64,000 bases of DNA from contig NZ_CP027942.1 of the NCBI RefSeq assembly GCF_005484985.1, positions 2,294,001-2,358,000 on the forward strand. The letters are read 5' to 3'. Positions 1-64,000 of this stretch are shown piece by piece. How positions within the stretch are numbered: the stretch's first letter is position 1; every line of letters starts with the position of its first letter. This stretch comes from Agrococcus sp. SGAir0287 (GTDB lineage Bacteria; Actinomycetota; Actinomycetes; Actinomycetales; Microbacteriaceae). A program made the translations under genes and the position numbers. The notes beneath the pieces were generated by a model. The model made no database searches and had not been told where the DNA came from. It was given only the letters and a program-made list of their open reading frames with translations.

Positions 1-3000
1 CGGGGCTCTCGACGAGCGCGGATCGCTGGTCGGGCAGGCCGAACGCGTCCTGCACGGTCGAGACCGTGAGGGATGCGTGGCCGAGGAACGTGCCCGCCCA
101 CGGCAGCGTCTCGATGGCGCCGTCGTAGAAGCGCCGCGAGACGGCCTCGATGAGGTCCGCGCCGCCGGTGCGGTACGTGCGCGTCAGGCGATGCACGGGC
201 AGGACCTCGGCGAGGCGCGCGAGCGCCGACTCGCCGTGCAGCTCGTCGGGGCTGCCGAGCTCCATCGAGGGTCGGACGCCGAGGGCCGAGATGCCGACGT
301 CGAAGGGCGACGGGATCTGCGTCGCCGGGTCGCCGATCGCGACGACCTGCGGCGCGCGCGTCATGGCTCCGACGACCTCGGCGAGCGTCACGGCGCCCGC
401 GTCGAGCACGACGACGACGTCGAACGGGATGGAGCGGGCGATGCGGTGCACGTCGTAGGGGCTCGCGAGCCACACGGGCGCGATCGTCCGCGACACGTGC
501 GGCGCTCGCCCCTGGAGGGTCGCCGGGTCGAGCCCGCCGCCGCGCAGCATCGAGCGGAGCGCCTCCGCCTCGTCGGGATGGTCGGCGATCGCGAGGCGCC
601 ACGACTGCGCGAGCTGCCACGCCAGTCGGGCAGCGGCGGCGTCGACGTGCGCCTCGTCGACCAGGGCGAAGTCCGACTCGAGCCGCTCGAGCACGGTCGT
701 GTTGCCGCGCAGCAGCGCGCGCTCGCGCTGCAGCAGCAGCTCGAGCGCCGACTGCCACCACGCGAGGTCGAGCTCGTGCGCGACCTCGACGTGCTCGACG
801 TGCCGCGTGGCGAGGTCGGCGACGAGCGGCTCGAGCTCGAGCTCGGCGAGCGTCGACATGAGCGCGGCACGCTCCTGGATGCTGTCGAGGGCCTCCGAGG
901 GTGCCGCGAGCTCGTCGAGGCGCTCCTGCAGGGCGTCGAGCGGCAGGTCGACGAGGCTCGGCGCATCCGTGCCGACGAGCGCGGCGTCGATGCGCTCGAG
1001 CGCCGTCAGTGCGTCGCGGTGCAGCGCCTCGAGCGCGCCGAGGCCCGTCGGCACGCTCGGCACGGCACCGTCGGGCGCCCAGCGCGTCCACTGCTTGCGC
1101 TGGCGCTGCACGCCCTCGAGCGCCGCGTGGAGGTCGGGGATCGTCGCGCCGGCGCGCACGTACTCGAGCGCGTGCTTGCGCAGGCGTCGACGCTGCATGC
1201 CGCCGAGCGCGGCGTTGGCCTCGCGCCTGGGGCCCGTCGCGGTGATGAGCTCGCCGAGGGGCCGGTCGAAGACCGAGGGCACGAAGCGGTCGAGCGTGTC
1301 GCGGATGTCGGCGAGGAGCCGCAGCTGCCCGCCGAGCTCGGCGACGGAGGCGAAGGGGCGCAGCTTCGTGCCGCCGAGCACCGTGCGGCCCTCGGCGACG
1401 AGCGCGGCGAGCGCGCCGTGCGCGAGCCGCTCGGCGTCGGCGCGCGCGGCGGCGGCGTCGCCGTCGTTCGTGAAGTTGGCGCCGTACCAGGGCGTGTCCT
1501 CCGGACCGAATCGGAACTGCCCGAGCTCGGCGGCCTGCACCATCGTCGCCGCGGTGCGCGGGCGGTCCTGCGCGAGCCGGCGCACGGTGTCCGCGGACAG
1601 GCGCGCCTGCGTCTGCGGCGGCGTCGGCAGCATCGCCAGGCGCGAGAGCTCCTTCAAGCAGTCGAGCACCGAGACGCCGAGGTCGTCGTCGACGCGTCGC
1701 AGCGCGCCGCGGTAGTCGAGCAGCACCTTGCGCAGCCGCTCGAGCGCGTCGTCGATCTCGGTCGTGTCCGGCCGCTCGGCCTGCTCGCTGCGCGTGATGG
1801 CGGCGATGAGGTCGCGGCGCAGCGTCTGCGTGCGCACGGCGAGGCCCGGAAGTCCCGTCGCGGCGAGCCGGTCGACGATGCCCTGCGTCGTCGCGCGCCG
1901 CGGGCTCACGACGAGCACGCGGCGATCCTCGTCGACGAGCGCGCCGATCGCGTTGACGACCGTCTGCGTCACGCCCGAGCCGGGCAGCGCCTCGACGACG
2001 ATGGAGTTGCCCGCGACGATCTCGCCGACCACCGCATCCTGCTCGGCATCCGCGTCGAGCACGAGCCGGTCCGCCTGCGGCGCGCGCTCGTCGAGCGGCA
2101 GCCGCGACACGGCCGAGCGTCCCTCGCGCAGCCGCCAGCGGGCGGCCTCGTCGCCGGCGACGGCGTCGAGCACCGTGTGCGGCATGGGGCGGAGGTCGGT
2201 GGCCATGGCGGGGCCGACCTCGGCGAAGGTCGACACGACGAGGCGCGGCAGCACCTGGAACCCGGGCACGTGCGCCGAGGCGAGGCGGATGCGGTCGAGC
2301 ACGGGGTTCGGCGTGAAGGTGCCCTCGTGGTCGGCGAGGGCGACGAGCGCGTGCTCGTCGAGCTCGACGCCGTGCTCGGTGCGCAGCACGTGCGCGAGGC
2401 GCGGGTTGAGGAACGGCCTGCCCTGCAGCTGCAGCTCGAAGTCGCGACCGCGCCGCCGCACGACGAGAGGGCGCAGCAGCACGGGGCCGTGGATCTCGCC
2501 GTGCTCGGAGGCGAAGCGAGCGATCCCGATGCCGAGGTGCACGGCGTCGATGCTGCGCGAGGCGGCGAGGTCGATGCCCTTCGACGCGATGGCCGCCGCT
2601 GCGTTGCGAGCGGCGCGCAGCGCGAGGTCGTCGCGGATGAGGCTCGACAGCGCCGTGGGCCGCCCCGTGATGAACTGGGCGAGGCCGCCGGGGTGCGTCG
2701 TCGAGAGCTCGATGCGCGTGGCGGTGGTGTCGACGAACGACGCCAGCGGCGAGCGGCCGCCGATGCGCTCGACCTCGAGGCGCCACGACTGCCAGTCGCG
2801 GCGGCGCGCGCCCTGTCCCGTCGGCGGCGCGGCCTCGCTCGGCGCTACGCCCGCGGTCGGCTGCTCGGCCGCGTCCTCGGCGGTCGCGGTGGCGGTCACG
2901 GGTGCGGCCACGGGAGCCGCTGCCGGCGCGGGGGCGGAGGCTCCGACCAGCTCGTCCCCGGCGTGCTGCGGCGCGGGCGCCGGCGCGTCGGCGTCGACGC

Positions 3001-3121
3001 GCACGTCGTCGTCCGCCAGGACGGCGTCCTGCTCGGTCGTCCAGAAGGGCTGCTCGGCGTGCGCTGCGCGGTCGGCGGCGTCGTCGCCGCGCCCGCTCGC
3101 ATCCTGGTTCTCTCGCCGCAC
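1..3121 (-). CDS. SF1 helicase-like protein with non-canonical Walker A and B motifs (C-terminus outside window)
   Basis: I translated this frame directly; 1040 residues are visible and the C-terminus lies beyond position 1. The chosen start is the GTG at 3121; an earlier start is possible. Residues about 25-100 are a low-complexity Ala/Pro/Asp/Glu linker, followed by a beta-rich N-terminal region and then a superfamily 1 helicase core. The P-loop position reads ALPGSGVTQTV (about 1961-1990), so valine (codon 1970-1972) stands where Walker A lysine is expected. The Walker B position reads VVVVLDAGAV (about 389-421), with Ala where the Glu of DE is expected. A motif III-like GDPATQIPSPF and a motif IV-like TYRTGGADLIEA with FYDG follow. 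The overall architecture resembles actinobacterial AAA_11/AAA_12-type helicases. I infer weak or absent ATPase activity; a role in DNA or RNA remodelling is not shown. Confidence 0.8.
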   Translation of the reverse strand, partial: MRRENQDASGRGDDAADRAAHAEQPFWTTEQDAVLADDDVRVDADAPAPAPQHAGDELVGASAPAPAAAPVAAPVTATATAEDAAEQPTAGVAPSEAAPPTGQGARRRDWQSWRLEVERIGGRSPLASFVDTTATRIELSTTHPGGLAQFITGRPTALSSLIRDDLALRAARNAAAAIASKGIDLAASRSIDAVHLGIGIARFASEHGEIHGPVLLRPLVVRRRGRDFELQLQGRPFLNPRLAHVLRTEHGVELDEHALVALADHEGTFTPNPVLDRIRLASAHVPGFQVLPRLVVSTFAEVGPAMATDLRPMPHTVLDAVAGDEAARWRLREGRSAVSRLPLDERAPQADRLVLDADAEQDAVVGEIVAGNSIVVEALPGSGVTQTVVNAIGALVDEDRRVLVVSPRRATTQGIVDRLAATGLPGLAVRTQTLRRDLIAAITRSEQAERPDTTEIDDALERLRKVLLDYRGALRRVDDDLGVSVLDCLKELSRLAMLPTPPQTQARLSADTVRRLAQDRPRTAATMVQAAELGQFRFGPEDTPWYGANFTNDGDAAAARADAERLAHGALAALVAEGRTVLGGTKLRPFASVAELGGQLRLLADIRDTLDRFVPSVFDRPLGELITATGPRREANAALGGMQRRRLRKHALEYVRAGATIPDLHAALEGVQRQRKQWTRWAPDGAVPSVPTGLGALEALHRDALTALERIDAALVGTDAPSLVDLPLDALQERLDELAAPSEALDSIQERAALMSTLAELELEPLVADLATRHVEHVEVAHELDLAWWQSALELLLQRERALLRGNTTVLERLESDFALVDEAHVDAAAARLAWQLAQSWRLAIADHPDEAEALRSMLRGGGLDPATLQGRAPHVSRTIAPVWLASPYDVHRIARSIPFDVVVVLDAGAVTLAEVVGAMTRAPQVVAIGDPATQIPSPFDVGISALGVRPSMELGSPDELHGESALARLAEVLPVHRLTRTYRTGGADLIEAVSRRFYDGAIETLPWAGTFLGHASLTVSTVQDAFGLPDQRSALVESP

Positions 3122-3220
3122 GTCCTCACGATAGGAGCGCCGAGCCTCCGATCCGCGGCATGCGCCCGGGGTGTCGATGCATCGGGCCCGCGGGCGCCGC
3201 GCATCCGGCGAGCGCGGGCG

Positions 3221-4261
3221 TCAGTACCAGGCGTCCTTCGTGCGCCGCGTGTACAGCGCGCGCAGGTACCGACCGGCGCGCTGCCACAGCGCATGGCGGC
3301 CGTTCAGCGGCAGCTCGAACGACGGCATGTACCGCACGGGCTCGGGCGCCCATGCGGTCTTGAAGACGTAGAGTCCGCGAATGTCGCTCGACTCCCACTC
3401 GTCGGGGTCGGGGATGTTCGCGAGCTCGTAGCCCGTGACGCCCTCCTCGTGGAGGCGCTGCATGATCGCCCACTGCATCGCGTACGGCGCGAAGAGCTTC
3501 GGGTTCTCGCGCAGCGAGCCCGCGTCCTTGTACCAGGCGGTGTCGCCGAAGCGGATGACGAAGGCGCTCGCCACCGACTCCCCCTCGTGCATCGCGAAGA
3601 AGAAGCGCCCCTGCCCCTCGTCCTGGTAGACGTCCCAGATGCGCTGGAAGTACGAGTGCGGGCGGAAGTAGCCGCCCGTGCGGGTGCGAACCTCGTCGAT
3701 GAGGGTGTGCATGCGCGAGGTCGACGCCGGCGTCATCGGCACCTCGTCGATCGTCACGCCCTGCTTCGCGGCGGAGCGATAGGAGTTGCGTGCGCGCTTC
3801 TTGAAGCGCGCGGCCACCTCGTCGAGCGAGCCGGAGAGGTCGACCATGACGGCGTGCTCGTACTGGCTGGAGACGGAGCGCACCCAGCCGGCCGCCTCGA
3901 ACGCGTCGACGAGCGCCTGGTCGTACGGCTGGAAGACCTCGGCCTTCACGGCGAAGACACCCTTCGGGTACGACCGGGCGCGCTCGGTGAGGGCCGCGAC
4001 GTGGCTCGGCGTCACGCCGGCGATGCGTGCCGCGTGGTAGATCGTGCCGGCGAGCGGCGCCTTCCTGGCGAACAGCTGCACCGGGTACTCGCCGCCGTCG
4101 ACCGGGATGCGGTCGCGCAGCGCGCGCCACGGCGTCCCCTCGCGGGTGCGCGCCCACGCCGACGACTGCATGTAGTGCGCGCGCTCCTGGGCTGCGAGCA
4201 CCTCGGCGTCCCACGCCTCGGCGTCCTGCGTGCGTGCCTCGGCGGGCTCGATGACGGTCAT
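3221..4261 (-). CDS. FemX/FemAB-type peptidoglycan interpeptide bridge aminoacyltransferase
   Basis: This 346-residue protein has the two-lobed GNAT-like layout of Fem transferases, which add amino acids from aminoacyl-tRNA to the lipid II stem peptide at the inner face of the membrane. Family features include an early YMQSSAWARTR segment, a central basic helix FKKRARNSYRSAAKQG, and the C-terminal stretch ending the second lobe with DEWESSDIRGLYVFKTAW. It has no signal peptide or membrane segment, as expected for a cytosolic enzyme. The ATG at 4261 is the only start that keeps the conserved N-terminal helix. It lies upstream of the helicase-like gene on the same strand with a 99-base gap and is divergent from the glycerol-1-phosphate dehydrogenase gene. 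The amino acid transferred cannot be read from sequence. Confidence 0.85.
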   Translation of the reverse strand: MTVIEPAEARTQDAEAWDAEVLAAQERAHYMQSSAWARTREGTPWRALRDRIPVDGGEYPVQLFARKAPLAGTIYHAARIAGVTPSHVAALTERARSYPKGVFAVKAEVFQPYDQALVDAFEAAGWVRSVSSQYEHAVMVDLSGSLDEVAARFKKRARNSYRSAAKQGVTIDEVPMTPASTSRMHTLIDEVRTRTGGYFRPHSYFQRIWDVYQDEGQGRFFFAMHEGESVASAFVIRFGDTAWYKDAGSLRENPKLFAPYAMQWAIMQRLHEEGVTGYELANIPDPDEWESSDIRGLYVFKTAWAPEPVRYMPSFELPLNGRHALWQRAGRYLRALYTRRTKDAWY

Positions 4262-4402
4262 GCGATCCTCTGGTCGAGTGCCGCGGCCGGGCGACGGCGG
4301 CCGCGGTCGCCGTGGGCACGGCGACGCTGGTCAAGGCTACCGGGCATGCGCGGCGTGCCAGGGTGGCATCGAGCGCCGACGACGCGCGGACGGAGGACGC
4401 CG

Positions 4403-5764
4403 ATGGCCACGCCCCTCGAGCACGCGGTGGCGCGTGCGACCGACACGCGCGCGATCGCGATCGGCGAGGGCGCGCTCGACCGCGTCGGTCCGATCGTGTC
4501 CGACCTGCTGCCGGGGCGTGCGGCGATCGTCGTCGCCGACGGCACGACGTGGGCGGCGGCCGGGGAGGCGACGACCGCGTCGCTGCGCGCGTCGGGCGTG
4601 GCGCTCGCCGAGCCGCTCGTCCTGCCCGCGGCGCCTCCCCCGTACGCGTCGTGGGACACGGTCGAGCACGTGCGCGAGGGCCTGCGCGCCGTCGACGCCG
4701 TCGCCGTCGTCGTCGGCGCGGGCACGCTCGGCGACGTCGTGAAGCTCGCGTCGCACGAGCTGGGCCGCCCCTACGCGTGCGTGGCCACCGCCCCATCGAT
4801 GGACGGCTACGCAGCCTTCGGCGCCTCGATCGTGCGCGACGGCTACAAGCAGACCATCGCCTGCCCCGCGCCGATCGCCGTCGTCGCCGACCTCGACGTG
4901 CTCGCAGCCGCGCCGGCGCGGATGCTCGCGTCGGGCGTGGGCGACCTCGTGGAGAAGCTGCCCGGCGGGGCCGACTGGATCCTCGCCGACGCCGTCGGCG
5001 TCGAGCCGATCGACGCCGACGTGTGGGCGCTCGTGCAGGACCCCCTGCGCGGCGCGCTCGCCGATCCCCACGGCATGCGCGCCGGGGATCCAGCGGCGAT
5101 CGCGGGCCTCGTCGAGGGCCTCGTGGCGTCGGGCCTCGCGATGCAGGCGTACGCCTCGTCGCGGCCGGCGTCGGGCGCGGGGCACCAGTGCTCGCACCTG
5201 TGGGAGATGGAGGGGCTCGGCATGCACGACGACCCGCCGCTCCCCCACGGCCTCAAGGTCGGGCTCGGCACCGTGATGCTCACGGCGCTCTACGAGGAGG
5301 CGCTGCGGCACGACCTCGCACGCCTCGACGTCGACGCGGCCCTCGGCGCGTTCCCCTCGTGGCCCGAGGTGGAGGCGCGCATCCTGGCCGAGGGCTTCTC
5401 GCCGGCCCTGCTGACGGCGGCGCTCGAGCAGTCGCGTGCGAAGCATCCGGCGCCCGACGTGCTGCGGCATCGACTGGAGACCCTGCGCGATGGCTGGCCC
5501 GACGTCGCCGAGCTCCTGCGGGCGCAGCTGCTGCCCGCGAGCGACGTCGAGCGACTGCTCGACGCCGTCGGCGCCGTCACGCATCCCGCGCAGATCGGGC
5601 TCGACCCCCAGCGGTTCCGCGCGACGTACGTGCGGGCGATGCGCATCCGCAGCCGGTGGACGCTGCTCGACGCGCTCCACGAGGCGGGCCTGCTCGAGCG
5701 CTGCGTCGACGCGCTCTTCGCACCGGACGGATTCTGGGGCCGTCGCCCGCATCCCTCGCGCTGA
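4403..5764 (+). CDS. egsA: sn-glycerol-1-phosphate dehydrogenase (AraM/EgsA family)
   Basis: The 453-residue product belongs to the iron-alcohol-dehydrogenase-like superfamily. It would reduce dihydroxyacetone phosphate with NAD(P)H to sn-glycerol 1-phosphate, the stereoisomer used in archaeal-type lipids. The nucleotide-binding GAGTLGD motif is at about residues 105-111. The three metal ligands known from EgsA appear as D181 (GVGD), H261 (GAGHQCSH) and H282 (PLPHG), so the enzyme looks intact. The ATG at 4403 follows GGAGGA with good spacing. Many longer upstream open frames here are antisense to the helicase and Fem genes. Its neighbours give no pathway context and no geranylgeranylglyceryl-phosphate (PcrB-type) synthase is seen nearby. 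Family assignment is firm; cellular role is unknown. Confidence 0.85.
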   Translation: MATPLEHAVARATDTRAIAIGEGALDRVGPIVSDLLPGRAAIVVADGTTWAAAGEATTASLRASGVALAEPLVLPAAPPPYASWDTVEHVREGLRAVDAVAVVVGAGTLGDVVKLASHELGRPYACVATAPSMDGYAAFGASIVRDGYKQTIACPAPIAVVADLDVLAAAPARMLASGVGDLVEKLPGGADWILADAVGVEPIDADVWALVQDPLRGALADPHGMRAGDPAAIAGLVEGLVASGLAMQAYASSRPASGAGHQCSHLWEMEGLGMHDDPPLPHGLKVGLGTVMLTALYEEALRHDLARLDVDAALGAFPSWPEVEARILAEGFSPALLTAALEQSRAKHPAPDVLRHRLETLRDGWPDVAELLRAQLLPASDVERLLDAVGAVTHPAQIGLDPQRFRATYVRAMRIRSRWTLLDALHEAGLLERCVDALFAPDGFWGRRPHPSR

Positions 5765-5798
5765 GCCGCGTCGAGGACGCCGCCCCGAGGCGCTGCGG

Positions 5799-5870
5799 TG
5801 CCCCTGGAGGGACTCGAACCCCCAACCCTCTCCTTAGGACGGAGCTGCTCTTCCATTGAGCTACAGAGGC
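5799..5870 (-). tRNA. tRNA-Arg(CCU)
   Basis: All four arms fold. The 7-bp acceptor stem pairs 5864-5870 with 5800-5806 (one G-U), the D arm is GCTC/GAGC, and the T arm carries TTCGAGT. The anticodon loop GTCCTAA has T33 and anticodon CCT at 34-36, so it reads AGG. Pair 27-43 of the anticodon stem is a G-A mismatch. CCA is not encoded. It is a rare-codon arginine tRNA in a GC-rich genome. Confidence 0.93.
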
Positions 5871-5974
5871 CGGGTCGCGCATCGCGCGACGCGACACCCA
5901 GCCTAGCGAAGCCCGCGCATGCGACGACGCCCGCGACCGGATGCGGTCGCGGGCGTCGATCGATGCGTCGAGCG

Positions 5975-6742
5975 TCAGCCGATGTCGATGAAGACGGGGG
6001 CCGATGCGCCGGGGATGTTCACGCCGGAGACGACCGTCTGATTGCCGTTCCAGCCACCGTGCACCGCCTGGCCGTTGCCGATGTACACGGCGACGTGCGC
6101 CGAGCCGAAGCCGCCGTTCGAGTAGTAGACGATGTCGCCAGGCGTCGCCTGCGAGCCCGGGATGGTGGGGCCGAGGTTGAAGAGGTTGCCCATGCCCGTG
6201 TAGGGGATGCCGACCGCGGCCAGCGAGTCGGCGACGAGCTGCGTGCAGGTCTGGATCTCGCCGATCTGCGCGAGGGCAGCGCTGGCGACGGCACTGCCCC
6301 CGGCTCCGATCGGCACCGCTGCACCGGCATTGGCCGTCGCGGAGCCGGACGCCGCCTGCTGCTGGGCGGCCGCCTCGGCCTGGGCCTCCGCCTCCGCGGC
6401 TGCTGCGGCATCGGCCTGCGCCTGCAGGTCGGCCTGCAGCTGCGCGAGCTCGGCGGGCGTCGTCGCGTACAGCTCCTGTCGCTCCGCCTCCTGCTCCGGC
6501 GAGCCGGCGGTCGACGTCGCGGTCACCGACTGCTCGTCGACGGCGGAGGCGGCGAAGCCGGGCTCCTGCGTCTCACCCTGCGTGCTGGCGAAGGCAGGCA
6601 GCGCGAGCGGCATGACGAGGGCGACGGCGACGCCGGCGACGCCGATGCGGCGGATGCGGGTGGCGCGGGAGGCCCGGTTCGCCTCGGTGGTCTCGTCGGT
6701 CGTGCCGACGACGGTCTCGGCGATCTCGGTGCTTCGGGTCAC
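5975..6742 (-). CDS. Secreted NlpC/P60-like cell-wall peptidase
   Basis: The start is GTG at 6742, set by AGGAG just upstream. Of 255 residues, about 30-53 form a membrane segment ending at an ALPAFA cleavage region, so it is exported. An Ala/Gln/Glu-rich coiled-coil-like region (about 85-130) precedes a small NlpC/P60-type domain. The domain has a Cys in IQTCTQLV and His residues in GSAHVAVYIG and VHGG. The usual DCSG around the nucleophile is absent, so this is a divergent member, and activity is likely but unproven. Family enzymes cut D-Glu-diaminoacid bonds in stem peptides. An MtrA-type box lies 58 bases upstream. It sits directly downstream of a second NlpC/P60 gene on the same strand. 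Confidence 0.8.
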   Translation of the reverse strand: MTRSTEIAETVVGTTDETTEANRASRATRIRRIGVAGVAVALVMPLALPAFASTQGETQEPGFAASAVDEQSVTATSTAGSPEQEAERQELYATTPAELAQLQADLQAQADAAAAAEAEAQAEAAAQQQAASGSATANAGAAVPIGAGGSAVASAALAQIGEIQTCTQLVADSLAAVGIPYTGMGNLFNLGPTIPGSQATPGDIVYYSNGGFGSAHVAVYIGNGQAVHGGWNGNQTVVSGVNIPGASAPVFIDIG

Positions 6743-6799
6743 GAATCAGTCTCCTGGGGTCCTACGGCATGCGCCTGTCCGGCAGCATGACTGACCGAT

Positions 6800-6815
6800 G
6801 TTACCAAAACGTTAC
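6800..6815 (-). promoter_or_regulatory. Putative MtrA box (GTAAC-N6-GTAAC)
   Basis: On the minus strand two GTAAC pentamers are separated by exactly 6 bases, 58 bases before the NlpC/P60 start at 6742. GTAAC-N6-GTAAC direct repeats are the reported recognition pattern of the actinobacterial response regulator MtrA, which controls cell-wall peptidase genes in related actinobacteria. The region is also locally AT-rich compared with its surroundings. Confidence 0.65.
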
Positions 6816-6858
6816 GTTCCAGCGCTACCGCGCTCGGGACATCGGTCGCGGTCTCGGT

Positions 6859-7638
6859 TTAGAAGCGGCGCACCTGCGGCGTGCCCATCGCGGCGACCAT
6901 GGCCGAGAAGCTCGAGTACTTCACGGGCTTGCCCGCCGTCGCGGCGTGGATGATCTGGTCGCCGCCCACGTAGATCGCCGTGTGGCCGCCCCAGATGACG
7001 AGGTCGCCCGGCTGGATGCTCGAGACGGACACGGGGGTGCCGTAGCCGAGCTGGCCGCGATCGGAGTGCGGCAGGTACACGCCGACCTGGCCGTACACCC
7101 ACTGGGTGAAGCCGGAGCAGTCGAAGCCCTCGGACGGGCTGGCGCCGCCCCACACGTACGGGACGCCGAGCTGCGACTGCGCGATGCCGACGATCGAGCC
7201 GGACGCCGCGGAGGGGACGGACGAGGTCGACGCGGCGGAGGCTGCGGGGCTCGCTGCCGTCGCGCTGGCGGCGGCAGCGGCGGCCTGCGCCGCCTCCTGA
7301 CGCTCGGCCTCGGCGGCGGCCGCGGCGGCCTGCGCCTGCGCGAGCTCCTCGGGCGTCGTGGCGGCGAGGCCGTTCTGCGCGATCTCCTCCACGAGCGGCG
7401 ACTGCTGCACCTCGAGGGTCTGCTGCGACTGCGCGAGGATCTCGGCGATCGAGCCGTCGATGGTCGCCGGCTGCGCCTGCGCCTGCTGCAGCGCTGCCGC
7501 GGGGAGCGCGACGGTGCCGAGGAGGGCGATGGCGACGGCGCCGACGCCGAGGCGCTTGGCGAGCGAGCGACGGGCTCCGGTCCCGGGGCGCGGCGTCGGC
7601 TGCGCGACGATCTCGGTGCTGGTCGTGCGGTGCTGCAT
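6859..7638 (-). CDS. Secreted NlpC/P60 endopeptidase (RipA-like)
   Basis: The start is ATG at 7638, preceded by AGGAACC. A longer reading from 7731 has no ribosome site and overlaps a hairpin. The 259-residue protein has a basic N-terminus, a signal segment around residues 28-50, an Ala/Gln/Glu-rich linker, and a complete C-terminal NlpC/P60 domain. That domain shows the nucleophile in GFDCSGF, the catalytic His in GGHTAIYVG and the third polar residue in IIHAA. It should hydrolyse peptidoglycan stem peptides outside the cell during growth or division. It is followed by the divergent NlpC/P60 gene at 5975 after a 116-base gap that carries that gene's own promoter. No MtrA-type box was found before this copy. 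Confidence 0.9.
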   Translation of the reverse strand: MQHRTTSTEIVAQPTPRPGTGARRSLAKRLGVGAVAIALLGTVALPAAALQQAQAQPATIDGSIAEILAQSQQTLEVQQSPLVEEIAQNGLAATTPEELAQAQAAAAAAEAERQEAAQAAAAAASATAASPAASAASTSSVPSAASGSIVGIAQSQLGVPYVWGGASPSEGFDCSGFTQWVYGQVGVYLPHSDRGQLGYGTPVSVSSIQPGDLVIWGGHTAIYVGGDQIIHAATAGKPVKYSSFSAMVAAMGTPQVRRF

Positions 7639-7725
7639 GCGGTGAGGGTTCCTGCTCGTCGGGGCGCCACGAGGGCGCTGCGGTGCTCGTGCCACCGTAC
7701 GACACCGTTGCACGATTGTCATCTT

Positions 7726-7740
7726 CCCCACGCGGTGGGG
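7726..7740 (-). terminator. Short hairpin, possible terminator after ideR
   Basis: A perfect 6-bp GC-rich stem with a 3-base loop lies 65 bases downstream of the ideR stop and before the NlpC/P60 gene. It has no T-tract and is short, so the call is weak. Confidence 0.3.
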
Positions 7741-7804
7741 CTCAGGCTCGTATGGAACCCTGGACGCCGCTCGGACGGACCCTGACCGCGACGGCCGTCG
7801 CGGC

Positions 7805-8479
7805 TCAGCGGGCTGCGACGTACACGTGCTGCGCGAGCTCGGTCGGCAGCGCCACCTCGCCGCCGCCGTCGACCGCGAAGGCCCGGCCGCGGTCCGCCGC
7901 GCCGATCGTCACGGCCGCACCGGGCACGAGGCCCGCGTCCCGCAGGCGCTCGAGGGTCGCGATCTCGAACTGGATGGGCTCGCCGAGCCGGCGCACCACG
8001 TACGCCCCCTCGACCTCGGTCGCGCGTCGCACGCCGTCGAGGAACGCGTCGGCGCGCTCGAGGCCGAGCTCGTCGAGGCCCGGGATGGGGGTGCCGTACG
8101 GCGACTCCGTCGGCCGATCGAGGACGTCGAGCAGGCGCCGCTCCACCTGCTCGCTCATGACGTGCTCCCACCGGCACGCCTCGTCGTGGGCGAGCGTCCA
8201 GTCGAGGCCGATGACGTCGGTGAGCAGTCGCTCGGCGAGGCGGTGCTTGCGCAGCACGCGGATCGCGAGCGCGCGGCCCTCCTCCGTCAGCCGCAGGTGC
8301 CGGTCCTCGGCGACCACGACGAGGCCGTCGCGCTCCATGCGTGCGACCGTCTGCGAGACGGTCGGTCCGGAGTGGCCGATGCGCTCGGAGATGCGGGCGC
8401 GCATCGGCACGAACCCCTCCTCCTCGAGGTCGAGGATCGTGCGCAGGTACATCTCGGTGGTATCGACGAGATCGGTCAT
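7805..8479 (-). CDS. ideR: DtxR/IdeR-family metal-dependent transcriptional repressor
   Basis: The start is ATG at 8479 after GGAGGT. The 224-residue length fits three-domain DtxR/IdeR: winged helix (1-73), dimer and metal domain (74-140) and SH3-like C-terminal domain. Every metal ligand of DtxR falls at its classical number: M10, C102, E105, H106 for the primary site and H79, E83, H98 for the ancillary site. Fe(II) loading would allow binding to operators of iron uptake and storage genes. Cys at 102 together with a full C-terminal domain favours the iron sensor DtxR/IdeR over a Mn sensor such as MntR. It is divergent from serC with an 89-base intergenic region. Confidence 0.93.
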
Positions 8480-8568
8480 GCGGCACCTCCTCTCCCGCGC
8501 GGATGCTCCCAACCCTAGTGAGCGCGGCTGCACGCGAGCGACGCGACGAGCGCTCGTAGACTGAGCCG

Positions 8569-9672
8569 GTGAGCGACCTCGTGATCCCCGCCTCCCTGCT
8601 GCCCGCCGACGGACGCTTCGGGTGCGGCCCCGCCAAGGTGCGGCCCGCCCAGGTCGAGGCGCTCGCGGCCTCCGGGCTGCTCGGCACGAGCCACCGCCAG
8701 GCGCCGGTGCGGGGTCTCGTCGCGTCGGTGCGCTCGCGCATCGCCGACCTCCTCTCGGCACCCGACGGCTACGAGGTGATCCTCGGCAACGGCGGCTCGA
8801 CCGCCTTCTGGGACGCAGCGGCGTTCGGCCTGATCGAGCGCCGCTCGCACCACCTCGCCTTCGGCGAGTTCGGCGCGAAGTTCGCGAAGGCCGTGAGCAC
8901 GCCCTGGCTCGAGGCGCCGAGCGTCGCGAGCGCGCCCGCAGGCGGTCGGCCCACCCTCGAGCCCGTGGGCGGCGTCGACGTCGTCGCGTATCCCCACAAC
9001 GAGACCTCGACGGGCGTCATGCACCCCGTCGTGCGCGCCGAGCACGGCCTGACGGTCGTCGACGCGACGAGCGCCGCGGGCGGCATCGACCTCGACGCGA
9101 GCGCGGCGGACGTCTACTACTTCGCGCCGCAGAAGAACCTCGGCTCGGACGGCGGCCTCTGGCTCGCGCTCGTCTCGCCCGCCGCCATCGAGCGCATCGA
9201 GTCGATCGCGGCCTCCGACCGCTACGTGCCGGACTCGCTCAGCCTCAAGCAGGCGCTCGACAACTCCCGGCTCGAGCAGACGCTGAACACCCCGGCGATC
9301 GCCACGCTCGTGCTGCTCGACGAGCAGCTGGGCTGGATGCTCGAGCAGGGGGGCCTGACCGCCATGGCCGCGCGGACGCGCACGTCGTCGGACACGCTCT
9401 ACGCATGGGCGGAGGGTCGCGCCGATGCCCAGCCGTTCGTCGCCGACCCCGAGCACCGCTCGCAGGTCGTCGTCACGATCGACTTCGACGAGTCCGTCGA
9501 CGCCACGGCCGTGACGAGGGCGCTGCGCGCCAACGGCATCGTCGACACCGAGCCGTACCGCAAGCTCGGCCGCAATCAGATCCGCGTCGCGACCTTCGCG
9601 AGCATCGATCCCGCCGACGTCGAGGCGCTCGTCGCATGCCTCGACCACGTGCTCGAGCGCATCGAGCGCTGA
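8569..9672 (+). CDS. serC: Phosphoserine aminotransferase
   Basis: This PLP enzyme (367 residues) converts 3-phosphohydroxypyruvate and glutamate to phosphoserine in serine synthesis. Its opening ([17 protein letters not shown]) and the lysine motif [12 protein letters not shown], in which K forms the Schiff base, fit the actinobacterial SerC branch. HNETSTGV is the substrate-phosphate region. The GTG at 8569 is 6 bases after TAGACT (8557-8562), an arrangement typical of a leaderless transcript, and no Shine-Dalgarno is present. It ends 40 bases before the convergent DUF3027 gene. Confidence 0.93.
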
Positions 9673-9712
9673 CCGGCTCGCGGCCCCGCCTCAGGCCGGG
9701 ACGCAGGGCGCG

Positions 9713-10231
9713 TCAGCGGCCCGGCGCCTCCTCGCCGTCGCCGTCCGACGCCGCGTGCTGGTCGACGTCCAGACCGTCATCGTCGGCGTCGTCGCTCACG
9801 AGGTCGCGCTCGTCGAAGTCGCCGAAGCCCTCCTCGTCGTCGTCCTCGTCCTCGGCGTCGTCGTCCGACTCGTCGTCGTCCGATCCGTCGGCATCCGCCT
9901 CGTCCTCGGCATCGTCGTCCCCAGCGGCCTCCTTGGCCGCGAGGTACTCGGCGAGACGGTCGGCCCACGGCACCCAGTCGGGCGCGACGAGCGAGCCCTC
10001 GCCGGGCAGCAGCGCGACCTCGAGGACCGTCTGCGCACCCTCGTCGTCCGTCGCGAGCGTCACGGTCCACAGCCAGTCGGGGTAGCCCGAGAGCTGCGAG
10101 CGGTAGCGCAGCGCGAGCACGCCGTGCTCGTCGACGGCGTCGACGACCTCGCCGACCGCGCCGACGGGCGCGACCTCGTCGAGCGCCGCCTCCGCCAGAC
10201 GCAGCGCATCCGCGCTCGGCACCGTCGTCAT
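9713..10231 (-). CDS. DUF3027-family acidic protein
   Basis: The 172-residue protein has a conserved half (about 1-95) with YPDWLWTVTLA and WVPWADRL, matching the actinobacterial DUF3027 family. A C-terminal tail (about 100-165) is composed almost entirely of Asp and Glu. Its ATG at 10231 overlaps the stop codon of the upstream cold-shock gene by one base, so the two are translationally coupled. The family is commonly found beside a cold-shock-domain gene. Function is unknown; the acidic tail could mimic nucleic acid or bind basic proteins, which is only a guess. Confidence 0.85.
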   Translation of the reverse strand: MTTVPSADALRLAEAALDEVAPVGAVGEVVDAVDEHGVLALRYRSQLSGYPDWLWTVTLATDDEGAQTVLEVALLPGEGSLVAPDWVPWADRLAEYLAAKEAAGDDDAEDEADADGSDDDESDDDAEDEDDDEEGFGDFDERDLVSDDADDDGLDVDQHAASDGDGEEAPGR

Positions 10232-10614
10232 CACGCCTCCAGGTCGTCGGCGACGCGGCGCAGGACGGTCGCGACCTTGCGCGCCTGCTCCGAGCTCGGG
10301 TAGCGCCCGTGCCGCAGGCCCTCGCCCACGCCGTCGAGCAGCTTCACGAGGTCCTCGACGATGACCGCCATGTCCTCGCTGCTGCGACGCGCCTGACGGA
10401 CGGCGGAGACGACGGGAGCGTCGAGCACGCGCAGCGACAGCGCCTGCGCGCCCCGTCGCCCCTCGGCGACGCCGTACTCGACGCGGGTGCCGGCCTTGAG
10501 CGCGGCGCCGTCGGGCACGGCGGATGCGTGCACGAAGACCTCGACGCCGTCGTCGCCGGCGATGAAGCCGAAGCCCTTGTCGTCGTCGAAGAACTTGACC
10601 TTGCCAGTGGGCAC
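10231..10614 (-). CDS. Cold-shock domain protein with C-terminal helical extension
   Basis: The start is GTG at 10614 after AAGGAG. The 127-residue protein begins with a cold-shock OB fold: GKVKFFDDDKGFGFI carries the RNP1-like aromatic surface and VFVHASAV the RNP2-like strand. The domain ends near residue 63. The remaining 60 residues are helical and highly charged, almost doubling the usual 65-70-residue CspA length. It probably binds single-stranded RNA or DNA. It forms a two-gene unit with the DUF3027 gene and is divergent from the small membrane protein at 10679. Confidence 0.9.
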   Translation of the reverse strand: MPTGKVKFFDDDKGFGFIAGDDGVEVFVHASAVPDGAALKAGTRVEYGVAEGRRGAQALSLRVLDAPVVSAVRQARRSSEDMAVIVEDLVKLLDGVGEGLRHGRYPSSEQARKVATVLRRVADDLEA

Positions 10615-10678
10615 GATGCTCCTTGGGGTGCGGGGGTGGTGCGGCGTCCAGGCTATCGTCCGCTGGTAGCATCGACGG

Positions 10679-10942
10679 ATGCCCACCGAGCGCCGCGCCG
10701 ACCCGATCGGCGCCGTCGAGCGGTGGCTCGCGATCGCCGCGGCCGTGCTCGTCGGCCTCGCGCTGCTGGGCTTCGCGGTGACGCTCGTGCAGATCGGCCT
10801 GCAGGACGCCTGGCCGTGGCTGACGTCAGGACCGTGGCCCTACGCATTCCTCGTGCCGACGTTCGCGCTGCCGGGCGGACTGCTGTGCGTGCTCGCGCTG
10901 CTCGCGATCACGGCGGTGCGCAAGGGACGCGGTCGGGGCTGA
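10679..10942 (+). CDS. Small two-helix membrane protein, function unknown
   Basis: The 87-residue product has two hydrophobic segments (about 16-38 and 56-80) separated by a short loop with WPWLTSGPWPY, and a basic C-terminus. The ATG lies 6 bases after TAGCAT (10667-10672), which suggests a leaderless transcript. The gene ends one base before the XPB-partner gene, so the two are probably co-transcribed. No family is recognised. Confidence 0.75.
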   Translation: MPTERRADPIGAVERWLAIAAAVLVGLALLGFAVTLVQIGLQDAWPWLTSGPWPYAFLVPTFALPGGLLCVLALLAITAVRKGRGRG

Positions 10943-10943
10943 C

Positions 10944-12563
10944 GTGCCGACCACGGTCGAGCTCGCGAGCGCGCTGCAGGCGCTGAGCGACGACGCGCTG
11001 GACCATCTCGTGCGCGCACGCCACGTGCCGCAGCACGCCGTGATTTACTTCGACGTCGCCGAGCAGCTCCTGCGGCCCGAGTCCATCGCCGCCGCGCTCG
11101 AGTCGGTCGACGTCGACGAGCTCGCCGTCCTCGCCTCCGGCGCGACCACCCCGCGACTCGACGCCCTCGGGCTCGGGGTCGCCGGCGACGCGTTCGACGA
11201 GGCGCGCAGGCAGGCGGCGTCGGCGGCCCCGGCGCCCGCGGCCTCCTCGGCATCGGCCGGCGACGAGCGGCGTGCGGCGGAGGAGGCCTTCGCATCCACC
11301 CTGCTCGTCGCCGAGATCGTGCGCGCGGCGCGCGAGCAGCCGCTGCAGGTCCTCGCGCGCGGCGCGCTCGCCATGTCGGACGCCCGCCGGCTCGCCGAGC
11401 TGCTGGACGACGCTCCCGAGTCCGTGCTCGATGCCGTGGCCATCGCGCGCGGGGCGCGGCTGCTCGCGCAGCGGGACGCCGCGCTCGTCGCCTCGACGGA
11501 TGCGCCCGGCTGGCTCGCGCTCGCGCTCCCGCAGCGCTGGGAGGTGCTGCGCGACGGATGGCTCGCCTCGCTCGAGCACGAGGAGCGCGTCGTCGCGACC
11601 AGCGACGATGCGCCCGCGGCGCGCTTCCCGCTCGCGAGCGCGGCGACGCTCGAGCGCCTGGGCGTCGTGGTGCGCCGCGCGTCGCGACTCGGGCTGCGCG
11701 ACGGCGCCGCGACCGGCCTCGCCGACGGCGACGGCGCCGAGCGGCTCGAGCGGCTCGTGCCGCAGGAGGTCTCGTCGGCCTACGTGCAGCCCGACCTCAC
11801 GATCGTCGTGCCCGGTCCGCTCGTGCCGACCCTCGAGTCGCGCCTGCGGCTCGTCGCCGACATCGAGCAGCGCGGCACCGCCTCGACCTACCGGATGACG
11901 CTCGCCTCGATCTCCCGCGGCCTCGCGTCGGGCGAGGACGAGGCGAGCATCCTCGCGCTCCTCTCGACGATCTCGCTCACGGGGGTGCCGCAGCCCGTCG
12001 CCTACCTCGTGCGCGACGCCGCAGCGCGCTTCGGCGCCGTGCGGGTCCTGGCGCTCGCCGAGGGTCCCGATCGCACCGCCGTGCGCGCCGAGCCCGCGCT
12101 CGCCGCCGAGCTCGCCATCGACCAGGGACTCGCCGCGCTGCGGCTGCGCGCGGAGGGGCCGCGGCGGCTCGTGACCCGCGCGGAGCCGACGACGGTGCTG
12201 GCCGCGCTCCGCTCGCGGCGGTACCCGGCGGCGATGGAGGACGCCGACGGCGCCCTCCTCGCGCCCGCGCGCCACGAGGCGGAGGTGCTCGCCCCCGCTC
12301 CGACGCCGCTCGTGCAGCGGCTGCGCGGCTCGGGCTTCGACGTCGGCGGCGAGGAGCGCGCGTGGCTCGAGCGGCGGCTGCAGGTCGCCGCCCGCGACAA
12401 GGTGAGCGTGCAGGTGCGCGTCGCGGTCGGCGACGAGGAGCGCGAGCTGTCGCTGCTGCCACTCGGCGTCGCCAACGGGCGCCTGCGCGCGCGCGATCTG
12501 GCGAGCGACGTCGAGCGCACGCTGCCCGTCACCGCCATCACGCACCTCGCGGGCGTGCCGTGA
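10944..12563 (+). CDS. Helicase-associated protein, XPB partner (Rv0862c-like)
   Basis: The 539-residue protein has no P-loop. Helical repeats fill the N-terminal half, and a C-terminal region with RVRVAVGDEERELSL and LPVTAITHLAGV matches the helicase C-terminal-like domain of the actinobacterial partner of XPB. The same gene order, partner followed by XPB helicase, is known from mycobacteria (Rv0862c-Rv0861c). GTG at 10944 begins one base after the preceding stop. It probably regulates or tethers the helicase in DNA repair; no biochemical role is established. Confidence 0.82.
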   Translation: MPTTVELASALQALSDDALDHLVRARHVPQHAVIYFDVAEQLLRPESIAAALESVDVDELAVLASGATTPRLDALGLGVAGDAFDEARRQAASAAPAPAASSASAGDERRAAEEAFASTLLVAEIVRAAREQPLQVLARGALAMSDARRLAELLDDAPESVLDAVAIARGARLLAQRDAALVASTDAPGWLALALPQRWEVLRDGWLASLEHEERVVATSDDAPAARFPLASAATLERLGVVVRRASRLGLRDGAATGLADGDGAERLERLVPQEVSSAYVQPDLTIVVPGPLVPTLESRLRLVADIEQRGTASTYRMTLASISRGLASGEDEASILALLSTISLTGVPQPVAYLVRDAAARFGAVRVLALAEGPDRTAVRAEPALAAELAIDQGLAALRLRAEGPRRLVTRAEPTTVLAALRSRRYPAAMEDADGALLAPARHEAEVLAPAPTPLVQRLRGSGFDVGGEERAWLERRLQVAARDKVSVQVRVAVGDEERELSLLPLGVANGRLRARDLASDVERTLPVTAITHLAGVP

Positions 12564-12594
12564 CCCATAGGCCGCACGGCTAGGCTCGACGGTC

Positions 12595-14223
12595 GTGAAC
12601 GACGGCCCGCTGATCGTGCAGAGCGACCGCACCGTGCTGCTCGAGGTGGCGCACCCTGCGGCCGCTGACGCCCGCCATGAGCTCGCGGTCTTCGCCGAGC
12701 TCGAGCGAGCGCCCGAGCACATCCACACGTACCGCATCACGCAGCTCGGGCTGTGGAACGCGCGCGCGGCCGGCCACACGGCCGACGAGATGCTCGGCAC
12801 GCTCGAGCGGCACGCGCGCTTCCCCGTGCCGTCGGCCGTCGCGCTCGACATGCGCGAGACGGTCTCCCGCTACGGTCGGCTGACGATCGACCGGGACGAC
12901 GAGGGGCTGCGGCTGCGCAGCGACGACCGCCCCGTGCTCGCCGAGGTGCGGCGATCGAAGCGCATCGCCCCGCTGCTCGCGGAGGACGTGGAGGGCGGCA
13001 TCCGCATCGTCGACTGGGCGCGGGGCCAGCTGAAGCAGGAGCTCGTCAAGATCGGCTGGCCGGCCGAGGACCTCGCCGGCTTCACGCCCGGGACCCCCTT
13101 CGACATCGACCTCGTCGAGGACGGCTGGGTGCTGCGGCCCTACCAGCAGGACGCCGTGCGGCACTTCGCGGATGCCGGCTCCGGCGTCGTGGTGCTGCCC
13201 TGCGGCGCCGGCAAGACGATCGTGGGCGCCGCGGCGATGGCCGCGACCGACACGACGACCCTCATCCTCGTCACGAACACCGTCTCCGCGCGCCAGTGGC
13301 GTGCCGAGCTGCTCGCGCGCACGACGCTCACCGAGGACGACATCGGCGAGTACTCGGGCCAGTCCAAGGAGATCCGGCCCGTCACGATCGCGACGTACCA
13401 GATCCTCACGGCGAAGCGCGCCGGCGAGCTCGCGCATCTGCGCGTGCTCGACGCCCTCGACTGGGGGCTCGTCGTCTACGACGAGGTGCACCTGCTGCCC
13501 GCCCCGGTGTTCAAGCTGACGGCCGACCTGCAGGCCAGGCGACGCCTCGGGCTCACCGCGACGCTCGTGCGCGAGGACGGCCGCGAGTCCGACGTGTTCA
13601 GCCTCATCGGCCCCAAGCGCTTCGACGCACCGTGGAAGGAGATCGAGGCGCAGGGGTTCATCTCCCCCGCCGCGTGCTTCGAGGTGCGCATCGACCTCAC
13701 CGAGTCGGAGCGGCTCGAGTACGCCGCGAGCGCCGACCGCGAGCGCTACCGCATCGCGGCGTCGAGCCCCGCGAAGGTCACGGTCGCGAAGCGCATCCTG
13801 CGTCGCCACGAGGGCGAGCAGACGCTCGTCATCGGCCAGTACCTCGATCAGCTCGACGAGCTCGCCGAGGCGCTCGACGCGCCGCTCGTCACCGGCCAGA
13901 CCCCCGTCGACGAGCGCGAGCGCCTCTTCCAGGGCTTCCGCGAGGGCACGATCGGCACGCTCGTCGTCTCGAAGGTCGCGAACTTCTCGGTCGACCTGCC
14001 AGATGCGTCCGTCGCCATCCAGGTGTCGGGATCCTTCGGCTCGCGGCAGGAGGAGGCGCAGCGGCTCGGCCGGCTCCTGCGGCCGAAGTCGGGCGGGCGC
14101 AGCGCCTCGTTCTACACGCTCGTCGCGCGGGACACGATCGACCAGGACTTCGCACTCGGCCGCCAGCGGTTCCTCGCGGAGCAGGGCTACTCGTACGAGA
14201 TCCTCGACGCCGCCGACCTGTAG
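12595..14223 (+). CDS. XPB-type DNA repair helicase
   Basis: The product (542 residues) is a superfamily 2, 3'-to-5' DNA helicase of the bacterial XPB/Ercc3 type. An N-terminal damage-recognition-like domain (about 1-170) is followed by motif I LPCGAGKT (K207), motif II YDEVHLLP, motif III TATLVRED, and the C-terminal lobe with SGSFGSRQEEAQRLGRLLRP, which carries the arginine fingers. The motif II spelling DEVH is as expected for XPB. GTG at 12595 is 8 bases after TAGGCT (12581-12586), again a leaderless-type start inside the operon, so it may have its own promoter. Confidence 0.92.
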   Translation: MNDGPLIVQSDRTVLLEVAHPAAADARHELAVFAELERAPEHIHTYRITQLGLWNARAAGHTADEMLGTLERHARFPVPSAVALDMRETVSRYGRLTIDRDDEGLRLRSDDRPVLAEVRRSKRIAPLLAEDVEGGIRIVDWARGQLKQELVKIGWPAEDLAGFTPGTPFDIDLVEDGWVLRPYQQDAVRHFADAGSGVVVLPCGAGKTIVGAAAMAATDTTTLILVTNTVSARQWRAELLARTTLTEDDIGEYSGQSKEIRPVTIATYQILTAKRAGELAHLRVLDALDWGLVVYDEVHLLPAPVFKLTADLQARRRLGLTATLVREDGRESDVFSLIGPKRFDAPWKEIEAQGFISPAACFEVRIDLTESERLEYAASADRERYRIAASSPAKVTVAKRILRRHEGEQTLVIGQYLDQLDELAEALDAPLVTGQTPVDERERLFQGFREGTIGTLVVSKVANFSVDLPDASVAIQVSGSFGSRQEEAQRLGRLLRPKSGGRSASFYTLVARDTIDQDFALGRQRFLAEQGYSYEILDAADL

Positions 14224-14245
14224 GCGGGACCTCCTCGCTCGACCG

Positions 14246-14288
14246 CCGTCAGGGGACGGCGTCCAGGCTGCGGTCAGGATACGGTCAG
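14246..14288 (+). promoter_or_regulatory. Direct repeats in response-regulator promoter, putative autoregulatory site
   Basis: The heptamer CGGTCAG occurs at 14271-14277 and 14282-14288, an 11-bp period (4-base spacer), and a near copy CCGTCAG is at 14246-14252. Tandem heptamers one helical turn apart are the usual binding pattern of OmpR/PhoB-family regulators, and these lie 11 bases before the regulator's own start. Confidence 0.5.
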
Positions 14289-14299
14289 AGACTGTGGGC

Positions 14300-14998
14300 A
14301 TGACCGACCAGTCCCCGAAGATCCTCGTCGTCGACGACGAGCCGCACATCCGCGACCTGCTCACGACGAGCCTGCGCTTCAGCGGGTTCGAGGTGCGCTC
14401 GGTGGGCGCGGGCGCCGCAGCCATCTCCGCGGTGCTCGAGGACGAGCCGGACCTCATCCTGCTCGACGTCATGCTGCCCGACATCAACGGCTTCGGCGTC
14501 ACGAAGCGCCTGCGCGCCTCGGGCTTCACGTCGCCCATCCTGTTCCTCACCGCCAAGGACGACACGGAGGACAAGGTCACGGGCCTCACGGTCGGCGGCG
14601 ACGACTACGTCACGAAGCCGTTCTCGCTCGACGAGATCATCGCGCGCATCAAGGCCATCCTGCGCCGCACGCGCGCGGAGGACGACGACGCGACGCTGCG
14701 CATCGGCGAGGTCGTCATGAACCAGGACACGCACGAGGTGACCGTCGGCGACGAGGAGATCGAGCTCTCGCCCACGGAGTTCAAGCTGCTGCGCTACCTC
14801 ATGCTCAACCCGAACCGCGTGCTGTCGAAGACGCAGATCCTCGACCACGTCTGGGAGTACGACTTCAACGGCGACGTCGGCATCGTCGAGTCGTACATCT
14901 CGTACCTTCGCCGCAAGGTCGACGGGCACACGAGCGAGCCCATGATCATCACGAAGCGCGGGTTCGGGTACATGCTCAAGGCTCCGAAGTCCGCGTAG
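14300..14998 (+). CDS. OmpR/PhoB-family response regulator
   Basis: The 232-residue protein has a receiver domain with acidic pocket DDE at 12-14, phosphoacceptor D56 (LILLDVMLPD), T in FLTAKDD and K in YVTKPFS. A C-terminal winged helix follows, with SPTEFKLLRYL and a recognition region around YISYLRRKVD. The start is the ATG at 14300. It is followed after 4 bases by its histidine kinase gene. The sequence looks most like the PhoP/MprA/TrcR branch, but the stimulus is not evident. Two 11-bp-spaced repeats in its own promoter suggest autoregulation. Confidence 0.9.
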   Translation: MTDQSPKILVVDDEPHIRDLLTTSLRFSGFEVRSVGAGAAAISAVLEDEPDLILLDVMLPDINGFGVTKRLRASGFTSPILFLTAKDDTEDKVTGLTVGGDDYVTKPFSLDEIIARIKAILRRTRAEDDDATLRIGEVVMNQDTHEVTVGDEEIELSPTEFKLLRYLMLNPNRVLSKTQILDHVWEYDFNGDVGIVESYISYLRRKVDGHTSEPMIITKRGFGYMLKAPKSA

Positions 14999-15002
14999 CC
15001 GC

Positions 15003-16625
15003 GTGCGTTCGCTGCGCAGGCGCCTGGGCAGCGTCTCGCTCGCAGGCCGGATCACGGTCCTCATCGTCGTCGTCATGACGATCGGCCTGCTCATCGCAGG
15101 CGTGGGCACCATGACGGTCGTGCGCCAGTCGCTGCTCGACGGCACCGACCGCGACCTGCAGTTCGCGCTGGCGACGTACGACGACCTCGAGGTCGCGAGC
15201 CTCGACATCGACTCCGGCGCGTGCCAGCTCGACGGCATCCCCGCGACCTACTACCTCGCGCTGCTCGACGCCAACGGCGCCATCCTGTGCCGCAACAGCC
15301 CCGGCGGCGAGGAGTCGCCCGGGCTGCCGGACCTCGACGGGGTCTCGCTCGCGTACGTCGCGAGCACGACGGAGCCGTTCAGCGTGCCGTCGCACAACCG
15401 CGAGAGCAGCTGGCGCGTCGACGTGCTCCCCCTCGTGCTCGACGACGACGGACGGCTCGCGACGCTCGCCGTCGCGGTGGGACTCGATCGCGTCGAGAAC
15501 ACGTGGCGCTCGTTCGTGATCGTGTACGCGGGCTTCGCCCTGCTCGCGGTGCTGCTCGGCGCGGCCTTCACGCGCGTGCTCGCCGACACGGCGCTGCGCC
15601 AGCTGCGCACGGTCGCGCAGGTCGCGGAGCGCTTCGCCGACGGCGACTACGAGACCCGGCTCGACCCCGGCGATCCGCGCACGGAGGTCGGCAGCCTGCG
15701 CCAGTCGCTGAACGGCATGCTCGCGCGCGTCGAGACGGCCCTCGAGCAGCGCGACGAGTCGGTGACGCAGATGCGACAGTTCGTCGGCGACGCGAGCCAC
15801 GAGCTGCGCACGCCGCTCGTGTCCGTGCGCGGCTACGCCGAGCTCTACCGCATGGGCGCGATCCAGCGGCCGGAGGACGTCGCGAGCGCGATGGATCGCA
15901 TCGAGCGCGAGGCGAAGCGGATGGGCTCGCTCGTCGAGGACCTCCTGACGCTCGCTCGGCTCGACGAGCGCCGGCCGCTGCAGCTTCGGCCCCTCGACAT
16001 CGTGCCGCTCGTCGACGACGCGGTGAACGACGCCCGCGTCTCGGCGCAGGATCGCGCGTTCCAGATGCTCGCGATCGATCCGGACGCGCAGGTGGCCGTC
16101 GACCCGGCCGCCGCGCCCGCGGAGCTCTTCTCCCCACCGCCCGTCGCGCCCCCCGCCGTCGTGCTCGCCGACGAGAACTCGATGCGCCAGGTGCTCGCGA
16201 ACCTCGTCGGCAACGCCCTGCGCTACACGCAGGAGGGCTCGCCCGTCGAGCTCGGCGTCGGCGTCTCCTGGCGACGGCGCGAGGCGGTCGTGCACGTCAT
16301 CGACCACGGCGAGGGCGTGCCGCCGGCGCTGCGGCGCAAGATCTTCCAGCGCTTCTACCGGGCCGACAAGTCGCGCGCGCGCGACACGGGCGGCTCGGGC
16401 CTCGGGCTCGCGATCGTGCAGGGCATCGTCGCAGCGCACGGCGGCCGCATCGACGTCATCGAGACGCCCGGCGGCGGCGCGACGTTCCGCATCGCCATCC
16501 CGCTCGCCGACGACCGCGCGCTCCTGGAGCTCACCGAGCGCATCCGTCCCGACCAGACGGGGTCGACGGACGTCCGTCCACAGGCGCGTCGCGGCGAGCC
16601 CGGCGAGCAGCCGCCCTCCTCCTAG
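15003..16625 (+). CDS. Membrane sensor histidine kinase
   Basis: The 540-residue protein has two membrane segments (about 15-40 and 166-188) enclosing an extracytoplasmic sensor domain of about 125 residues. HAMP (about 190-240), HisKA with GDASHELRTPL, and an ATPase domain follow; the ATPase domain has N-box NLVGNALRYT, DHGEGVP and GGSGLGLAIV. A proline/alanine-rich insert of about 25 residues sits just before the N-box. The start is GTG at 15003, 4 bases after the regulator stop. It phosphorylates the upstream regulator; its signal is unknown. Confidence 0.92.
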   Translation: MRSLRRRLGSVSLAGRITVLIVVVMTIGLLIAGVGTMTVVRQSLLDGTDRDLQFALATYDDLEVASLDIDSGACQLDGIPATYYLALLDANGAILCRNSPGGEESPGLPDLDGVSLAYVASTTEPFSVPSHNRESSWRVDVLPLVLDDDGRLATLAVAVGLDRVENTWRSFVIVYAGFALLAVLLGAAFTRVLADTALRQLRTVAQVAERFADGDYETRLDPGDPRTEVGSLRQSLNGMLARVETALEQRDESVTQMRQFVGDASHELRTPLVSVRGYAELYRMGAIQRPEDVASAMDRIEREAKRMGSLVEDLLTLARLDERRPLQLRPLDIVPLVDDAVNDARVSAQDRAFQMLAIDPDAQVAVDPAAAPAELFSPPPVAPPAVVLADENSMRQVLANLVGNALRYTQEGSPVELGVGVSWRRREAVVHVIDHGEGVPPALRRKIFQRFYRADKSRARDTGGSGLGLAIVQGIVAAHGGRIDVIETPGGGATFRIAIPLADDRALLELTERIRPDQTGSTDVRPQARRGEPGEQPPSS

Positions 16626-16670
16626 CCTCGCCGCATCCCGGAGCGACCGGGTGGCATCCGAGGAGGACCG

Positions 16671-16961
16671 ATGAGCAGGTACGTCGTCGACAGCGACGCC
16701 ATCGACAGCGCCAGGGCGGCCGCGCACGCGACCGTCGGCAGGATCCAGACCGACGTGGCCGCCCTCCTGGGGCAGCTGCAGGCGCTGCAGGACTCCTGGT
16801 CGGGCGGCGCGTCCGCCGCATTCCAGGGCACCGTCTCGCAGTGGCGCGGCACGCAGGCGAGCGTCGAGGAGTCGCTGCGGCAGATCACGATCGCGCTGCA
16901 GCACGCCGGGCAGCAGTACGCCGACGTCGAGAGCGCGAACATGCGACTCTTCGCCGTCTGA
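16671..16961 (+). CDS. WXG100-family protein (EsxA-like)
   Basis: The 96-residue helical hairpin protein has the turn motif W43-S44-G45 midway, the usual length and no signal peptide. The start is ATG at 16671 after GAGGA. WXG100 proteins are normally type VII secretion substrates, but no EccC, EccD or partner Esx gene is seen here, so the secretion machinery must be elsewhere. It lies 45 bases downstream of the histidine kinase gene. Confidence 0.85.
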   Translation: MSRYVVDSDAIDSARAAAHATVGRIQTDVAALLGQLQALQDSWSGGASAAFQGTVSQWRGTQASVEESLRQITIALQHAGQQYADVESANMRLFAV

Positions 16962-17020
16962 GACCCCCGGGGCTGCTCGGCGTGCGCAGGAGGGCGCGGC
17001 CGGCAGCGCCCGGGGACGCG

Positions 17021-17053
17021 GGAAGGCCCCGAGCGCGATGCTCGGGGCCTTCC
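17021..17053. terminator. Strong hairpin terminator between WXG100 gene and convergent groEL
   Basis: A perfect 14-bp stem (17021-17034 with 17040-17053) and 5-base loop can end transcription from both sides. It lacks a long T-tract, as is common in these genomes. Confidence 0.8.
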
Positions 17054-17068
17054 TGTGCTGGAGGGGCG

Positions 17069-17113
17069 GGGTCTCGTGACGCGCGCTCGCTTCGCTCGCG
17101 CGCTCCTCGACCC
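17069..17113. repeat. Dispersed palindromic intergenic repeat, single copy
   Basis: This stretch contains GTCTCGTGACGCGCGCTCGC, a self-complementary core, and CTCCTCGACC. Its reverse complement matches the arms of the double repeat at 33878-34235. It lies just downstream of groEL. Short palindromes of this type are scattered between genes in Microbacteriaceae. Confidence 0.6.
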
Positions 17114-17159
17114 TGAGCCCTCCGTGCGGAGATCGCTGCGCGATCTCAGCGCTGCGGAC

Positions 17160-18914
<1,755 letters not shown>

Positions 18915-19952
18915 CTACGAGACGGTCGCGGCGCCCTCGTTGGGCACGAGCTCGACCCAGGTGTTGCCCTGCGCGAGCACGACGGGCTGGCCCGACGCAT
19001 CCACGATCTGGAGAGGCGTGGTGAGGTCGGGCTTCGACCACGTCACGGGCGTCCACGTGCAGCCGCTCGCGACGAAGCCGTCGCCCGAGTAGCCCTCGAG
19101 CATCGTCTGCGGGATGTCGCCGTTCGGGATGATCTGCACGCGCAGGACGACGACGTTGGCGGCCGACAGCTGGTTGCCGGCGGCGTCGACGTCGGCCGCA
19201 CCCTGCTGGCCGCGCGCCCAGCGGCCCGTCGCCGCGTCGCAGCCCCACTGGCGCGACTGCGAGGCGGAGAACGCCAGGGCGAGCTGCGAGGCCGGTCCGC
19301 CGGCTGCCTGCGAGGTTGGCGTCGCCTCGTCGTCCGCGTACGCGAACTGCGGCTGCGGCGGTGCGATCTGCGCGTTGTCCGCCTGCAGCTGCGCTGCCTG
19401 CAGGATCACGTTGTGCGGCGCCGCGTGGGGGCCGCCGCGCGAGTAGTACGCGTCGTAGGTGCCGCCACCGTGGATGACGCTCGTCGACGTCGCGACGTCC
19501 TGCATCGCCGCGACGAAGTGCGGCTGGCCGCCGGAGAAGGCGATCATGCCGCCGAACGGGCCGGCGATGCCCGGGTCCATCGGGCGGATGGAGCGGACCG
19601 GGCCGATCTGCTGCGGCACGGTCGAGTGCCAGACGGCGACGTAGCGCGTGAGGCCGCCCTCGACGAGCTCCTCGTAGACGATGTCGGTCGACTCGAGACC
19701 GAACTGCGGGCGCGCGTCCGGGTGGTTGTCGATCTTCGCGAGGATGGCCGGCAGCTGGATCGGAGCGTCGAGCACCGCACCCGTGAGCGGCGCCGTGATG
19801 GGCTCCGGCTCGGGCGTCGGGGTGGGCGTCGCGCTCGGGGTGGCGCTGGGGGACGGCGTCGCCGACGGCTCGGAATCGCCGCTGCACGCGGTCAGGAATC
19901 CGGCCGCGACCAGGAGGATCGCGACGGCTCGGGTCGCTCGATTCGCTTGCAT
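18915..19952 (-). CDS. DUF3048 (YerB-like) lipoprotein
   Basis: The start is ATG at 19952. The 345-residue protein has a lipobox (FLTAC, Cys at about residue 22) and a Ser/Thr/Pro-rich spacer, then the DUF3048 pair. The conserved features are [20 protein letters not shown], the [12 protein letters not shown] strand and GPVRSIRP. It would be anchored on the outer face of the membrane. DUF3048 proteins are of unknown function. It is separated from groEL by the CIRCE region and lies downstream of the LytR_C gene on the same strand. Confidence 0.9.
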
Positions 19953-20056
19953 GCGCGACAGACTAGATGCCGCATCGAGTCGTGATCGAACCGGCTCGCC
20001 GCGCGCTGGCCCCGTGCGGCTGCCCGGCCGGCGGACGCGGTCGAGACGGCCTCGAC

Positions 20057-20572
20057 CTACGGCGACGCAGATGGCGCAGGCTCGCCCGATCCGTCGCCGA
20101 CGATGATCGTGATGGGCGAGCCGGAGAGCGCCTGGTCGGTCGACTCGACCGCGCTGACGCCGATGACCTGCGCGACGCCGAGCGCCGCCGCCTCGAGGTC
20201 GCCCTGGTAGTAGACGGTGGTGGTCGCGCGCTGCTCGCTCGCGTCGGCGACGGCGGCGACGGGCCAGCCCGCGCCCTCGAGCGAGGCGGCGATCGGATCG
20301 GCGGCGTCGGCGCCCGACGCGTCGAGCACCGTGATCGTCGTGCCGTCCGGCAGCGCCGCGGGATCCGTGATCGGCTCGGGACCGACGGGGATCGACGTGT
20401 CCACCTCGCCGACGCGCAGCAGCTGCAGCGCGCCGAGGCCACCGACGACGAGCACGACGCACGCCGCGGCCGCGACGATGACGGTCATCCACCAGCGCCA
20501 CCACGAGCGCTCGGGCGCGCGGTGCACGCCGACCCTGCCGAGGCGCGGCGGCACGTCGAACCGATCGGTCAC
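20057..20572 (-). CDS. LytR_C-domain membrane protein
   Basis: The start is GTG at 20572, whose bases overlap the stop of the DUF3263 gene (GTGA). The 171-residue protein has a cytoplasmic N-terminus, one membrane helix (about 30-50), and an extracytoplasmic LytR C-terminal domain with TITVLDASGADAAD and TTVYYQGDLEAAAL. It lacks the LCP catalytic domain found in full LytR-CpsA-Psr proteins. It may bind cell-wall polymers. It is coupled to the DUF3263 gene, an arrangement known in actinobacteria. Confidence 0.85.
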   Translation of the reverse strand: MTDRFDVPPRLGRVGVHRAPERSWWRWWMTVIVAAAACVVLVVGGLGALQLLRVGEVDTSIPVGPEPITDPAALPDGTTITVLDASGADAADPIAASLEGAGWPVAAVADASEQRATTTVYYQGDLEAAALGVAQVIGVSAVESTDQALSGSPITIIVGDGSGEPAPSASP

Positions 20573-20811
20573 GACGCCTCCCCGCGATCGCGGATGCGCT
20601 GGAGCCTGCGCACGAGCAGGGCGTCGTATCGCAGGGCGGCCTCCGTGTCGATCAGGGCGTTGAGCTGCTGGTAGTAGCGGGTCGCGGTCCATCCGAACCG
20701 CTCGCGGATGGCTCCGGCCTTCGCGCCCGCATGCGTGCGCGCGGCCCCCTCGAAGTCGAGGATCGAGCGCTGCAGCGCCGTGAGGTCGTCGGCGTCCTCC
20801 CGCTCGGACAT
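20569..20811 (-). CDS. DUF3263-family small helical protein
   Basis: The 80-residue protein has LQRSILDFEGAARTHAG, FGWTATRYYQQLNALIDT and a basic C-terminus, which match DUF3263. The arrangement resembles a short helix-turn-helix protein. It is the first gene of a two-gene unit with the LytR_C protein. A DNA-binding role is plausible but not shown. Confidence 0.85.
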   Translation of the reverse strand: MSEREDADDLTALQRSILDFEGAARTHAGAKAGAIRERFGWTATRYYQQLNALIDTEAALRYDALLVRRLQRIRDRGEAS

Positions 20812-20886
20812 GACCCCCGATCATACCTTCGCGCAGGGCGTACGCCGCGACGCGCGCCGCGCATGCCGGGCGCGTAGCATCGAGGC

Positions 20887-21285
20887 ATGAGCGACTTCCA
20901 GGCCACGACCGACGACCAGTGGCGCGAGCGCCTGTCGCCGGAGGCGTACAAGGTCCTGCGCGAGGCCGGCACGGAGCGCCCTTGGACGGGTGCGCTGCTC
21001 GACGAGCACCGCCACGGCGTGTACTCGTGCGGTGCGTGCGGGCAGGAGCTGTTCAGCGACGAGGTGAAGTTCGACTCGGGCTGCGGCTGGCCGAGCTTCT
21101 ACCAGGCCGACCCCGGCGCCGTGACGCTCGTCGAGGACCGCTCCCTGGGCATGGTGCGCACCGAGGTGCGATGCTCGCGCTGCGGCAGCCACCTCGGCCA
21201 CCTCTTCGACGACGCGCCGCAGACGCCCACGGGCGACCGCTACTGCATGAACTCGGTCGCGCTGGACTTCACGCCGAAGGACTGA
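20887..21285 (+). CDS. msrB: Peptide methionine-R-sulfoxide reductase
   Basis: The 132-residue enzyme reduces Met-R-sulfoxide in proteins. Two CxxC pairs (CGACGQ and CSRCGS) bind structural zinc. GCGWPSF is the substrate pocket, and the catalytic Cys is in RYCMNSVAL, the family's usual RYCxNS site. The ATG lies 6 bases after TAGCAT (20875-20880), so the mRNA may be leaderless. Confidence 0.96.
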
Positions 21286-21297
21286 CGCCCCGGCGCG

Positions 21298-22227
21298 TCA
21301 GGCGACGTCGCGCGGTCGACGTCGGACGGTCGAGACGGCGACGCCCGCGATCGCGAGCGCCGCGCCGACGAACGACAGCGCCGAGACGGGATGGCCCGCC
21401 GCGGGCGCGACGAGGTCGAGCGTCAGCGCCATGACGACCTGCCCCGCGATCGACGCGAGCCCGAGGGCGAGCACGCCGATGCGATGGACCGCGACGGCGG
21501 CGATCGCGATGAACGCGCAGCCGAGCGGGCCGCCGAGGTAGAGCCACCACTCCCCCGGCAGCGGTGCCAGCTCCACGCCGCTCGCGAGGCGCACGAGCAC
21601 GACGACGGCGAGCGCCAGCGTGCCGACGAGGAAGTTCGACGTCGTCTGCGTGAGCGCGGACCGCGTGTGATGCTGGACCTGCCCCGCGAATGCCTGCTGC
21701 AGCGCGATGAGCATGCCGGCCGCGAGCGGCAGCAGCACGAGCAGCACGGACGACGCGACGAACCCGCCGGCGGCCGCGCCGACGATGACGGCGGCGATCG
21801 TCACGAGCGCCCCGAGCACGCGCTGCGCCGTGATGCGCTTCGCCCCGAGCACGCCGATCCCCATGCGGTCGACCGCGAGGCCCGACAGCGTCTGCCCCGC
21901 GACGATGCCGACGGTGAAGAGCGCGACGCCGAGCGTGGGCACCGCGAGCCCCTGCGCCGCGACGACGACGGCGCCGAAGAGCCCCGTGAGGGCGTACCAC
22001 CAGCGCAGGCTGCCGTCGCGCAGCGCCGCGACCATGCGGCGCACGCCCGCGCGGCCCGCGGGCAGCGCGAGCGAGAGCGTGCCGACGAGCGCGAGGCCGA
22101 TGCCGAACGAGATGAGCGCCGCGGCCGTCCCGTCGCCGATCCGCACCGCGAGCTCGCCGTTCACCCGGCTCTGCAGCGCCATGGCGAGGCCGCCCACGAA
22201 GGCGGCGAGGATCCACACGAGACGCAC
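21298..22227 (-). CDS. YdcZ/DUF606-type DMT-superfamily membrane protein
   Basis: The start is GTG at 22227. The 309-residue protein has about ten hydrophobic helices in two homologous halves. The first half opens with WILAAFVGGLAMALQSRVNGEL and the second with ALVTIAAVIVGAAAGG. This is the layout of fused YdcZ (DUF606) pairs in the drug/metabolite transporter superfamily. The substrate is unknown. It is convergent with msrB (12-base gap). Confidence 0.82.
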   Translation of the reverse strand: MRLVWILAAFVGGLAMALQSRVNGELAVRIGDGTAAALISFGIGLALVGTLSLALPAGRAGVRRMVAALRDGSLRWWYALTGLFGAVVVAAQGLAVPTLGVALFTVGIVAGQTLSGLAVDRMGIGVLGAKRITAQRVLGALVTIAAVIVGAAAGGFVASSVLLVLLPLAAGMLIALQQAFAGQVQHHTRSALTQTTSNFLVGTLALAVVVLVRLASGVELAPLPGEWWLYLGGPLGCAFIAIAAVAVHRIGVLALGLASIAGQVVMALTLDLVAPAAGHPVSALSFVGAALAIAGVAVSTVRRRPRDVA

Positions 22228-22313
22228 CGATCCAGCCTACGCGCGCCGGATGCTCCCGCCGGTCATGCGGGCGTGCTCGGGCTCGCCTCGCGTCGTGCGA
22301 GGATGCTGCCTGC

Positions 22314-22389
22314 GCCCCTGTAGCTCACCAGGTAGAGCATCGCACTTGTAATGCGGAGGTAGCCGGTTCGAGTCCGGCCGGGGGCTCCA
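22314..22389 (+). tRNA. tRNA-Thr(UGU), CCA encoded
   Basis: Complete cloverleaf: acceptor 22314-22320 with 22379-22385, D arm GCTC/GAGC, anticodon stem TCGCA/TGCGG, loop CTTGTAA (anticodon TGT, reads ACA), and T arm GCCGG/CCGGC. The discriminator is at 22386 and CCA at 22387-22389. Two partial copies follow at an 84-base period. Confidence 0.96.
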
Positions 22390-22414
22390 CGTGACGGCAG
22401 CCCAGCCAGCCGCC

Positions 22415-22473
22415 GCCCCGAGCATCGCACTCGTCATGCGGAGGCAGCCGGTTCGAGTCCGGCCGGGGCTCCA
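22415..22473 (+). pseudogene. D-arm-less tRNA-Thr(CGU)-like copy 1
   Basis: This 59-base unit keeps the anticodon arm, variable loop, T arm and CCA of the upstream tRNA-Thr but lacks the D arm. GCCCCG (22415-22420) pairs perfectly with CGGGGC (22464-22469). The anticodon loop CTCGTCA would read ACG, and position 37 is C, which is abnormal for a tRNA. It is probably a degenerate duplication, but the restored acceptor pairing leaves a structured RNA possible. Confidence 0.6.
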
Positions 22474-22498
22474 CGAGACGGCAGCCCAGCCAGCCGCC

Positions 22499-22557
22499 GC
22501 CCCGAGCATCGCACTCGTCATGCGGAGGCAGCCGGTTCGAGTCCGGCCGGGGCTCCA
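22499..22557 (+). pseudogene. D-arm-less tRNA-Thr(CGU)-like copy 2
   Basis: It is identical in design to the copy at 22415 and 84 bases from it: acceptor 22499-22504, CGU anticodon, intact T arm, CCA at 22555-22557. The spacers before both copies share GGCAGCCCAGCCAGCCGCC. Near identity points to a recent tandem duplication. Confidence 0.6.
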
Positions 22558-22595
22558 CGAGACGAGGATCGACCCGTCGGCCGTCGAGCCGCGCG

Positions 22596-23576
22596 TCAGC
22601 CCTCTGCCACGAACGCGGCGAAGGCCGCGGGGTCGGCGACGTCGCCCGAGTACAGGCGCTCGCCGACGTAGATGCTCGGCACGCCGCCGAGCGGCTGCCC
22701 GTCGGGGAGGTCGCCCGCGAGCGCACGCTCGGTCGCCTGGCGCGTCCACCACGCGAACGTGCCCTGCTCGACGCACTCCCCCGCACCGGGAGCCTCCTCG
22801 TCGGCGAGCGCGACGACGCCCGTCGCGTCGAGGTCCGCGCCGCGCGCCGTGAGCGCCTCGAGCAGCGGCAGCGCCGCATCCGGGTCGGCATCGGCGGCGC
22901 ACGCCACGGCGGCGACGCCGAGCGACGAGGCGTAGCCCGACTCCGCCGTGTCGCCGATCGCGACCGGGCGATAGGCGATCGTCGCGGTGCCGTCGACCGC
23001 CCAGGCCGCGAGCTGCTCGCCGTTCGCCTCGAGGAAGCGACCGCAGTAGTCGCACGTCGGGTCGACCACGACCGTGATCGTCGTGCCATCGACCTCGAGC
23101 GCCTCCGGCTCGCCGTCGGCGGGCACGGCATCCTGCGCGACGACGCCGCCGGCATCGACGACGAGCGCGTCGGCGAGGTTCGCGGGACCGTCCGCGGGCT
23201 CGAGCCGCGCGACCTGCCCGCCGAGCGCGTCCTGCAGCGCGTCGACGTCCGGATCCTGCACGAGCCAGCGACCGGACCACAGCACGGGCTGGTCGAGCAG
23301 CAGCGCGCCGGTGCGCAGACGCGTCGCCTGCGCCTCGTCGACCGCGAGCGTGAGCACGGTGTCGGCGCCGCAGGTCGCGACCGCCGGATCGTCGTCGGAT
23401 GCGCGGAACTGCTCGACGAGGTCGGTGCAGGCGCCGCCCGCGTCGACGTACGCCGCCGACAGCTCCTGCAGCGACTGCGGGGTGGCGGGCTCGGCGCCGG
23501 GCGCGCAGCCCGCGACCGCGAGGAGCGCCGCGCACCCGACGAGGCCGGCCGCGGCCCGTCGGATGCGCGAGCGCAT
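22596..23576 (-). CDS. DsbA-like thioredoxin-fold lipoprotein (CDYC)
   Basis: The start is ATG at 23576, whose A overlaps the stop of the upstream DsbA-like gene. The 326-residue protein has a signal peptide with lipobox VAGC (Cys at about 23), a variable region to residue 170, and a DsbA/thioredoxin_4 domain. The redox pair is in DPTCDYCGRF, and GGVPSIYVG is the cis-Pro loop (V-P). It would act outside the membrane as a disulfide oxidase or isomerase. An extra Cys pair (GGACTD, ATCGAD) lies in the N-terminal region. Confidence 0.85.
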   Translation of the reverse strand: MRSRIRRAAAGLVGCAALLAVAGCAPGAEPATPQSLQELSAAYVDAGGACTDLVEQFRASDDDPAVATCGADTVLTLAVDEAQATRLRTGALLLDQPVLWSGRWLVQDPDVDALQDALGGQVARLEPADGPANLADALVVDAGGVVAQDAVPADGEPEALEVDGTTITVVVDPTCDYCGRFLEANGEQLAAWAVDGTATIAYRPVAIGDTAESGYASSLGVAAVACAADADPDAALPLLEALTARGADLDATGVVALADEEAPGAGECVEQGTFAWWTRQATERALAGDLPDGQPLGGVPSIYVGERLYSGDVADPAAFAAFVAEG

Positions 23577-24493
23577 CAACCCTCGCTCGGCGCGGGCGAG
23601 GCTTCGCTCGGCGCAGGCGTCTCCGACGGCGTCTCGCCGGAGACCTGGCCGAGGGCCGCCTGCACGAAGGCGGTGAACGAGGCGCCGTCGCCGGGCTGGC
23701 CGCGGTACTGCTCGCCGTTCACGAGGACCGTCGGGGTGCCGGTGATCTGCACGCCGTCCTCGCCCGAGGGGCCCGGCTCGAGCTGCGCGTCCTGCGTGGC
23801 GCGCTCGACCCATCCCTCGAACTGCACGGACTCGACGCATTCGGTGAACGCCGCATCGACGTCGACGCCCGCCTGCTCGGCGAGGTCGATCATCTCCTCG
23901 TCGGTGAGGCCCTCGGTGTTCTCGCCCGGCTGGTTCTCGTACATGAGCGCGTTCCACGCGTAGAAGCTGTCCGGCGACGTCTCGGCGACGCACGCCGCGG
24001 CGTTCGCGGATCGCGTCGAGTACTCCTCGCCGAGCGAGAGGCGGTCGAGGAAGGAGACCGGGTGGTACTCGACCGTCGCGACGCCGTCGGTGAGCAGCTG
24101 GTCGATGTACGGGCCGTTCGTCAGCTCGAACTGGCCGCAGAACGGGCAGAGGTAGTCCTGGTAGATGACGATCTGCACGACGTCGTCGCGCGGCTCGGTC
24201 GGCACGGGTGCCTCGTCGGCGGCGAGCGCCGGCGTCGTCTCCGCGACGTAGCCCTGACCGATCACGATGCCGTCGGAGGCCATGTTCTCGGGCCCCGGCC
24301 CGGGCGGGCGGATCGCGTTGACGATCACGAGCGTGACGACCGCCACGATCGCGACGGCGCCGACGACGATGCCGCCGATCGTGAGGCCCTTCCGCAGGCG
24401 GTCCTGGCGCTGGCGCTTCGCCTGCTGCGCCTTGGCAGCCTCGCGCGCCTGGGCGCGGCGCTCGTTCTTGGTGAGTCGTCGATCGTTCGTCAT
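23576..24493 (-). CDS. DsbA-family membrane-anchored thioredoxin-fold protein (CPFC)
   Basis: The 305-residue protein has a basic cytoplasmic tail, one membrane helix (about 37-60) and an extracytoplasmic DsbA domain. Its redox centre is DYLCPFCGQFE, the cis-Pro loop is GTPTVLVNGEQY, and HPVSFLDR lies in the helical insertion. A Pro/Ser/Glu tail ends the protein. It is the first gene of a two-gene unit with the CDYC lipoprotein and is divergent from the UgpC-type ATPase. A third protein of this family lies at 25843. Confidence 0.88.
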   Translation of the reverse strand: MTNDRRLTKNERRAQAREAAKAQQAKRQRQDRLRKGLTIGGIVVGAVAIVAVVTLVIVNAIRPPGPGPENMASDGIVIGQGYVAETTPALAADEAPVPTEPRDDVVQIVIYQDYLCPFCGQFELTNGPYIDQLLTDGVATVEYHPVSFLDRLSLGEEYSTRSANAAACVAETSPDSFYAWNALMYENQPGENTEGLTDEEMIDLAEQAGVDVDAAFTECVESVQFEGWVERATQDAQLEPGPSGEDGVQITGTPTVLVNGEQYRGQPGDGASFTAFVQAALGQVSGETPSETPAPSEASPAPSEG

Positions 24494-24559
24494 CGGTCCT
24501 CGTCGGTGTCGTGGGGCCGCCGACCAGGATACGGGCGATTGCTATGAGGAATGCGCGAC

Positions 24560-24583
24560 CGTGTGCCAGAGTGTGAGCACACG
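24560..24583. promoter_or_regulatory. Inverted repeat in the DsbA/UgpC divergent promoter region
   Basis: CGTGTGC-N10-GCACACG (arms 24560-24566 and 24577-24583) lies between the divergent genes. A second small hairpin (GGGACG/CGTCCC) follows before the ugpC ribosome site. It could be an operator or a leader structure; no regulator is identified. Confidence 0.4.
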
Positions 24584-24653
24584 GGACGGCGACGTCCCGC
24601 TTCCGTTCACGAAGGATCGTCCGGCACGTACCTGCCGGTGAAGGAGGACGACG

Positions 24654-25769
24654 ATGGCGTCTGTCACGTTCGACAAGGCGACCCGCCTGTACCCGGGAGG
24701 CACCCGGCCGGCGGTCGATGCGATCGACCTGGAGGTGGCGGACGGCGAGTTCCTCGTCCTCGTCGGCCCCTCCGGCTGCGGAAAGTCCACGACCCTGCGC
24801 ATGCTCGCGGGCCTCGAGGAGGTGAACGACGGTCGCATCCTCATCGGCGACCGCGACGTCACCGACATCCCGCCGAAGGACCGGGACATCGCCATGGTGT
24901 TCCAGAACTACGCGCTCTACCCCCACATGACCGTGGCCGAGAACATGGGCTTCGCGCTGAAGATCGCGGGCGTCGGCAAGGACGAGCGCGCCGAGCGCGT
25001 GCTCGAGGCCGCCAAGCTGCTCGACCTCGAGCCCTACCTGTCGCGCAAGCCGAAGGCGCTCTCGGGTGGTCAGCGCCAGCGCGTCGCCATGGGCCGCGCC
25101 ATCGTGCGCCAGCCGCAGGTGTTCCTCATGGACGAGCCGCTGTCGAACCTCGACGCGAAGCTGCGCGTGCAGACGCGCACCCAGATCGCGTCGCTGCAGC
25201 GCCGCCTGGGCGTCACGACGGTCTACGTCACGCACGACCAGACCGAGGCGCTCACGATGGGCGACCGCATCGCGGTGCTGAAGGACGGCATCCTGCAGCA
25301 GGTGGGCACGCCCCGCGACCTGTACGCGAGCCCCGCGAACGTGTTCGTGGCCGGCTTCATCGGCAGCCCCGCGATGAACCTCCTGCAGCTGCCGACGAAC
25401 GACCAGGGCGTGCTGTTCGGCGACCACGTCGTGCCGATCCCCCGCGAGACGCTCGCGAAGGCGAAGCAGGTGACGGTCGGCATCCGCCCCGAGGACCTCA
25501 CGATCTCGACGTCGGGCCCCGGCCTGCCGATCAAGGTCGACCTCGTCGAGGAGCTCGGCGCCGACGGCTACCTCTACGGCACGGCGCAGTCGTCGAAGGT
25601 CGTCGACGTCTCCGAGGCGGTCGACACCGAGGCCGAGGCGACCGACGGCGTGAGCCTCGTCGCCCGCGTCGACGGCCGCAGCCACCCGATGATCGGCGAC
25701 GAGGTCTTCGCCGTGCCGGACGCCTCCCACCTGCACCTCTTCGACGCGGAGACGGGCGAGCGCCTCTGA
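24654..25769 (+). CDS. ugpC: ABC transporter ATPase, UgpC/MsmK/MalK type
   Basis: The start is ATG at 24654 after AAGGAGG. The 371-residue protein has Walker [11 protein letters not shown]-loop [11 protein letters not shown], signature [14 protein letters not shown], Walker [13 protein letters not shown] and the switch His in VTHDQ. A C-terminal MalK-like regulatory OB domain follows. No permease or binding-protein gene is adjacent, which fits the shared energising ATPase that serves several sugar ABC importers in actinobacteria. The true sugar range cannot be read from the sequence. A 13-bp hairpin ends the gene. Confidence 0.92.
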
Positions 25770-25792
25770 CCCGTCGTCGCGATGCGACGAGC

Positions 25793-25822
25793 GCGGGGCG
25801 GGACCGGATGGTCCCGCCCCGC
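25793..25822. terminator. Hairpin terminator between convergent ugpC and DsbA-like gene
   Basis: A perfect 13-bp GC-rich stem (25793-25805 with 25810-25822) with loop GGAT is followed by GCTTCG. It is suitably placed 24 bases after the ugpC stop and can serve both strands. Confidence 0.82.
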
Positions 25823-25842
25823 TTCGTCGTCCCGGTCGCGCG

Positions 25843-26583
25843 TCAGCCGCGCGCAGCCTCGAGCGCGGCCGCGAAGGCCGCCGCATCGCCGGGCTGCCCC
25901 GTGTAGCGCGCGCCGTCGACGAGGACGGTGGGCGTGCCCGTGAGCGGGCTGCCATCGCCGGGCAGCGGCTGCGTCGTCGCCGCCTCGGTCGCCGCCTCGA
26001 CGAAGGGGCGGAAGGCGACGGCGGCGACCGCCTCGTCGAGCGCCTCCGACTGGGCGCCGGCAGCCGCCGCGATGGCGAGCAGCTCGTCGTCGTCGAGTCC
26101 CGTCGTGTCCTCGGCGGGCTGCTGCTCGAAGAGCGCTCGCAGCACGGCGGGCGTCGCCTCGGGATGCAGGGAGGCGACGGCCGCGACGAGGTTCGCCGCA
26201 CGGGTCGAGTACTCGGTGCCGAGCGAGAGCCGGTCGAGGAACGAGACGGGGTGCGTCTCGAGCGCGACCTCGCCCGCCGCGACGGCGTCGGCGAGCATCG
26301 CGCCGTTCGTCGCCTCGAACTGGCCGCAGAACGGGCACAGGAGGTCGACGTAGACGACGACGTGGATGCGGTCACCGACGTCCGTGGTCGGCACGGGCGC
26401 CGCGGCCGCCTCCGGAGTCGTCACGACGCCCGCATCCGTCTGGAGCACGCCATGGCTCGCCATGTTCGCCGGGAAGCCCGATGCCGCCCCCGCAGGCGAC
26501 GGCGCGGGCGGCGGGACGAGGACGCAGCCGGCGAGGACGAGCGTTGCGAGCAGCGCGGAGACGACGGAGGCGGAGCGGCGCAT
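25843..26583 (-). CDS. DsbA-like lipoprotein (CPFC)
   Basis: The start is ATG at 26583. The 246-residue protein has a signal peptide with lipobox VLAGC (Cys about 20), a short Pro-rich linker and a DsbA domain closely similar to that of the protein at 23576. It shares VDLLCPFCGQFEATNG, HPVSFLDRLSLGTEYSTRAAN and GTPTVLVDGARYTGQPGD. The two are clear paralogues, one lipid-anchored and one helix-anchored. They probably form extracytoplasmic disulfides. It is divergent from the DUF4032 gene. Confidence 0.88.
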   Translation of the reverse strand: MRRSASVVSALLATLVLAGCVLVPPPAPSPAGAASGFPANMASHGVLQTDAGVVTTPEAAAAPVPTTDVGDRIHVVVYVDLLCPFCGQFEATNGAMLADAVAAGEVALETHPVSFLDRLSLGTEYSTRAANLVAAVASLHPEATPAVLRALFEQQPAEDTTGLDDDELLAIAAAAGAQSEALDEAVAAVAFRPFVEAATEAATTQPLPGDGSPLTGTPTVLVDGARYTGQPGDAAAFAAALEAARG

Positions 26584-26634
26584 CCGACCACGGTAGGCGC
26601 CGCGCCTCCACGTCGCCTGGCTAGGCTCGGGAGC

Positions 26635-27948
26635 ATGAGCGGCAACCTGCGCATCACGTCCGCCGTGATGGACGCGACCCTGCTCGAGATGCCGTGGCAC
26701 CTGCCGCTCGACGAGTGGCCCGACGACGTCGTCGTGACGCTGCCGAAGGGGATCTCGCGCCATCTCGTGCGCTTCGCGCACCTGTCGGGTCGCGTCGTCG
26801 CGCTCAAGGAGACGAGCGACGAGATGGCGCGCGGCGAGTACGACATGCTGCGCAGGCTGCAGCGGCTGCAGGTCCCGTGCGTCGAGCCGCTCGCGGTCGT
26901 CGCCGGACGCGTCGACGCCGACGGCGAGCCGCTCGACACGATCCTCGCCACGCGGCACCTGAAGTTCTCGATGCCCTATCGCGCCCTCTACTCCGGCTCG
27001 CTGAAGGTCGCGACGGCGCAGCGGCTCGTCGACGCGCTCGCCCTCCTGCTCGTGCGCCTCCACCTCGTCGGCTTCTTCTGGGGCGACGTGTCGCTGTCGA
27101 ACACCCTGTTCCGACGCGATGCCGGAGCGTTCGCCGCATACCTCGTCGACGCGGAGACCGGCAAGCTCTACCCCGGCGGCCTCTCCCGCGGCCAGCGCGA
27201 GAACGACCTCGAGATCGCGCGCGTCAACATCGCGGGCGAGCTGCTCGACCTGCAGGCCGGCGGCAGGCTCGACGAGGGGCAGGACCCCGTCGAGGTGGCC
27301 GGCTCGATCGTCGCCCAGTACCGCGAGCTGTGGGCGCAGCTCACCGAGGTCGAGCAGTTCGACAGCGCGGAGCGGTGGCGCATCAACGAGCGCGTGGAGC
27401 GGCTCAACGCGCTCGGCTTCGACATCGAGGAGCTGCAGATCCGCACGGAGCAGTCGGGCACGACCGTGCGCATCCAGCCGAAGGTCGTCGACGCCGGCCA
27501 CCACCACCGTCGCCTGCTCGGGCTCACGGGCCTCGACGCCGAGGAGAACCAGGCACGGCGCATGCTCAACGACCTCGACCAGTTCGCGGCCGCGCAGCGG
27601 CGCCGCATGCCGGACGCGGACGACGAGCAGCTCGCGCACGACTGGCTCGTGACGCGCTTCGAGCCCGTCGTGCAGTCCGTCCCGCGGCATCTGCGCGGCA
27701 AGCTCGAGGCGGCCGAGGTGTTCCACCAGGTGCTCGAGCACCGCTGGTACATCGCCGAGCGGGAGTCGCGCAGCGTGCCGCTCGCCGAGGCCGTGCAGTC
27801 GTACATCGTCGACGTGCTCGAGCACCGGCGCGACGAGGCGGCCTTGCTCGGCGTCTCGACGCAGACGGTGCCGATCCCGATCCTCGGACCGAACGGGCAG
27901 CCGATCGGCGACGAGGACGTCGAGGTCGACTGGCGCGACCTGGTCTGA
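26635..27948 (+). CDS. DUF4032 protein with kinase-like (LPS kinase/RIO-type) fold
   Basis: The 437-residue protein has an N-terminal region resembling small-molecule kinases: a nucleotide-lysine strand RVVALKETSDEMARGEYDML, catalytic-loop-like FFWGDVSLSNTLF (the DxxxxN pattern) and YLVDAETGKLY in the position of the metal-binding Asp. The C-terminal half is the DUF4032 domain. The family is actinobacterial and uncharacterised. The kinase-like residues suggest phosphotransfer, but the substrate is unknown. The ATG is 7 bases after TAGGCT (26622-26627), indicating a leaderless transcript. Confidence 0.8.
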   Translation: MSGNLRITSAVMDATLLEMPWHLPLDEWPDDVVVTLPKGISRHLVRFAHLSGRVVALKETSDEMARGEYDMLRRLQRLQVPCVEPLAVVAGRVDADGEPLDTILATRHLKFSMPYRALYSGSLKVATAQRLVDALALLLVRLHLVGFFWGDVSLSNTLFRRDAGAFAAYLVDAETGKLYPGGLSRGQRENDLEIARVNIAGELLDLQAGGRLDEGQDPVEVAGSIVAQYRELWAQLTEVEQFDSAERWRINERVERLNALGFDIEELQIRTEQSGTTVRIQPKVVDAGHHHRRLLGLTGLDAEENQARRMLNDLDQFAAAQRRRMPDADDEQLAHDWLVTRFEPVVQSVPRHLRGKLEAAEVFHQVLEHRWYIAERESRSVPLAEAVQSYIVDVLEHRRDEAALLGVSTQTVPIPILGPNGQPIGDEDVEVDWRDLV

Positions 27949-27958
27949 GCCGCGAGGC

Positions 27959-28939
27959 TCAGCCCCTGCGGCGCTTCGCGACCTCGTAGAGCGTGACGGA
28001 GGCCGCGATGCCGGCGTTCAGCGACTCGGTCGCGGCCGAGATCGGGATCGACACGATCGCGTCGCACGTCTCGGCGACGAGGCGCGAGAGCCCCTTGCCC
28101 TCGCTGCCGACGACGATCGCGAGCGGACCGTCGGCGAGCTCGAGCTCGTGCAGGTCGACGTCGCCGTCGCCGTCGAGGCCGACGACGAACACGCCCTCGG
28201 CCTTCAGCTCCTCGAGCGATCGCGTCAGGTTCGCCGCCATCGCGACGGGCGTGCGCGCAGCGGCGCCGGCGGACGTGCGCCAGGCGGATGCCGTGACGCC
28301 CACGGAGCGGCGCTGCGGCACGACGACGCCGTGCGCGCCGAAGGCGGCGGCCGAGCGGATGATCGCGCCGAGATTGCGGGGGTCCGTGACGCCGTCGAGC
28401 GCGACGATGAGCGCGGGCTCCTTCGCCTTCCTCGCGCGGTCGAGGAGATCGCCGGGGTGCGCGTACTCGTACGGCGGCACCTTGATCGCGATGCCCTGGT
28501 GCACGGTGTCGGGGCCCGTCATGCGGTCGAGCTCGGGACGCATGACCTCGAGGATGGGGATCGAGCGCGACGTGGCGATCTTCAGGATCTCCTGCACGCG
28601 CTCGTCGATCTCGATGCGCGCCGCGACGTAGAGCGCCGTCGCCGGGATGCGGGTGCGCAGCGCCTCGAGCACGGCGTTGCGGCCGGTGACGAGCTCGGAG
28701 TCGTCCTTGGCGCTCGACGGCTTGCGGTGCCGCGGCGGCTGCGGCGAGCCGCCGCCGCGCGCCTTCGCTGCGGCGAGGCGCTCCTGGGCGGCCTTGCGCT
28801 TGCCCGCCGGGTGCCAGGCGCGGTCCTCGGCCTTCGGCGTGGGCCCCTTGCCCTCGAGCGCGCGGCGGCCCTTGCCGCCCGTGCCCTTCGTGGCGCCCTT
28901 CTTGCCTCGAGGGCGCTGCGGCTTGTTGCTGCTGCTCAT
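27959..28939 (-). CDS. rlmB: SpoU-family 23S rRNA 2'-O-methyltransferase (RlmB type)
   Basis: The 326-residue protein has a basic disordered N-terminus (about 1-75, rich in Lys/Gly/Arg), a substrate-binding domain and a SPOUT knot. The three SpoU motifs are [30 protein letters not shown] and [18 protein letters not shown]. It would 2'-O-methylate a guanosine of 23S rRNA. The ATG at 28939 overlaps the cysS stop by four bases, the conserved cysS-rlmB pairing seen across Gram-positives. Confidence 0.93.
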
Positions 28940-30354
28940 GCGATGCTCCAGGTGGTGTCGTCCTTGCCGTCCGCGACGGCGATGCCGGCTGCGGCGAGCG
29001 CATCGCGGATGCGGTCGGCGGCGGCGAAGTCGCGGGCGTCGCGCGCGGCGCGACGGTCGGCGATGAGTGCGTCGACGAGGCGGGCGAGCGCGGCGTCGGC
29101 GGCGCCGGAAGTCGGCGCGCCCCAGACGGGGTCGGCGGGGTCGAGTCCGAGCACGCCGAGCATGGCCCGCACCGAGGCGGCCGCCGCGAGCGCCGCATCC
29201 GTCTCGTCGGCGTCGATCGCGGCGTTGCCCGCGCGCACGGCGTCGTGCAGCGCGGCGACGGCCTGCGGCGTCGAGAGGTCGTCGTCCATCGCGGCGGCGA
29301 AGGCGCCCGGCACCTCGCCGACGCCGACCTCGCCGAGCCGCGCGGCGCGCTCGAGGAAGCCCTCGATGCGCGTGAACGCCGCCTCGGCCTCCGCGAGGGA
29401 GCCGTCGGCGAGCACGCCCTCGACGGTGCGGATGTCGATCGCCGAGCGGTAGTGCGGCGTGGCGAGGAAGTAGCGCACGACGATCGGGCGGGCCGAGGCG
29501 AGCAGCTCGTGGGCGAAGATCGAGTTGCCGAGCGACTTCGACATCTTCTCGCCGTCGACGTTCACGGTGCCGTTGTGGCTCCAGACGCTCGCGAACGGCA
29601 GGCCCGCCGCCGTCGACTGCGCGAGCTCGTTCTCGTGGTGCGGGAATCGCAGGTCGAGGCCGCCGCCGTGCACGTCGAACGCGTCGCCGAGGTAGCGGCG
29701 CGCCATCGCCGAGCACTCGATGTGCCAGCCGGGGCGGCCATCCCCCCACGGCGACGCCCAGGACGCCGTCGGCGGCTCGTCGTCCTTCGTCGCCTTCCAC
29801 AGCGCGAAGTCGCGGCTGTCGCGCTTGCCGCGCGGGTCGGCGTCGCCGGCGGGCTCGAGATCCTCGAGCCGCTGGCGCGTGAGCGCGCCGTACTCGGGCC
29901 ACGAGCGGACGTCGAAGTAGACGTCGGCCGAGCCGTCGAGCGCCGGATACGCGTGCCCGCGCTCGATGAGGCGAGCGATGAGCTCCTGCATCTGCGGGAT
30001 CGACGCCGTCGCGCGGGGCTCGTACGTCGGCGGCAGGATGCCGATCGCCCGGTACGCGGCAGTGAACTCGAGCTCGATCCGGTACGCGAGCGCGAACCAC
30101 GCCTCCGCGTCCGTCGCGCCCGCGAGCACCTTGTCGTCGATGTCCGTGACGTTGCGCACGAGCGTCGTGCGCAGGCCGCGGTGCTCGAGCCAGCGACGCC
30201 ACACGTCGTAGGCGAGCGCGCTGCGGAGGTGCCCGACGTGGGGACTCGACTGCACCGTGGGCCCGCACACGTAGAACGACACCTCGCCCTCGCGCACGGG
30301 CACGAGGTCGACGGTGCGCTGCGCGCGCGAGTCGTGGATGCGGATGGTCACCAC
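28936..30354 (-). CDS. cysS: Cysteinyl-tRNA synthetase
   Basis: The 472-residue class I synthetase has the HIGH-type motif [14 protein letters not shown], the KMSKS motif ([11 protein letters not shown]), zinc ligands ([22 protein letters not shown]), and a C-terminal anticodon-binding helix bundle. Start codons GTG at 30354 and 30351 are adjacent; the first is annotated. In this lineage MshC is a close paralogue, but the full length, the C-terminal domain and the rlmB neighbour support CysS. Confidence 0.95.
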
Positions 30355-30445
30355 GGAAGCCTACGGGTCCGGCTGCGTCGCTGCGGCCGTGGGCGACGGG
30401 CGGCACGTAGGATCGGCGCGAACCGCGTGATCACGAGGGAGCCCG

Positions 30446-31390
30446 ATGCCGTCCGCCCGCTCGCAGGAGATGCTCGTGCGAGCAGCGACCCTGTACTACG
30501 TCGACGGGCTCTCGCAGGCCGAGGTCGCGAGCGCGATCGGCGTCTCCCGGTCGAACGTCTCGCGCGTGCTCGCCGAGGCGCGCAAGGCCGGCATCGTCAC
30601 GATCACCATCACGGATCCCTTCGGCCGCGCCTCCGACCTCGAGCAGCTGCTGCAGCAGCGGTTCGGGCTGCGCGAGGTGCGCGTCGCGCGCGGCTCGGAC
30701 GACGACCTCGGACGCGTGGGGCTGCTCGGCGCCGAGTGGCTCGAGCGCGAGCTGCCCCACGAGGGCGCGATCGCGCTGTCGTGGGGTGCGAGCGTGCAGG
30801 CCGTCGTCGACGCCGTGGAGCCCGGCAGGTCGCGGCCGCGGCTCGAGGTGCTGCCGCTCGTGGGTGGACTCTCGATCGTCGACTCCGCCCAGGACGGCAA
30901 CGTGCTCGTGCGCTCGCTCGCGACGCGGCTCGGCGCGAACCATCGGCGCCTCTACGCCCCCGCGGTGGTCGAGTCGGCGACGCTGCGCGACGGCCTGCTG
31001 CGCGAGTCGACCATCGGCTCCGTGCTCGATGCGGCGGCCGCGGCGCAGATCGCCGTCGTCGGCATCGGCGTCGTCGGGTCCGGCGCCTCGGCGGCGATCG
31101 TCGAGTCGACGAACCTGTCGCCCGACGAGCAGGCCGCGTTCGAGTCGTCCGGCGCGATCGGCGACTGCTGCACGCGCTTCTTCGACGCGAGCGGACGCCC
31201 CGTCGACTCCCCCGTCGACCGCCGTGTCGTCGCGATCGAGCTCGAGGCGCTGCAGGGCGTCGGCACTGTCGTCGCCGTCGCGGTGGGCGCGCGCAAGGCG
31301 CCCGCGGTGCGTGCGGCGCTCGCCGGCGGCCTCCCGGACGTGCTCGTCATCGACGAGCCGCTCGCGACGGCGCTGCTCGCCGAGGCGTGA
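30446..31390 (+). CDS. SorC-family sugar-responsive transcriptional regulator
   Basis: The 314-residue protein has an N-terminal helix-turn-helix (YYVDGLSQAEVASAIGVSRS and VSRVLAEAR) followed by the SorC sugar-phosphate-binding domain with LSWGASVQAVVDA, LPLVGG and VVGIGVVGSG. SorC proteins bind palindromic operators and respond to sugar phosphates. It lies at the left edge of the PTS/dehydrogenase island and is convergent with the EIIA gene (4-base gap). It is the best candidate for the regulator of the three GCAC-AT[TC]C-GTGC sites in this island. Confidence 0.9.
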   Translation: MPSARSQEMLVRAATLYYVDGLSQAEVASAIGVSRSNVSRVLAEARKAGIVTITITDPFGRASDLEQLLQQRFGLREVRVARGSDDDLGRVGLLGAEWLERELPHEGAIALSWGASVQAVVDAVEPGRSRPRLEVLPLVGGLSIVDSAQDGNVLVRSLATRLGANHRRLYAPAVVESATLRDGLLRESTIGSVLDAAAAAQIAVVGIGVVGSGASAAIVESTNLSPDEQAAFESSGAIGDCCTRFFDASGRPVDSPVDRRVVAIELEALQGVGTVVAVAVGARKAPAVRAALAGGLPDVLVIDEPLATALLAEA

Positions 31391-31394
31391 GCCG

Positions 31395-31859
31395 CTAGGC
31401 CAGCAGGGCGTCGAACGCCGCCGCGAGCTGGGCGGGCGTGCGCGCGGCGCGTAGCGTCGCATCCCAGCCGTCGCGCTGCACGAGGTCGACGAGCGAGGCG
31501 AGCACCTCGACCTGCGAGTGCGCCTCGGTGACGAGCAGCACGATGACGACGTCGACGTCGACGCGGTCGTCCGCCGTGCCCATGACGCCGAACGGCACGG
31601 GCGTCGCGAGGGTCGCGACCGCGAAGCCCGCCTCGAGCACGTGCGACGGATCGGCGTGCGGGATCGCGACCGGCACCGCCGTGGGCAGCCCCGTCGGGTA
31701 CGCGCGCTCGCGCGTCACGAGGGCGTCGGCGAAGGACGTCGCGGCGTGGCCGCCGCGGATCGCGTGATCGGCGAGCGCGCGCAGCGCACCCTCGGCGTCG
31801 CGGGCGACGAGGTCCACGGCGCACGCGTCGGGCAGCGCACGCATCGGGGTGCTGGTCAT
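31395..31859 (-). CDS. PTS EIIA component, fructose/galactitol type
   Basis: The 154-residue phosphocarrier has the active His in VAIPHADPSHV, which accepts phosphate from HPr and passes it to EIIB. Length and motif fit the stand-alone EIIA of galactitol-type systems. It is transcribed away from the EIIB and EIIC genes across a shared 123-base promoter region that contains a candidate operator. The opposite orientation from EIIB/EIIC is less usual and may allow separate expression. Confidence 0.88.
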   Translation of the reverse strand: MTSTPMRALPDACAVDLVARDAEGALRALADHAIRGGHAATSFADALVTRERAYPTGLPTAVPVAIPHADPSHVLEAGFAVATLATPVPFGVMGTADDRVDVDVVIVLLVTEAHSQVEVLASLVDLVQRDGWDATLRAARTPAQLAAAFDALLA

Positions 31860-31892
31860 GGAGCCTCCTCGCTCACGGATACCACCATCTTG

Positions 31893-31908
31893 GAGCACGG
31901 ATGTGCGC
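31893..31908. promoter_or_regulatory. Candidate SorC operator, EIIA/EIIB divergent promoter
   Basis: On the minus strand this reads GCGCACATCCGTGCTC, with core GCAC-ATCC-GTGC. It shares the core with sites at 39056 and 41836 and lies between the divergent PTS genes. Confidence 0.6.
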
Positions 31909-31982
31909 GTCGCGTGCATCGGGCGGCATCCGTGGTGCATGATCGAGGCATCTCCCGCCCCGAGCGATGCGAAGGAGCATCC

Positions 31983-32264
31983 ATGAGCGCGAAGCGCATC
32001 CTCGTCGTCTGCGGCACCGGCGTCGCCACCTCCACGGTGGTCGTCCAGAAGGTCCGCGCATTCTGCGAGTCGGAGGGCATCGACGCGACGATCTCGCAGG
32101 GTGCCGTCGCCGACCTCGTCAGCGGCAGCCCCAACGCCGACCTCATCGTCGCCACCACCCAGGTGCCCGCGACCGTGACGATCCCGGTGGTGCACGGCCT
32201 GCCGTTCCTCACGGGCATGGGCGTCGACGCCGTGCACGCGCAGCTGCGCGAGCACCTGGCCTAG
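31983..32264 (+). CDS. gatB: PTS EIIB component, galactitol type
   Basis: The 93-residue protein has the EIIB P-loop with phospho-Cys, VVCGTGVATSTVV, near the N-terminus, as in galactitol EIIB. It passes phosphate from EIIA to the incoming polyol bound by EIIC. ATG at 31983 follows AAGGAG. It is 122 bases ahead of the EIIC gene in the same direction. The polyol transported is not known; galactitol-type PTS also carry pentitols and tetritols. Confidence 0.88.
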   Translation: MSAKRILVVCGTGVATSTVVVQKVRAFCESEGIDATISQGAVADLVSGSPNADLIVATTQVPATVTIPVVHGLPFLTGMGVDAVHAQLREHLA

Positions 32265-32386
32265 CCGCTCGCGCCACCCGGCGCCCGCCCCTCCCGAGCG
32301 GACGCCGCGACCCCTCGGGGTCGTCGCAGCACGCGGGGATCCGCATCCGCGGACCCTCGCACCCATCGAAGCGAAGGAGCTTCCAC

Positions 32387-33841
32387 ATGGACTGGTTCAC
32401 CGATGCACTCTCGGCGGTCAGCGGATATCTCAGCGCCCTCGGCGCCTCCATCACGCTGCCGTTCCTCATCGCCATCTTCGGCATCATCCTCGGCCAGAAG
32501 GTGCCGCAGGCGATCCGCGCCGGCCTCCTCATCGGCGTCGGCTTCATCGGCATCAACCTCGTCATCGGCCTCATGGGCACGCAGGTCGGCCCGGCCGCGA
32601 CCGGCATCGCCGAGAGCCTCGGCGTGAACCTGACCACCATCGACGTCGGCTGGCCGTCGTCGGCGGCGATCGCGTTCGGCTCGACGATCGGCGCGATCAT
32701 CATCCCGCTGGGCCTGCTCGTGAACATCGTGCTGCTCGCCACCGGCATGACCCGCACGTTCAACATCGACCTCTGGAACTTCTGGCACACCGCGCTCGTC
32801 GGCGCGCTCGTGGCCGCCGTGACCGAGAGCTTCTGGCTCGGCATGGCCGCCGCCGCGGTGCACATGACCGTCGTGCTCGCCCTCGCCGACCTCTCGGCGC
32901 CGTGGATCCAGAGGTACTTCGGCTTCCCCGACATCTCGTTCCCGCACGGCACGTCCGCGCCGTACATCGCGTTCGCGGCACCGCTCAACTGGGTGTTCGA
33001 CCGCATCCCCGGCTTCAACCGCCTCAAGGCCGATCCGGCGACGATCCAGCGGCGCTTCGGCGTGTTCGGCGAGGCGATGATCCTCGGGTTCGTGCTCGGC
33101 ATCCTCCTCGGCATCCTCGGCTTCGGCTTCGACGACCCGCGCGCCGACTCGATCGCGATCCTCACGCTCGCCGTCTCGCTCGCCGCGGTCATGGTGCTGC
33201 TGCCGCGCATGGTCGCGCTGCTCATGGAGGGCCTCATCCCGATCTCGGAGTCGGCGAAGGCCTTCGTCGAGCGCCGCTTCCCGGGTCGGAAGTTCTACAT
33301 CGGCCTCGACGCGGCGATCGCCGTCGGCCAGCCGGCGGTGCTCGCGACGTCGCTCGTGCTCGTGCCGGTCACCGTCGTCGTCGCCGTCGCGCTCGCACCG
33401 CTCGGCAACACGGTGCTGCCGCTCGTCGACCTCGCGACCATCCCGTTCATCGTGGCGATCATGGTGCCGATCTTCCGCGGCAACATCGTCCGCTCGGTCA
33501 TCGGCGGCGCGATCGTCATCGGCATCGGTCTGTTCATCGCGACCGCGACCGCGGGATCGTTCACGCAGATCGCGCAGAGCGCGGGCTTCGAGCTGCCGGA
33601 CGGCGCGACGCGCATCTCGTCGCTCGTCGACGGCGCCAACCCGCTCACGGGCCTGTTCTTCGGCGCCTCGCAGCTGGGCGGCTGGACGATCGCCGTGCTC
33701 GCGGTGCTCGCGCTCGGGTTCGCATTCTGGGTGTCGCGGATCGAGCGCCGACGGGACCGCGACCGCGCCGCCGAGGCGGCGAGGGCGCAGTCGGAGGCGG
33801 AGGCGGCAGCAGCCGAGCGGCAGCGGCCGGCGGAGGCGTAG
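32387..33841 (+). CDS. gatC: PTS EIIC permease, galactitol type
   Basis: The 484-residue membrane protein has about ten to twelve hydrophobic helices and the GatC-family landmarks: GFIGINLVIGLMGTQVGPA, NIDLWNFWHTALVGALV, FPHGTSAPYIA and GLDAAIAVGQPAVLATSLV. The C-terminus is a charged Arg/Glu/Ala helix in the cytoplasm (about 450-484). ATG at 32387 follows GAAGGAG. It imports and, with EIIB, phosphorylates a polyol. It ends just before the double inverted repeat at 33878. Confidence 0.92.
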   Translation: MDWFTDALSAVSGYLSALGASITLPFLIAIFGIILGQKVPQAIRAGLLIGVGFIGINLVIGLMGTQVGPAATGIAESLGVNLTTIDVGWPSSAAIAFGSTIGAIIIPLGLLVNIVLLATGMTRTFNIDLWNFWHTALVGALVAAVTESFWLGMAAAAVHMTVVLALADLSAPWIQRYFGFPDISFPHGTSAPYIAFAAPLNWVFDRIPGFNRLKADPATIQRRFGVFGEAMILGFVLGILLGILGFGFDDPRADSIAILTLAVSLAAVMVLLPRMVALLMEGLIPISESAKAFVERRFPGRKFYIGLDAAIAVGQPAVLATSLVLVPVTVVVAVALAPLGNTVLPLVDLATIPFIVAIMVPIFRGNIVRSVIGGAIVIGIGLFIATATAGSFTQIAQSAGFELPDGATRISSLVDGANPLTGLFFGASQLGGWTIAVLAVLALGFAFWVSRIERRRDRDRAAEAARAQSEAEAAAAERQRPAEA

Positions 33842-33877
33842 GCCACCGGACGCGCCGCGACCCCGGCTCGCGCGCTC

Positions 33878-34235
33878 CCCACCAGCTGGTCGAGGAGCGC
33901 GCGAGCCCATGGGCGAGCACGCGTCACGAGACCACGCGACTGCCGCTCCCGCCCAGCCGTGCGCGTGCAGGCGTCGAGCGGGCACCGCGCGTGATCTCGT
34001 CACGGCTCCTCGCTCGCGCTCGCGGCCTCCTCGACCAGCTGCTGGGAAGCCCCGCCGAGGTGCCCCACCAGCTGGTCGAGGAGCGCGCGAGCCCTTGGGC
34101 GAGCACGCGTCACGAGACCGCGCGACGGCCGCTCCCGCCCAGCCATCCGCGTGGTCGCGTCGAGCGAGCACCGCGCGTGGTCTCGTGACGGCTCCTCGCT
34201 CGCGCTCGGGGCCTCCTCGACCAGCTACTGGGGAG
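33878..34235. repeat. Tandem pair of long palindromic elements (period 184 bp)
   Basis: Two units begin at 33881 and 34065. Each has a left arm starting ACCAGCTGGTCGAGGAGCGC and running to a GTCACGAGACC core, and a right arm that is its near reverse complement ending CTCCTCGACCAGCT. About 170 bases of each unit can form one long hairpin. It fills most of the 485-base gap after the EIIC gene. A related single copy is at 17069-17113. No open frame or transposase signature is present. Confidence 0.8.
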
Positions 34236-34276
34236 CCCAGCTGCGAGCGGGCGGACGATGCGATCGGCGGATGCGA

Positions 34277-34310
34277 CGAGGGGCCCATCGCCGCAGCGAT
34301 GGGCCCCTCG
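34277..34310. terminator. Hairpin terminator of the dehydrogenase operon
   Basis: A perfect 15-bp stem (34277-34291 with 34296-34310), loop CGCA, lies 17 bases beyond the E2 stop on the minus strand, and may also stop read-through from the EIIC side. Confidence 0.85.
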
Positions 34311-34326
34311 GTCGGACGGGTGGCGA

Positions 34327-35622
34327 TCAGCCCAGCAGCGCCGGGTTCGCCGCGAGCTCGCGCATGCGCTGGAGCACGCGTGCGGCATCCGCACCGTCCG
34401 CGACGCGGTGGTCGAGCGTGAGGCCGACGGTGCACTGCAGTCGCGGCCCGAACGAGCCGTCGGGCGCGACGAGGATGCGCTGGGCGATCGATCCCGTCGA
34501 CAGCGCCGACGACTGCGGCGGGGTGAGGAGCGCGTTGAACCGGTCGATGCCGAAGCCGCCGAGGTTCGACAGCACGCTCGTGCCGCCCTGCAGCCGGTCG
34601 GCCGACAGGGTGCCGGCCCGCGTCTGCTCGACGGTCTCGGCGATCGACGCCGCCAGGTCCGCGAGCGAGCCGCGGTGCGGGTCGACGAACACCGGTGCGA
34701 TGAGGCCCGAGGGGCTGTCCACCGCGAGGGCGATGCCCACGTGCGGGTTCGCGACCGGGCCGTCGTCGGTCCACGTCTGGTTGACGGGGGCCGACTCCGC
34801 GAGCGCCTGCGCCTGCATGCGCATGAGGATCGCCGTCCAGCTCGCGCCGCCGAGGGCCGTCTTGCGCACGGCGTCGAGCCGCGACAGGTCGAGGTCGACG
34901 TAGGCGGTGAACTGCGGCACGAGCGCCGACTGGTCCATGACCCGTGCGACCGCCATGCGCGTGCGCCTGCGCCGCGCCGCAGCGGGGTCGCTCGGCGACC
35001 TCGGCGCGGAGGTGGCGGATGCGGGGGTCGCGACCGGCACCGGCGCGGATCCGCCGGCAGGTGGTGCAGCCGGTGCCGGCGCGTCGGTGGGCTGCGGCGA
35101 AGGCGCCGCGGCGGGCATGGCGGACGACGCCTCGACGTCGCCGACGGTGATGGCGCCCCAGCGACCCGTGCCCTGCACGGCCGCGAGGTCGACGCCGCGC
35201 TCGCCGGCGAGCGTGCGCGCCGCTGGCACGGCGGCCGGCCAGCCGGGTGCGCCGGTCGAGGGCGCGGCGCTCGTCGCGGTCGGCGCCGGTGCTGCCGGCT
35301 CCGCCACGGCATTGGCGACCGGCGCGGCGTCGGCCGCGTCGGAGGCGGGCGCGTCGAAGAGGCCGCCGAGGAGGTCGTCGGAGTCGGAGGTGATGTAGGC
35401 GATGGGCTCCCCTACGGCCACGACGTCGTCGGGCTCCGCGACGATGCGCGCGAGCACGCCGTCGTACGGGCTCTCGACCTCCATGTCGACCTTGTCGGTC
35501 GTGACCTCGGCGATGGGCTCGCCGTTCTTCACGGCGTCGCCCGGCTGCTTCAGCCAGGCGACCATGGTGCCCTCCTCCATGGTCATCGACATCTTGGGCA
35601 TCGTCAGCGCGAGCTCGGGCAT
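34327..35622 (-). CDS. Dihydrolipoyl acyltransferase (E2) of an acetoin/pyruvate dehydrogenase-type complex
   Basis: The 431-residue protein has one lipoyl domain (about 1-80, lipoyl Lys in TTDKVDMEVES), a flexible Ala/Pro linker and an E1/E3-binding domain (about 130-170, with VPAARTLAGERGVDLA and GRWGAITVGDV). A second linker and the catalytic acyltransferase core follow, with LDHRVADGADAARVL carrying the active His and Asp. It would move an acyl group from E1-bound TPP to CoA. Its ATG is one base after the E1 beta stop. No E3 gene is present, so E3 must be shared from elsewhere. Confidence 0.93.
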   Translation of the reverse strand: MPELALTMPKMSMTMEEGTMVAWLKQPGDAVKNGEPIAEVTTDKVDMEVESPYDGVLARIVAEPDDVVAVGEPIAYITSDSDDLLGGLFDAPASDAADAAPVANAVAEPAAPAPTATSAAPSTGAPGWPAAVPAARTLAGERGVDLAAVQGTGRWGAITVGDVEASSAMPAAAPSPQPTDAPAPAAPPAGGSAPVPVATPASATSAPRSPSDPAAARRRRTRMAVARVMDQSALVPQFTAYVDLDLSRLDAVRKTALGGASWTAILMRMQAQALAESAPVNQTWTDDGPVANPHVGIALAVDSPSGLIAPVFVDPHRGSLADLAASIAETVEQTRAGTLSADRLQGGTSVLSNLGGFGIDRFNALLTPPQSSALSTGSIAQRILVAPDGSFGPRLQCTVGLTLDHRVADGADAARVLQRMRELAANPALLG

Positions 35623-35623
35623 C

Positions 35624-36700
35624 TCACCACTCCTGCACGAGCGCGGTGGCGGCGGCGACGATGTCGTCGACCTGGGGCACGACGGCGCGCTCGAGCTGCG
35701 GCGCGTACGGGATCGGCACGTCGAGGCCCGACAGGCGACGGATGGGTGCGCGCAGGTGCACGAACGCCTCCGACTCGGCGATGATCGCCGACACCTCGCT
35801 CATGAAGCCGAGCGTCTGCACCGCCTCCTGCACGAGCAGGGCGCGACCGGTCTTGACGACCTCGGCGAGGATCGTCGCCGAGTCGAGCGGGGTGAGCGTG
35901 ACGGGGTCGACGACGGTCGCCTCGATGCCCTGCTGCGCGAGCAGCTCGGCCGCCTCGAGGGAGCGCTGCACCTCGACGCCCGTCGCGACGATCGTGACGT
36001 CGCCACCCGTGCGGCGCACGGCGGCCTTGCCGATCGGCGTGCGCACGTCGCCCGTGCGCACCTCGAACGACTGCTTGTACAGCAGCTTGTGCTCGAGGAT
36101 CATGACGGGGTTCGGGTCGTCGAGCGCCGCGAGCAGGAGCCCCTTCGCGTCGTCGCCCGAGGCGGGCATGACGACCTTGAGGCCCGGGATGTGCGCGAAC
36201 CACGACTCGAGCGACTGCGAGTGCTGCGCCGCGGCCCCCGTGCCGGAGCCGCCGGGGGCGCGGATGACGAGCGGCACGCTCGCCTCGCCGCCGAGCATGA
36301 AGTGGATCTTCGCGGCCTGGTTGGCGATCTGGTCCATCGCCTGCGCCGTGAAGTCCGAGAACTGGATCTCGACGATCGGCTTCATGCCCGTCATCGCGGC
36401 GCCGACGCCGAGCCCGACGATGCCGAGCTCCGAGATCGTCGTGTCGCGGATGCGGTCGGTGCCGAGGTCGTCGACGAGCGTGCCAGTGACGCCGAACGCG
36501 CCGCCGTAGCGGCCGACGTCCTCGCCCATGAGGAAGACCGCGGGGTCCTGCTCGATCGCGATGCGCAGCGCGTCGCGGATGGCCTCGGCGTACGTCATCT
36601 CCGCCGTCTCGGCGCCCGGTCGGGCGCCGAGGCCGACGGGGTGCTCGTCGCCGGCGTGGATCGGCGCCGTCGGCGCCTGCTGCTGGTCCTGCAGCGTCAT
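35624..36700 (-). CDS. TPP-dependent dehydrogenase E1 beta subunit
   Basis: The 358-residue subunit has the transketolase-like Pyr and C-terminal domains: [57 protein letters not shown] and [11 protein letters not shown]. About 34 extra residues precede the conserved domain. The ATG at 36700 overlaps the E1 alpha stop by four bases. With E1 alpha it forms the heterotetramer that decarboxylates or cleaves the substrate on TPP. Similarity fits both pyruvate and acetoin dehydrogenases. Confidence 0.93.
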
Positions 36701-37686
36701 CGCATGACTCCCTCGCTCGAGGCGAACACGGCGTCCAGGAGGTTCTCGGGCGAGGCGTCCGGCGCCGCGGCAGCGCGCTGCACGGCGCCGCGCAGCTCGT
36801 CGCGCACCTCGTCGCGCACGGCCTGGATGTCCTGCTCGGTGAGCGTGCCCGCCTCGAGCACGGCCTTCTCGAAGCGCGCGATCGGGTCGTTCGACTCGCG
36901 CCACGACTCGATCTCGTCGCGCGTGCGGTACAGGTTCTTGTCGCTCTTCGAGTGGCCGCGCCAGCGGTACGTCTCGGCGACGATGAACGTCGGCCCCTCG
37001 CCCGCGCGGGCCCGCGCGACGGCCGTCTCGACGGCGTCGTGCACGGCCTGCACGTCGTTGCCGTCGACGGTGACGCCCGGGATGCCGTAGCCGTTCGCGC
37101 GGTCGGAGAGCTGCTCGAGCGGGAACGCCTTCGCCGACGACATCGACATGCCGTACAGGTTGTTCTCGCAGAGGAACACGACGGGCAGCCTCCACATGGC
37201 CGCGAGGACGACGCCCTCGTGCCACGCGCCCTCGCCCATCGCGCCGTCGCCGTGGAAGCAGACGGCGACCTGGTCGGTGCCGCGCATCTGAGCCGACAGG
37301 CCGGCGCCGGTCGCGATGGGCACGCCGCCCGCGACGATGCCGTTGGCGCCGAGATTGTTCGTCGCGGCGTCGGCGATGTGCATCGAGCCGCCGCGGCCCT
37401 TGCAGTAGCCCGTCTCCTTCGCGAGCAGCTCGGCCATCATCCGCTCGAGGTCGGCGCCCTTCGCGATGCAGTGCCCGTGGCCGCGGTGCGTCGACGTGAT
37501 GTAGTCGTCGCGCCGCAGCGCCATGCACGCGCCCGTCGGCACGGCCTCCTGGCCGATCGACAGGTGCATGGTGCCGTGCATGAGGCCGCGGCCGTAGAGG
37601 TCCTCGACGGCCTCCTCGAAGCGGCGGATGCGCCAGAGGGTGCCGAGCGCCTCGATGGCGGCGGCGCGGTCGGTGACGATCTGCAT
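36697..37686 (-). CDS. TPP-dependent dehydrogenase E1 alpha subunit, acetoin-dehydrogenase-like
   Basis: The 329-residue subunit has the TPP motif [13 protein letters not shown] through ENN, preceded by [13 protein letters not shown] and by [17 protein letters not shown] and NLGANGIV. The [14 protein letters not shown] wording is typical of acetoin dehydrogenase AcoA and its close relatives. In that family the enzyme cleaves a methyl ketone with an adjacent hydroxyl to acetyl-TPP and an aldehyde. Length and start (ATG 37686, overlapping the upstream stop by one base) are normal. It sits between the oxidoreductase and E1 beta in one operon, so the complex probably acts on the oxidoreductase product. 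Confidence 0.92.
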
Positions 37687-39029
37687 CAGCGAGCCCCCGC
37701 CCCGACGAGCGTGCCGAGGTCGATCGGGGCGTCGCCGCCGTCGAGCACGCCGGCGTCGAGCAGCAGGTCCTGCAGCCTGCGCAGCACGACGATCGTGCGC
37801 GACTCGTCGAGCGCCACGTCGTCGTACGTGATCGCGGTGCCCTTGGCGACGTCGCGCACGAGGGTCGCGGCGCTCGCGAGGCCGATGGGCAGCTCGCGAC
37901 CGGCGCGGGCCTCCGCCGCCGGCACGGCGTCGCCGTAGACGTGCTCGCCGCCGATGCCGTCGATGCGCTCGCCCGCGACGAGGTCGCGCTTCGCCATCGC
38001 CGACACGTCGGCCTTCCAGGCGCGCGGCGCGAGGGAGGGCTGGCCGTCGACCATGACCTCGCCGATCGACAGCACGGCCTCGACCGAGGCGAGGTGGTAC
38101 GGGCGGTAGAACGAGAAGTAGGGACCCTTGCCCATCTTGAGGTAGGAGAGCTCCTCGTGGACGACGGGGTGCGTCGCCTTGCCGATGACGAAGACGCCGG
38201 GGGCGACGTCGCCCGTGGCGTAGTCGACGACGCCGCTCGCCTCGAGGATGCCGCCGTCCTCGACGGGCTTGAACACGTCCTGCAGCGTCTTGACCGACGC
38301 CTCGGGTCCGTGCATGGAGCGGCGCGTGAGCTCGAGACCGGTCGCGTTGGCGAGGTCCGCCATCTCGATCATCGTCTTCGTACCGTCGACGAACGAGCAC
38401 AGCATGCGGGGGTTCATGCCCTTCTGCTGCGCCTCCTCGGCGAGGCTCTCGGGGGTGGCGTCCTGGCGCAGCGGGTTGTTCTTGCCCTTGCCCGCCATGA
38501 CGACCTCGAGGCCGATGTCCTCGACGAACTCGACGAGCTTCAGGCATTCGACGGGCTCGTCGCCGCGGCACACCGTGTAGATGGCGCCGGTCTGCTTGGC
38601 GACGGCCTGCAGCAGCAGGCCGACCGTCACGTCGGCCTCGACGGTCATGAGGGCGACGTGCTTGCCCGCGAGCAGCGACGCGAGGGCGACCTTGGCGGCG
38701 ACCTCGGGCACGCCCGAGACCTCGATGACCATGTCGACGGGGAGGCGCGTGAGCGCGAGGCCGTCGTCGAGCACGACGTGCCCGCCCGCCTCGATCGCGT
38801 CGACGAGCGCGGCCTCGTCGCCGCGGGTCACGTCCTCGATGCCTGCCTTGCGCAGCGCCGTCTCGGCGCGCTCGATCGCGACGTCGGCGACGGCGACGAC
38901 GTCGACGCCCTTCTGGCGGGCGATCTGGGCGATGAAGCCCGTGCCCATCTGGCCTGCGCCGACGAGTCCCACGCGGACGGGGCGCCCGAGGCGCTGCTCC
39001 CGCTCCACGAGCCTGCTGGTGTATCCCAT
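37686..39029 (-). CDS. Homoserine-dehydrogenase-like SAF-domain oxidoreductase, DXR-like (DRL) family
   Basis: The 447-residue protein has a Rossmann domain ([20 protein letters not shown] at about 19-38), a catalytic region with [32 protein letters not shown] and [14 protein letters not shown], and a C-terminal SAF-like domain. Length and motifs match the family that contains the alternative 1-deoxyxylulose-5-phosphate reductoisomerase (DRL) first described in Brucella, where MEP and DXP are interconverted with NADP(H). Many family members are uncharacterised. It is the first gene of the E1/E2 operon and has a palindromic operator upstream. I infer polyol-phosphate oxidation, not isoprenoid synthesis. 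Confidence 0.82.
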
Positions 39030-39055
39030 GGTCTCGACCTCTCCGAATCTCGCGT

Positions 39056-39073
39056 CATGCACATTCGTGCATG
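39056..39073 (-). promoter_or_regulatory. Candidate operator before the oxidoreductase-E1-E2 operon
   Basis: CATGCAC-ATTC-GTGCATG is a perfect 7-bp inverted repeat, 27 bases before the start at 39029. A second partial copy, GCGCACATTGTTGC, follows at about 39080. The core matches the sites at 31893 and 41836. Confidence 0.72.
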
Positions 39074-39166
39074 TAGACGCGCACATTGTTGCTCTTACGA
39101 TAGCAGGCTGTCGCCAGCCCGCGGGTGGATGGAGGCCGTCGCGAACGCGACGGGATCCCGAACGGC

Positions 39167-39198
39167 GCGAGCCCCGTCGCATCGGCGACGGGGCTCGC
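39167..39198 (-). terminator. Hairpin terminator of the glucitol-PTS operon
   Basis: A perfect 14-bp stem (39167-39180 with 39185-39198), loop ATCG, begins 3 bases after the gutM stop on the minus strand. It separates this operon from the oxidoreductase operon. Confidence 0.85.
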
Positions 39199-39201
39199 GG
39201 C

Positions 39202-39588
39202 TCAGCGCCTCTTGCGCATCGAGCGGTACTGCGCGATGGCCGACTCCACGGCCTCGCCCAGGCGCTTGTCCTTCGCACGGTCCCGAGCGCCCGAGAGCGA
39301 CCCCAGCAGCTCGGGATGGGGGCGGAAGCGAGCGAAGACGCTCGCGCCCACCATGGCCTCGGCCGCCTCGATGCGCGAGGAGGCCGAGTCGACGACGAGC
39401 AGCACCACGGCTCCTCGGAACCAGCCCTTGCCGCGGCCGGAGACGAGGAACGACTCCCGCGCGCCCTGGTGCTCGGCGACCATCCGCCGCGTCGCGCGCT
39501 GGTACGAGAAGTGCTGCCACAGGCTCAGCGCGATGCCGAGCAGCAGGACGACGAGGAGGACGATGCCGAAGCGTCCGTCCAGCTCCAT
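39202..39588 (-). CDS. gutM: GutM-like glucitol operon activator
   Basis: The 128-residue protein has one N-terminal membrane helix (about 8-25) and a basic cytoplasmic domain with FLVSGRGKGWFRGAVVLLVVDS. These are the hallmarks of GutM/SrlM, an accessory activator of glucitol operons whose mechanism is unclear. ATG at 39588 is 2 bases after the EIIA stop. It is last in the order EIIC, EIIB, EIIA, gutM. Confidence 0.85.
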   Translation of the reverse strand: MELDGRFGIVLLVVLLLGIALSLWQHFSYQRATRRMVAEHQGARESFLVSGRGKGWFRGAVVLLVVDSASSRIEAAEAMVGASVFARFRPHPELLGSLSGARDRAKDKRLGEAVESAIAQYRSMRKRR

Positions 39589-39590
39589 GG

Positions 39591-39965
39591 TCAGCCCCGT
39601 CGCTCGAGGGCGATGCGGTCGCCCGCCGCGATGGGGCCCGCCTGGCCGTCGACGAACACGGCACCCGGCAGGAGCGCCTGGTCGTCGGCGGGGTCGCAGT
39701 ACAGCACGACGTGACCGAGCTCGCGCAGGTTCTGGCCGGCGAGCTCGCCCGCCGCGCGCACCGTGAGCTCGGTGGAGCCGAGCACGACGACGTCGCCGGG
39801 CTGCGGTGCGAGGCCCTCGCCGGCGGTGCCGCCCTCGTGGACGACGCTCACCTCCGCGAGCGCATCCGGGCACGGCTCCCCGAAGAGGATGACCACCCCC
39901 GCATCGATCATGTCCTGGGCATCCGCCCCGATCCTCGTCACCGTCGCCTCGTAGAGCGTCGTCAT
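39591..39965 (-). CDS. srlB: PTS EIIA component, glucitol/sorbitol type
   Basis: The 124-residue protein matches glucitol EIIA (about 120 residues), with the phospho-His in SVVHEGG and a C-terminal GDVVVLGSTELTV and LGHVVLYCD. ATG at 39965 is chosen because GGAAGGG lies upstream at suitable spacing; an ATG at 39977 (MSST) is possible. It donates phosphate to the glucitol-type EIIB. The gene is 58 bases downstream of the EIIB gene. Confidence 0.88.
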   Translation of the reverse strand: MTTLYEATVTRIGADAQDMIDAGVVILFGEPCPDALAEVSVVHEGGTAGEGLAPQPGDVVVLGSTELTVRAAGELAGQNLRELGHVVLYCDPADDQALLPGAVFVDGQAGPIAAGDRIALERRG

Positions 39966-40023
39966 CGTGCTCGACATCCCTTCCATCGTTCGTCCCAGTC
40001 TCGTCGTCGTCGCGCGTTCGCCG

Positions 40024-41079
40024 CTACACCAGCAGGAAGCTGACGAAGTACGCGAGCACGACGGCCAATGGCGAGGTGATGAGCCTGGAGAACAGCACCG
40101 CCGGCACGCCGATCGAGACCGTCTCGGGCTTCGCCTCGCCGAGGGCGAGGCCCACGGGCACGAAGTCGCAGCCGACCTGGCCGTTGATCGCGAACAGCGC
40201 GGGCAGCGCGTAGGCGACGGGCAGGGCGCCGGCGCCGATCTGCGTGCCCATGAGCACGCCGACCACCTGGGCGATCGCGGCACCCGGGCCCAGGATGGGC
40301 GACAGGAACGGCAGGCCGGTGATGACGCCGAGCAGGATGAGGCCGAGCGGGTTCGACGCGAGCGGCGTGACGCCCTGCGCGATGAGGTCCGACAGCCCCG
40401 TGTACGTGACGAAGCCGATCAGGAGGCTCACGTACGCCATAAACGGGATGATCGTCTGCAGCACGAGCGTCAGCGCCTGACGGCCCGACGACAGCAGCGT
40501 GTTGATGATGCCGCCGATCACGCCGCCGAAGGACGTGGCCACGCGCGAGAAGACGCCGATGAAGCCGCCCTGGTTGCCAGCGTTCGCCTCGGCCTTCGCC
40601 GCCGCGATGCGGTCGGCGCCCACGCGGCTCGCCTTCGGGTCCGCCGACATGTCGAGGGCGTTCGCCGCCTGCGCGGGTGCCGCCGACGCCGTGACGTCCG
40701 CCCCCTCGCCGGCGAGCTCGACCTGCTCGACGCCGACCGCCGAGACGAAGACGTCGGGCGTGATGAACTGCGCGAGCGGGCCCGAGGGCTCGCCGGGGTA
40801 GACGTCGACCGTCAGCATGCGCTTCTTCGGGTAGACGCCGATGCGGGCGGTGCCGCCGCAGTTGATCACGACCGCCGCGACCTTGTCGTCGGGGACGGAG
40901 TTCGTGAAGCCGTCGACGGCCTCGGCACCCGTGAGCTCGGCGATGCGCGCCGCCACGGGGTGCACGCCGCCGCCCGTCACCGAGAGGATGACGTTCTTGT
41001 GCTCGTCGGGGGTCACGGTGAGGCCGGGGCCCCAGCCGCCGTTGCCCGCGGAGACGCGGACGCTCTGGAAGTCGCTCAT
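40024..41079 (-). CDS. srlE: PTS EIIB/C2 component, glucitol/sorbitol type
   Basis: The 351-residue protein has an EIIB domain (about 1-120) with phospho-Cys in VVINCGGTARIGVYPK and the opening SVRVSAGNGGWGPGL. A charged linker and a membrane domain (about 180-350) follow, with FMAYVSLLIGFVTYTGL and FINGQVGCDFVPVGLALGE-like landmarks of SrlE. It phosphorylates the polyol during import. It begins 2 bases after the EIIC stop. Confidence 0.92.
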   Translation of the reverse strand: MSDFQSVRVSAGNGGWGPGLTVTPDEHKNVILSVTGGGVHPVAARIAELTGAEAVDGFTNSVPDDKVAAVVINCGGTARIGVYPKKRMLTVDVYPGEPSGPLAQFITPDVFVSAVGVEQVELAGEGADVTASAAPAQAANALDMSADPKASRVGADRIAAAKAEANAGNQGGFIGVFSRVATSFGGVIGGIINTLLSSGRQALTLVLQTIIPFMAYVSLLIGFVTYTGLSDLIAQGVTPLASNPLGLILLGVITGLPFLSPILGPGAAIAQVVGVLMGTQIGAGALPVAYALPALFAINGQVGCDFVPVGLALGEAKPETVSIGVPAVLFSRLITSPLAVVLAYFVSFLLV

Positions 41080-41081
41080 GG

Positions 41082-41753
41082 TCAGGCCGCCTTCTTGGCC
41101 AGGCGAGCCGCACGTGCGTCGGCGAACTCGCGGTCGTAGCCGTCGAAGACCTCGGTGAGGCCCTGTCGGCGGATGAGGAAGCGGGTGATGAACTCCGTGA
41201 TGAAGCCGCGGAAGAAGATCACGACGATGCCCGTGAGGAAGTAGAGGATCGCGAGGACCGGGTACTTCTCGGGCGCAGCCTGCAGCACGCCGGCCGAGAT
41301 GCCCGCCCACACGAACAGCTCGCCGCCGTTGGCGTGCGGGAAGAAGGTCGTGACGGGGTGCACGAACGAGACGGCCGAGTCGTAGAAGGCGGGCTTCTGC
41401 CGCTCGGGCAGGTAGACGCCGAACGAGTAGCACATCGGGTTCGTCAGCAGGATGACCGCGAGGATCGGCATGAGCGTGTAGCGCGTGATCGCGAAGCGTG
41501 CGGAGAACTGCACCGCTCGCGTCATGCGCGCCTCGCCGACCCACGTCGTGATCGCGTACATGAGCGTGAGCAGCACGATCAGCGTCGGCAGGATGCCGGT
41601 CACGAGGCCGACGAAGGCCTCGCCGGATGCCTGGAAGAGTCCGATGAAGTGCGTGGCGATCCACGTCAGCACCTGCATCACGGGGTTGTCGCTTGCCGGA
41701 ACCGGCGGCGCATCAGTCGCCGCGAGGTGTCCGAGGGACGCTGCTTGGAGCAT
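41082..41753 (-). CDS. srlA: PTS EIIC component, glucitol/sorbitol type
   Basis: The 223-residue membrane protein aligns with SrlA through FIGLFQASGEAFVGLVTGI, MYAITTWVG, ITRYTLMPILAVILLTNPM and FFPHANGGELFVWAGI. Helices are at about 43-65, 100-120, 155-170 and 180-200. ATG at 41753 follows AAAGGCGG and adds about 30 residues compared with E. coli SrlA; an internal ATG at 41678 lacks a ribosome site. It is first in the operon and has a candidate operator 83-96 bases upstream. Confidence 0.9.
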   Translation of the reverse strand: MLQAASLGHLAATDAPPVPASDNPVMQVLTWIATHFIGLFQASGEAFVGLVTGILPTLIVLLTLMYAITTWVGEARMTRAVQFSARFAITRYTLMPILAVILLTNPMCYSFGVYLPERQKPAFYDSAVSFVHPVTTFFPHANGGELFVWAGISAGVLQAAPEKYPVLAILYFLTGIVVIFFRGFITEFITRFLIRRQGLTEVFDGYDREFADARAARLAKKAA

Positions 41754-41835
41754 CGGCCCGCCTTTCCGCCGACGCTTCGCTCGCGCCGGCGACCAGGTCG
41801 TCGAGGAGTCGACGACACGCCATTGTGTTGGGTTG

Positions 41836-41849
41836 TGCACATCCGTGCA
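41836..41849 (-). promoter_or_regulatory. Candidate operator before the glucitol-PTS operon
   Basis: TGCAC-ATCC-GTGCA forms a 5-bp inverted repeat with the same core and 4-base spacer as the sites at 31893 and 39056. It lies in the 185-base region upstream of srlA. Confidence 0.65.
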
Positions 41850-41938
41850 GACGATGCTTCACGAACGTGCTGCGCATGTCTACCACGACCACGGGCCGTC
41901 GGCAACGCGCGAGGGCTTGACACGCCGGTGCGCGCTCG

Positions 41939-43153
41939 TCACGCGCCGAGCGGTCCCGTCTGCTGCGACGTCGCGGAGCGCACGAGCGCCGTCGCGATCG
42001 CCGCGACGCCCTCGCCGCGGCCGGTGAACCCGAGCGCGTCCGACGTCGTGCCCGCGACGCTCACCGATGCGCCGAGCACGGCCGACAGATGCGCCTCGAC
42101 CTCGCGGCGGCGCCCGGCGATCCGGGGCCGCTCCCCCACGACCTGCACCGCGACGTTCACGAGCTCGTAGCCGTGCTCGCGCACGAGCCGGAGCGTCTCG
42201 GCGAGGAAGACGTCGCCCCGCGCGCCCGCGAGCCGCGGATCCGAGGTGCCGAAGACCTCGCCGACGTCGCCGAGCCGCACTGCCGACAGCATGGCGTCGC
42301 AGATCGCGTGCGCCACGACGTCGCCGTCGGAGTGCCCGGCGAGCCCCACCTCCCCCGGCCAGTGCAGCCCGCCGAGCCAGAGCTCGGCGTCGGGATGGAA
42401 GGCGTGCACGTCCGTGCCCGTGCCGACGCGGATCGTCGAGGCGGGATCGTGCTGCAGCATCTCCTCCGTGCGCCGCAGCTCCCACGTCGTCGTGATCTTC
42501 GATGCGAGCTGGTCGCCGGCGATGACGCGCACGGGACGGCCGAGCTCGCTCACCAGTGCGGCGTCGTCGGTGTGGTCTTCCGTCGCGCGCGCGTGGCCCT
42601 CCTCGAGCCAGGCTCGCGGGAAGCCCTGCGGCGTCTGGACCGCCGTGAGCTGCGACCGGTCGAGGGTCTCGACGACGCGGTCGTCGTCGGCGAGGCGCTT
42701 GATGGTGTCCGACACGGCGAGGCCCGTGATGACGCCCTCGCCCGTGCGCTCGACCTCCGCGGCGACCGAGTCGAAGATGACGGCGGGCGCGAGCGGGCGC
42801 GCGGCGTCGTGCACGAGCACCGTCTCGATCGACGCCGCCAGGTGGCCGAGGGCGATGCGCACCGAGGCCTGGCGCGACGGCCCGCCGACGACGATCGTCG
42901 CCCGCTCGACGTCGAGGCCCGGCACGCCGTGCAGCAGCTCGCGGGCGATCGCCTCGTGGCTCGGCGGCACGGCGAGGACGATCTGCGGATGCCGACGCAT
43001 GCCGGCGAGCGACTCGAGCGCGTGCGCGAGGATCGGCCGGCCCGCCAGGTGCACGAAGGCCTTCGGCTCGCCGAGCCCGAGTCGCAGCCCCTCCCCCGCC
43101 GCCAGCAGGATCACCGCGACGGTGGGCGCGGGCGCGGTCGACGGGTCGGTCAC
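41939..43153 (-). CDS. ispDF: Bifunctional IspD-IspF (MEP cytidylyltransferase / MEcPP synthase)
   Basis: The 404-residue fusion has IspD first (about 1-235: [33 protein letters not shown]) and IspF second (about 242-404: [41 protein letters not shown]). IspD makes CDP-methylerythritol from MEP and CTP. IspF cyclises the later phosphorylated form, and IspE must be elsewhere. The metal ligands (D, H of GTDVHAF; H of GHSDGD) are present. GTG at 43153. It follows carD, the usual order in this family of bacteria. Confidence 0.95.
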
Positions 43154-43170
43154 CCGGTCGACGATACGCG

Positions 43171-43205
43171 CACACCCCCGGTGCGCTGCGCGCGCCGGGG
43201 GTGTG
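43171..43205 (-). terminator. Hairpin between carD and ispDF
   Basis: An 11-bp stem pairs 43171-43181 with 43195-43205 around a GC-rich 13-base loop that can extend it. It starts 18 bases beyond the carD stop and may attenuate rather than block read-through into ispDF, which has no other clear promoter. Confidence 0.6.
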
Positions 43206-43223
43206 CTGCGGATCCGGGTGGGG

Positions 43224-43706
43224 CTACGAGGCGAGCACCTCGTCGAGGACGTTGCTCGCTGCCTCCTCGTCGGTCTTCTCCGCGAGCGCGAGCTCGGAGA
43301 CGAGGATCTGGCGCGCCTTCGCGAGCATGCGCTTCTCGCCGGCCGAGAGGCCGCGGTCCTGGTCGCGGCGCCACAGGTCGCGGACGACCTCGCTGACCTT
43401 GATGACGTCGCCCGAGGCGAGCTTCTCGAGGTTCGCCTTGTAGCGGCGGCTCCAGTTCGTGGGCTCCTCGGTGAAGGGCGCCTTCAGCACCTCGAAGACC
43501 TTGTCGAGGCCCTCCTTGCCGATGACGTCCCGGACGCCCACCAGGCCCACGTTGTCCGCAGGGACCTCGATCGTGAGGTCGCCCTGCGTCACGTTGAGCT
43601 TGAGGTACACCTTCTCCTCACCCTTCACCTTCCGCTTCTTCACCTCGGTGATGGTGGCCGCACCGTGATGCGGATAGACGACGGTCTCGCCGACCTCGAA
43701 GTTCAT
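43224..43706 (-). CDS. carD: CarD-family RNA-polymerase-binding regulator
   Basis: The 160-residue protein starts [15 protein letters not shown] and has the Tudor-like RNAP beta-binding domain (about 1-55) and the helical DNA-binding domain with [16 protein letters not shown] and DLWRRD. It stabilises open complexes at rRNA and other promoters. ATG at 43706 has GAGGAG upstream, and an extended -10 (GGTAGAAT) lies at 43739-43744. Confidence 0.97.
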
Positions 43707-43738
43707 AGGAATAGGCTCCTCGATTGCACAGACTCTTG

Positions 43739-43744
43739 ATTCTA
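43739..43744 (-). promoter_or_regulatory. carD promoter -10 element
   Basis: TAGAAT preceded by GG (minus strand), 32 bases before the carD start, is a good sigma-70-type -10 with extended character. Confidence 0.5.
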
Positions 43745-43855
43745 CCACCGACCGCTGCCATGATCCGCGGCCGGCGGACGGGGCGGACGGGCCCGAGCGA
43801 TCCGCCCCGCTAGACTCGGTGCCGTCCCGTGCGCGGAACCGAAGGAGCAGCACCC

Positions 43856-44434
43856 GTGAAGTCCCGTCTCGCCGCCGCAGCGGCCGCCATCCTCGCGACG
43901 GCGACGCTCGCAGGCTGCAACTTCATCACGCCGCAGGCCACCCAGTTCCAGTACGACCCGGCCGACGGCGTCTCGGGCGCGACCGGCCCGGTGGAGATCC
44001 GCAACGCGGTGCTCGTGGTCGACGGCGACCTGTCGAGCCTCGCGGTGACGTTCGTGAACGACGGCCCCGCGACGACGCTCGAGGTCACGGTCGGCGACGA
44101 GTCGCAGTCGATCGACCTCGACTCCGGCCTCACGCCCTACGGCTTCCCCGACCAGCAGCTCGTCTTCTCCGCACCCGTCACGGCCGGCACGCTCGAGGAC
44201 GTCGTCTTCGCCGCGGACGCCGCCGAGCGCACCGCCGTGCCCGTGCCGGTCTTCTCGGTCGACGTCGCCAACTGGTCGTCCTACGGCCCCGTGGCGCCGG
44301 AAGAGGACGAGGCGGAGCCGTCGACGCCCGCCTCGAGCGAGCCCGCCCCGTCCGACGGGTCGTCGGAGGGCACGTCCGGCACCGACTTCGAAGACGGCAC
44401 CCAGCAGAGCGAGGACGAGGGCTCGACGCCCTGA
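43856..44434 (+). CDS. Hypothetical lipoprotein with acidic C-terminal tail
   Basis: GTG at 43856 follows GAAGGAG, with TAGACT about 40 bases upstream. The 192-residue protein has a signal peptide with lipobox LAGC (Cys about 21) and a beta-sandwich-like domain (about 30-145) with [13 protein letters not shown] and VTFVNDG, resembling immunoglobulin-like or copper-chaperone-like folds. A Ser/Glu/Asp/Pro tail follows. No metal-binding Met/His motif is seen. Function is unknown. Confidence 0.8.
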
Positions 44435-44450
44435 CGATCCTGCGACACGA

Positions 44451-44485
44451 CGAGGGGGCGGCATCCAGCGGATGCCGCCCCCTCG
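44451..44485. terminator. Bidirectional hairpin terminator
   Basis: A perfect 16-bp stem (44451-44466 with 44470-44485) with a 3-base loop separates the convergent lipoprotein and regX3 genes. Confidence 0.85.
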
Positions 44486-44492
44486 ACGTTCC

Positions 44493-45176
44493 TCAGCCCT
44501 CGAAGCGGTAGCCGAGGCCGCGGACCGTGAGCAGCTGCTGCGGATCCGAGGGGTCGACCTCGATCTTCGAGCGCAGACGCTTGACGTGCACGTCGAGCGT
44601 CTTCGTGTCGCCGAAGTAGTCGCTCCCCCACACGCGGTCGATGAGCTGGCCACGGGTGAGCACGCGCCCCGCGTTGCGCATGAGGTACTCGAGCAGCTCG
44701 AACTCCTTGAGCGGCATCGACACCGACGTCCCCGCGACCGTGACGGTGTGGCGGTCGGCGTCGAGCCGCACCCGGCCGGCCTCGACGATGGCGTCGTCGA
44801 GGTCCTCGTCCGCGTCGGATCGGCGCCGGAGCACGGCGCGGATGCGCGCGAGGAGCTCGCGCGTCGAGTACGGCTTCGTCACGTAGTCGTCGGCGCCGAG
44901 CTCGAGGCCGACGACGACGTCGACCTCCGAGTCCTTCGCGGTGAGCATGATGATCGGCACGGTCGAGCGCGTTCGCAGCGTCCTGCACACCTCGGTGCCC
45001 GCCATGCCCGGCAGCATGAGGTCGAGCAGCACGAGGTCGGCGCCGTCGGCGTCGAACGCCTCGACCGCGTCGCGACCGTCGAGCACGTGGTGCACGTCGT
45101 AGCCCTCGCGGCCGAGCAGGTACGCGAGGGGCTCCGCGAGGGCGATCTCGTCCTCGACGAGCAGGATGCGGGTCAT
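44493..45176 (-). CDS. regX3: Response regulator RegX3 (phosphate starvation)
   Basis: The 227-residue OmpR/PhoB-family protein has acidic pocket ED at 8-9, phosphoacceptor D52 (LVLLDLMLPG), T and K switch residues (MLTAKDS, YVTKPYS) and a winged helix with LKEFELLEYLM, VWGSDYFGDTKTLDVHVKRL. It pairs with SenX3 (4-base ATGA overlap). The divergent phoU, downstream ppk and pst operon support RegX3 as the PhoB-equivalent here. Confidence 0.93.
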   Translation of the reverse strand: MTRILLVEDEIALAEPLAYLLGREGYDVHHVLDGRDAVEAFDADGADLVLLDLMLPGMAGTEVCRTLRTRSTVPIIMLTAKDSEVDVVVGLELGADDYVTKPYSTRELLARIRAVLRRRSDADEDLDDAIVEAGRVRLDADRHTVTVAGTSVSMPLKEFELLEYLMRNAGRVLTRGQLIDRVWGSDYFGDTKTLDVHVKRLRSKIEVDPSDPQQLLTVRGLGYRFEG

Positions 45177-46327
45177 GCGGCTCCTCGAGCCTCGGGCTGC
45201 GCGACGGGCAGGCGCAGCGTGAACGTGGATCCCTGGCCGAGCCTCGACCAGAGCTGCACCTCGCCGCCGTGGCTGACGGCGATGTGCTTCGTGATGGACA
45301 GGCCGAGGCCCGTGCCGCCCGTGACGCGCGAGCGGGCGGGGTCGACGCGGTAGAAGCGCTCGAAGACGCGCTGCGCGTCGGCGGGCGCGATGCCGACGCC
45401 CTTGTCGGTGACGCTCACCTCGACGAGGTCGTCGTTCCTGCGCACGCCGACGCCGACGTGCGAGCCCTCCGGGGAGTACTGCACGGCGTTCGCGACGAGG
45501 TTCTGCAGCGCCATGACGAGCATCGCCTCGTCGCCGAGCACCGACGGCGCTTCGGCGACGCGCGTGGAGATGCGGATGCGCTTGGCCTCGGCGGCGACGC
45601 GCACGGCGTCGACGGCCCGGTCGACGACGCGTTCGACGTCGATGCGCTCCGGGTCGTCGAGGGGGTCGTCGTCCTGGACGCGCGAGAGGTCGATGAGCTC
45701 CTGCGTGAGCGCCCCGAGCCTGGCGGCCTCGACCATGAGGCGCTGCGCGAAGGCGCGGACGCGCTCGGGATCGTCGGAGGCGGCGTCGATGGCGTCGGCG
45801 AGCAGCGTGACGGCGCCGATGGGCGTCTTCAGCTCGTGGCTCACGTTGGCGACGAAGTCGCGGCGCACGCCCTCGAGCCGGATCTCCTCCGTGCGGTCCT
45901 CGGCGAGCAGCAGGATGAAGCGTGCGCCGATGGGCGCGGCGCGCGCCGAGAGGTGGCGCACCTGGCTCTCGTCGAAGCGGCTGCGACGCAGCTCGACCAT
46001 CCGGTGCTCGACCTGCCCCGACGATCGCGCGTCCTGCACGAGCTCCATGAGCTCGGCGTTGGCGAGCGCACGGTCGGCGACGAGGCCGAGCGCGATCGCC
46101 GAGTCGGAGGCGCGCAGCACGGTGTTGGACGCGTCGACGACGACGCCGGCCGACTCGAGCGCGCCGACCACGTCGGCGACGCCGTCGGGGATCGTCTCGT
46201 TCGCGAGCTGCAGCGCGCGCTGGCCGCGCGTGGCGGCGACGCCGCCGAGGTGCACGACGAGCGCGCCGAGGCCGAACCCGAACGCGAGCGCGAGCAGCAC
46301 GATCCAGGTCGCATCCACGTCGCTCAC
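45173..46327 (-). CDS. senX3: Sensor histidine kinase SenX3
   Basis: GTG at 46327 gives a 384-residue protein; a longer reading from 46378 has no ribosome site. One or two N-terminal helices (about 7-30) precede a PAS-like region (about 55-150). HisKA follows with VANVSHELKTPIGA, and the ATPase domain has NLVANAVQYS, DKGVGIAP and GGTGLGLSI. It has no large extracytoplasmic sensor, as in SenX3/PhoR-type kinases that read phosphate through Pst and PhoU. PHO-box-like heptamers lie in its promoter region. Confidence 0.92.
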   Translation of the reverse strand: MSDVDATWIVLLALAFGFGLGALVVHLGGVAATRGQRALQLANETIPDGVADVVGALESAGVVVDASNTVLRASDSAIALGLVADRALANAELMELVQDARSSGQVEHRMVELRRSRFDESQVRHLSARAAPIGARFILLLAEDRTEEIRLEGVRRDFVANVSHELKTPIGAVTLLADAIDAASDDPERVRAFAQRLMVEAARLGALTQELIDLSRVQDDDPLDDPERIDVERVVDRAVDAVRVAAEAKRIRISTRVAEAPSVLGDEAMLVMALQNLVANAVQYSPEGSHVGVGVRRNDDLVEVSVTDKGVGIAPADAQRVFERFYRVDPARSRVTGGTGLGLSITKHIAVSHGGEVQLWSRLGQGSTFTLRLPVAQPEARGAA

Positions 46328-46358
46328 GATACCGGCGGGCCATCCGTCACCTCCCCCG

Positions 46359-46398
46359 GTTCGCGCGGAGTTCAGCAAGGGGGCACGCGGTGTTCACC
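46359..46398. promoter_or_regulatory. PHO-box-like heptamer array between senX3 and phoU
   Basis: Plus-strand heptamers at exact 11-bp steps: GTTCGCG (46359), GTTCAGC (46370), GGGCACG (46381, weak) and GTTCACC (46392). GTTCACC at 11-bp spacing is the PHO box pattern bound by PhoP/RegX3 in actinobacteria. Confidence 0.65.
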
Positions 46399-46450
46399 TT
46401 CGTCTGCGATGCTCGTCCGGTATGCCCACGTGGCGGAGCTGAGGAGTGTC

Positions 46451-47119
46451 ATGCGCGAGGTCTTCAAGCAGGAGATGGCGGAGGTCCAGGAGCGCCTGGT
46501 CGAGATCGCCGAGGACGTGGCGCGCTCGATCGCCCGTGCGACCGAGGCGTTCGGCGAGTCGAACGTCACGCTCGCCGAGCAGGTCATCGCCTCCGACGCG
46601 GAGATCGACGACAAGGCGAACGCGCTCGACGAGCTCGTGATCGACATCATCGCCCGCCAGGGTCCCGTCGCCCGCGACCTGCGCATCGTCATCTCGGCGC
46701 TGCGCATCTCGGCGTCGCTCGAGCGCATGGGCGACCTCGCCCGGCACATCGCGATGCTGACGCGCTACCGCTTCCCCGCGAACGTCGTGCCCGAGTCGCT
46801 CGCGCCCACGTTCGTGGCCATGGGCGCCGCCGACGTCGAGATCGCCACCCTGCTCGTCGAGCTGCTGCGGACGCAGGACGTGGCGATCGCCGAGCAGATC
46901 GCCGGCTCCGACGTGCGCGTCGACGCGCTGCACAAGTCGGTGTTCGAGCAGGTGCTGGGCTCCGAGTGGGAGGGCGCCGCGCACGCGACGGTCGACGCGA
47001 CGCTCGCGAGCCGCTACCACGAGCGCTTCGCCGACCACGCCGTCGGCATCGGCAAGAAGATGGCCTACCTCGCCACGGGCGACTGGCAGGCCGAGCTGCA
47101 CGAGGTCGTCTCCGACTGA
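46451..47119 (+). CDS. phoU: Phosphate signalling regulator PhoU
   Basis: The 222-residue all-helical protein has two PhoU repeats. Each has a metal-binding-like segment: ASDAEIDDKANALDELVIDI in the first and the SDVRVDALHKSVFEQVL region in the second, plus RDLRIVISALRISASLERMGD. PhoU links the Pst transporter to the sensor kinase and keeps RegX3 inactive when phosphate is ample. ATG at 46451 follows GAGGAG. It is divergent from senX3. Confidence 0.95.
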   Translation: MREVFKQEMAEVQERLVEIAEDVARSIARATEAFGESNVTLAEQVIASDAEIDDKANALDELVIDIIARQGPVARDLRIVISALRISASLERMGDLARHIAMLTRYRFPANVVPESLAPTFVAMGAADVEIATLLVELLRTQDVAIAEQIAGSDVRVDALHKSVFEQVLGSEWEGAAHATVDATLASRYHERFADHAVGIGKKMAYLATGDWQAELHEVVSD

Positions 47120-47130
47120 CGCGTCGAGCC

Positions 47131-47169
47131 ACGACGAAGGCCCCCGGCGTCGCCGGGGGCCTTCGTCGT
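47131..47169. terminator. Bidirectional terminator between phoU and gpmA
   Basis: A perfect 18-bp stem (47131-47148 with 47152-47169), loop GTC, is the strongest hairpin in the window. It lies between convergent phoU and gpmA. Confidence 0.9.
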
Positions 47170-47184
47170 GCGTCGCAGGTCGTC

Positions 47185-47931
47185 TCAGCCCTTGCCCTGG
47201 CTCGCGACGGCCGCTGCGCCGGCGGCGGCGGCCTCGGGGTCGAGGTAGCGGCCCGGGCCCGTCGCCCGCAGGTCGGCGTCGAGGGTGTAGACGAGCGGGA
47301 TGCCGGTGGGGATGTTGAGCGCGGCGATGTCGTCGTCCGAGATGCCCTCGAGGTGCTTGACGAGCGCGCGCAGCGAGTTGCCGTGCGCGGCGATGAGCAC
47401 GGTGCGGCCCGCGCGTACGTCGTCGCTGATCGGCCCCTCCCAGTAGGGCAGGAAGCGCTCGATGACGTCCTTGAGGCACTCGGTGGCCGGCACCTCGCCG
47501 TCGATGTCGGCGTAGCGGGGGTCGTCCGCCTGCGAGTAGGCGTTGTCGGCCGAGATGGACGGCGGCGGCACGTCGAACGATCGGCGCCAGAGCATGAACT
47601 GCTCCTCGCCGTACTCCTCGAGCGTCTGCGCCTTGTCCTTGCCCTGCAGGTCGCCGTAGTGGCGCTCGTTGAGCCGCCACGACCGGTGCACGGGGATCCA
47701 CGAGCGGTCGGCGGCCTCGAGCGCGAGGTTCGCCGTCTGGATCGCGCGCGTGAGCAGCGAGGTGTGGACGACGTCGGGGAGGATGCCCTCCTCCCGCAGC
47801 AGCTCGCCGCCGCGCGCCGCCTCCTCGCGCCCCTTGGCCGTGAGGGCGACGTCGACCCATCCGGTGAAGAGGTTCTTCTCGTTCCAGTCCGACTGCCCGT
47901 GGCGCAGCAGGATCAGCGTGTGCTCGCTCAT
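47185..47931 (-). CDS. gpmA: 2,3-bisphosphoglycerate-dependent phosphoglycerate mutase
   Basis: The 248-residue enzyme interconverts 3- and 2-phosphoglycerate in glycolysis. It has the phospho-His motif [30 protein letters not shown], and the second His in [12 protein letters not shown]. The sequence is complete; the tail is alanine-rich. ATG at 47931 is preceded by a 4-base gap from the DUF3626 gene on the same strand. Confidence 0.96.
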
Positions 47932-47935
47932 GGCC

Positions 47936-48763
47936 TCAGCCTATCGGCGCGCCCCACCGCGCGACGCAGTGCCAGAGCCGCTTCACCACCTGCGGATCGT
48001 GCTCGCCGGAGGCTGCGGCGAGCCCGACGATGCGCGCGTCGAGCAGCCCGTGCTGCGCGACGCGCTCGCCGAGGGCGACGACGTCGGGACCCCGGTAGGC
48101 GGGCACGCGACGCAGCCGTTCGATCGGGAGCACGAGCCCCGGATGCCACGCGAGCGGCACGGGCAGGGATCGCGCGGCGTCCTCGACGGCGGTGCCGCGG
48201 AACGACGGGTCGAGCACGATGCGGGCGACGTCGCGCGCGAGGTCGAGGCCGCCGTGCACGTGCGCCTCGATCGCGTCGTCGAGCGGGTCGAGGTCGCTCG
48301 AGGCGGCGAGCGGCAGCAGGGCGAACCGGTCGTCGGTCGCGAACGCCTGCGGCTCGAGAGCGCTGTCCGGGAAGCAGTACGTCACGCGTGGGCGCGCCGC
48401 CACGCTGAGGACGAGCCTCGACGATCCGAACCGGATGCCGCCGCCGATCGCCCGCCGCCGCCAGTTCAGCGCGCCGTATCGCGGCCGCGCGGCGGCCGGG
48501 GCCGTGTCGTAGGCGCCGCCGAAGAGCCGTCGCTCCCAGCGGTCGCGGTCGCCTCCCGGCACCGCGGTGAGCCCGCCGTTCGAGGTGCCCGTCTCCCATT
48601 GCGTGCGGTAGACGCCGCCGGTCGCGAGCGCCTCGACGACGGTCACGCCGTCGCGCAGGCGATCCGGATGCAGGTGCACGTCGACGTCGAGGTCGCGCGG
48701 CGCGGGTCCGCCGCGAGCGCGACGACGCACGTGCGCGATCGCGGCGTCGGCCCAGCGGTCCAT
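47936..48763 (-). CDS. DUF3626-family protein
   Basis: The 275-residue soluble protein has several conserved His/Asp clusters: [32 protein letters not shown] and [20 protein letters not shown]. It matches DUF3626, a family of unknown function. The His-rich motifs suggest metal binding, possibly hydrolase-like, as an inference only. It is upstream of gpmA on the same strand with a 4-base gap and divergent from the methyltransferase gene. Confidence 0.8.
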
Positions 48764-48802
48764 GGCGCGAGGCTAGCGGTGCGCTCCTGCGACGATGGGG
48801 GC

Positions 48803-49639
48803 ATGGCTCCCATCGGGCGCGTGACGCGCGGCACGACGGGCGTGAACCGGCTTCGCAGGGTCGATCGATGGATCGCGGGCCTCCCCGTCGCCCGCACGCC
48901 CGGCGCGCTCGTCGTCGACCTCGGCTTCGGCGCGAGCGCCACGACGACCCTCGAGCTGCACGAGCGACTCGCGCGTCGGACGCCGACGATCGAGGTCGTG
49001 GGGCTCGAGATCGATCCCGAGCGCGTCGCGATCGCGACGCGCGAGCTGCGGGCAGCGATCGCCGCCGGACCCGAGCGGCACGGGCGCGCGCTCGCCGACG
49101 ACGTGCGCGTGTCCTTCGCGCTCGGCGGCTTCGAGGTGCCGACGTCGCGTCCGCCGCACGTCATCCGAGCGATGAACGTGCTGCGGCAGTACGACGAGCA
49201 CGAGGTCGAGGACATCTGGGCGCGGATGCTCGCACGGCTCGCGCCCGGCGGCGTCCTCGTGGAGGGCACCTCGAACGAGGTGGGGCGCGTCGCGACCTGG
49301 GCGACGCTCGGCGCCGATGGCCCGCGCAGCCTCACGCTCGCGGTGCGCGTCGCCTCGCTGGGCGGCGATGCGATGCCGACACCGAGCGTGCTCGCCGAGC
49401 GCCTGCCGAAGGCGCTGATCCATCGCAACGTGCCCGGCGAGCGCATCCACGACCTGCTCGTCGCCCTCGACCGAGCGTGGGAGCGGCAGGCACCCGTCGG
49501 CGCCTTCGGCGCCGGGCAGCGATGGGTCGCCGCCGTCGGCGCGCTCGCCGACGACGGGTGGCCGATCGATCGCGCAGCGCAGCGGCGCGCCCGGCTCGGC
49601 GAGCTCACGCTGCCGTGGTCGGCGGTCGCGCCGCGCTGA
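48803..49639 (+). CDS. Class I SAM-dependent methyltransferase
   Basis: The 278-residue protein has SAM-binding motif I VVDLGFGASATTTLELH, acidic motif II VVGLEIDPERVAIA and motif post-I PHVIRAMNVLRQYDE. A C-terminal half carries substrate specificity. The substrate is not recognisable. ATG at 48803 gives the full N-terminal lobe. It stands alone, divergent from the DUF3626 gene and convergent with ygfZ. Confidence 0.82.
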   Translation: MAPIGRVTRGTTGVNRLRRVDRWIAGLPVARTPGALVVDLGFGASATTTLELHERLARRTPTIEVVGLEIDPERVAIATRELRAAIAAGPERHGRALADDVRVSFALGGFEVPTSRPPHVIRAMNVLRQYDEHEVEDIWARMLARLAPGGVLVEGTSNEVGRVATWATLGADGPRSLTLAVRVASLGGDAMPTPSVLAERLPKALIHRNVPGERIHDLLVALDRAWERQAPVGAFGAGQRWVAAVGALADDGWPIDRAAQRRARLGELTLPWSAVAPR

Positions 49640-49687
49640 GCAGCGGTCGCGCTCGTCCCCGGTGGTCGCCCGAGGCCCTGTCGCGCC

Positions 49688-50731
49688 TCAGGCGGTCGGG
49701 CGGCGCACGGCGCCGAGGCGCGGCAGGCGCGGTGGGCGATGCGCATGGCCCGCGGTCGGCGGCACGAGCACCTGCTGCGCCGCCGCGACGGGCACGTCCT
49801 CGTCCCCGGCGAGCACGACGAGGGATGCGTCGGGGTCGACGGACCGCTTCAGCATCGCGAGCGCGACGGGTCCGAGCTCGTGGTGCTGCGCCGCGACGGT
49901 GATGCGGCCGACCTCGGCGCCCGCGGCCGTGACGACGTCGCCCGCGAAGGGGAGCACGGCGTCGCTGCCGTCGAGATGCAGCAGGGCGAGCCTGCGCGGC
50001 GGCGATCCGAGGTTGTGCACCTTCGCGACGGTCTCCTGGCCGCGGTAGCAGCCCTTGGCGAGGTGGACGGCGGTGGCGAGCCAGTCGAGCTCGTGCGGGA
50101 TCGTGCGATCGTCGACGTCGGCGATCGTCGGCCGTCCGGCCGCGATGCGCCTCGCGTCGAGCGCGAGGGTGCCGGCGATCGCGGGCGGCTCGCCGACGTC
50201 GCCCGTGACGGCGGTCTCGTGCCATCCCCATGGCCCGAGGTCCTCGCCGGAGCCGTAGCGGACGCCGCCCTCGGCGACGAGCGGCCACGGGTCGTCCCAG
50301 GCGACGCCGACGGGCCCGATCGATCCGGTCCAGCCGACGACGGGAACGTCGACGCGGGCGATGTCCACCTGCGCCCAGAAGCGCATGCGCGTCAGCCAGG
50401 CCTCGAGCGCGTCGGCGCGGCCGGCATCCACGATCGCCCAGAGCGAGTCGCCGTCGTCGACGAGCCGCATGGCGTGCTCGATCCGCCCTTCGGGCGAGAG
50501 CACGAGCGTCTCGGTCGAGACGCCGGGCTGCAGCCGCGCGATGGCCTGGGTCGTGATGGAGTCGAGCCACGTGAGGCGGTCGGCACCCGTGAGGCGCAGC
50601 ACCTCGCGCGGCAGCAGCACCCACGCGCCGTCGTCGAGCACGCGGCCCTCGGCGACGGGATTGCCCAGGTGCAGCGGCACGCCGGACACCCCCAGCACGG
50701 CGCCGGGGGCGTCGACGAACGCGCTCGTCAT
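49688..50731 (-). CDS. ygfZ: YgfZ/GcvT-domain folate-binding protein
   Basis: The 347-residue protein has the tetrahydrofolate-binding GcvT-like fold and the YgfZ signature KGCYRGQE. YgfZ proteins help maintain iron-sulfur enzymes, with the signature Cys required. The T-protein active-site Asp context is not seen, so it is not aminomethyltransferase. ATG at 50731 overlaps the nitrobindin-like gene stop by four bases (ATGA). The small membrane protein and nitrobindin-like genes precede it in one operon. Confidence 0.92.
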   Translation of the reverse strand: MTSAFVDAPGAVLGVSGVPLHLGNPVAEGRVLDDGAWVLLPREVLRLTGADRLTWLDSITTQAIARLQPGVSTETLVLSPEGRIEHAMRLVDDGDSLWAIVDAGRADALEAWLTRMRFWAQVDIARVDVPVVGWTGSIGPVGVAWDDPWPLVAEGGVRYGSGEDLGPWGWHETAVTGDVGEPPAIAGTLALDARRIAAGRPTIADVDDRTIPHELDWLATAVHLAKGCYRGQETVAKVHNLGSPPRRLALLHLDGSDAVLPFAGDVVTAAGAEVGRITVAAQHHELGPVALAMLKRSVDPDASLVVLAGDEDVPVAAAQQVLVPPTAGHAHRPPRLPRLGAVRRPTA

Positions 50732-51348
50732 CCCTCGCCGTCCGGCGCCTCGAGCCTGCGCACGCGGGAGAGTCGTGCCGACGCGTGCGTCGCGAGGGGG
50801 CGACCGAGCGCGGCGAGATCCCACGCCCACAGCAGGTCGCCCTCGACGAGGCCGAGCATGCGCGTCGACGCCGAGTGCGCCTTCGCACTCGGCGAGCGCA
50901 TGACCGCGTCGGTCGCGAGGTCGATGCGTGGGCCCGCGATGCGCCCCATGTAGAGCTCCGCGACGCCCGTCGGGTGCGCGATGAGCGCCTCGATCTCGAA
51001 GGCGCCGTCGTCGCCGCGCAGCGCCTCGACGTCGTCGACCGTCCGCGGCGCGGCCGCGCGGGGCAGCATGCCGGGGCCGTGGTCGCGCTCGTCGGCGACG
51101 CGGGCGAGCGACCAGTACCCCGACTCCGCCGCGAGCGGCGCGGACTCGTCGTCGAGCAGCCACGCGTACGCCGTGTAGGCGAGGAAGGGCAGGCCGTGGT
51201 GGGCGAACGTCACGCGCTGGCCGAACGCGTGCTCGCGCACGTCGTCGTCGCCGACGGCGAACTGCACGTGACCCGTGCCCTCCCAGTCGCCGATGAGCCA
51301 CTGGAGGGGACCGAGCTCCGCGGGGAGCGTCGGGTCGATGTCGAGCAC
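50728..51348 (-). CDS. Nitrobindin-like heme-binding beta-barrel protein
   Basis: The 206-residue protein has the family opening LQWLIGDWEGTGHV and a late strand WAWDLAALG followed by THASARLSRV, where the His is the likely heme ligand. Bacterial and mycobacterial members are 10-strand barrels that bind ferric heme and NO or peroxynitrite. The start is GTG at 51348. It is coupled to ygfZ and preceded by a 39-residue membrane protein. The Fe-S (ygfZ) and NO/heme context fits a redox-stress role. Confidence 0.85.
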   Translation of the reverse strand: MLDIDPTLPAELGPLQWLIGDWEGTGHVQFAVGDDDVREHAFGQRVTFAHHGLPFLAYTAYAWLLDDESAPLAAESGYWSLARVADERDHGPGMLPRAAAPRTVDDVEALRGDDGAFEIEALIAHPTGVAELYMGRIAGPRIDLATDAVMRSPSAKAHSASTRMLGLVEGDLLWAWDLAALGRPLATHASARLSRVRRLEAPDGEG

Positions 51349-51351
51349 CGG

Positions 51352-51471
51352 CTAGCGCTGCCCGCGGAAGAGGTTGCGGATCACGACGAACGACAGCCCC
51401 GCGATCGCGAGGGACGCGAGGCCCAGCAGACCGAGGAAGAAGATCTCGAGCGCGACGACGGGGATGTCCAT
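51352..51471 (-). CDS. Small single-helix membrane protein (39 residues)
   Basis: The frame reads MDIPVVALEIFFLGLLGLAS then a hydrophobic run ending NLFRGQR, so one membrane helix (about 5-30) with a basic cytoplasmic end. The start is ATG at 51471 and the stop TAG at 51354-51352. It is three bases before the nitrobindin-like gene, in the same operon as that gene and ygfZ. Its size and position suggest a real gene, but no family is recognised. Confidence 0.65.
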   Translation of the reverse strand: MDIPVVALEIFFLGLLGLASLAIAGLSFVVIRNLFRGQR

Positions 51472-51504
51472 GCCCTCATCCTACGCGCGCGAGCACGCGG
51501 CGCA

Positions 51505-51789
51505 TCACGCCGCCAGGCTGAGCGCCTTGAAGACGACCGTCGCGATCGCGAGCACGACGATCGCGCCGCCCACCGAGGCGAAGAGGCGATCGACGAGCCC
51601 CTTCTGTGTCGGGAAGCCCAGCTGCACCGCGAAGGATGCGAGCACGCACGCGCCGAGCACGATCGGCAGCCAGACCGTGCGGTCGACCGGCACGAGGATC
51701 GCGACGACGACGGAGCCGACGACGGCGAGCGCCCAGATGGGCCAGATGCCGTGCCAGCGCATCGCTCCCCCGTCCGACGCCGTTCCCAC
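51505..51789 (-). CDS. Small membrane protein with three helices
   Basis: The 94-residue product has hydrophobic helices at about 15-35, 40-58 and 66-92, with QLGFPTQKGLVDRLFASVGG between the last two. The start is GTG at 51789 or an internal ATG at 51762 (MRWHGIW). It precedes the 39-residue gene on the same strand and is divergent from glnR. No function can be assigned. Confidence 0.72.
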   Translation of the reverse strand: MGTASDGGAMRWHGIWPIWALAVVGSVVVAILVPVDRTVWLPIVLGACVLASFAVQLGFPTQKGLVDRLFASVGGAIVVLAIATVVFKALSLAA

Positions 51790-51822
51790 GCCACCCTAGA
51801 CTGTCCGCGGGAGGTCGCTGCC

Positions 51823-52470
51823 GTGGCTCATGTGCTGATCCTCACCCGTCGGAGCGGCGACGTGCTACCCAGCCTCGACCTGCTCGATCACCGGGTGACG
51901 CGCCTGGCTGCCGAGACGGCCTCGCTCACGCAGGCGAACGACGCCGAGCTCGTCGTCGTCGACGGCGTCGTCGAGCTCGCGACCGCCAAGACCCTCTGCC
52001 GCATCGTCGAGCAGACGCTGAAGTCGCCCGTGCTGCTCGTGCTCGGCGAGGGCGGCCTCGCCGCGGTGCAGCTGGACTGGGGCATCGCCGACGTCGTGCT
52101 CGACGGCGCGGGGCCCGCCGAGGTCGACGCCCGCATCCGCCTCGCCCTCGCGCGCTCCGCGCCGCGCGACCAGCCGATCGTCGCCGCGGGGCTGCGCATC
52201 GACGAGGCGAACTACCAGGCGTCCATCAACGGCAAGCCGCTCGACCTGACGTACAAGGAGTTCGAGCTGCTGCGCTTCCTCGCCTCGCATCCCGTGCGGG
52301 TCTTCACGCGCGAGCAGCTGCTCAGCGAGGTGTGGGGCTACGACTACTTCGGCGGCACGCGCACGGTCGACGTGCACGTGCGACGCCTGCGCGCCAAGCT
52401 CGGCGACCTCGAGTCGGCGATCGGCACCGTGCGCAACGTCGGCTACCGCTTCGAGCTCTCGCATGACTGA
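51823..52470 (+). CDS. glnR: GlnR-type orphan response regulator
   Basis: The 215-residue protein has a receiver-like domain without the acidic pair expected near the N-terminus (HVLILTRRSG), with an Asp (VVVDGVV, about 47) at the usual acceptor position. A winged helix follows: LDLTYKEFELLRFLASHP, VWGYDYFGGTRTVDVHVRRLRAKLG. This is the typical GlnR layout, a regulator of nitrogen genes that works without a kinase. Its downstream neighbour mshD, overlapping by eight bases, reproduces the glnR-mshD order known from mycobacteria (Rv0818-Rv0819). GTG at 51823 follows GGGAGG. Confidence 0.9.
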   Translation: MAHVLILTRRSGDVLPSLDLLDHRVTRLAAETASLTQANDAELVVVDGVVELATAKTLCRIVEQTLKSPVLLVLGEGGLAAVQLDWGIADVVLDGAGPAEVDARIRLALARSAPRDQPIVAAGLRIDEANYQASINGKPLDLTYKEFELLRFLASHPVRVFTREQLLSEVWGYDYFGGTRTVDVHVRRLRAKLGDLESAIGTVRNVGYRFELSHD

Positions 52471-53284
52471 CGTCGCAGCGCTCGCCGCCCTCGTCGAGCG
52501 CTGCCGCAGCGCCGATGGCGCGAGTCCCGTCAACGACCAGGCCATGCTCGAGGCCCGACGCGGCGAGCGTGCGATCGTCGACCTCGACGGCTCGGGTGCC
52601 GCGATCGCGGTCGTCGCGACGGGCGCTCGCGCCGGCGATGCGATCGCCGAGGTCGAGCTCGCCGTCGATCCCGCACGCCGCGGTGCGGGCCTCGGCACGC
52701 GGCTCGCGCAGCGCATCGCCGCCGAGCATCCCGGGTTCGAGGCATGGGCGCACGGCGACCTGCCCGCCTCCCGAGCCCTCGCCGAGCGCCTGGGCATGCA
52801 GCGCATCCGCACGCTCCTGCAGCTGCGCGCGCCCGTGCCCCCAGACGCGGTCGTCGATCCGCGCCTGCGGCCCTTCGTCGACGCCGACGCCGACGCCTGG
52901 GTCGCCGTCAACGCCGCGGCCTTCGCCGCGCATCCCGAGCAGGGCAGGCTCACGGCGCAGGACCTCGCCGATCGACGCGCCCAGTCGTGGCACGACGACG
53001 CCAACCTCCTCCTGGCACCCGGCGAGGACGGGCTCGACGGCTACGCCTGGATCAAGCCGGACGGCGACGTCGCGGAGCTCTACGCCCTCGGCGTCGCGCC
53101 CCGCGCGCAGGGCACGGGGCTCGGCGGCGTGCTGCTGCAGGCGACGTTCGCTCGGATGCGCGCGCTGGGCTTCGACACGGCCCACCTCTACGTCGAGGGT
53201 GACAACGCGCCCGCGCTCGGGCTCTACCGCTCGCGCGGCTTCGTCGACCACGCACGCGACGTGCGCTGGCGACACGTGGTCTGA
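52463..53284 (+). CDS. mshD: Mycothiol synthase MshD
   Basis: The 273-residue protein has two GNAT domains: about 1-115, with [22 protein letters not shown] as the acetyl-CoA loop, and about 130-273, with [20 protein letters not shown]. MshD acetylates cysteinyl-glucosaminyl-inositol in the last step of mycothiol synthesis. Its ATG lies inside the end of glnR, so they are coupled. The gene identifies the organism as a mycothiol user. Confidence 0.92.
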
Positions 53285-53295
53285 GGTGGCGCAGG

Positions 53296-53313
53296 CGCAC
53301 CCATCCGTTCACC
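53296..53313 (+). promoter_or_regulatory. PHO-box-like heptamer before ppk
   Basis: GTTCACC at 53307-53313 is the exact PHO box heptamer, 21 bases before the ppk start. The position 11 bases earlier holds only a weak copy (CGCACCC). One clear heptamer makes this tentative. Confidence 0.4.
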
Positions 53314-53334
53314 TGCCGGTGCCAGGATGAGTGC

Positions 53335-55569
53335 ATGGAAGACCAGTCCGAGCCCACGCCCACGACGTCGCAGCCGACCGTGACCATGGCGCCCGAGCTC
53401 GCGGAGGGCGCCAGCTTCGCGCAGGCGACGGAGGCCGACCTCGACGACTTCGACGACGACGACGAGTACGACCTCGAGACCCACGGCGGCGACACCGAGG
53501 ACGGCCTGCCCGGCGACCGGTTCCTCGACCGCGAGCTGTCGTGGCTCGACTTCAACCAGCGCGTGCTCGAGCTCGCGGAGGACGAGACGGTGCCGCTGCT
53601 CGAGCGCGCGAACTTCCTCGCCATCTTCGCCTCGAACCTCGACGAGTTCTTCATGGTGCGGGTCGCGGGCCTCAAGCGCCGCATCGTCACGGGCCTCGCC
53701 GTGCCCACCAACGTGGGCCTGTCGCCCGTCGAGAGCCTCAACCAGATCGTCGAGCGCGCCCACGAGCTCCAGCTGCGCCACGCCGACTGCTGGCGCCACT
53801 CCGTCCGGCCCGCGCTGTCGAAGGTCGGCATCGAGATCGTGCGATGGGGCGAGCTCGGCGAGGACGAGCAGCGCGTGCTGCGCCGGCGCTTCCACGACGA
53901 CGTCTTCCCCGTCCTCATGCCGCTCGCGGTCGACCCCGCGCACCCGTTCCCGTACATCTCGGGGCTCTCGCTCAACCTCGCGGTGCGCGTGTTCAACCCG
54001 CTCACCGACTCCGAGGAGTTCGCGCGGCTCAAGGTGCCGCCCGTGCTCTCGCGCCTCGTCGCGGTCGAGGGCCCCGGCACGCGCTTCATCCCGCTCGAGG
54101 AGCTCATCGCCAACAACCTCGACGAGCTGTTCCCCGGCATGCGCGTCGTCGACTGCGACGTCTTCCGCGTCACGCGCAACGAGGACGTGACGATCGACGA
54201 GGACGAGACCGAGAACCTCATCCAGGCGCTCGAGCAGGAGCTGTCGCGGCGCAAGTTCGGCCCGCCCATCCGGCTCGAGGTCTCGGAGGACGTCGATCCC
54301 GACTCGCTCGACCTCCTGGTGCGGGAGCTCGGCATCACCGAGCAGGAGGTGTACGCGCTGCCGGGGCTGCTCGACCTCACGGGCCTGTTCCAGATCGCGG
54401 GCCTCGAACGGCCCGAGCTGCGCTACACGAAGCGCGTGCCCGTGACGGCGGCGCCGCTCAAGCCGACGGACGCCGACGAGCAGGAGTCGATCTTCGACGC
54501 CATCACTCGCAAGGACGTGCTCGTGCACCACCCGTACGAGTCCTTCGCGACCAGCGTGCAGGCGCTCCTCGAGCAGGCGGCGGACGACCCCGACGTGCTC
54601 GCCATCAAGCAGACGCTCTATCGCACGAGCGGCGACTCGCCCATCGTCGCCGCCCTCATCCGCGCCGCCGCGAAGGGCAAGCAGGTGCTGGCCCTCGTCG
54701 AGGTGAAGGCGCGGTTCGACGAGACGAACAACATCCAGTGGGCCCGCACGCTCGAGCGCGCCGGCGTGCACGTCGTCTACGGCCTCGTGGGCCTCAAGAC
54801 GCATTGCAAGCTGCTCGTCGTCGTGCGGCGCGAGCGCGACCGCCTCCGCCACTACTGCCACGTCGGCACGGGCAACTACAACCCGAAGACGTCGCGCATC
54901 TACGAGGACTTCGGCCTCTTCACCGACAACGACCAGGTGGGGCTCGAGATCACGCGGCTGTTCAACCAGCTCTCCGGCTTCGCGATCGAGCGCAAGTTCC
55001 AGCGGCTGCTCGTGGCACCGCTCCACCTGCGCAAGGGGCTGCTGAAGCGCATCCGGCGCGAGACGCGCAACGCGCAGGCGGGCAGGCCCGCGCGCATCCG
55101 CATCAAGGTGAACTCGATCGTCGACGAGCAGATCATCGACGCCCTCTACCGCGCGAGCCGCGCAGGCGTCGAGGTGCAGGTGTGGGTGCGCGGCATCTGC
55201 TCGATCAAGGCCGGCGTGCCCGGGCTCTCCGAGCGCATCACGGTGCGCTCGATCCTCGGCCGCTACCTCGAGCACTCGCGCGTCTTCTGCTTCCTCAACG
55301 ACGGCGACGAGGAGGTGTGGATCGGGTCGGCGGACATGATGCACCGCAACCTCGACCGCCGCGTCGAGACGCTCATCCGCCTCACCTCGACGGAGCACAT
55401 GGACGACATCACGGCGCACTTCGACCGGGCGATGGCCGACACGACCGCCTCGTGGTGGGCGGAGCCGGACGGCTCCTGGACCCGCCACGCCTTCGACGAC
55501 CAGGGGCGCCCGCTCGCCGACCTGCAGCGCGATCGGATGATCGAGATCCAGCGGCGGCGACGCCGGTGA
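53335..55569 (+). CDS. ppk: Polyphosphate kinase 1
   Basis: The 744-residue enzyme makes polyphosphate from ATP reversibly. An acidic extension (about 1-55) comes before the conserved core. [19 protein letters not shown] opens the N domain. The phospho-His motif [13 protein letters not shown] is in the first PLD-like domain, followed by [19 protein letters not shown]. The second PLD-like domain has [21 protein letters not shown] at 53335 has AGGA at suitable distance. It overlaps the next gene by four bases (GTGA) and may be under phosphate control. Confidence 0.96.
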
Positions 55570-56489
55570 CCCCGCAGCTCGCTGCCGGCGTCGGCCTGTG
55601 GCGTCGCGCCGAGGGCGGCGTCGAGGTGCTGCTCGTCGAGCGCACGAAGCATCGCGACCTCTCGCTGCCGAAGGGCAAGCTCGACCCCGGCGAGGCGCTG
55701 CCGGAGTGCGCAGTGCGGGAGCTGGAGGAGGAGACGGGCTACCGCGCGACGCTGCAGGCGCCGCTCGGCACGAGCGAGTACCGCCTGCCGACGGGCCAGG
55801 ACAAGGTCGTCTACTACTGGATGGCGCAGCTGCGCGCGGAGGCTCCGGTGCGCGCGTTCGCGCCGAACGACGAGATCCGCGCGCTGCACTGGCTGCCGCT
55901 CGACGAGGCGGTCGAACGCAGCACGTACGCGCACGACGCCGTGCTGCTGCGCCGGCTCGCCGAGCGCATCGCGACCGGCGAGGCCGACACCTTCGCGATC
56001 GTCGCGCTGCGGCACGCCAAGGCCGCCGATCCCTACGTGTGGGAGGGCGACGACGCCTCGAGGCCGCTCACGTCGCGCGGCGAGCGGCAGGCGCGGCAGG
56101 TCGCGCCGTCGATCGCGGCGTTCGGCGTCGAGCGCATCCTCGTCTCCACGGCGGTCCGCTGCCGCCAGACGGTCGAGCCGCTGTCGCGCCTGGTGGACGT
56201 CCCGCCGAAGCCCGTGCGCTCGCTCGCTCAGGACACCTACCTCGGTCGCGGCGATCGACTGCTGCGGCGCGTGGAGTCCGCGGTGCGCCGTCGTCGCCCC
56301 ACGGTGCTGTGCAGCCACCTGCCCGTGGTCCCGGCGGTCGTCGACGCCGTCGCGAGCGCGACCGCCTCGCCGGACACGCCCGCGCTCCATCGCGGCTCGA
56401 TGCTGCACACCGCCGACTTCACCGTGCTGCACGTCGGCGGACCCGACGGTCGCATCGTCGCGGTCGAGACGCACGGCGCGCCGCACTGA
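55566..56489 (+). CDS. mutT1: NUDIX hydrolase fused to histidine phosphatase (MutT1-like)
   Basis: GTG at 55566 overlaps the ppk stop. The 307-residue protein has an N-terminal NUDIX domain (about 1-135; Nudix box [20 protein letters not shown] ending EETG) and a C-terminal histidine phosphatase domain ([11 protein letters not shown] with the active His, CSHLPVV with the second). The LRHAK spelling differs slightly from RHG but fits SixA-like members. The mycobacterial homologue MutT1 hydrolyses 8-oxo-dGTP and diadenosine polyphosphates. It is coupled to ppk. Confidence 0.9.
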
Positions 56490-56592
56490 GGGCGTGCGCG
56501 GGCGCCGACCACCGCGTCCCCACCCCGCGCTCGGGTCCCGCCGAGGTTCGACGGCTAGCGTGCTGGTCGACCATCCGGAGGTGATCGCTCGC

Positions 56593-57180
56593 ATGCGCAT
56601 CGCACGCGCGACGACCGCGCTCGCAGCCCTCGCGCTGCTCGTCACGGGATGCGCCGCGACCTCGTCGGCCGACGCCAGCCGAGCCGACGGCGCGACGGGA
56701 GCCGATGCCGAGCGCATCCCCGAGGCGGCGACGCCGACGGCGTGGATCGACGGCGACACCGTGCGCGTCGACGCGGCGGATGCGTCGTGGACGCTCGAGC
56801 TGCTCGAGGCCGGCCCCGTCGGCGACGACGACGTCACGATGTTCGAGGGCGACGGAGGCTTCGAGCTCCCCGCCGGCGACGACCGCGTCGGCTGGGTGTG
56901 CGTGCGCGCGACGCAGCTCGCCGGAGCGGCGGGCGCGTGGCTGTCGGACGCCGTGCGCATCGAGGTGTGGGCGAGCGACGCCGGTCCGCGCTACGACGAC
57001 CTCACGGGCTTCGACTACGAGCCGACGGGCGACGTGCTCGACGTCTACGAGGCGGAGGGGAACGCCCTCGGGATCCCCTACGAGCGGGTCTGCCCGATCT
57101 TCGTCGTGCCCGCCGACGTCGACTTCTCGACGATCGCGTTCGTGCCGAACGGCGGCGAGCCCGCCGTGCTCGAGCGTTGA
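56593..57180 (+). CDS. Hypothetical lipoprotein
   Basis: The 195-residue protein has a signal peptide and lipobox VTGC (Cys about 19), an Ala/Asp-rich linker and a compact domain with AWIDGDTVRVDAADASWTLEL, VGWVCVRATQLAG and a second Cys near ERVCPIF. The two domain Cys could form a disulfide. It is convergent with pstB. The family is not recognised; a phosphate link is only positional. Confidence 0.75.
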   Translation: MRIARATTALAALALLVTGCAATSSADASRADGATGADAERIPEAATPTAWIDGDTVRVDAADASWTLELLEAGPVGDDDVTMFEGDGGFELPAGDDRVGWVCVRATQLAGAAGAWLSDAVRIEVWASDAGPRYDDLTGFDYEPTGDVLDVYEAEGNALGIPYERVCPIFVVPADVDFSTIAFVPNGGEPAVLER

Positions 57181-57222
57181 GGCTCGACCGCGACGGGCTC
57201 GTCGGAGTCCGTGGGCGCGGGA

Positions 57223-58002
<780 letters not shown>

Positions 58003-58028
58003 GGAAGCGGTCTCCTTGTTCCTGCGGC

Positions 58029-59111
58029 TCAGCCGCGCAGCTTGGGGGCGAAGAACTTGGCGATGAGCCTCGCGACGAGGTTCAGCGCCATGACGATGAG
58101 GATGAGCGTCAGCGCGCCCGCCCACGCCCTGGCGACGGCCTCGTCCGGGTTCGTGCCCTGGTTCTGGTACTGGTTGTAGACGAACACCGGCAGCGTCATC
58201 ATCCGGCCGTCGAAGAGGTTGAGGTTGAGGCTCGTCGTGAAGCCCGCCGTCAGCAGCAGCGGCGCCGTCTCGCCGATGACGCGCGAGATCGAGAGCATGA
58301 CGCCCGTCATGATGCCCGCGATCGTCGTCGGCAGGACGACCTTCACGATCGTGCGCCACTTCGGCACGCCGAGCGCGTAGGACGCCTCGCGCAGCTCGTT
58401 CGGCACGATGCGCAGCAGCTCCTCGCTCGAGCGCACCACGACCGGGATCATGAGCACCGACAGCGCGAGCGCGCCCATGATGCCCAGCGATGCGCCCGGT
58501 CCGAGGAAGAGCGAGAACACCGCGAAGATGAACAGGCCCGCGACGATCGAGGGGATGCCCGTCATGACGTCGACGAAGAACGTGATCGCCTTGGCGATGC
58601 GCCCCGTCCCGCCGTACTCGACGAGGTAGATCGAGGTCATGAGGCCGATGGGCACCGAGATGATCGTCGCGGCGAGCGTGATGAGGATCGTGCCCCAGAT
58701 GGCGTGGATCGCACCGCCGCCCGTGCCGACGACGCCGCGCATCGACGAGGAGAAGTACTCGACGTCGAAGCGCTCGATGCCCGACGACACGACGGTGTAG
58801 AGCAGCGACACGAGCGGGATGATCGCGACGATGAAGGCGCTCGAGACGAGCGCCGTCACGAACCGGTCGACGGCGTGGCGGGGGCTCTCGCTGAGCCGCG
58901 ACAGCACGAAGATGGCGACGACGTAGAGCAGGGCGCCGACGACGAGCGCACCCGCGACGTCGAACTCGGAGGCCGCGGAGCCCAGGTTGATGAGCCCGAA
59001 GACCGTGGCGGACACGGCCATCGCAGCCGCGAGCGTGACCCAGGTGGCCCACTTCGGGAGTCGGCCGGCGGCGAGCGAGCTCGCCTGGCCGCGCGTGACG
59101 ACGGCGCTCAT
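58029..59111 (-). CDS. pstA: Phosphate ABC transporter permease PstA
   Basis: The 360-residue permease has eight or more helices. The three N-terminal helices form an extension beyond the six-helix core, followed by the EAA-type loop [23 protein letters not shown]. It has the PstA landmarks [16 protein letters not shown]-like [15 protein letters not shown], and [14 protein letters not shown] at 59111 overlaps the pstC stop by one base. Confidence 0.95.
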
Positions 59112-60097
59112 CAGTTGGCTCCGGAGAACTGGGCGCGACGGTTGACGATCGCGCGGGCGATGGCGTTCACGAGGAACGTGACGGCGAAGAGCACGAGGCC
59201 GGTGGCGATGAGCGTGTTCACGCCGTTGCCGTGCGCCTCGGGGAAGGCGAGGGCGATGTTCGCGGGGATGGGCGTCGGGTTCGTCGAGGTCAGCAGCTGC
59301 ACGCTGATGACGCCGGAGGCCGACAGCACCATCGTCACGGCCATCGTCTCGCCGAGCGCACGGCCCAGCGCGAGCATCGCGGCGGACACCATGCCACCGC
59401 GCGCGAACGGCAGCACGGCCATGCGGATCATCTCCCAGCGCGTCGCGCCGAGCGCGAGCGCCGCCTCCTCGTGGAGCCTCGGCGCCTGCAGGAAGACCTC
59501 GCGGCAGATGGCGGTCATGATCGGCAGGATCATGACGGCGAGCACGAGCGAGGCGGTGAGGATCGTGTTGCCCGTCGCGGACGCCTGCCCGCTGAAGAGG
59601 GGGAACCATCCGAGGTTCGCGTTCAGCCACACGTAGAAGGGCTGCACGAACCCGGCGAGCGTCACGGCGCCCCAGAGGCCGAAGACGACCGAGGGCACCG
59701 CTGCGAGCAGGTCGATGACGTAGCCGAGGACGGCGGCGAAGCGACGCGGTGCGTAGTGCGAGATGAACAGCGCGATGCCGATCGCGATCGGCGCCGCGAT
59801 GACGAGCGCGATGAGCGACGCCCATACGGTGCCGAAGGCGAGCGGCACGACGTACTCGAGGAAGGAGCGACCGCGGAGGATCGTGTTGTCCTCGGTCGAC
59901 AGGCCCGGGATGCTCTGCGCGACGAGGAAGACGGCCACGGCGGCGAGCACGAGCAGGATGATGATGCCCGCGCCGAGCGCGGTGCCGGAGAAGATCCGGT
60001 CGCCCAGGCGACGCACGGCGGGCTTCGCCTGCTGCGTCGCCGGCGGCGGCAGCGCAGGCTCCTCCTGCTGCTGCTGCGACGTGGTGCTGGTCGTCAT
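59111..60097 (-). CDS. pstC: Phosphate ABC transporter permease PstC
   Basis: The 328-residue permease has an N-terminal cytoplasmic Gln/Pro-rich stretch, six helices and the EAA-type loop [43 protein letters not shown] is conserved in PstC. It lies downstream of pstS after a hairpin-containing gap of 96 bases and is coupled to pstA. Confidence 0.95.
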
Positions 60098-60135
60098 GCG
60101 GCGGCCCTTCGTGGTCGAGGCGGTGGCAGTGGTGT

Positions 60136-60178
60136 GGGGCTGATGACCAGGATGCCCTGCATCCCGGCCATCAGCCCC
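60136..60178 (-). promoter_or_regulatory. Hairpin between pstS and pstC, probable attenuator
   Basis: A stem of 10 bp (60136-60145 with 60169-60178) plus an inner 7-pair extension with two mismatches, loop of five, follows the pstS stop by 16 bases. A similar intercistronic hairpin would give more PstS than permease, the stoichiometry expected for ABC importers. Confidence 0.65.
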
Positions 60179-60193
60179 ATGGGTGTCAGGCGA

Positions 60194-61297
60194 TCAGCCC
60201 TCGACCTGGATCAGCGCGATCGCCTCGTCGATCTGCGAGCGCAGGTCGTCGTTGATCGGCGCCGAGCCTGCGTTCTCCGCAGCGGCGTCCTGGCCCTCGG
60301 CCGAGGCGACGTACGAGAAGTAGGCCTGCACGGTCGCGGCGACCTCGGGGTCCTCGTAGGAGGTGCAGCCGATGAGGTACGACACGAGCGCGATCGGGTA
60401 CGCGCCGTCGGCGGCGGCCGCCGGGTCGACGTCGAAGACGAGGTCGGCGTCGCCGCGACCCTCCTCCTGCGTGGCGCCTGCGACGAGCTGGGCGGCGGCC
60501 TCGGGCGAGAACGGCACGTACTCCTCGCCGACCTGCACCGCGACGGTGCCGAGGTCGCCGGCCTGCGACGCGTCGGCGAAGCCGATCGTGCCCTGGCCGT
60601 TCGAGACGCGGTCGACGACGCCCGAGGTGCCCTGGGCGGCCTCGCCGCCCTGGATCGGCCACTCGTCGGAGGCCTCGTAGGTCCACACGTCCGCGGCGGT
60701 CGCCTCGAGGTAGGCCGTGAAGGTCTCCTGCGTGCCCGACGCGTCCGAGCGGTGCACGGGCGAGACGGCGAGGTCGGGCAGGTCGACGTCGGGGTTCTGG
60801 TCGGCGATCGCCGGGTCGTTCCAGTTCGTGATCGTGCCCGCGAACAGGCCCGCGATCGTCGCGGCGTCGAGGTTCAGCGAGTCGACGCCGTCGAGGTTGA
60901 AGATGACCGCGACGGGCGAGATGTAGACGGGGATCTCGATGATGTCGTCGGTCGTGCACGCCTGGAAGCCGCCCGCGGCGACCTCGTCCATGGTGAACGC
61001 GCGGTCCGAGCCGATGAAGCTCGACGCACCGGCGAGGAAGTTGTCGCGGCCCACGCCCGAGCCCGTGGGCTCGTAGATGACGTCGGCGTCGGGGTTCGCA
61101 TCGAGGAACGCGGCGACCCACGCCTCCTGCGCGGCCGTCTGCGACGACGCGCCCGTGGCCTCGATCGTGCCGGAGACGGCACCCTCGGCGGGCTCGCTGC
61201 CGGAGCCGCTGGTGCCCTCGTTCGCGGCGCAGGAGGCGAGGAGGATGCTGCCGACGCCGGCGATGAGCGCCGCGCGGCCGAGCTTCGTGATCTTCAC
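60194..61297 (-). CDS. pstS: Phosphate-binding lipoprotein PstS
   Basis: GTG at 61297 follows AAAGGGATC. The 367-residue protein has a lipobox (LLASC, Cys about 23) and the PstS fold: GTIEATGASSQTAAQEAW, YEPTGSGVGRDNFLAGASSFIGSD, SPVHRSDASGTQETFTAYL and NGQGTIGFAD. These hold the phosphate-binding Ser, Arg, Asp and Thr. It captures phosphate outside the membrane. Three PHO-box-like heptamers lie 108-136 bases upstream and TACCGT (61368-61373) is a possible -10. Confidence 0.97.
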   Translation of the reverse strand: MKITKLGRAALIAGVGSILLASCAANEGTSGSGSEPAEGAVSGTIEATGASSQTAAQEAWVAAFLDANPDADVIYEPTGSGVGRDNFLAGASSFIGSDRAFTMDEVAAGGFQACTTDDIIEIPVYISPVAVIFNLDGVDSLNLDAATIAGLFAGTITNWNDPAIADQNPDVDLPDLAVSPVHRSDASGTQETFTAYLEATAADVWTYEASDEWPIQGGEAAQGTSGVVDRVSNGQGTIGFADASQAGDLGTVAVQVGEEYVPFSPEAAAQLVAGATQEEGRGDADLVFDVDPAAAADGAYPIALVSYLIGCTSYEDPEVAATVQAYFSYVASAEGQDAAAENAGSAPINDDLRSQIDEAIALIQVEG

Positions 61298-61404
61298 GCT
61301 GTGATCCCTTTCGGAATGGGGTGCGGGGGCTTCCCGCATCGTCAGGCGCAGCAGAGGCGCCTCGCCCACGGTAGGGATCGGTCATGGCTCGCATGCCCTC
61401 CGCA

Positions 61405-61433
61405 GGTGAACGGAGGATGAACGAGCCGGGAAC
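61405..61433 (-). promoter_or_regulatory. Triple PHO box upstream of pstS
   Basis: On the minus strand GTTCCCG (61427-61433), GTTCATC (61416-61422) and GTTCACC (61405-61411) lie in tandem at exact 11-bp steps with 4-base spacers. This is the classic PhoP/RegX3 direct-repeat pattern. Confidence 0.8.
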
Positions 61434-61690
61434 GTCTCGCGCGCGCCGGGCGCACGTCCAGGCGCGCCAGCGAGGATGCCCCGTCGCACGGCCGGCACGC
61501 GATGTGCATCGATGGCGGAGACGATGATGCCGGGCCGCGGAACGCCTCTCGGCGGTAGGCCGCTCGAAGCGGCGAAGATTGGAGCCCGGGGTTCGCGGCC
61601 CGGCGTCGACCACTGTAGCGAACGCGTCGCCGCGATGCCGAGCCCGTTCGCCCCGCGCGAAGGGTCGGGCGTGTCAGTGCGCCGCGGACC
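61434..61690. other. Intergenic spacer without recognised gene
   Basis: Between the pstS regulatory region and the next lipoprotein stop I see no supported reading frame, RNA gene or strong terminator. Open frames here are short, overlap neighbours and lack ribosome sites. Some GC-rich inverted repeats are present but unremarkable. Confidence 0.5.
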
Positions 61691-62290
61691 TCACAGCACG
61701 GGGACCTGGACGACCCACTCCTCGCCCGTCTCGTTGCAGACGATGCGCCAGTTCGCGATGTCCCAGCCCTCGGGCAGCTGGAAGATGGCGTCCGCGTCCT
61801 GGAACTCGGGCTGGCGGCCGAGCGTGAACAGGTCGTCCTCGGCGTAGAACTGCGTCGCCGAGCTGAGCCCGATGGTCTGCTCGGTCGCGGGGTCGTACGC
61901 CTGCACCGTGAACTGGAAGTAGAAGTCGGGGACTCCCGTCAGGAGCTGCCCGTCCATGTGCAGGATGACGAGCTGCTGGCCGGGATCCGGCGTCGCGCCG
62001 AGCGCGTCGCTCTCGACGCGCTGCGCGTCGACGGGCTGGAACGACCAGACCACCGACGCCGAGGGGTCGTTCTGCAGCTCGTAGGCGCCCTCGGTCGGCG
62101 CATCGCTCGCGCTCGGCTCGGTGGGCTCGCCGCTCGGCTCCGCCGGCGTCGACGGGCTCGGCTGCGGCTGCTCGCTCGTGGGCGGCGCCTGCTGCGCGGG
62201 CGGCGAGAGGACGCATCCCGCGAGGGATGCGGCGACCGCTGCCGCCAGGGCGAGGGCTGCAGGACGGCGGATGCGATGCGCGATGTGCAT
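61691..62290 (-). CDS. Hypothetical lipoprotein
   Basis: ATG at 62290 follows GGGAGG. The 199-residue protein has a signal peptide, lipobox SLAGC (Cys about 26), a Pro/Ser/Glu/Thr-rich linker (about 30-65), and a beta-rich domain with VVWSFQPVDAQRVE and EGWDIANWRIVCNETGEEW. No family is recognised. It is downstream of the helical unknown gene at 62380 on the same strand. Confidence 0.78.
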   Translation of the reverse strand: MHIAHRIRRPAALALAAAVAASLAGCVLSPPAQQAPPTSEQPQPSPSTPAEPSGEPTEPSASDAPTEGAYELQNDPSASVVWSFQPVDAQRVESDALGATPDPGQQLVILHMDGQLLTGVPDFYFQFTVQAYDPATEQTIGLSSATQFYAEDDLFTLGRQPEFQDADAIFQLPEGWDIANWRIVCNETGEEWVVQVPVL

Positions 62291-62379
62291 GGGACCTCCC
62301 GAGGCTCGCGCCAGGATAGCCGCACCTCCGGCGTCGAGCGTGGAGGTCCGCTGGATGCCGGCTGGATCCGGCGTCGACA

Positions 62380-63006
62380 TCAGTGCAGCGCGTCGCGCCG
62401 CTGCAGCGCGGCGGAGGCGGCGAGGTCGCCGGCGAGGATCGCCAGGCGCGACGCGCGAGCCGTGAGCCGCGACGCGGCCTCGGCGTCGTACGCGTCGCGC
62501 GCATCGGCCTCCGCGAGGGAGCCCGCGGCGGCGATGCGGCTGAAGGCTGCGGCACGGTCGAGCGCGAGGGCGAGGTCGCCCGCGAAGACGCCGCGCAGGA
62601 TCTCGTCGGCGAGGGTCGCGATCTCCTCCGGCCCGGTGGGCACTGCCGCCCCGGCGACGACCGCATCCGCGGTCTCGAGGCGCTCGGCACCGGAGGTGAA
62701 GTGCGCCGCGACGGCGACCGGCTGCTGCGCGACCATCGTCGCGAGCAGGTGGATGCGCCAGAGGGCGCCGGGCAGCGAATGGGGCCTGGCGTCCGCCCAG
62801 AGCTCCGCGACGGCGTCGATGCCGTCGTCGGCGGCGAGCGCGAGGATGCGCTCGACGACGTCGGCGTCCGCGTCGCTGCGCACGCGGGCCAGGAGCGCGG
62901 CCGCCGTCTCGTGCGCGAGCTGCACCCGGGCCACGGGATCCATGTCGCCGACGAACTGCTCGAACCATCGCGACGCGTACCGCGCCGGTCGTGCGTGCTG
63001 GGCCAT
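62380..63006 (-). CDS. Actinobacterial conserved protein of unknown function
   Basis: The 208-residue all-helical soluble protein opens MAQHARPARYASRWFEQFVG and has RVQLAHETAAALLARVR, PHSLPGALWRIHLLATMVAQ and a Glu/Ala-rich C-terminus. The pattern recurs in Micrococcales proteins without known function. ATG at 63006 is chosen; the region to the divergent hydrolase gene (156 bases) is non-coding. Confidence 0.78.
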   Translation of the reverse strand: MAQHARPARYASRWFEQFVGDMDPVARVQLAHETAAALLARVRSDADADVVERILALAADDGIDAVAELWADARPHSLPGALWRIHLLATMVAQQPVAVAAHFTSGAERLETADAVVAGAAVPTGPEEIATLADEILRGVFAGDLALALDRAAAFSRIAAAGSLAEADARDAYDAEAASRLTARASRLAILAGDLAASAALQRRDALH

Positions 63007-63162
63007 GCCCCTCCCTCCGCCTCGGGATGCAGCGTCCAGGCTAGCGACCGCATTCCCGACCCGGGCGTCGGCGGTCGGCGTGCGCATCCGACCGCGGTCG
63101 TACCCCGACATCCATCGTTCGGGGGATCCGGGCGCTCGAGCACCGCGGCTAGGAAGGAGGGC

Positions 63163-64000
63163 ATGCGTACGAGATCCACCAGACCACCGGTCCGCACCAT
63201 CACCGCGATCGGCGCAGCAGCGCTGCTCGTCGTCGCCTCGCCCGCCGTCGCGAGCGCCGCGTCGCACGACGCCTCCACCGTCGCGGTCGGCAGCGCCGCC
63301 GGCGCACCCGCGACCGCGACGCAGGTGCAGGCCCCCGTGCCCGAGCTCGCGTGGGCGGCCTGCGAGGGCGTGGGCCTCGAAGCCTTCGAGTGCGCGAGCG
63401 CAGAGGTGCCCACCGACTACGACGAGCCCACGGGCGCGACGACGACGATCGCGCTCACGAGGCTCCCCGCGACCGACCCCGCGCAGCGCATCGGCAGCCT
63501 GTTCCTCAACTTCGGCGGACCCGGCGGGCCCGGCGTCTCGACGCTGCAGCAGCTCGGCGCGTTCCTCGACCCGCAGGTGCACGCGCGGTTCGACGTCGTC
63601 GGCTTCGACCCGCGCGGCGTCGGCGCCTCGGATCCGGTGACGTGCTTCCCCGATGCTGCGAGCGAGGAGGCCTTCTTCGCGCAGTCGATCGCCATCCCCC
63701 GCACGCCCGAGGAGGAGGCGACGTCGATCGCGCAGGCCGGCGCGCTCGCGCTCGCCTGCGAGACCCTCTCGGGCTCGCGCATCGACCATGCGTCGACGGC
63801 CAACGTGGCCCGCGACATGGACCTGCTGCGTCAGGCCGTGGGCGACGAGCGGCTGTCGTACCTCGGCTACTCGTACGGCTCCATCCTCGGCGCCACCTAC
63901 GGGATGCTCTTCCCCGACCGCGTGCGCGCCCTCGCCATCGACGGCACGCTCGAGCCCTCGCGCTGGTCCGGCGGCGACGCCTCGGTCGGCGTCCGCATCG
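63163..64000 (+). CDS. Secreted alpha/beta-hydrolase, tripeptidyl aminopeptidase type (3' end outside window)
   Basis: ATG at 63163 follows AGGAAGGAGG. The visible 279 residues start with a signal peptide (about 1-33, cleavage near ASA), then the hydrolase core: LFLNFGGPGGPGVS is the oxyanion loop, FDPRGVGASDPV is a typical strand-turn, and GYSYGSILGATYG is the nucleophile elbow with the active Ser. The Asp and His of the triad would lie beyond 64000. Homologues are exported aminopeptidases of actinobacteria. Confidence 0.9.
   Translation, partial: MRTRSTRPPVRTITAIGAAALLVVASPAVASAASHDASTVAVGSAAGAPATATQVQAPVPELAWAACEGVGLEAFECASAEVPTDYDEPTGATTTIALTRLPATDPAQRIGSLFLNFGGPGGPGVSTLQQLGAFLDPQVHARFDVVGFDPRGVGASDPVTCFPDAASEEAFFAQSIAIPRTPEEEATSIAQAGALALACETLSGSRIDHASTANVARDMDLLRQAVGDERLSYLGYSYGSILGATYGMLFPDRVRALAIDGTLEPSRWSGGDASVGVRI

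Follow-up and report, generated by a model that had tools for sequence, protein, structure and literature searches.

A SorC-linked gene island joining a DXR-II-type oxidoreductase to a dedicated E1/E2 complex: a probable catabolic regulon for a C-methyl-branched polyol

Gene content and organization of the island

The window is a 64-kb stretch of the genome of Agrococcus sp. SGAir0287. A preliminary description placed in it two polyol PTS systems and a four-gene operon coding for a DRL-family oxidoreductase, E1α, E1β and E2; the open reading frames and their Pfam/NCBIfam matches confirm these genes, together with a SorC-type regulator, where they were claimed. The island starts with the gene of a SorC-family sugar-binding transcriptional regulator of 314 aa (30446..31390, + strand; Pfam Sugar-bind PF04198, E 1.8e-61). 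It is followed by a PTS EIIA of the galactitol/fructose type (31395..31859, −; PF00359, E 4.9e-24) and, in divergent orientation, by a galactitol-type EIIB (31983..32264, +; PF02302, E 5.9e-14), whose top NCBIfam match is galactitol EIIB at a score under the cut-off, and a galactitol-type EIIC (32387..33841, +; PF03611, E 4.4e-83; TIGR00827, 432.6 bits, below the cut-off of 542.2).

The next four genes, all on the − strand, overlap or sit one base apart. They code for an E2 dihydrolipoyl acyltransferase with lipoyl, E3-binding and catalytic domains (34327..35622; PF00364, PF02817 and PF00198), E1β (35624..36700; PF02779/PF02780), E1α (36697..37686; PF00676, E 7.5e-89) and the DRL/DXR-II-type oxidoreductase (37686..39029; PF21135 DRL_cat, E 1.2e-66; PDB 3UPL, E 9.2e-110). 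The E3 component had been described as missing, and indeed none is seen among the open reading frames of the island; a tblastn search with one E3 query against three sequence stretches gave no match.

The second PTS is also on the − strand. A GutM-type protein (39202..39588; PF06923, E 1.1e-11), which is an addition to the earlier gene list, precedes a glucitol-type EIIA (39591..39965; PF03829, E 2.5e-25), EIIBC (40024..41079; NF049924, 417.6 bits, cut-off 400) and EIIC (41082..41753; NF049923, 189.6 bits, cut-off 150). The assignment of this system to the glucitol PTS is based on the Pfam match of the gut-type EIIA and on EIIBC and EIIC scores over the NCBIfam cut-offs.

The modules of the island have an operator in common, as was proposed. 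Three exact copies of GCACATYCGTGC occur in the 64 kb, all intergenic and within the island: in the gap between the divergently oriented EIIA and EIIB genes of the galactitol-type PTS (31895..31906, −), directly upstream of the DRL gene (39059..39070, +) and upstream of the glucitol-type PTS genes (41837..41848, +). When one mismatch is permitted, the window contains 5 matches, against 1.09 expected. Among 41 related loci scanned without a shuffle control, 24 have a longer form of the operator, TGCACATNCGTGCA (at most two mismatches), in an intergenic position ahead of a gene of the module, a PTS or a regulator. The presence of two PTSs within one regulon may mean that more than one substrate is used.

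The oxidoreductase belongs to the DXR-II side of the family

In agreement with its earlier assignment to the DRL family, the oxidoreductase falls on the DXR-II side of the phylogenetic tree, together with 3UPL. The split between 71 rows, including 3UPL, and 9 DLO-type rows has a support of 100 in a quick tree with SH-aLRT values only, from which 13 near-copy or short loci and the named DLO1/DLO2 sequences are left out. The window protein thus shares its catalytic family and its side of the tree with the DXR-II/DRL enzymes (Brucella 3UPL) treated in the main text of PMC3847144.

The active site is mostly, but not entirely, that of a DRL enzyme: Lys191, Lys193, Thr229, His250, Arg320 and Tyr322 are kept in the window protein, whereas Gly121 is replaced by Ala and Glu174 by Lys. 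Both Gly121 and Glu174 are present in all nine DLO rows, so these sites do not discriminate between the groups here. The main text of PMC3847144 names Lys191, Lys193 and Thr229, which anchor the ligand, and Arg320; among these four, Thr229 alone separates DXR-II from DLO-type rows in the present set. Thr229 is found in 41 of the 47 E1-linked rows, His250 in only 24.

The window genome also has one DLO-type oxidoreductase. Proteins of this type are in the same superfamily (35–38% identity) and correspond to DLO2 of the main text of PMC3847144, an equation that is made by residue 229 only; they differ from DRL in forming the separate group with support 100 and in having Ser or Ala at position 229. 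Several of their loci have GntR/FCD, MFS and DUF1537-type kinase genes as neighbors. In ten DLO-type loci no E1α match was found, and there was one weak partial E1β match about 9 kb away. The tree and residue 229 argue against DLO membership of DRL, which is proposed to interconvert MEP and DXP.

The E1 subunits form their own clade

E1α, E1β and a lipoyl E2 with an E3-binding domain make this, in the broad sense, a complex of the 2-oxo acid/acetoin dehydrogenase type. In a tree of 64 joined E1α+E1β rows, the 54 rows from loci with the DRL–E1–E2 module form one clade (support 96), apart from AcoAB, PDH and the window genome's own two paralogues. Only one of the 10 E1 references, a SorC-linked E1 from C. 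difficile, lies inside it. Thr39 of E1α is present in 54 of 54 module rows; at this position seven of the 10 references have Phe and three have Leu. Over 46 loci the DRL and E1α distances correlate (r 0.887), and none of 2000 permutations gave a value as high, relatedness being left uncontrolled in this comparison.

The complex resembles acetoin dehydrogenase (AcoABC-L) in having E1α, E1β and E2, plus E3 in some module loci. The cleavage of a CH3-CO-CHOH unit would be chemistry common to both. However, the reference acetoin operon has an acetoin reductase and a butanediol dehydrogenase, both of which are absent from the island, and the module E1 does not group with the AcoAB of an acetoin operon (one such reference, on long branches). 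E1 phylogeny and gene content thus disfavor a true acetoin operon.

Proposed pathway

2-C-methylerythritol (ME) is an MEP-pathway sugar alcohol made by plants. From the genes and their arrangement, the island is probably a catabolic regulon under SorC control that acts on a phosphorylated polyol with a C-methyl branch, ME being the most likely compound. The glucitol-type and/or the galactitol-type PTS would import and phosphorylate ME to give MEP, which the DXR-II-type oxidoreductase, working in the oxidative direction, would convert with NAD(P)+ into DXP. The dedicated E1αβ/E2, with a shared E3, would then split DXP between C2 and C3. The products would be glyceraldehyde 3-phosphate and, via hydroxyethyl-TPP and acetyl-lipoyl-E2, acetyl-CoA and NADH.

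This pathway logic, already put forward in the preliminary description, is supported by the DXR-II-side phylogeny, most of the active-site residues, the cross-phylum gene set and the module-specific E1 clade. It also fits the kinases of some PTS-less loci, the IspD-family neighbors and the presence of the module in genomes with no detected MEP pathway. Substrate, direction and products are predicted from these observations of gene content, operator, phylogeny and co-occurrence.

Recurrence of the gene set and neighboring genes

DRL recurs with E1/E2 in Actinomycetota, Alphaproteobacteria, Bacillota, Chloroflexota and Spirochaetota; this recurrence of the gene set across phyla argues against a chance neighborhood. 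Among 80 named DRL loci, the best of at least 576, a SorC-cluster regulator gene is found in 50, both E1 genes lie within the flanks in 52, and both E1 genes occur with a glucitol EIIBC in 40; seven have glucitol EIIBC and DRL but no E1α, and 19 have neither glucitol EIIBC nor E1α, several of the E1α-less loci being on short contigs. Listeria innocua has a SorC-type regulator, DRL, GutM and PTS genes, with no E1 within the stretch examined. This case and the DRL loci lacking E1α indicate that other fates of the DRL product exist. Of 120 genomes of the family, five have an E1α with at least 63% identity, and these are the five in which DRL is E1-linked; the next best match is at 48%.

E3, lipoyl synthase, HPr, EI or an IspD-family gene accompany the module in some loci. 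An ABC transporter and a PfkB kinase take the place of the PTS in three loci (L120, L122 and L133) and on an accessory plasmid of S. meliloti Rm41, whose locus also carries E3 and lipoyl synthase; a Priestia plasmid locus has an MFS transporter and an FGGY kinase. The pairing of a transporter with a kinase in PTS-less loci suggests that the substrate of DRL is phosphorylated. Among the 12 of the 80 named DRL loci with E1α but no glucitol EIIBC, only three have a PfkB kinase, and on an Aminobacter plasmid the stretch with the module encodes an ABC transporter and no annotated kinase.

Genes for transport and phosphorylation are not enough to define the substrate, and the regulon holds both a glucitol-type and a galactitol-type PTS. 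The same architecture could act on a 2-C-hydroxymethyl tetritol (e.g., apiitol), via a pentulose 5-phosphate cleaved to glycolyl-CoA and glyceraldehyde 3-phosphate, or on 2-methylthreitol or a 1-deoxypolyol phosphate; the module-specific residues of E1α, such as Thr39, are consistent with this. Another substrate of this kind nevertheless seems rather improbable. Indeed, a methyl compound is favored by the side of the tree on which DRL lies, whose tested members make MEP according to the main text of PMC3847144, and by the IspD-family neighbors. In nine tested loci, among Nocardia, Amycolatopsis, Prauserella, Actinomarina and Ktedonosporobacter, an IspD-family gene adjoins the module, away from ispF/cysS, and 9 of 10 tested neighbors of this family score below the ispD equivalog cut-off.

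Isoprenoid pathway genes in module genomes

No DXR-I was found in the window genome, nor any DXS except for a partial match of 27.6 bits that lies within an E1-type gene. This genome keeps ispDF and IspG, so if those enzymes work, the source of MEP must be elsewhere. The PTS might then serve ME salvage, supplying MEP to IspD for isoprenoids, with the E1/E2 complex as a mere side branch, and the IspD-family genes at some loci and the Listeria locus lacking E1 would fit. Such a role is unlikely, however: salvage needs neither DRL nor E1 nor E2, and in seven of the 41 E1-linked genomes checked DXS, DXR-I and IspG are undetected while HMG-CoA reductase is present.

The absence of DXR-I from the window genome, and from all 8 that were checked among the 19 loci lacking both E1 and the glucitol PTS, would also be expected if DRL were the biosynthetic DXR of its genome, as in Brucella. 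But there is no DXS here to provide DXP, HMG-CoA reductase is present, DXR-I is retained in 26 of the 41 E1-linked genomes checked, and DRL has its operator in common with sugar PTS genes. Since DXS and DXR-I are missing from the window genome and the module occurs in HMG-CoA reductase genomes with no detected MEP genes, a biosynthetic DXR role is highly improbable. Five of the eight E1-linked genomes that have IspG but not DXR-I contain a second DXR-II-type copy, in each case with no E1 nearby. In Thermovorax, a second DXR-II copy (L186) is located near a galactitol-type PTS.

Thermovorax, Fervidicola and Hakubella have IspG, and DXS, DXR-I and HMG-CoA reductase are undetected in their draft assemblies, for which completeness values are absent. 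This pattern would fit E1αβ as a replacement for DXP synthase and DRL as DXR, the module then running biosynthetically; mutants of E. coli PDH are able to yield DXP, according to PMC3424233. We regard this reading as very unlikely, because such a route has no need for E2, E3 or lipoyl synthase, the operator is common with PTS genes, the module is found in MVA-type genomes, and the supporting genomes are those same drafts.

Catabolism of the polyol thus remains the preferred reading. As a tentative extension, the module may represent an ME-dissimilation pathway that is widespread but has gone unrecognised, and the context in which E1-linked DXR-II genes are mainly found. In the DXS-less bacteria (the window genome, Thermovorax, Fervidicola and Hakubella), imported ME, or E1αβ and DRL in reverse, might in addition feed the lower MEP pathway, which would make these organisms isoprenoid scavengers or give them a DXS/DXR bypass.

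Relation to known systems and significance

The island has transporter families and GutM in common with the glucitol (gut/srl) and galactitol (gat) PTS operons, but it lacks a sorbitol-6-phosphate dehydrogenase, in place of which it has DRL and the TPP complex. Whereas the main text of PMC3847144 presents DXR-II as an enzyme of isoprenoid biosynthesis, the DRL of the window belongs to a sugar-type regulon that also encodes a TPP complex, and its genome lacks DXS. The terms 'catabol', 'phosphotransferase' and 'degradation' are absent from that main text, and 'operon' appears there once, in the title of a cited work. Among open-access papers, the titles and abstract openings listed by literature searches showed no catabolic pathway for ME or DXP; a paper on cloud water (PMC6529453) mentions 2-methyltetrols solely in the title of one of its references.

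If the proposal is correct, the island encodes a carbon-catabolic route for a plant-made sugar alcohol of the MEP pathway, and it defines a subfamily of TPP dehydrogenases currently annotated as pyruvate or acetoin dehydrogenase. The main text of PMC3847144 reports functional DXR-II in Finegoldia, in which MEP and MVA genes were not found, and in Chloroflexus, which has the MVA pathway only; the catabolic role would offer an answer to the presence of the enzyme in bacteria with no MEP pathway. A DXR-II gene alone would then not mean isoprenoid synthesis, which would bear on its annotation as a drug target.

Island genes and shared operator

The island of the window (about 30446-41849) carries a SorC-type regulator, a galactitol-type PTS (EIIA on the minus strand, EIIB and EIIC on the plus strand), a glucitol-type PTS (EIIA, EIIBC and EIIC, with GutM) and the genes of the DXR-II-type oxidoreductase DRL, E1α, E1β and E2, as assigned with Pfam and NCBIfam; those named in the preliminary description were found where it had placed them, and GutM is an addition to its list. 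The last four form a run whose neighbouring ends overlap or lie one base apart. The operator proposed to be common to both PTSs and the DRL operon is borne out: GCACATYCGTGC occurs in three exact copies (31895-31906, 39059-39070 and 41837-41848) and has no other exact match in the 64-kb window. A tandem pair of 179-nt repeats (33877-34055 and 34063-34241, 92% alike, with inverted arms of 30-33 nt) sits between the galactitol-type EIIC and E2.

In a scan of 41 related loci for TGCACATNCGTGCA, allowing up to two mismatches, 24 loci (raw count from scan rows) proved to have a copy that lies between genes and upstream of a regulator, PTS or module gene, and 17 proved to have none. The upstream copy is absent from the three Bacillota loci, the single Spirochaetota locus and two of the three alphaproteobacterial loci scanned.

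The island is flanked by ispDF and cysS. The same site is occupied in Salinibacterium, Cryobacterium and one Microbacteriaceae MAG, so the site beside isoprenoid genes is common to this group. The Kocuria module lies between carD and ispD, and that of Terrimesophilobacter between carD and cysS. The fetched stretch of the latter has no ispD or ispF match, so the module can outlast neighbouring isoprenoid genes.

The oxidoreductase

The only solved structures matching DRL at E ≤ 0.001 are 3UPL and 3UPY, both of Brucella DXR-II. A quick tree of 80 rows separates 71 rows, including 3UPL, from nine rows of the related DLO-type oxidoreductases (SH-aLRT 100), and the window DRL falls on the 3UPL side, in agreement with the family first proposed for it. 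Most active-site residues are conserved: Lys191, Lys193, Thr229, His250, Arg320 and Tyr322 are kept, and Gly121 and Glu174 are replaced by Ala and Lys. Thr229 is kept in 41/47 rows from loci with E1 genes (E1-linked), 7/8 from loci with glucitol EIIBC and no E1α (PTS-only) and 15/15 from loci with neither (unlinked); His250 is kept in just 24 of the 47 E1-linked rows. The DLO-type rows have Ser (seven) or Ala (two) at position 229, which agrees with the statement for DLO2 in PMC3847144. The same paper defines DXR-II through complementation-tested members and describes active DXR-II in Finegoldia, where no MEP or MVA (mevalonate) genes were found, and in Chloroflexus, which has MVA only.

The Agrococcus genome also encodes a DLO-type paralogue of DRL with 38% identity (L044, G000:C1:2833723-2835030), which lies in another neighbourhood, among GntR/FCD and SDR genes. 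In several of the loci L045-L049 and L058, DLO-type genes of the family lie near GntR/FCD, MFS and DUF1537-type kinase genes (clusters, one member of each named). Such neighbourhoods suggest a four-carbon acid sugar pathway.

The TPP complex

Among 120 genomes of the family, E1α is found at 63-100% identity in Agrococcus (G000), G082, G072, G069 and G095, the next best match being 48%. A close DRL (at least 47%) occurs in these five and in G073, where the locus has a PTS and no E1. In a joined E1α and E1β tree of 64 rows, the 54 module rows form one clade (SH-aLRT 96) with one of the ten references inside, a SorC-linked operon of C. difficile. Outside the clade stand PDH, Thermus acoA, both Agrococcus paralogues and the AcoAB pair from an operon that also encodes acetoin reductase. 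Since this is a quick tree with long reference branches, the clade edges are approximate. The module-specific residues of E1α include Thr39 and Asn111, present in 54/54 module rows. Thr39 aligns to Phe65 of chain 1ni4_A, whose equivalent in branched-chain E1 we take to line the substrate pocket. The C. difficile operon (L150), on a plasmid, has a SorC-type gene, E1α, E1β, E2 and lpdA; its E1 is within the module clade, and the stretch shown has no DRL.

The module in other bacteria

DRL loci were surveyed in named genomes, and genes were scored wherever they fell in the retrieved flanking sequence (no more than 10 kb per side, some contigs being much shorter). Among the best 80 of at least 576 loci, E1α is present in 54, E1β in 52, both in 52, E2 in 41, glucitol EIIBC in 49 and a SorC-type gene in 50. 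Both E1 genes accompany EIIBC in 40 of these 80; seven have EIIBC without E1α, 12 E1α without EIIBC and 19 neither. E3 is present in 8 loci, HPr in 20 and EI in 22, each counted as a cluster with one member named by Pfam.

According to the annotation, the Sinorhizobium meliloti Rm41 plasmid accessoryA carries ABC transporter, sugar kinase, SorC-type, DRL, E1α, E1β, E2, lpdA and lipA genes. Other plasmids combine DRL, E1 and E2 with a glucitol PTS, ptsP and a SorC-type gene (R. rhododendri), an ABC transporter, no kinase being annotated in the stretch (Aminobacter), a SorC-type gene and lpdA (Shinella), or lpdA, MFS and FGGY kinase genes (Priestia). A PfkB kinase occurs in three of the 12 loci with E1α and without EIIBC (L120, L122 and L133), and also in S. 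meliloti. In Listeria innocua (L145), the annotated run is SorC-type gene, DXR-II-type DRL, GutM and glucitol PTS, with no E1 in the stretch. Ochrobactrum teleogrylli has two DRL copies: one has no E1 or PTS nearby; the other is accompanied by a SorC-type gene, E1α, E1β, E2 and PTSs of both types, and closely resembles the gene set of the window in another phylum.

In three loci with PTS and DRL but no E1 (L042, L076 and L088), the nearby genes include class II aldolase-like, TIM-like and UPF0047 ones, and the DRL product may perhaps have a different fate there. In actinobacterial MAGs (L084-L086, L093-L095 and L113), DRL lies beside one or two IspD-family genes with no E1 in the stretch; its use may perhaps be biosynthetic.

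Isoprenoid gene content

Regarding INDEPENDENCE from isoprenoid synthesis, 51 genomes were checked for DXR-I, IspG, DXS (present at E < 1e-50, a threshold set by us) and HMG-CoA reductase: Agrococcus and the genomes of 50 of the 80 loci (40/54 with E1α, 2/7 PTS-only and 8/19 with neither). A gene missing from a draft or a MAG counts for less than one missing from the closed Agrococcus genome, where neither DXS nor DXR-I was found and IspG, ispDF and two HMG-CoA reductase matches are present. In its genus-mates G049 and G119, DXS and DXR-I are present, and HMG-CoA reductase and a close DRL are not.

Among the 41 E1-linked genomes, 25 have DXS, DXR-I and IspG, four DXS and IspG without DXR-I, and one DXR-I and IspG without DXS. 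In seven (Sediminivirga, Terrimesophilobacter, Brachybacterium and four MAGs), HMG-CoA reductase is present and the other three are undetected; Thermovorax, Fervidicola and Hakubella have IspG only, and Agrococcus itself has IspG and HMG-CoA reductase. For L101, L106 and L131 (genomes G139, G141 and G147), IspG is present without an evident source of MEP, as DXS, DXR-I and HMG-CoA reductase are all undetected.

DXR-I is missing from every one of the eight genomes checked whose loci have neither E1 nor PTS (Fisher p 0.0011 versus E1-linked), but these eight are related alphaproteobacteria, hence not independent, and one, Ochrobactrum, has an E1-linked copy elsewhere. A second DXR-II-type gene exists in five of the eight E1-linked genomes that have IspG and lack DXR-I, and is absent in Agrococcus, Nitratireductor ZSWI3 and Hakubella. 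None of the five has E1 nearby (for one, the contig ends about 1 kb from its start), and one is near a galactitol-type PTS. This pattern fits two roles, biosynthesis by the unlinked DXR-II and something else by the E1-linked DRL.

Proposed substrate

Of ten loci tested, nine (Nocardia, two Amycolatopsis, Tamaricihabitans, Prauserella, Pseudonocardia, Actinomarina and two Ktedonobacterales) have an IspD-family gene (PF01128) next to the module and no match to ispF or cysS in the stretch fetched; the remaining one, Kocuria, is an ordinary isp cluster. The best NCBIfam model of these neighbours is ispD in 10/10, above cut-off in 1/10. IspD acts on MEP (2-C-methylerythritol 4-phosphate), and the DXR reaction can run backwards. 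2-C-methylerythritol (ME) and its glycosides have been quantified in woody plants (PMC10231375).

Taken together, a phosphorylating entry, a DXR-type enzyme and a lipoyl complex make one chain the simplest: the entry would convert ME to MEP, the DXR-type enzyme MEP to 1-deoxyxylulose 5-phosphate, and the lipoyl complex would yield acetyl-CoA and glyceraldehyde 3-phosphate from the latter. It is very probable that the module is catabolic and that a phosphorylated polyol is processed in it first by DRL and then by the E1/E2 complex; that ME/MEP is its main substrate is somewhat favoured.
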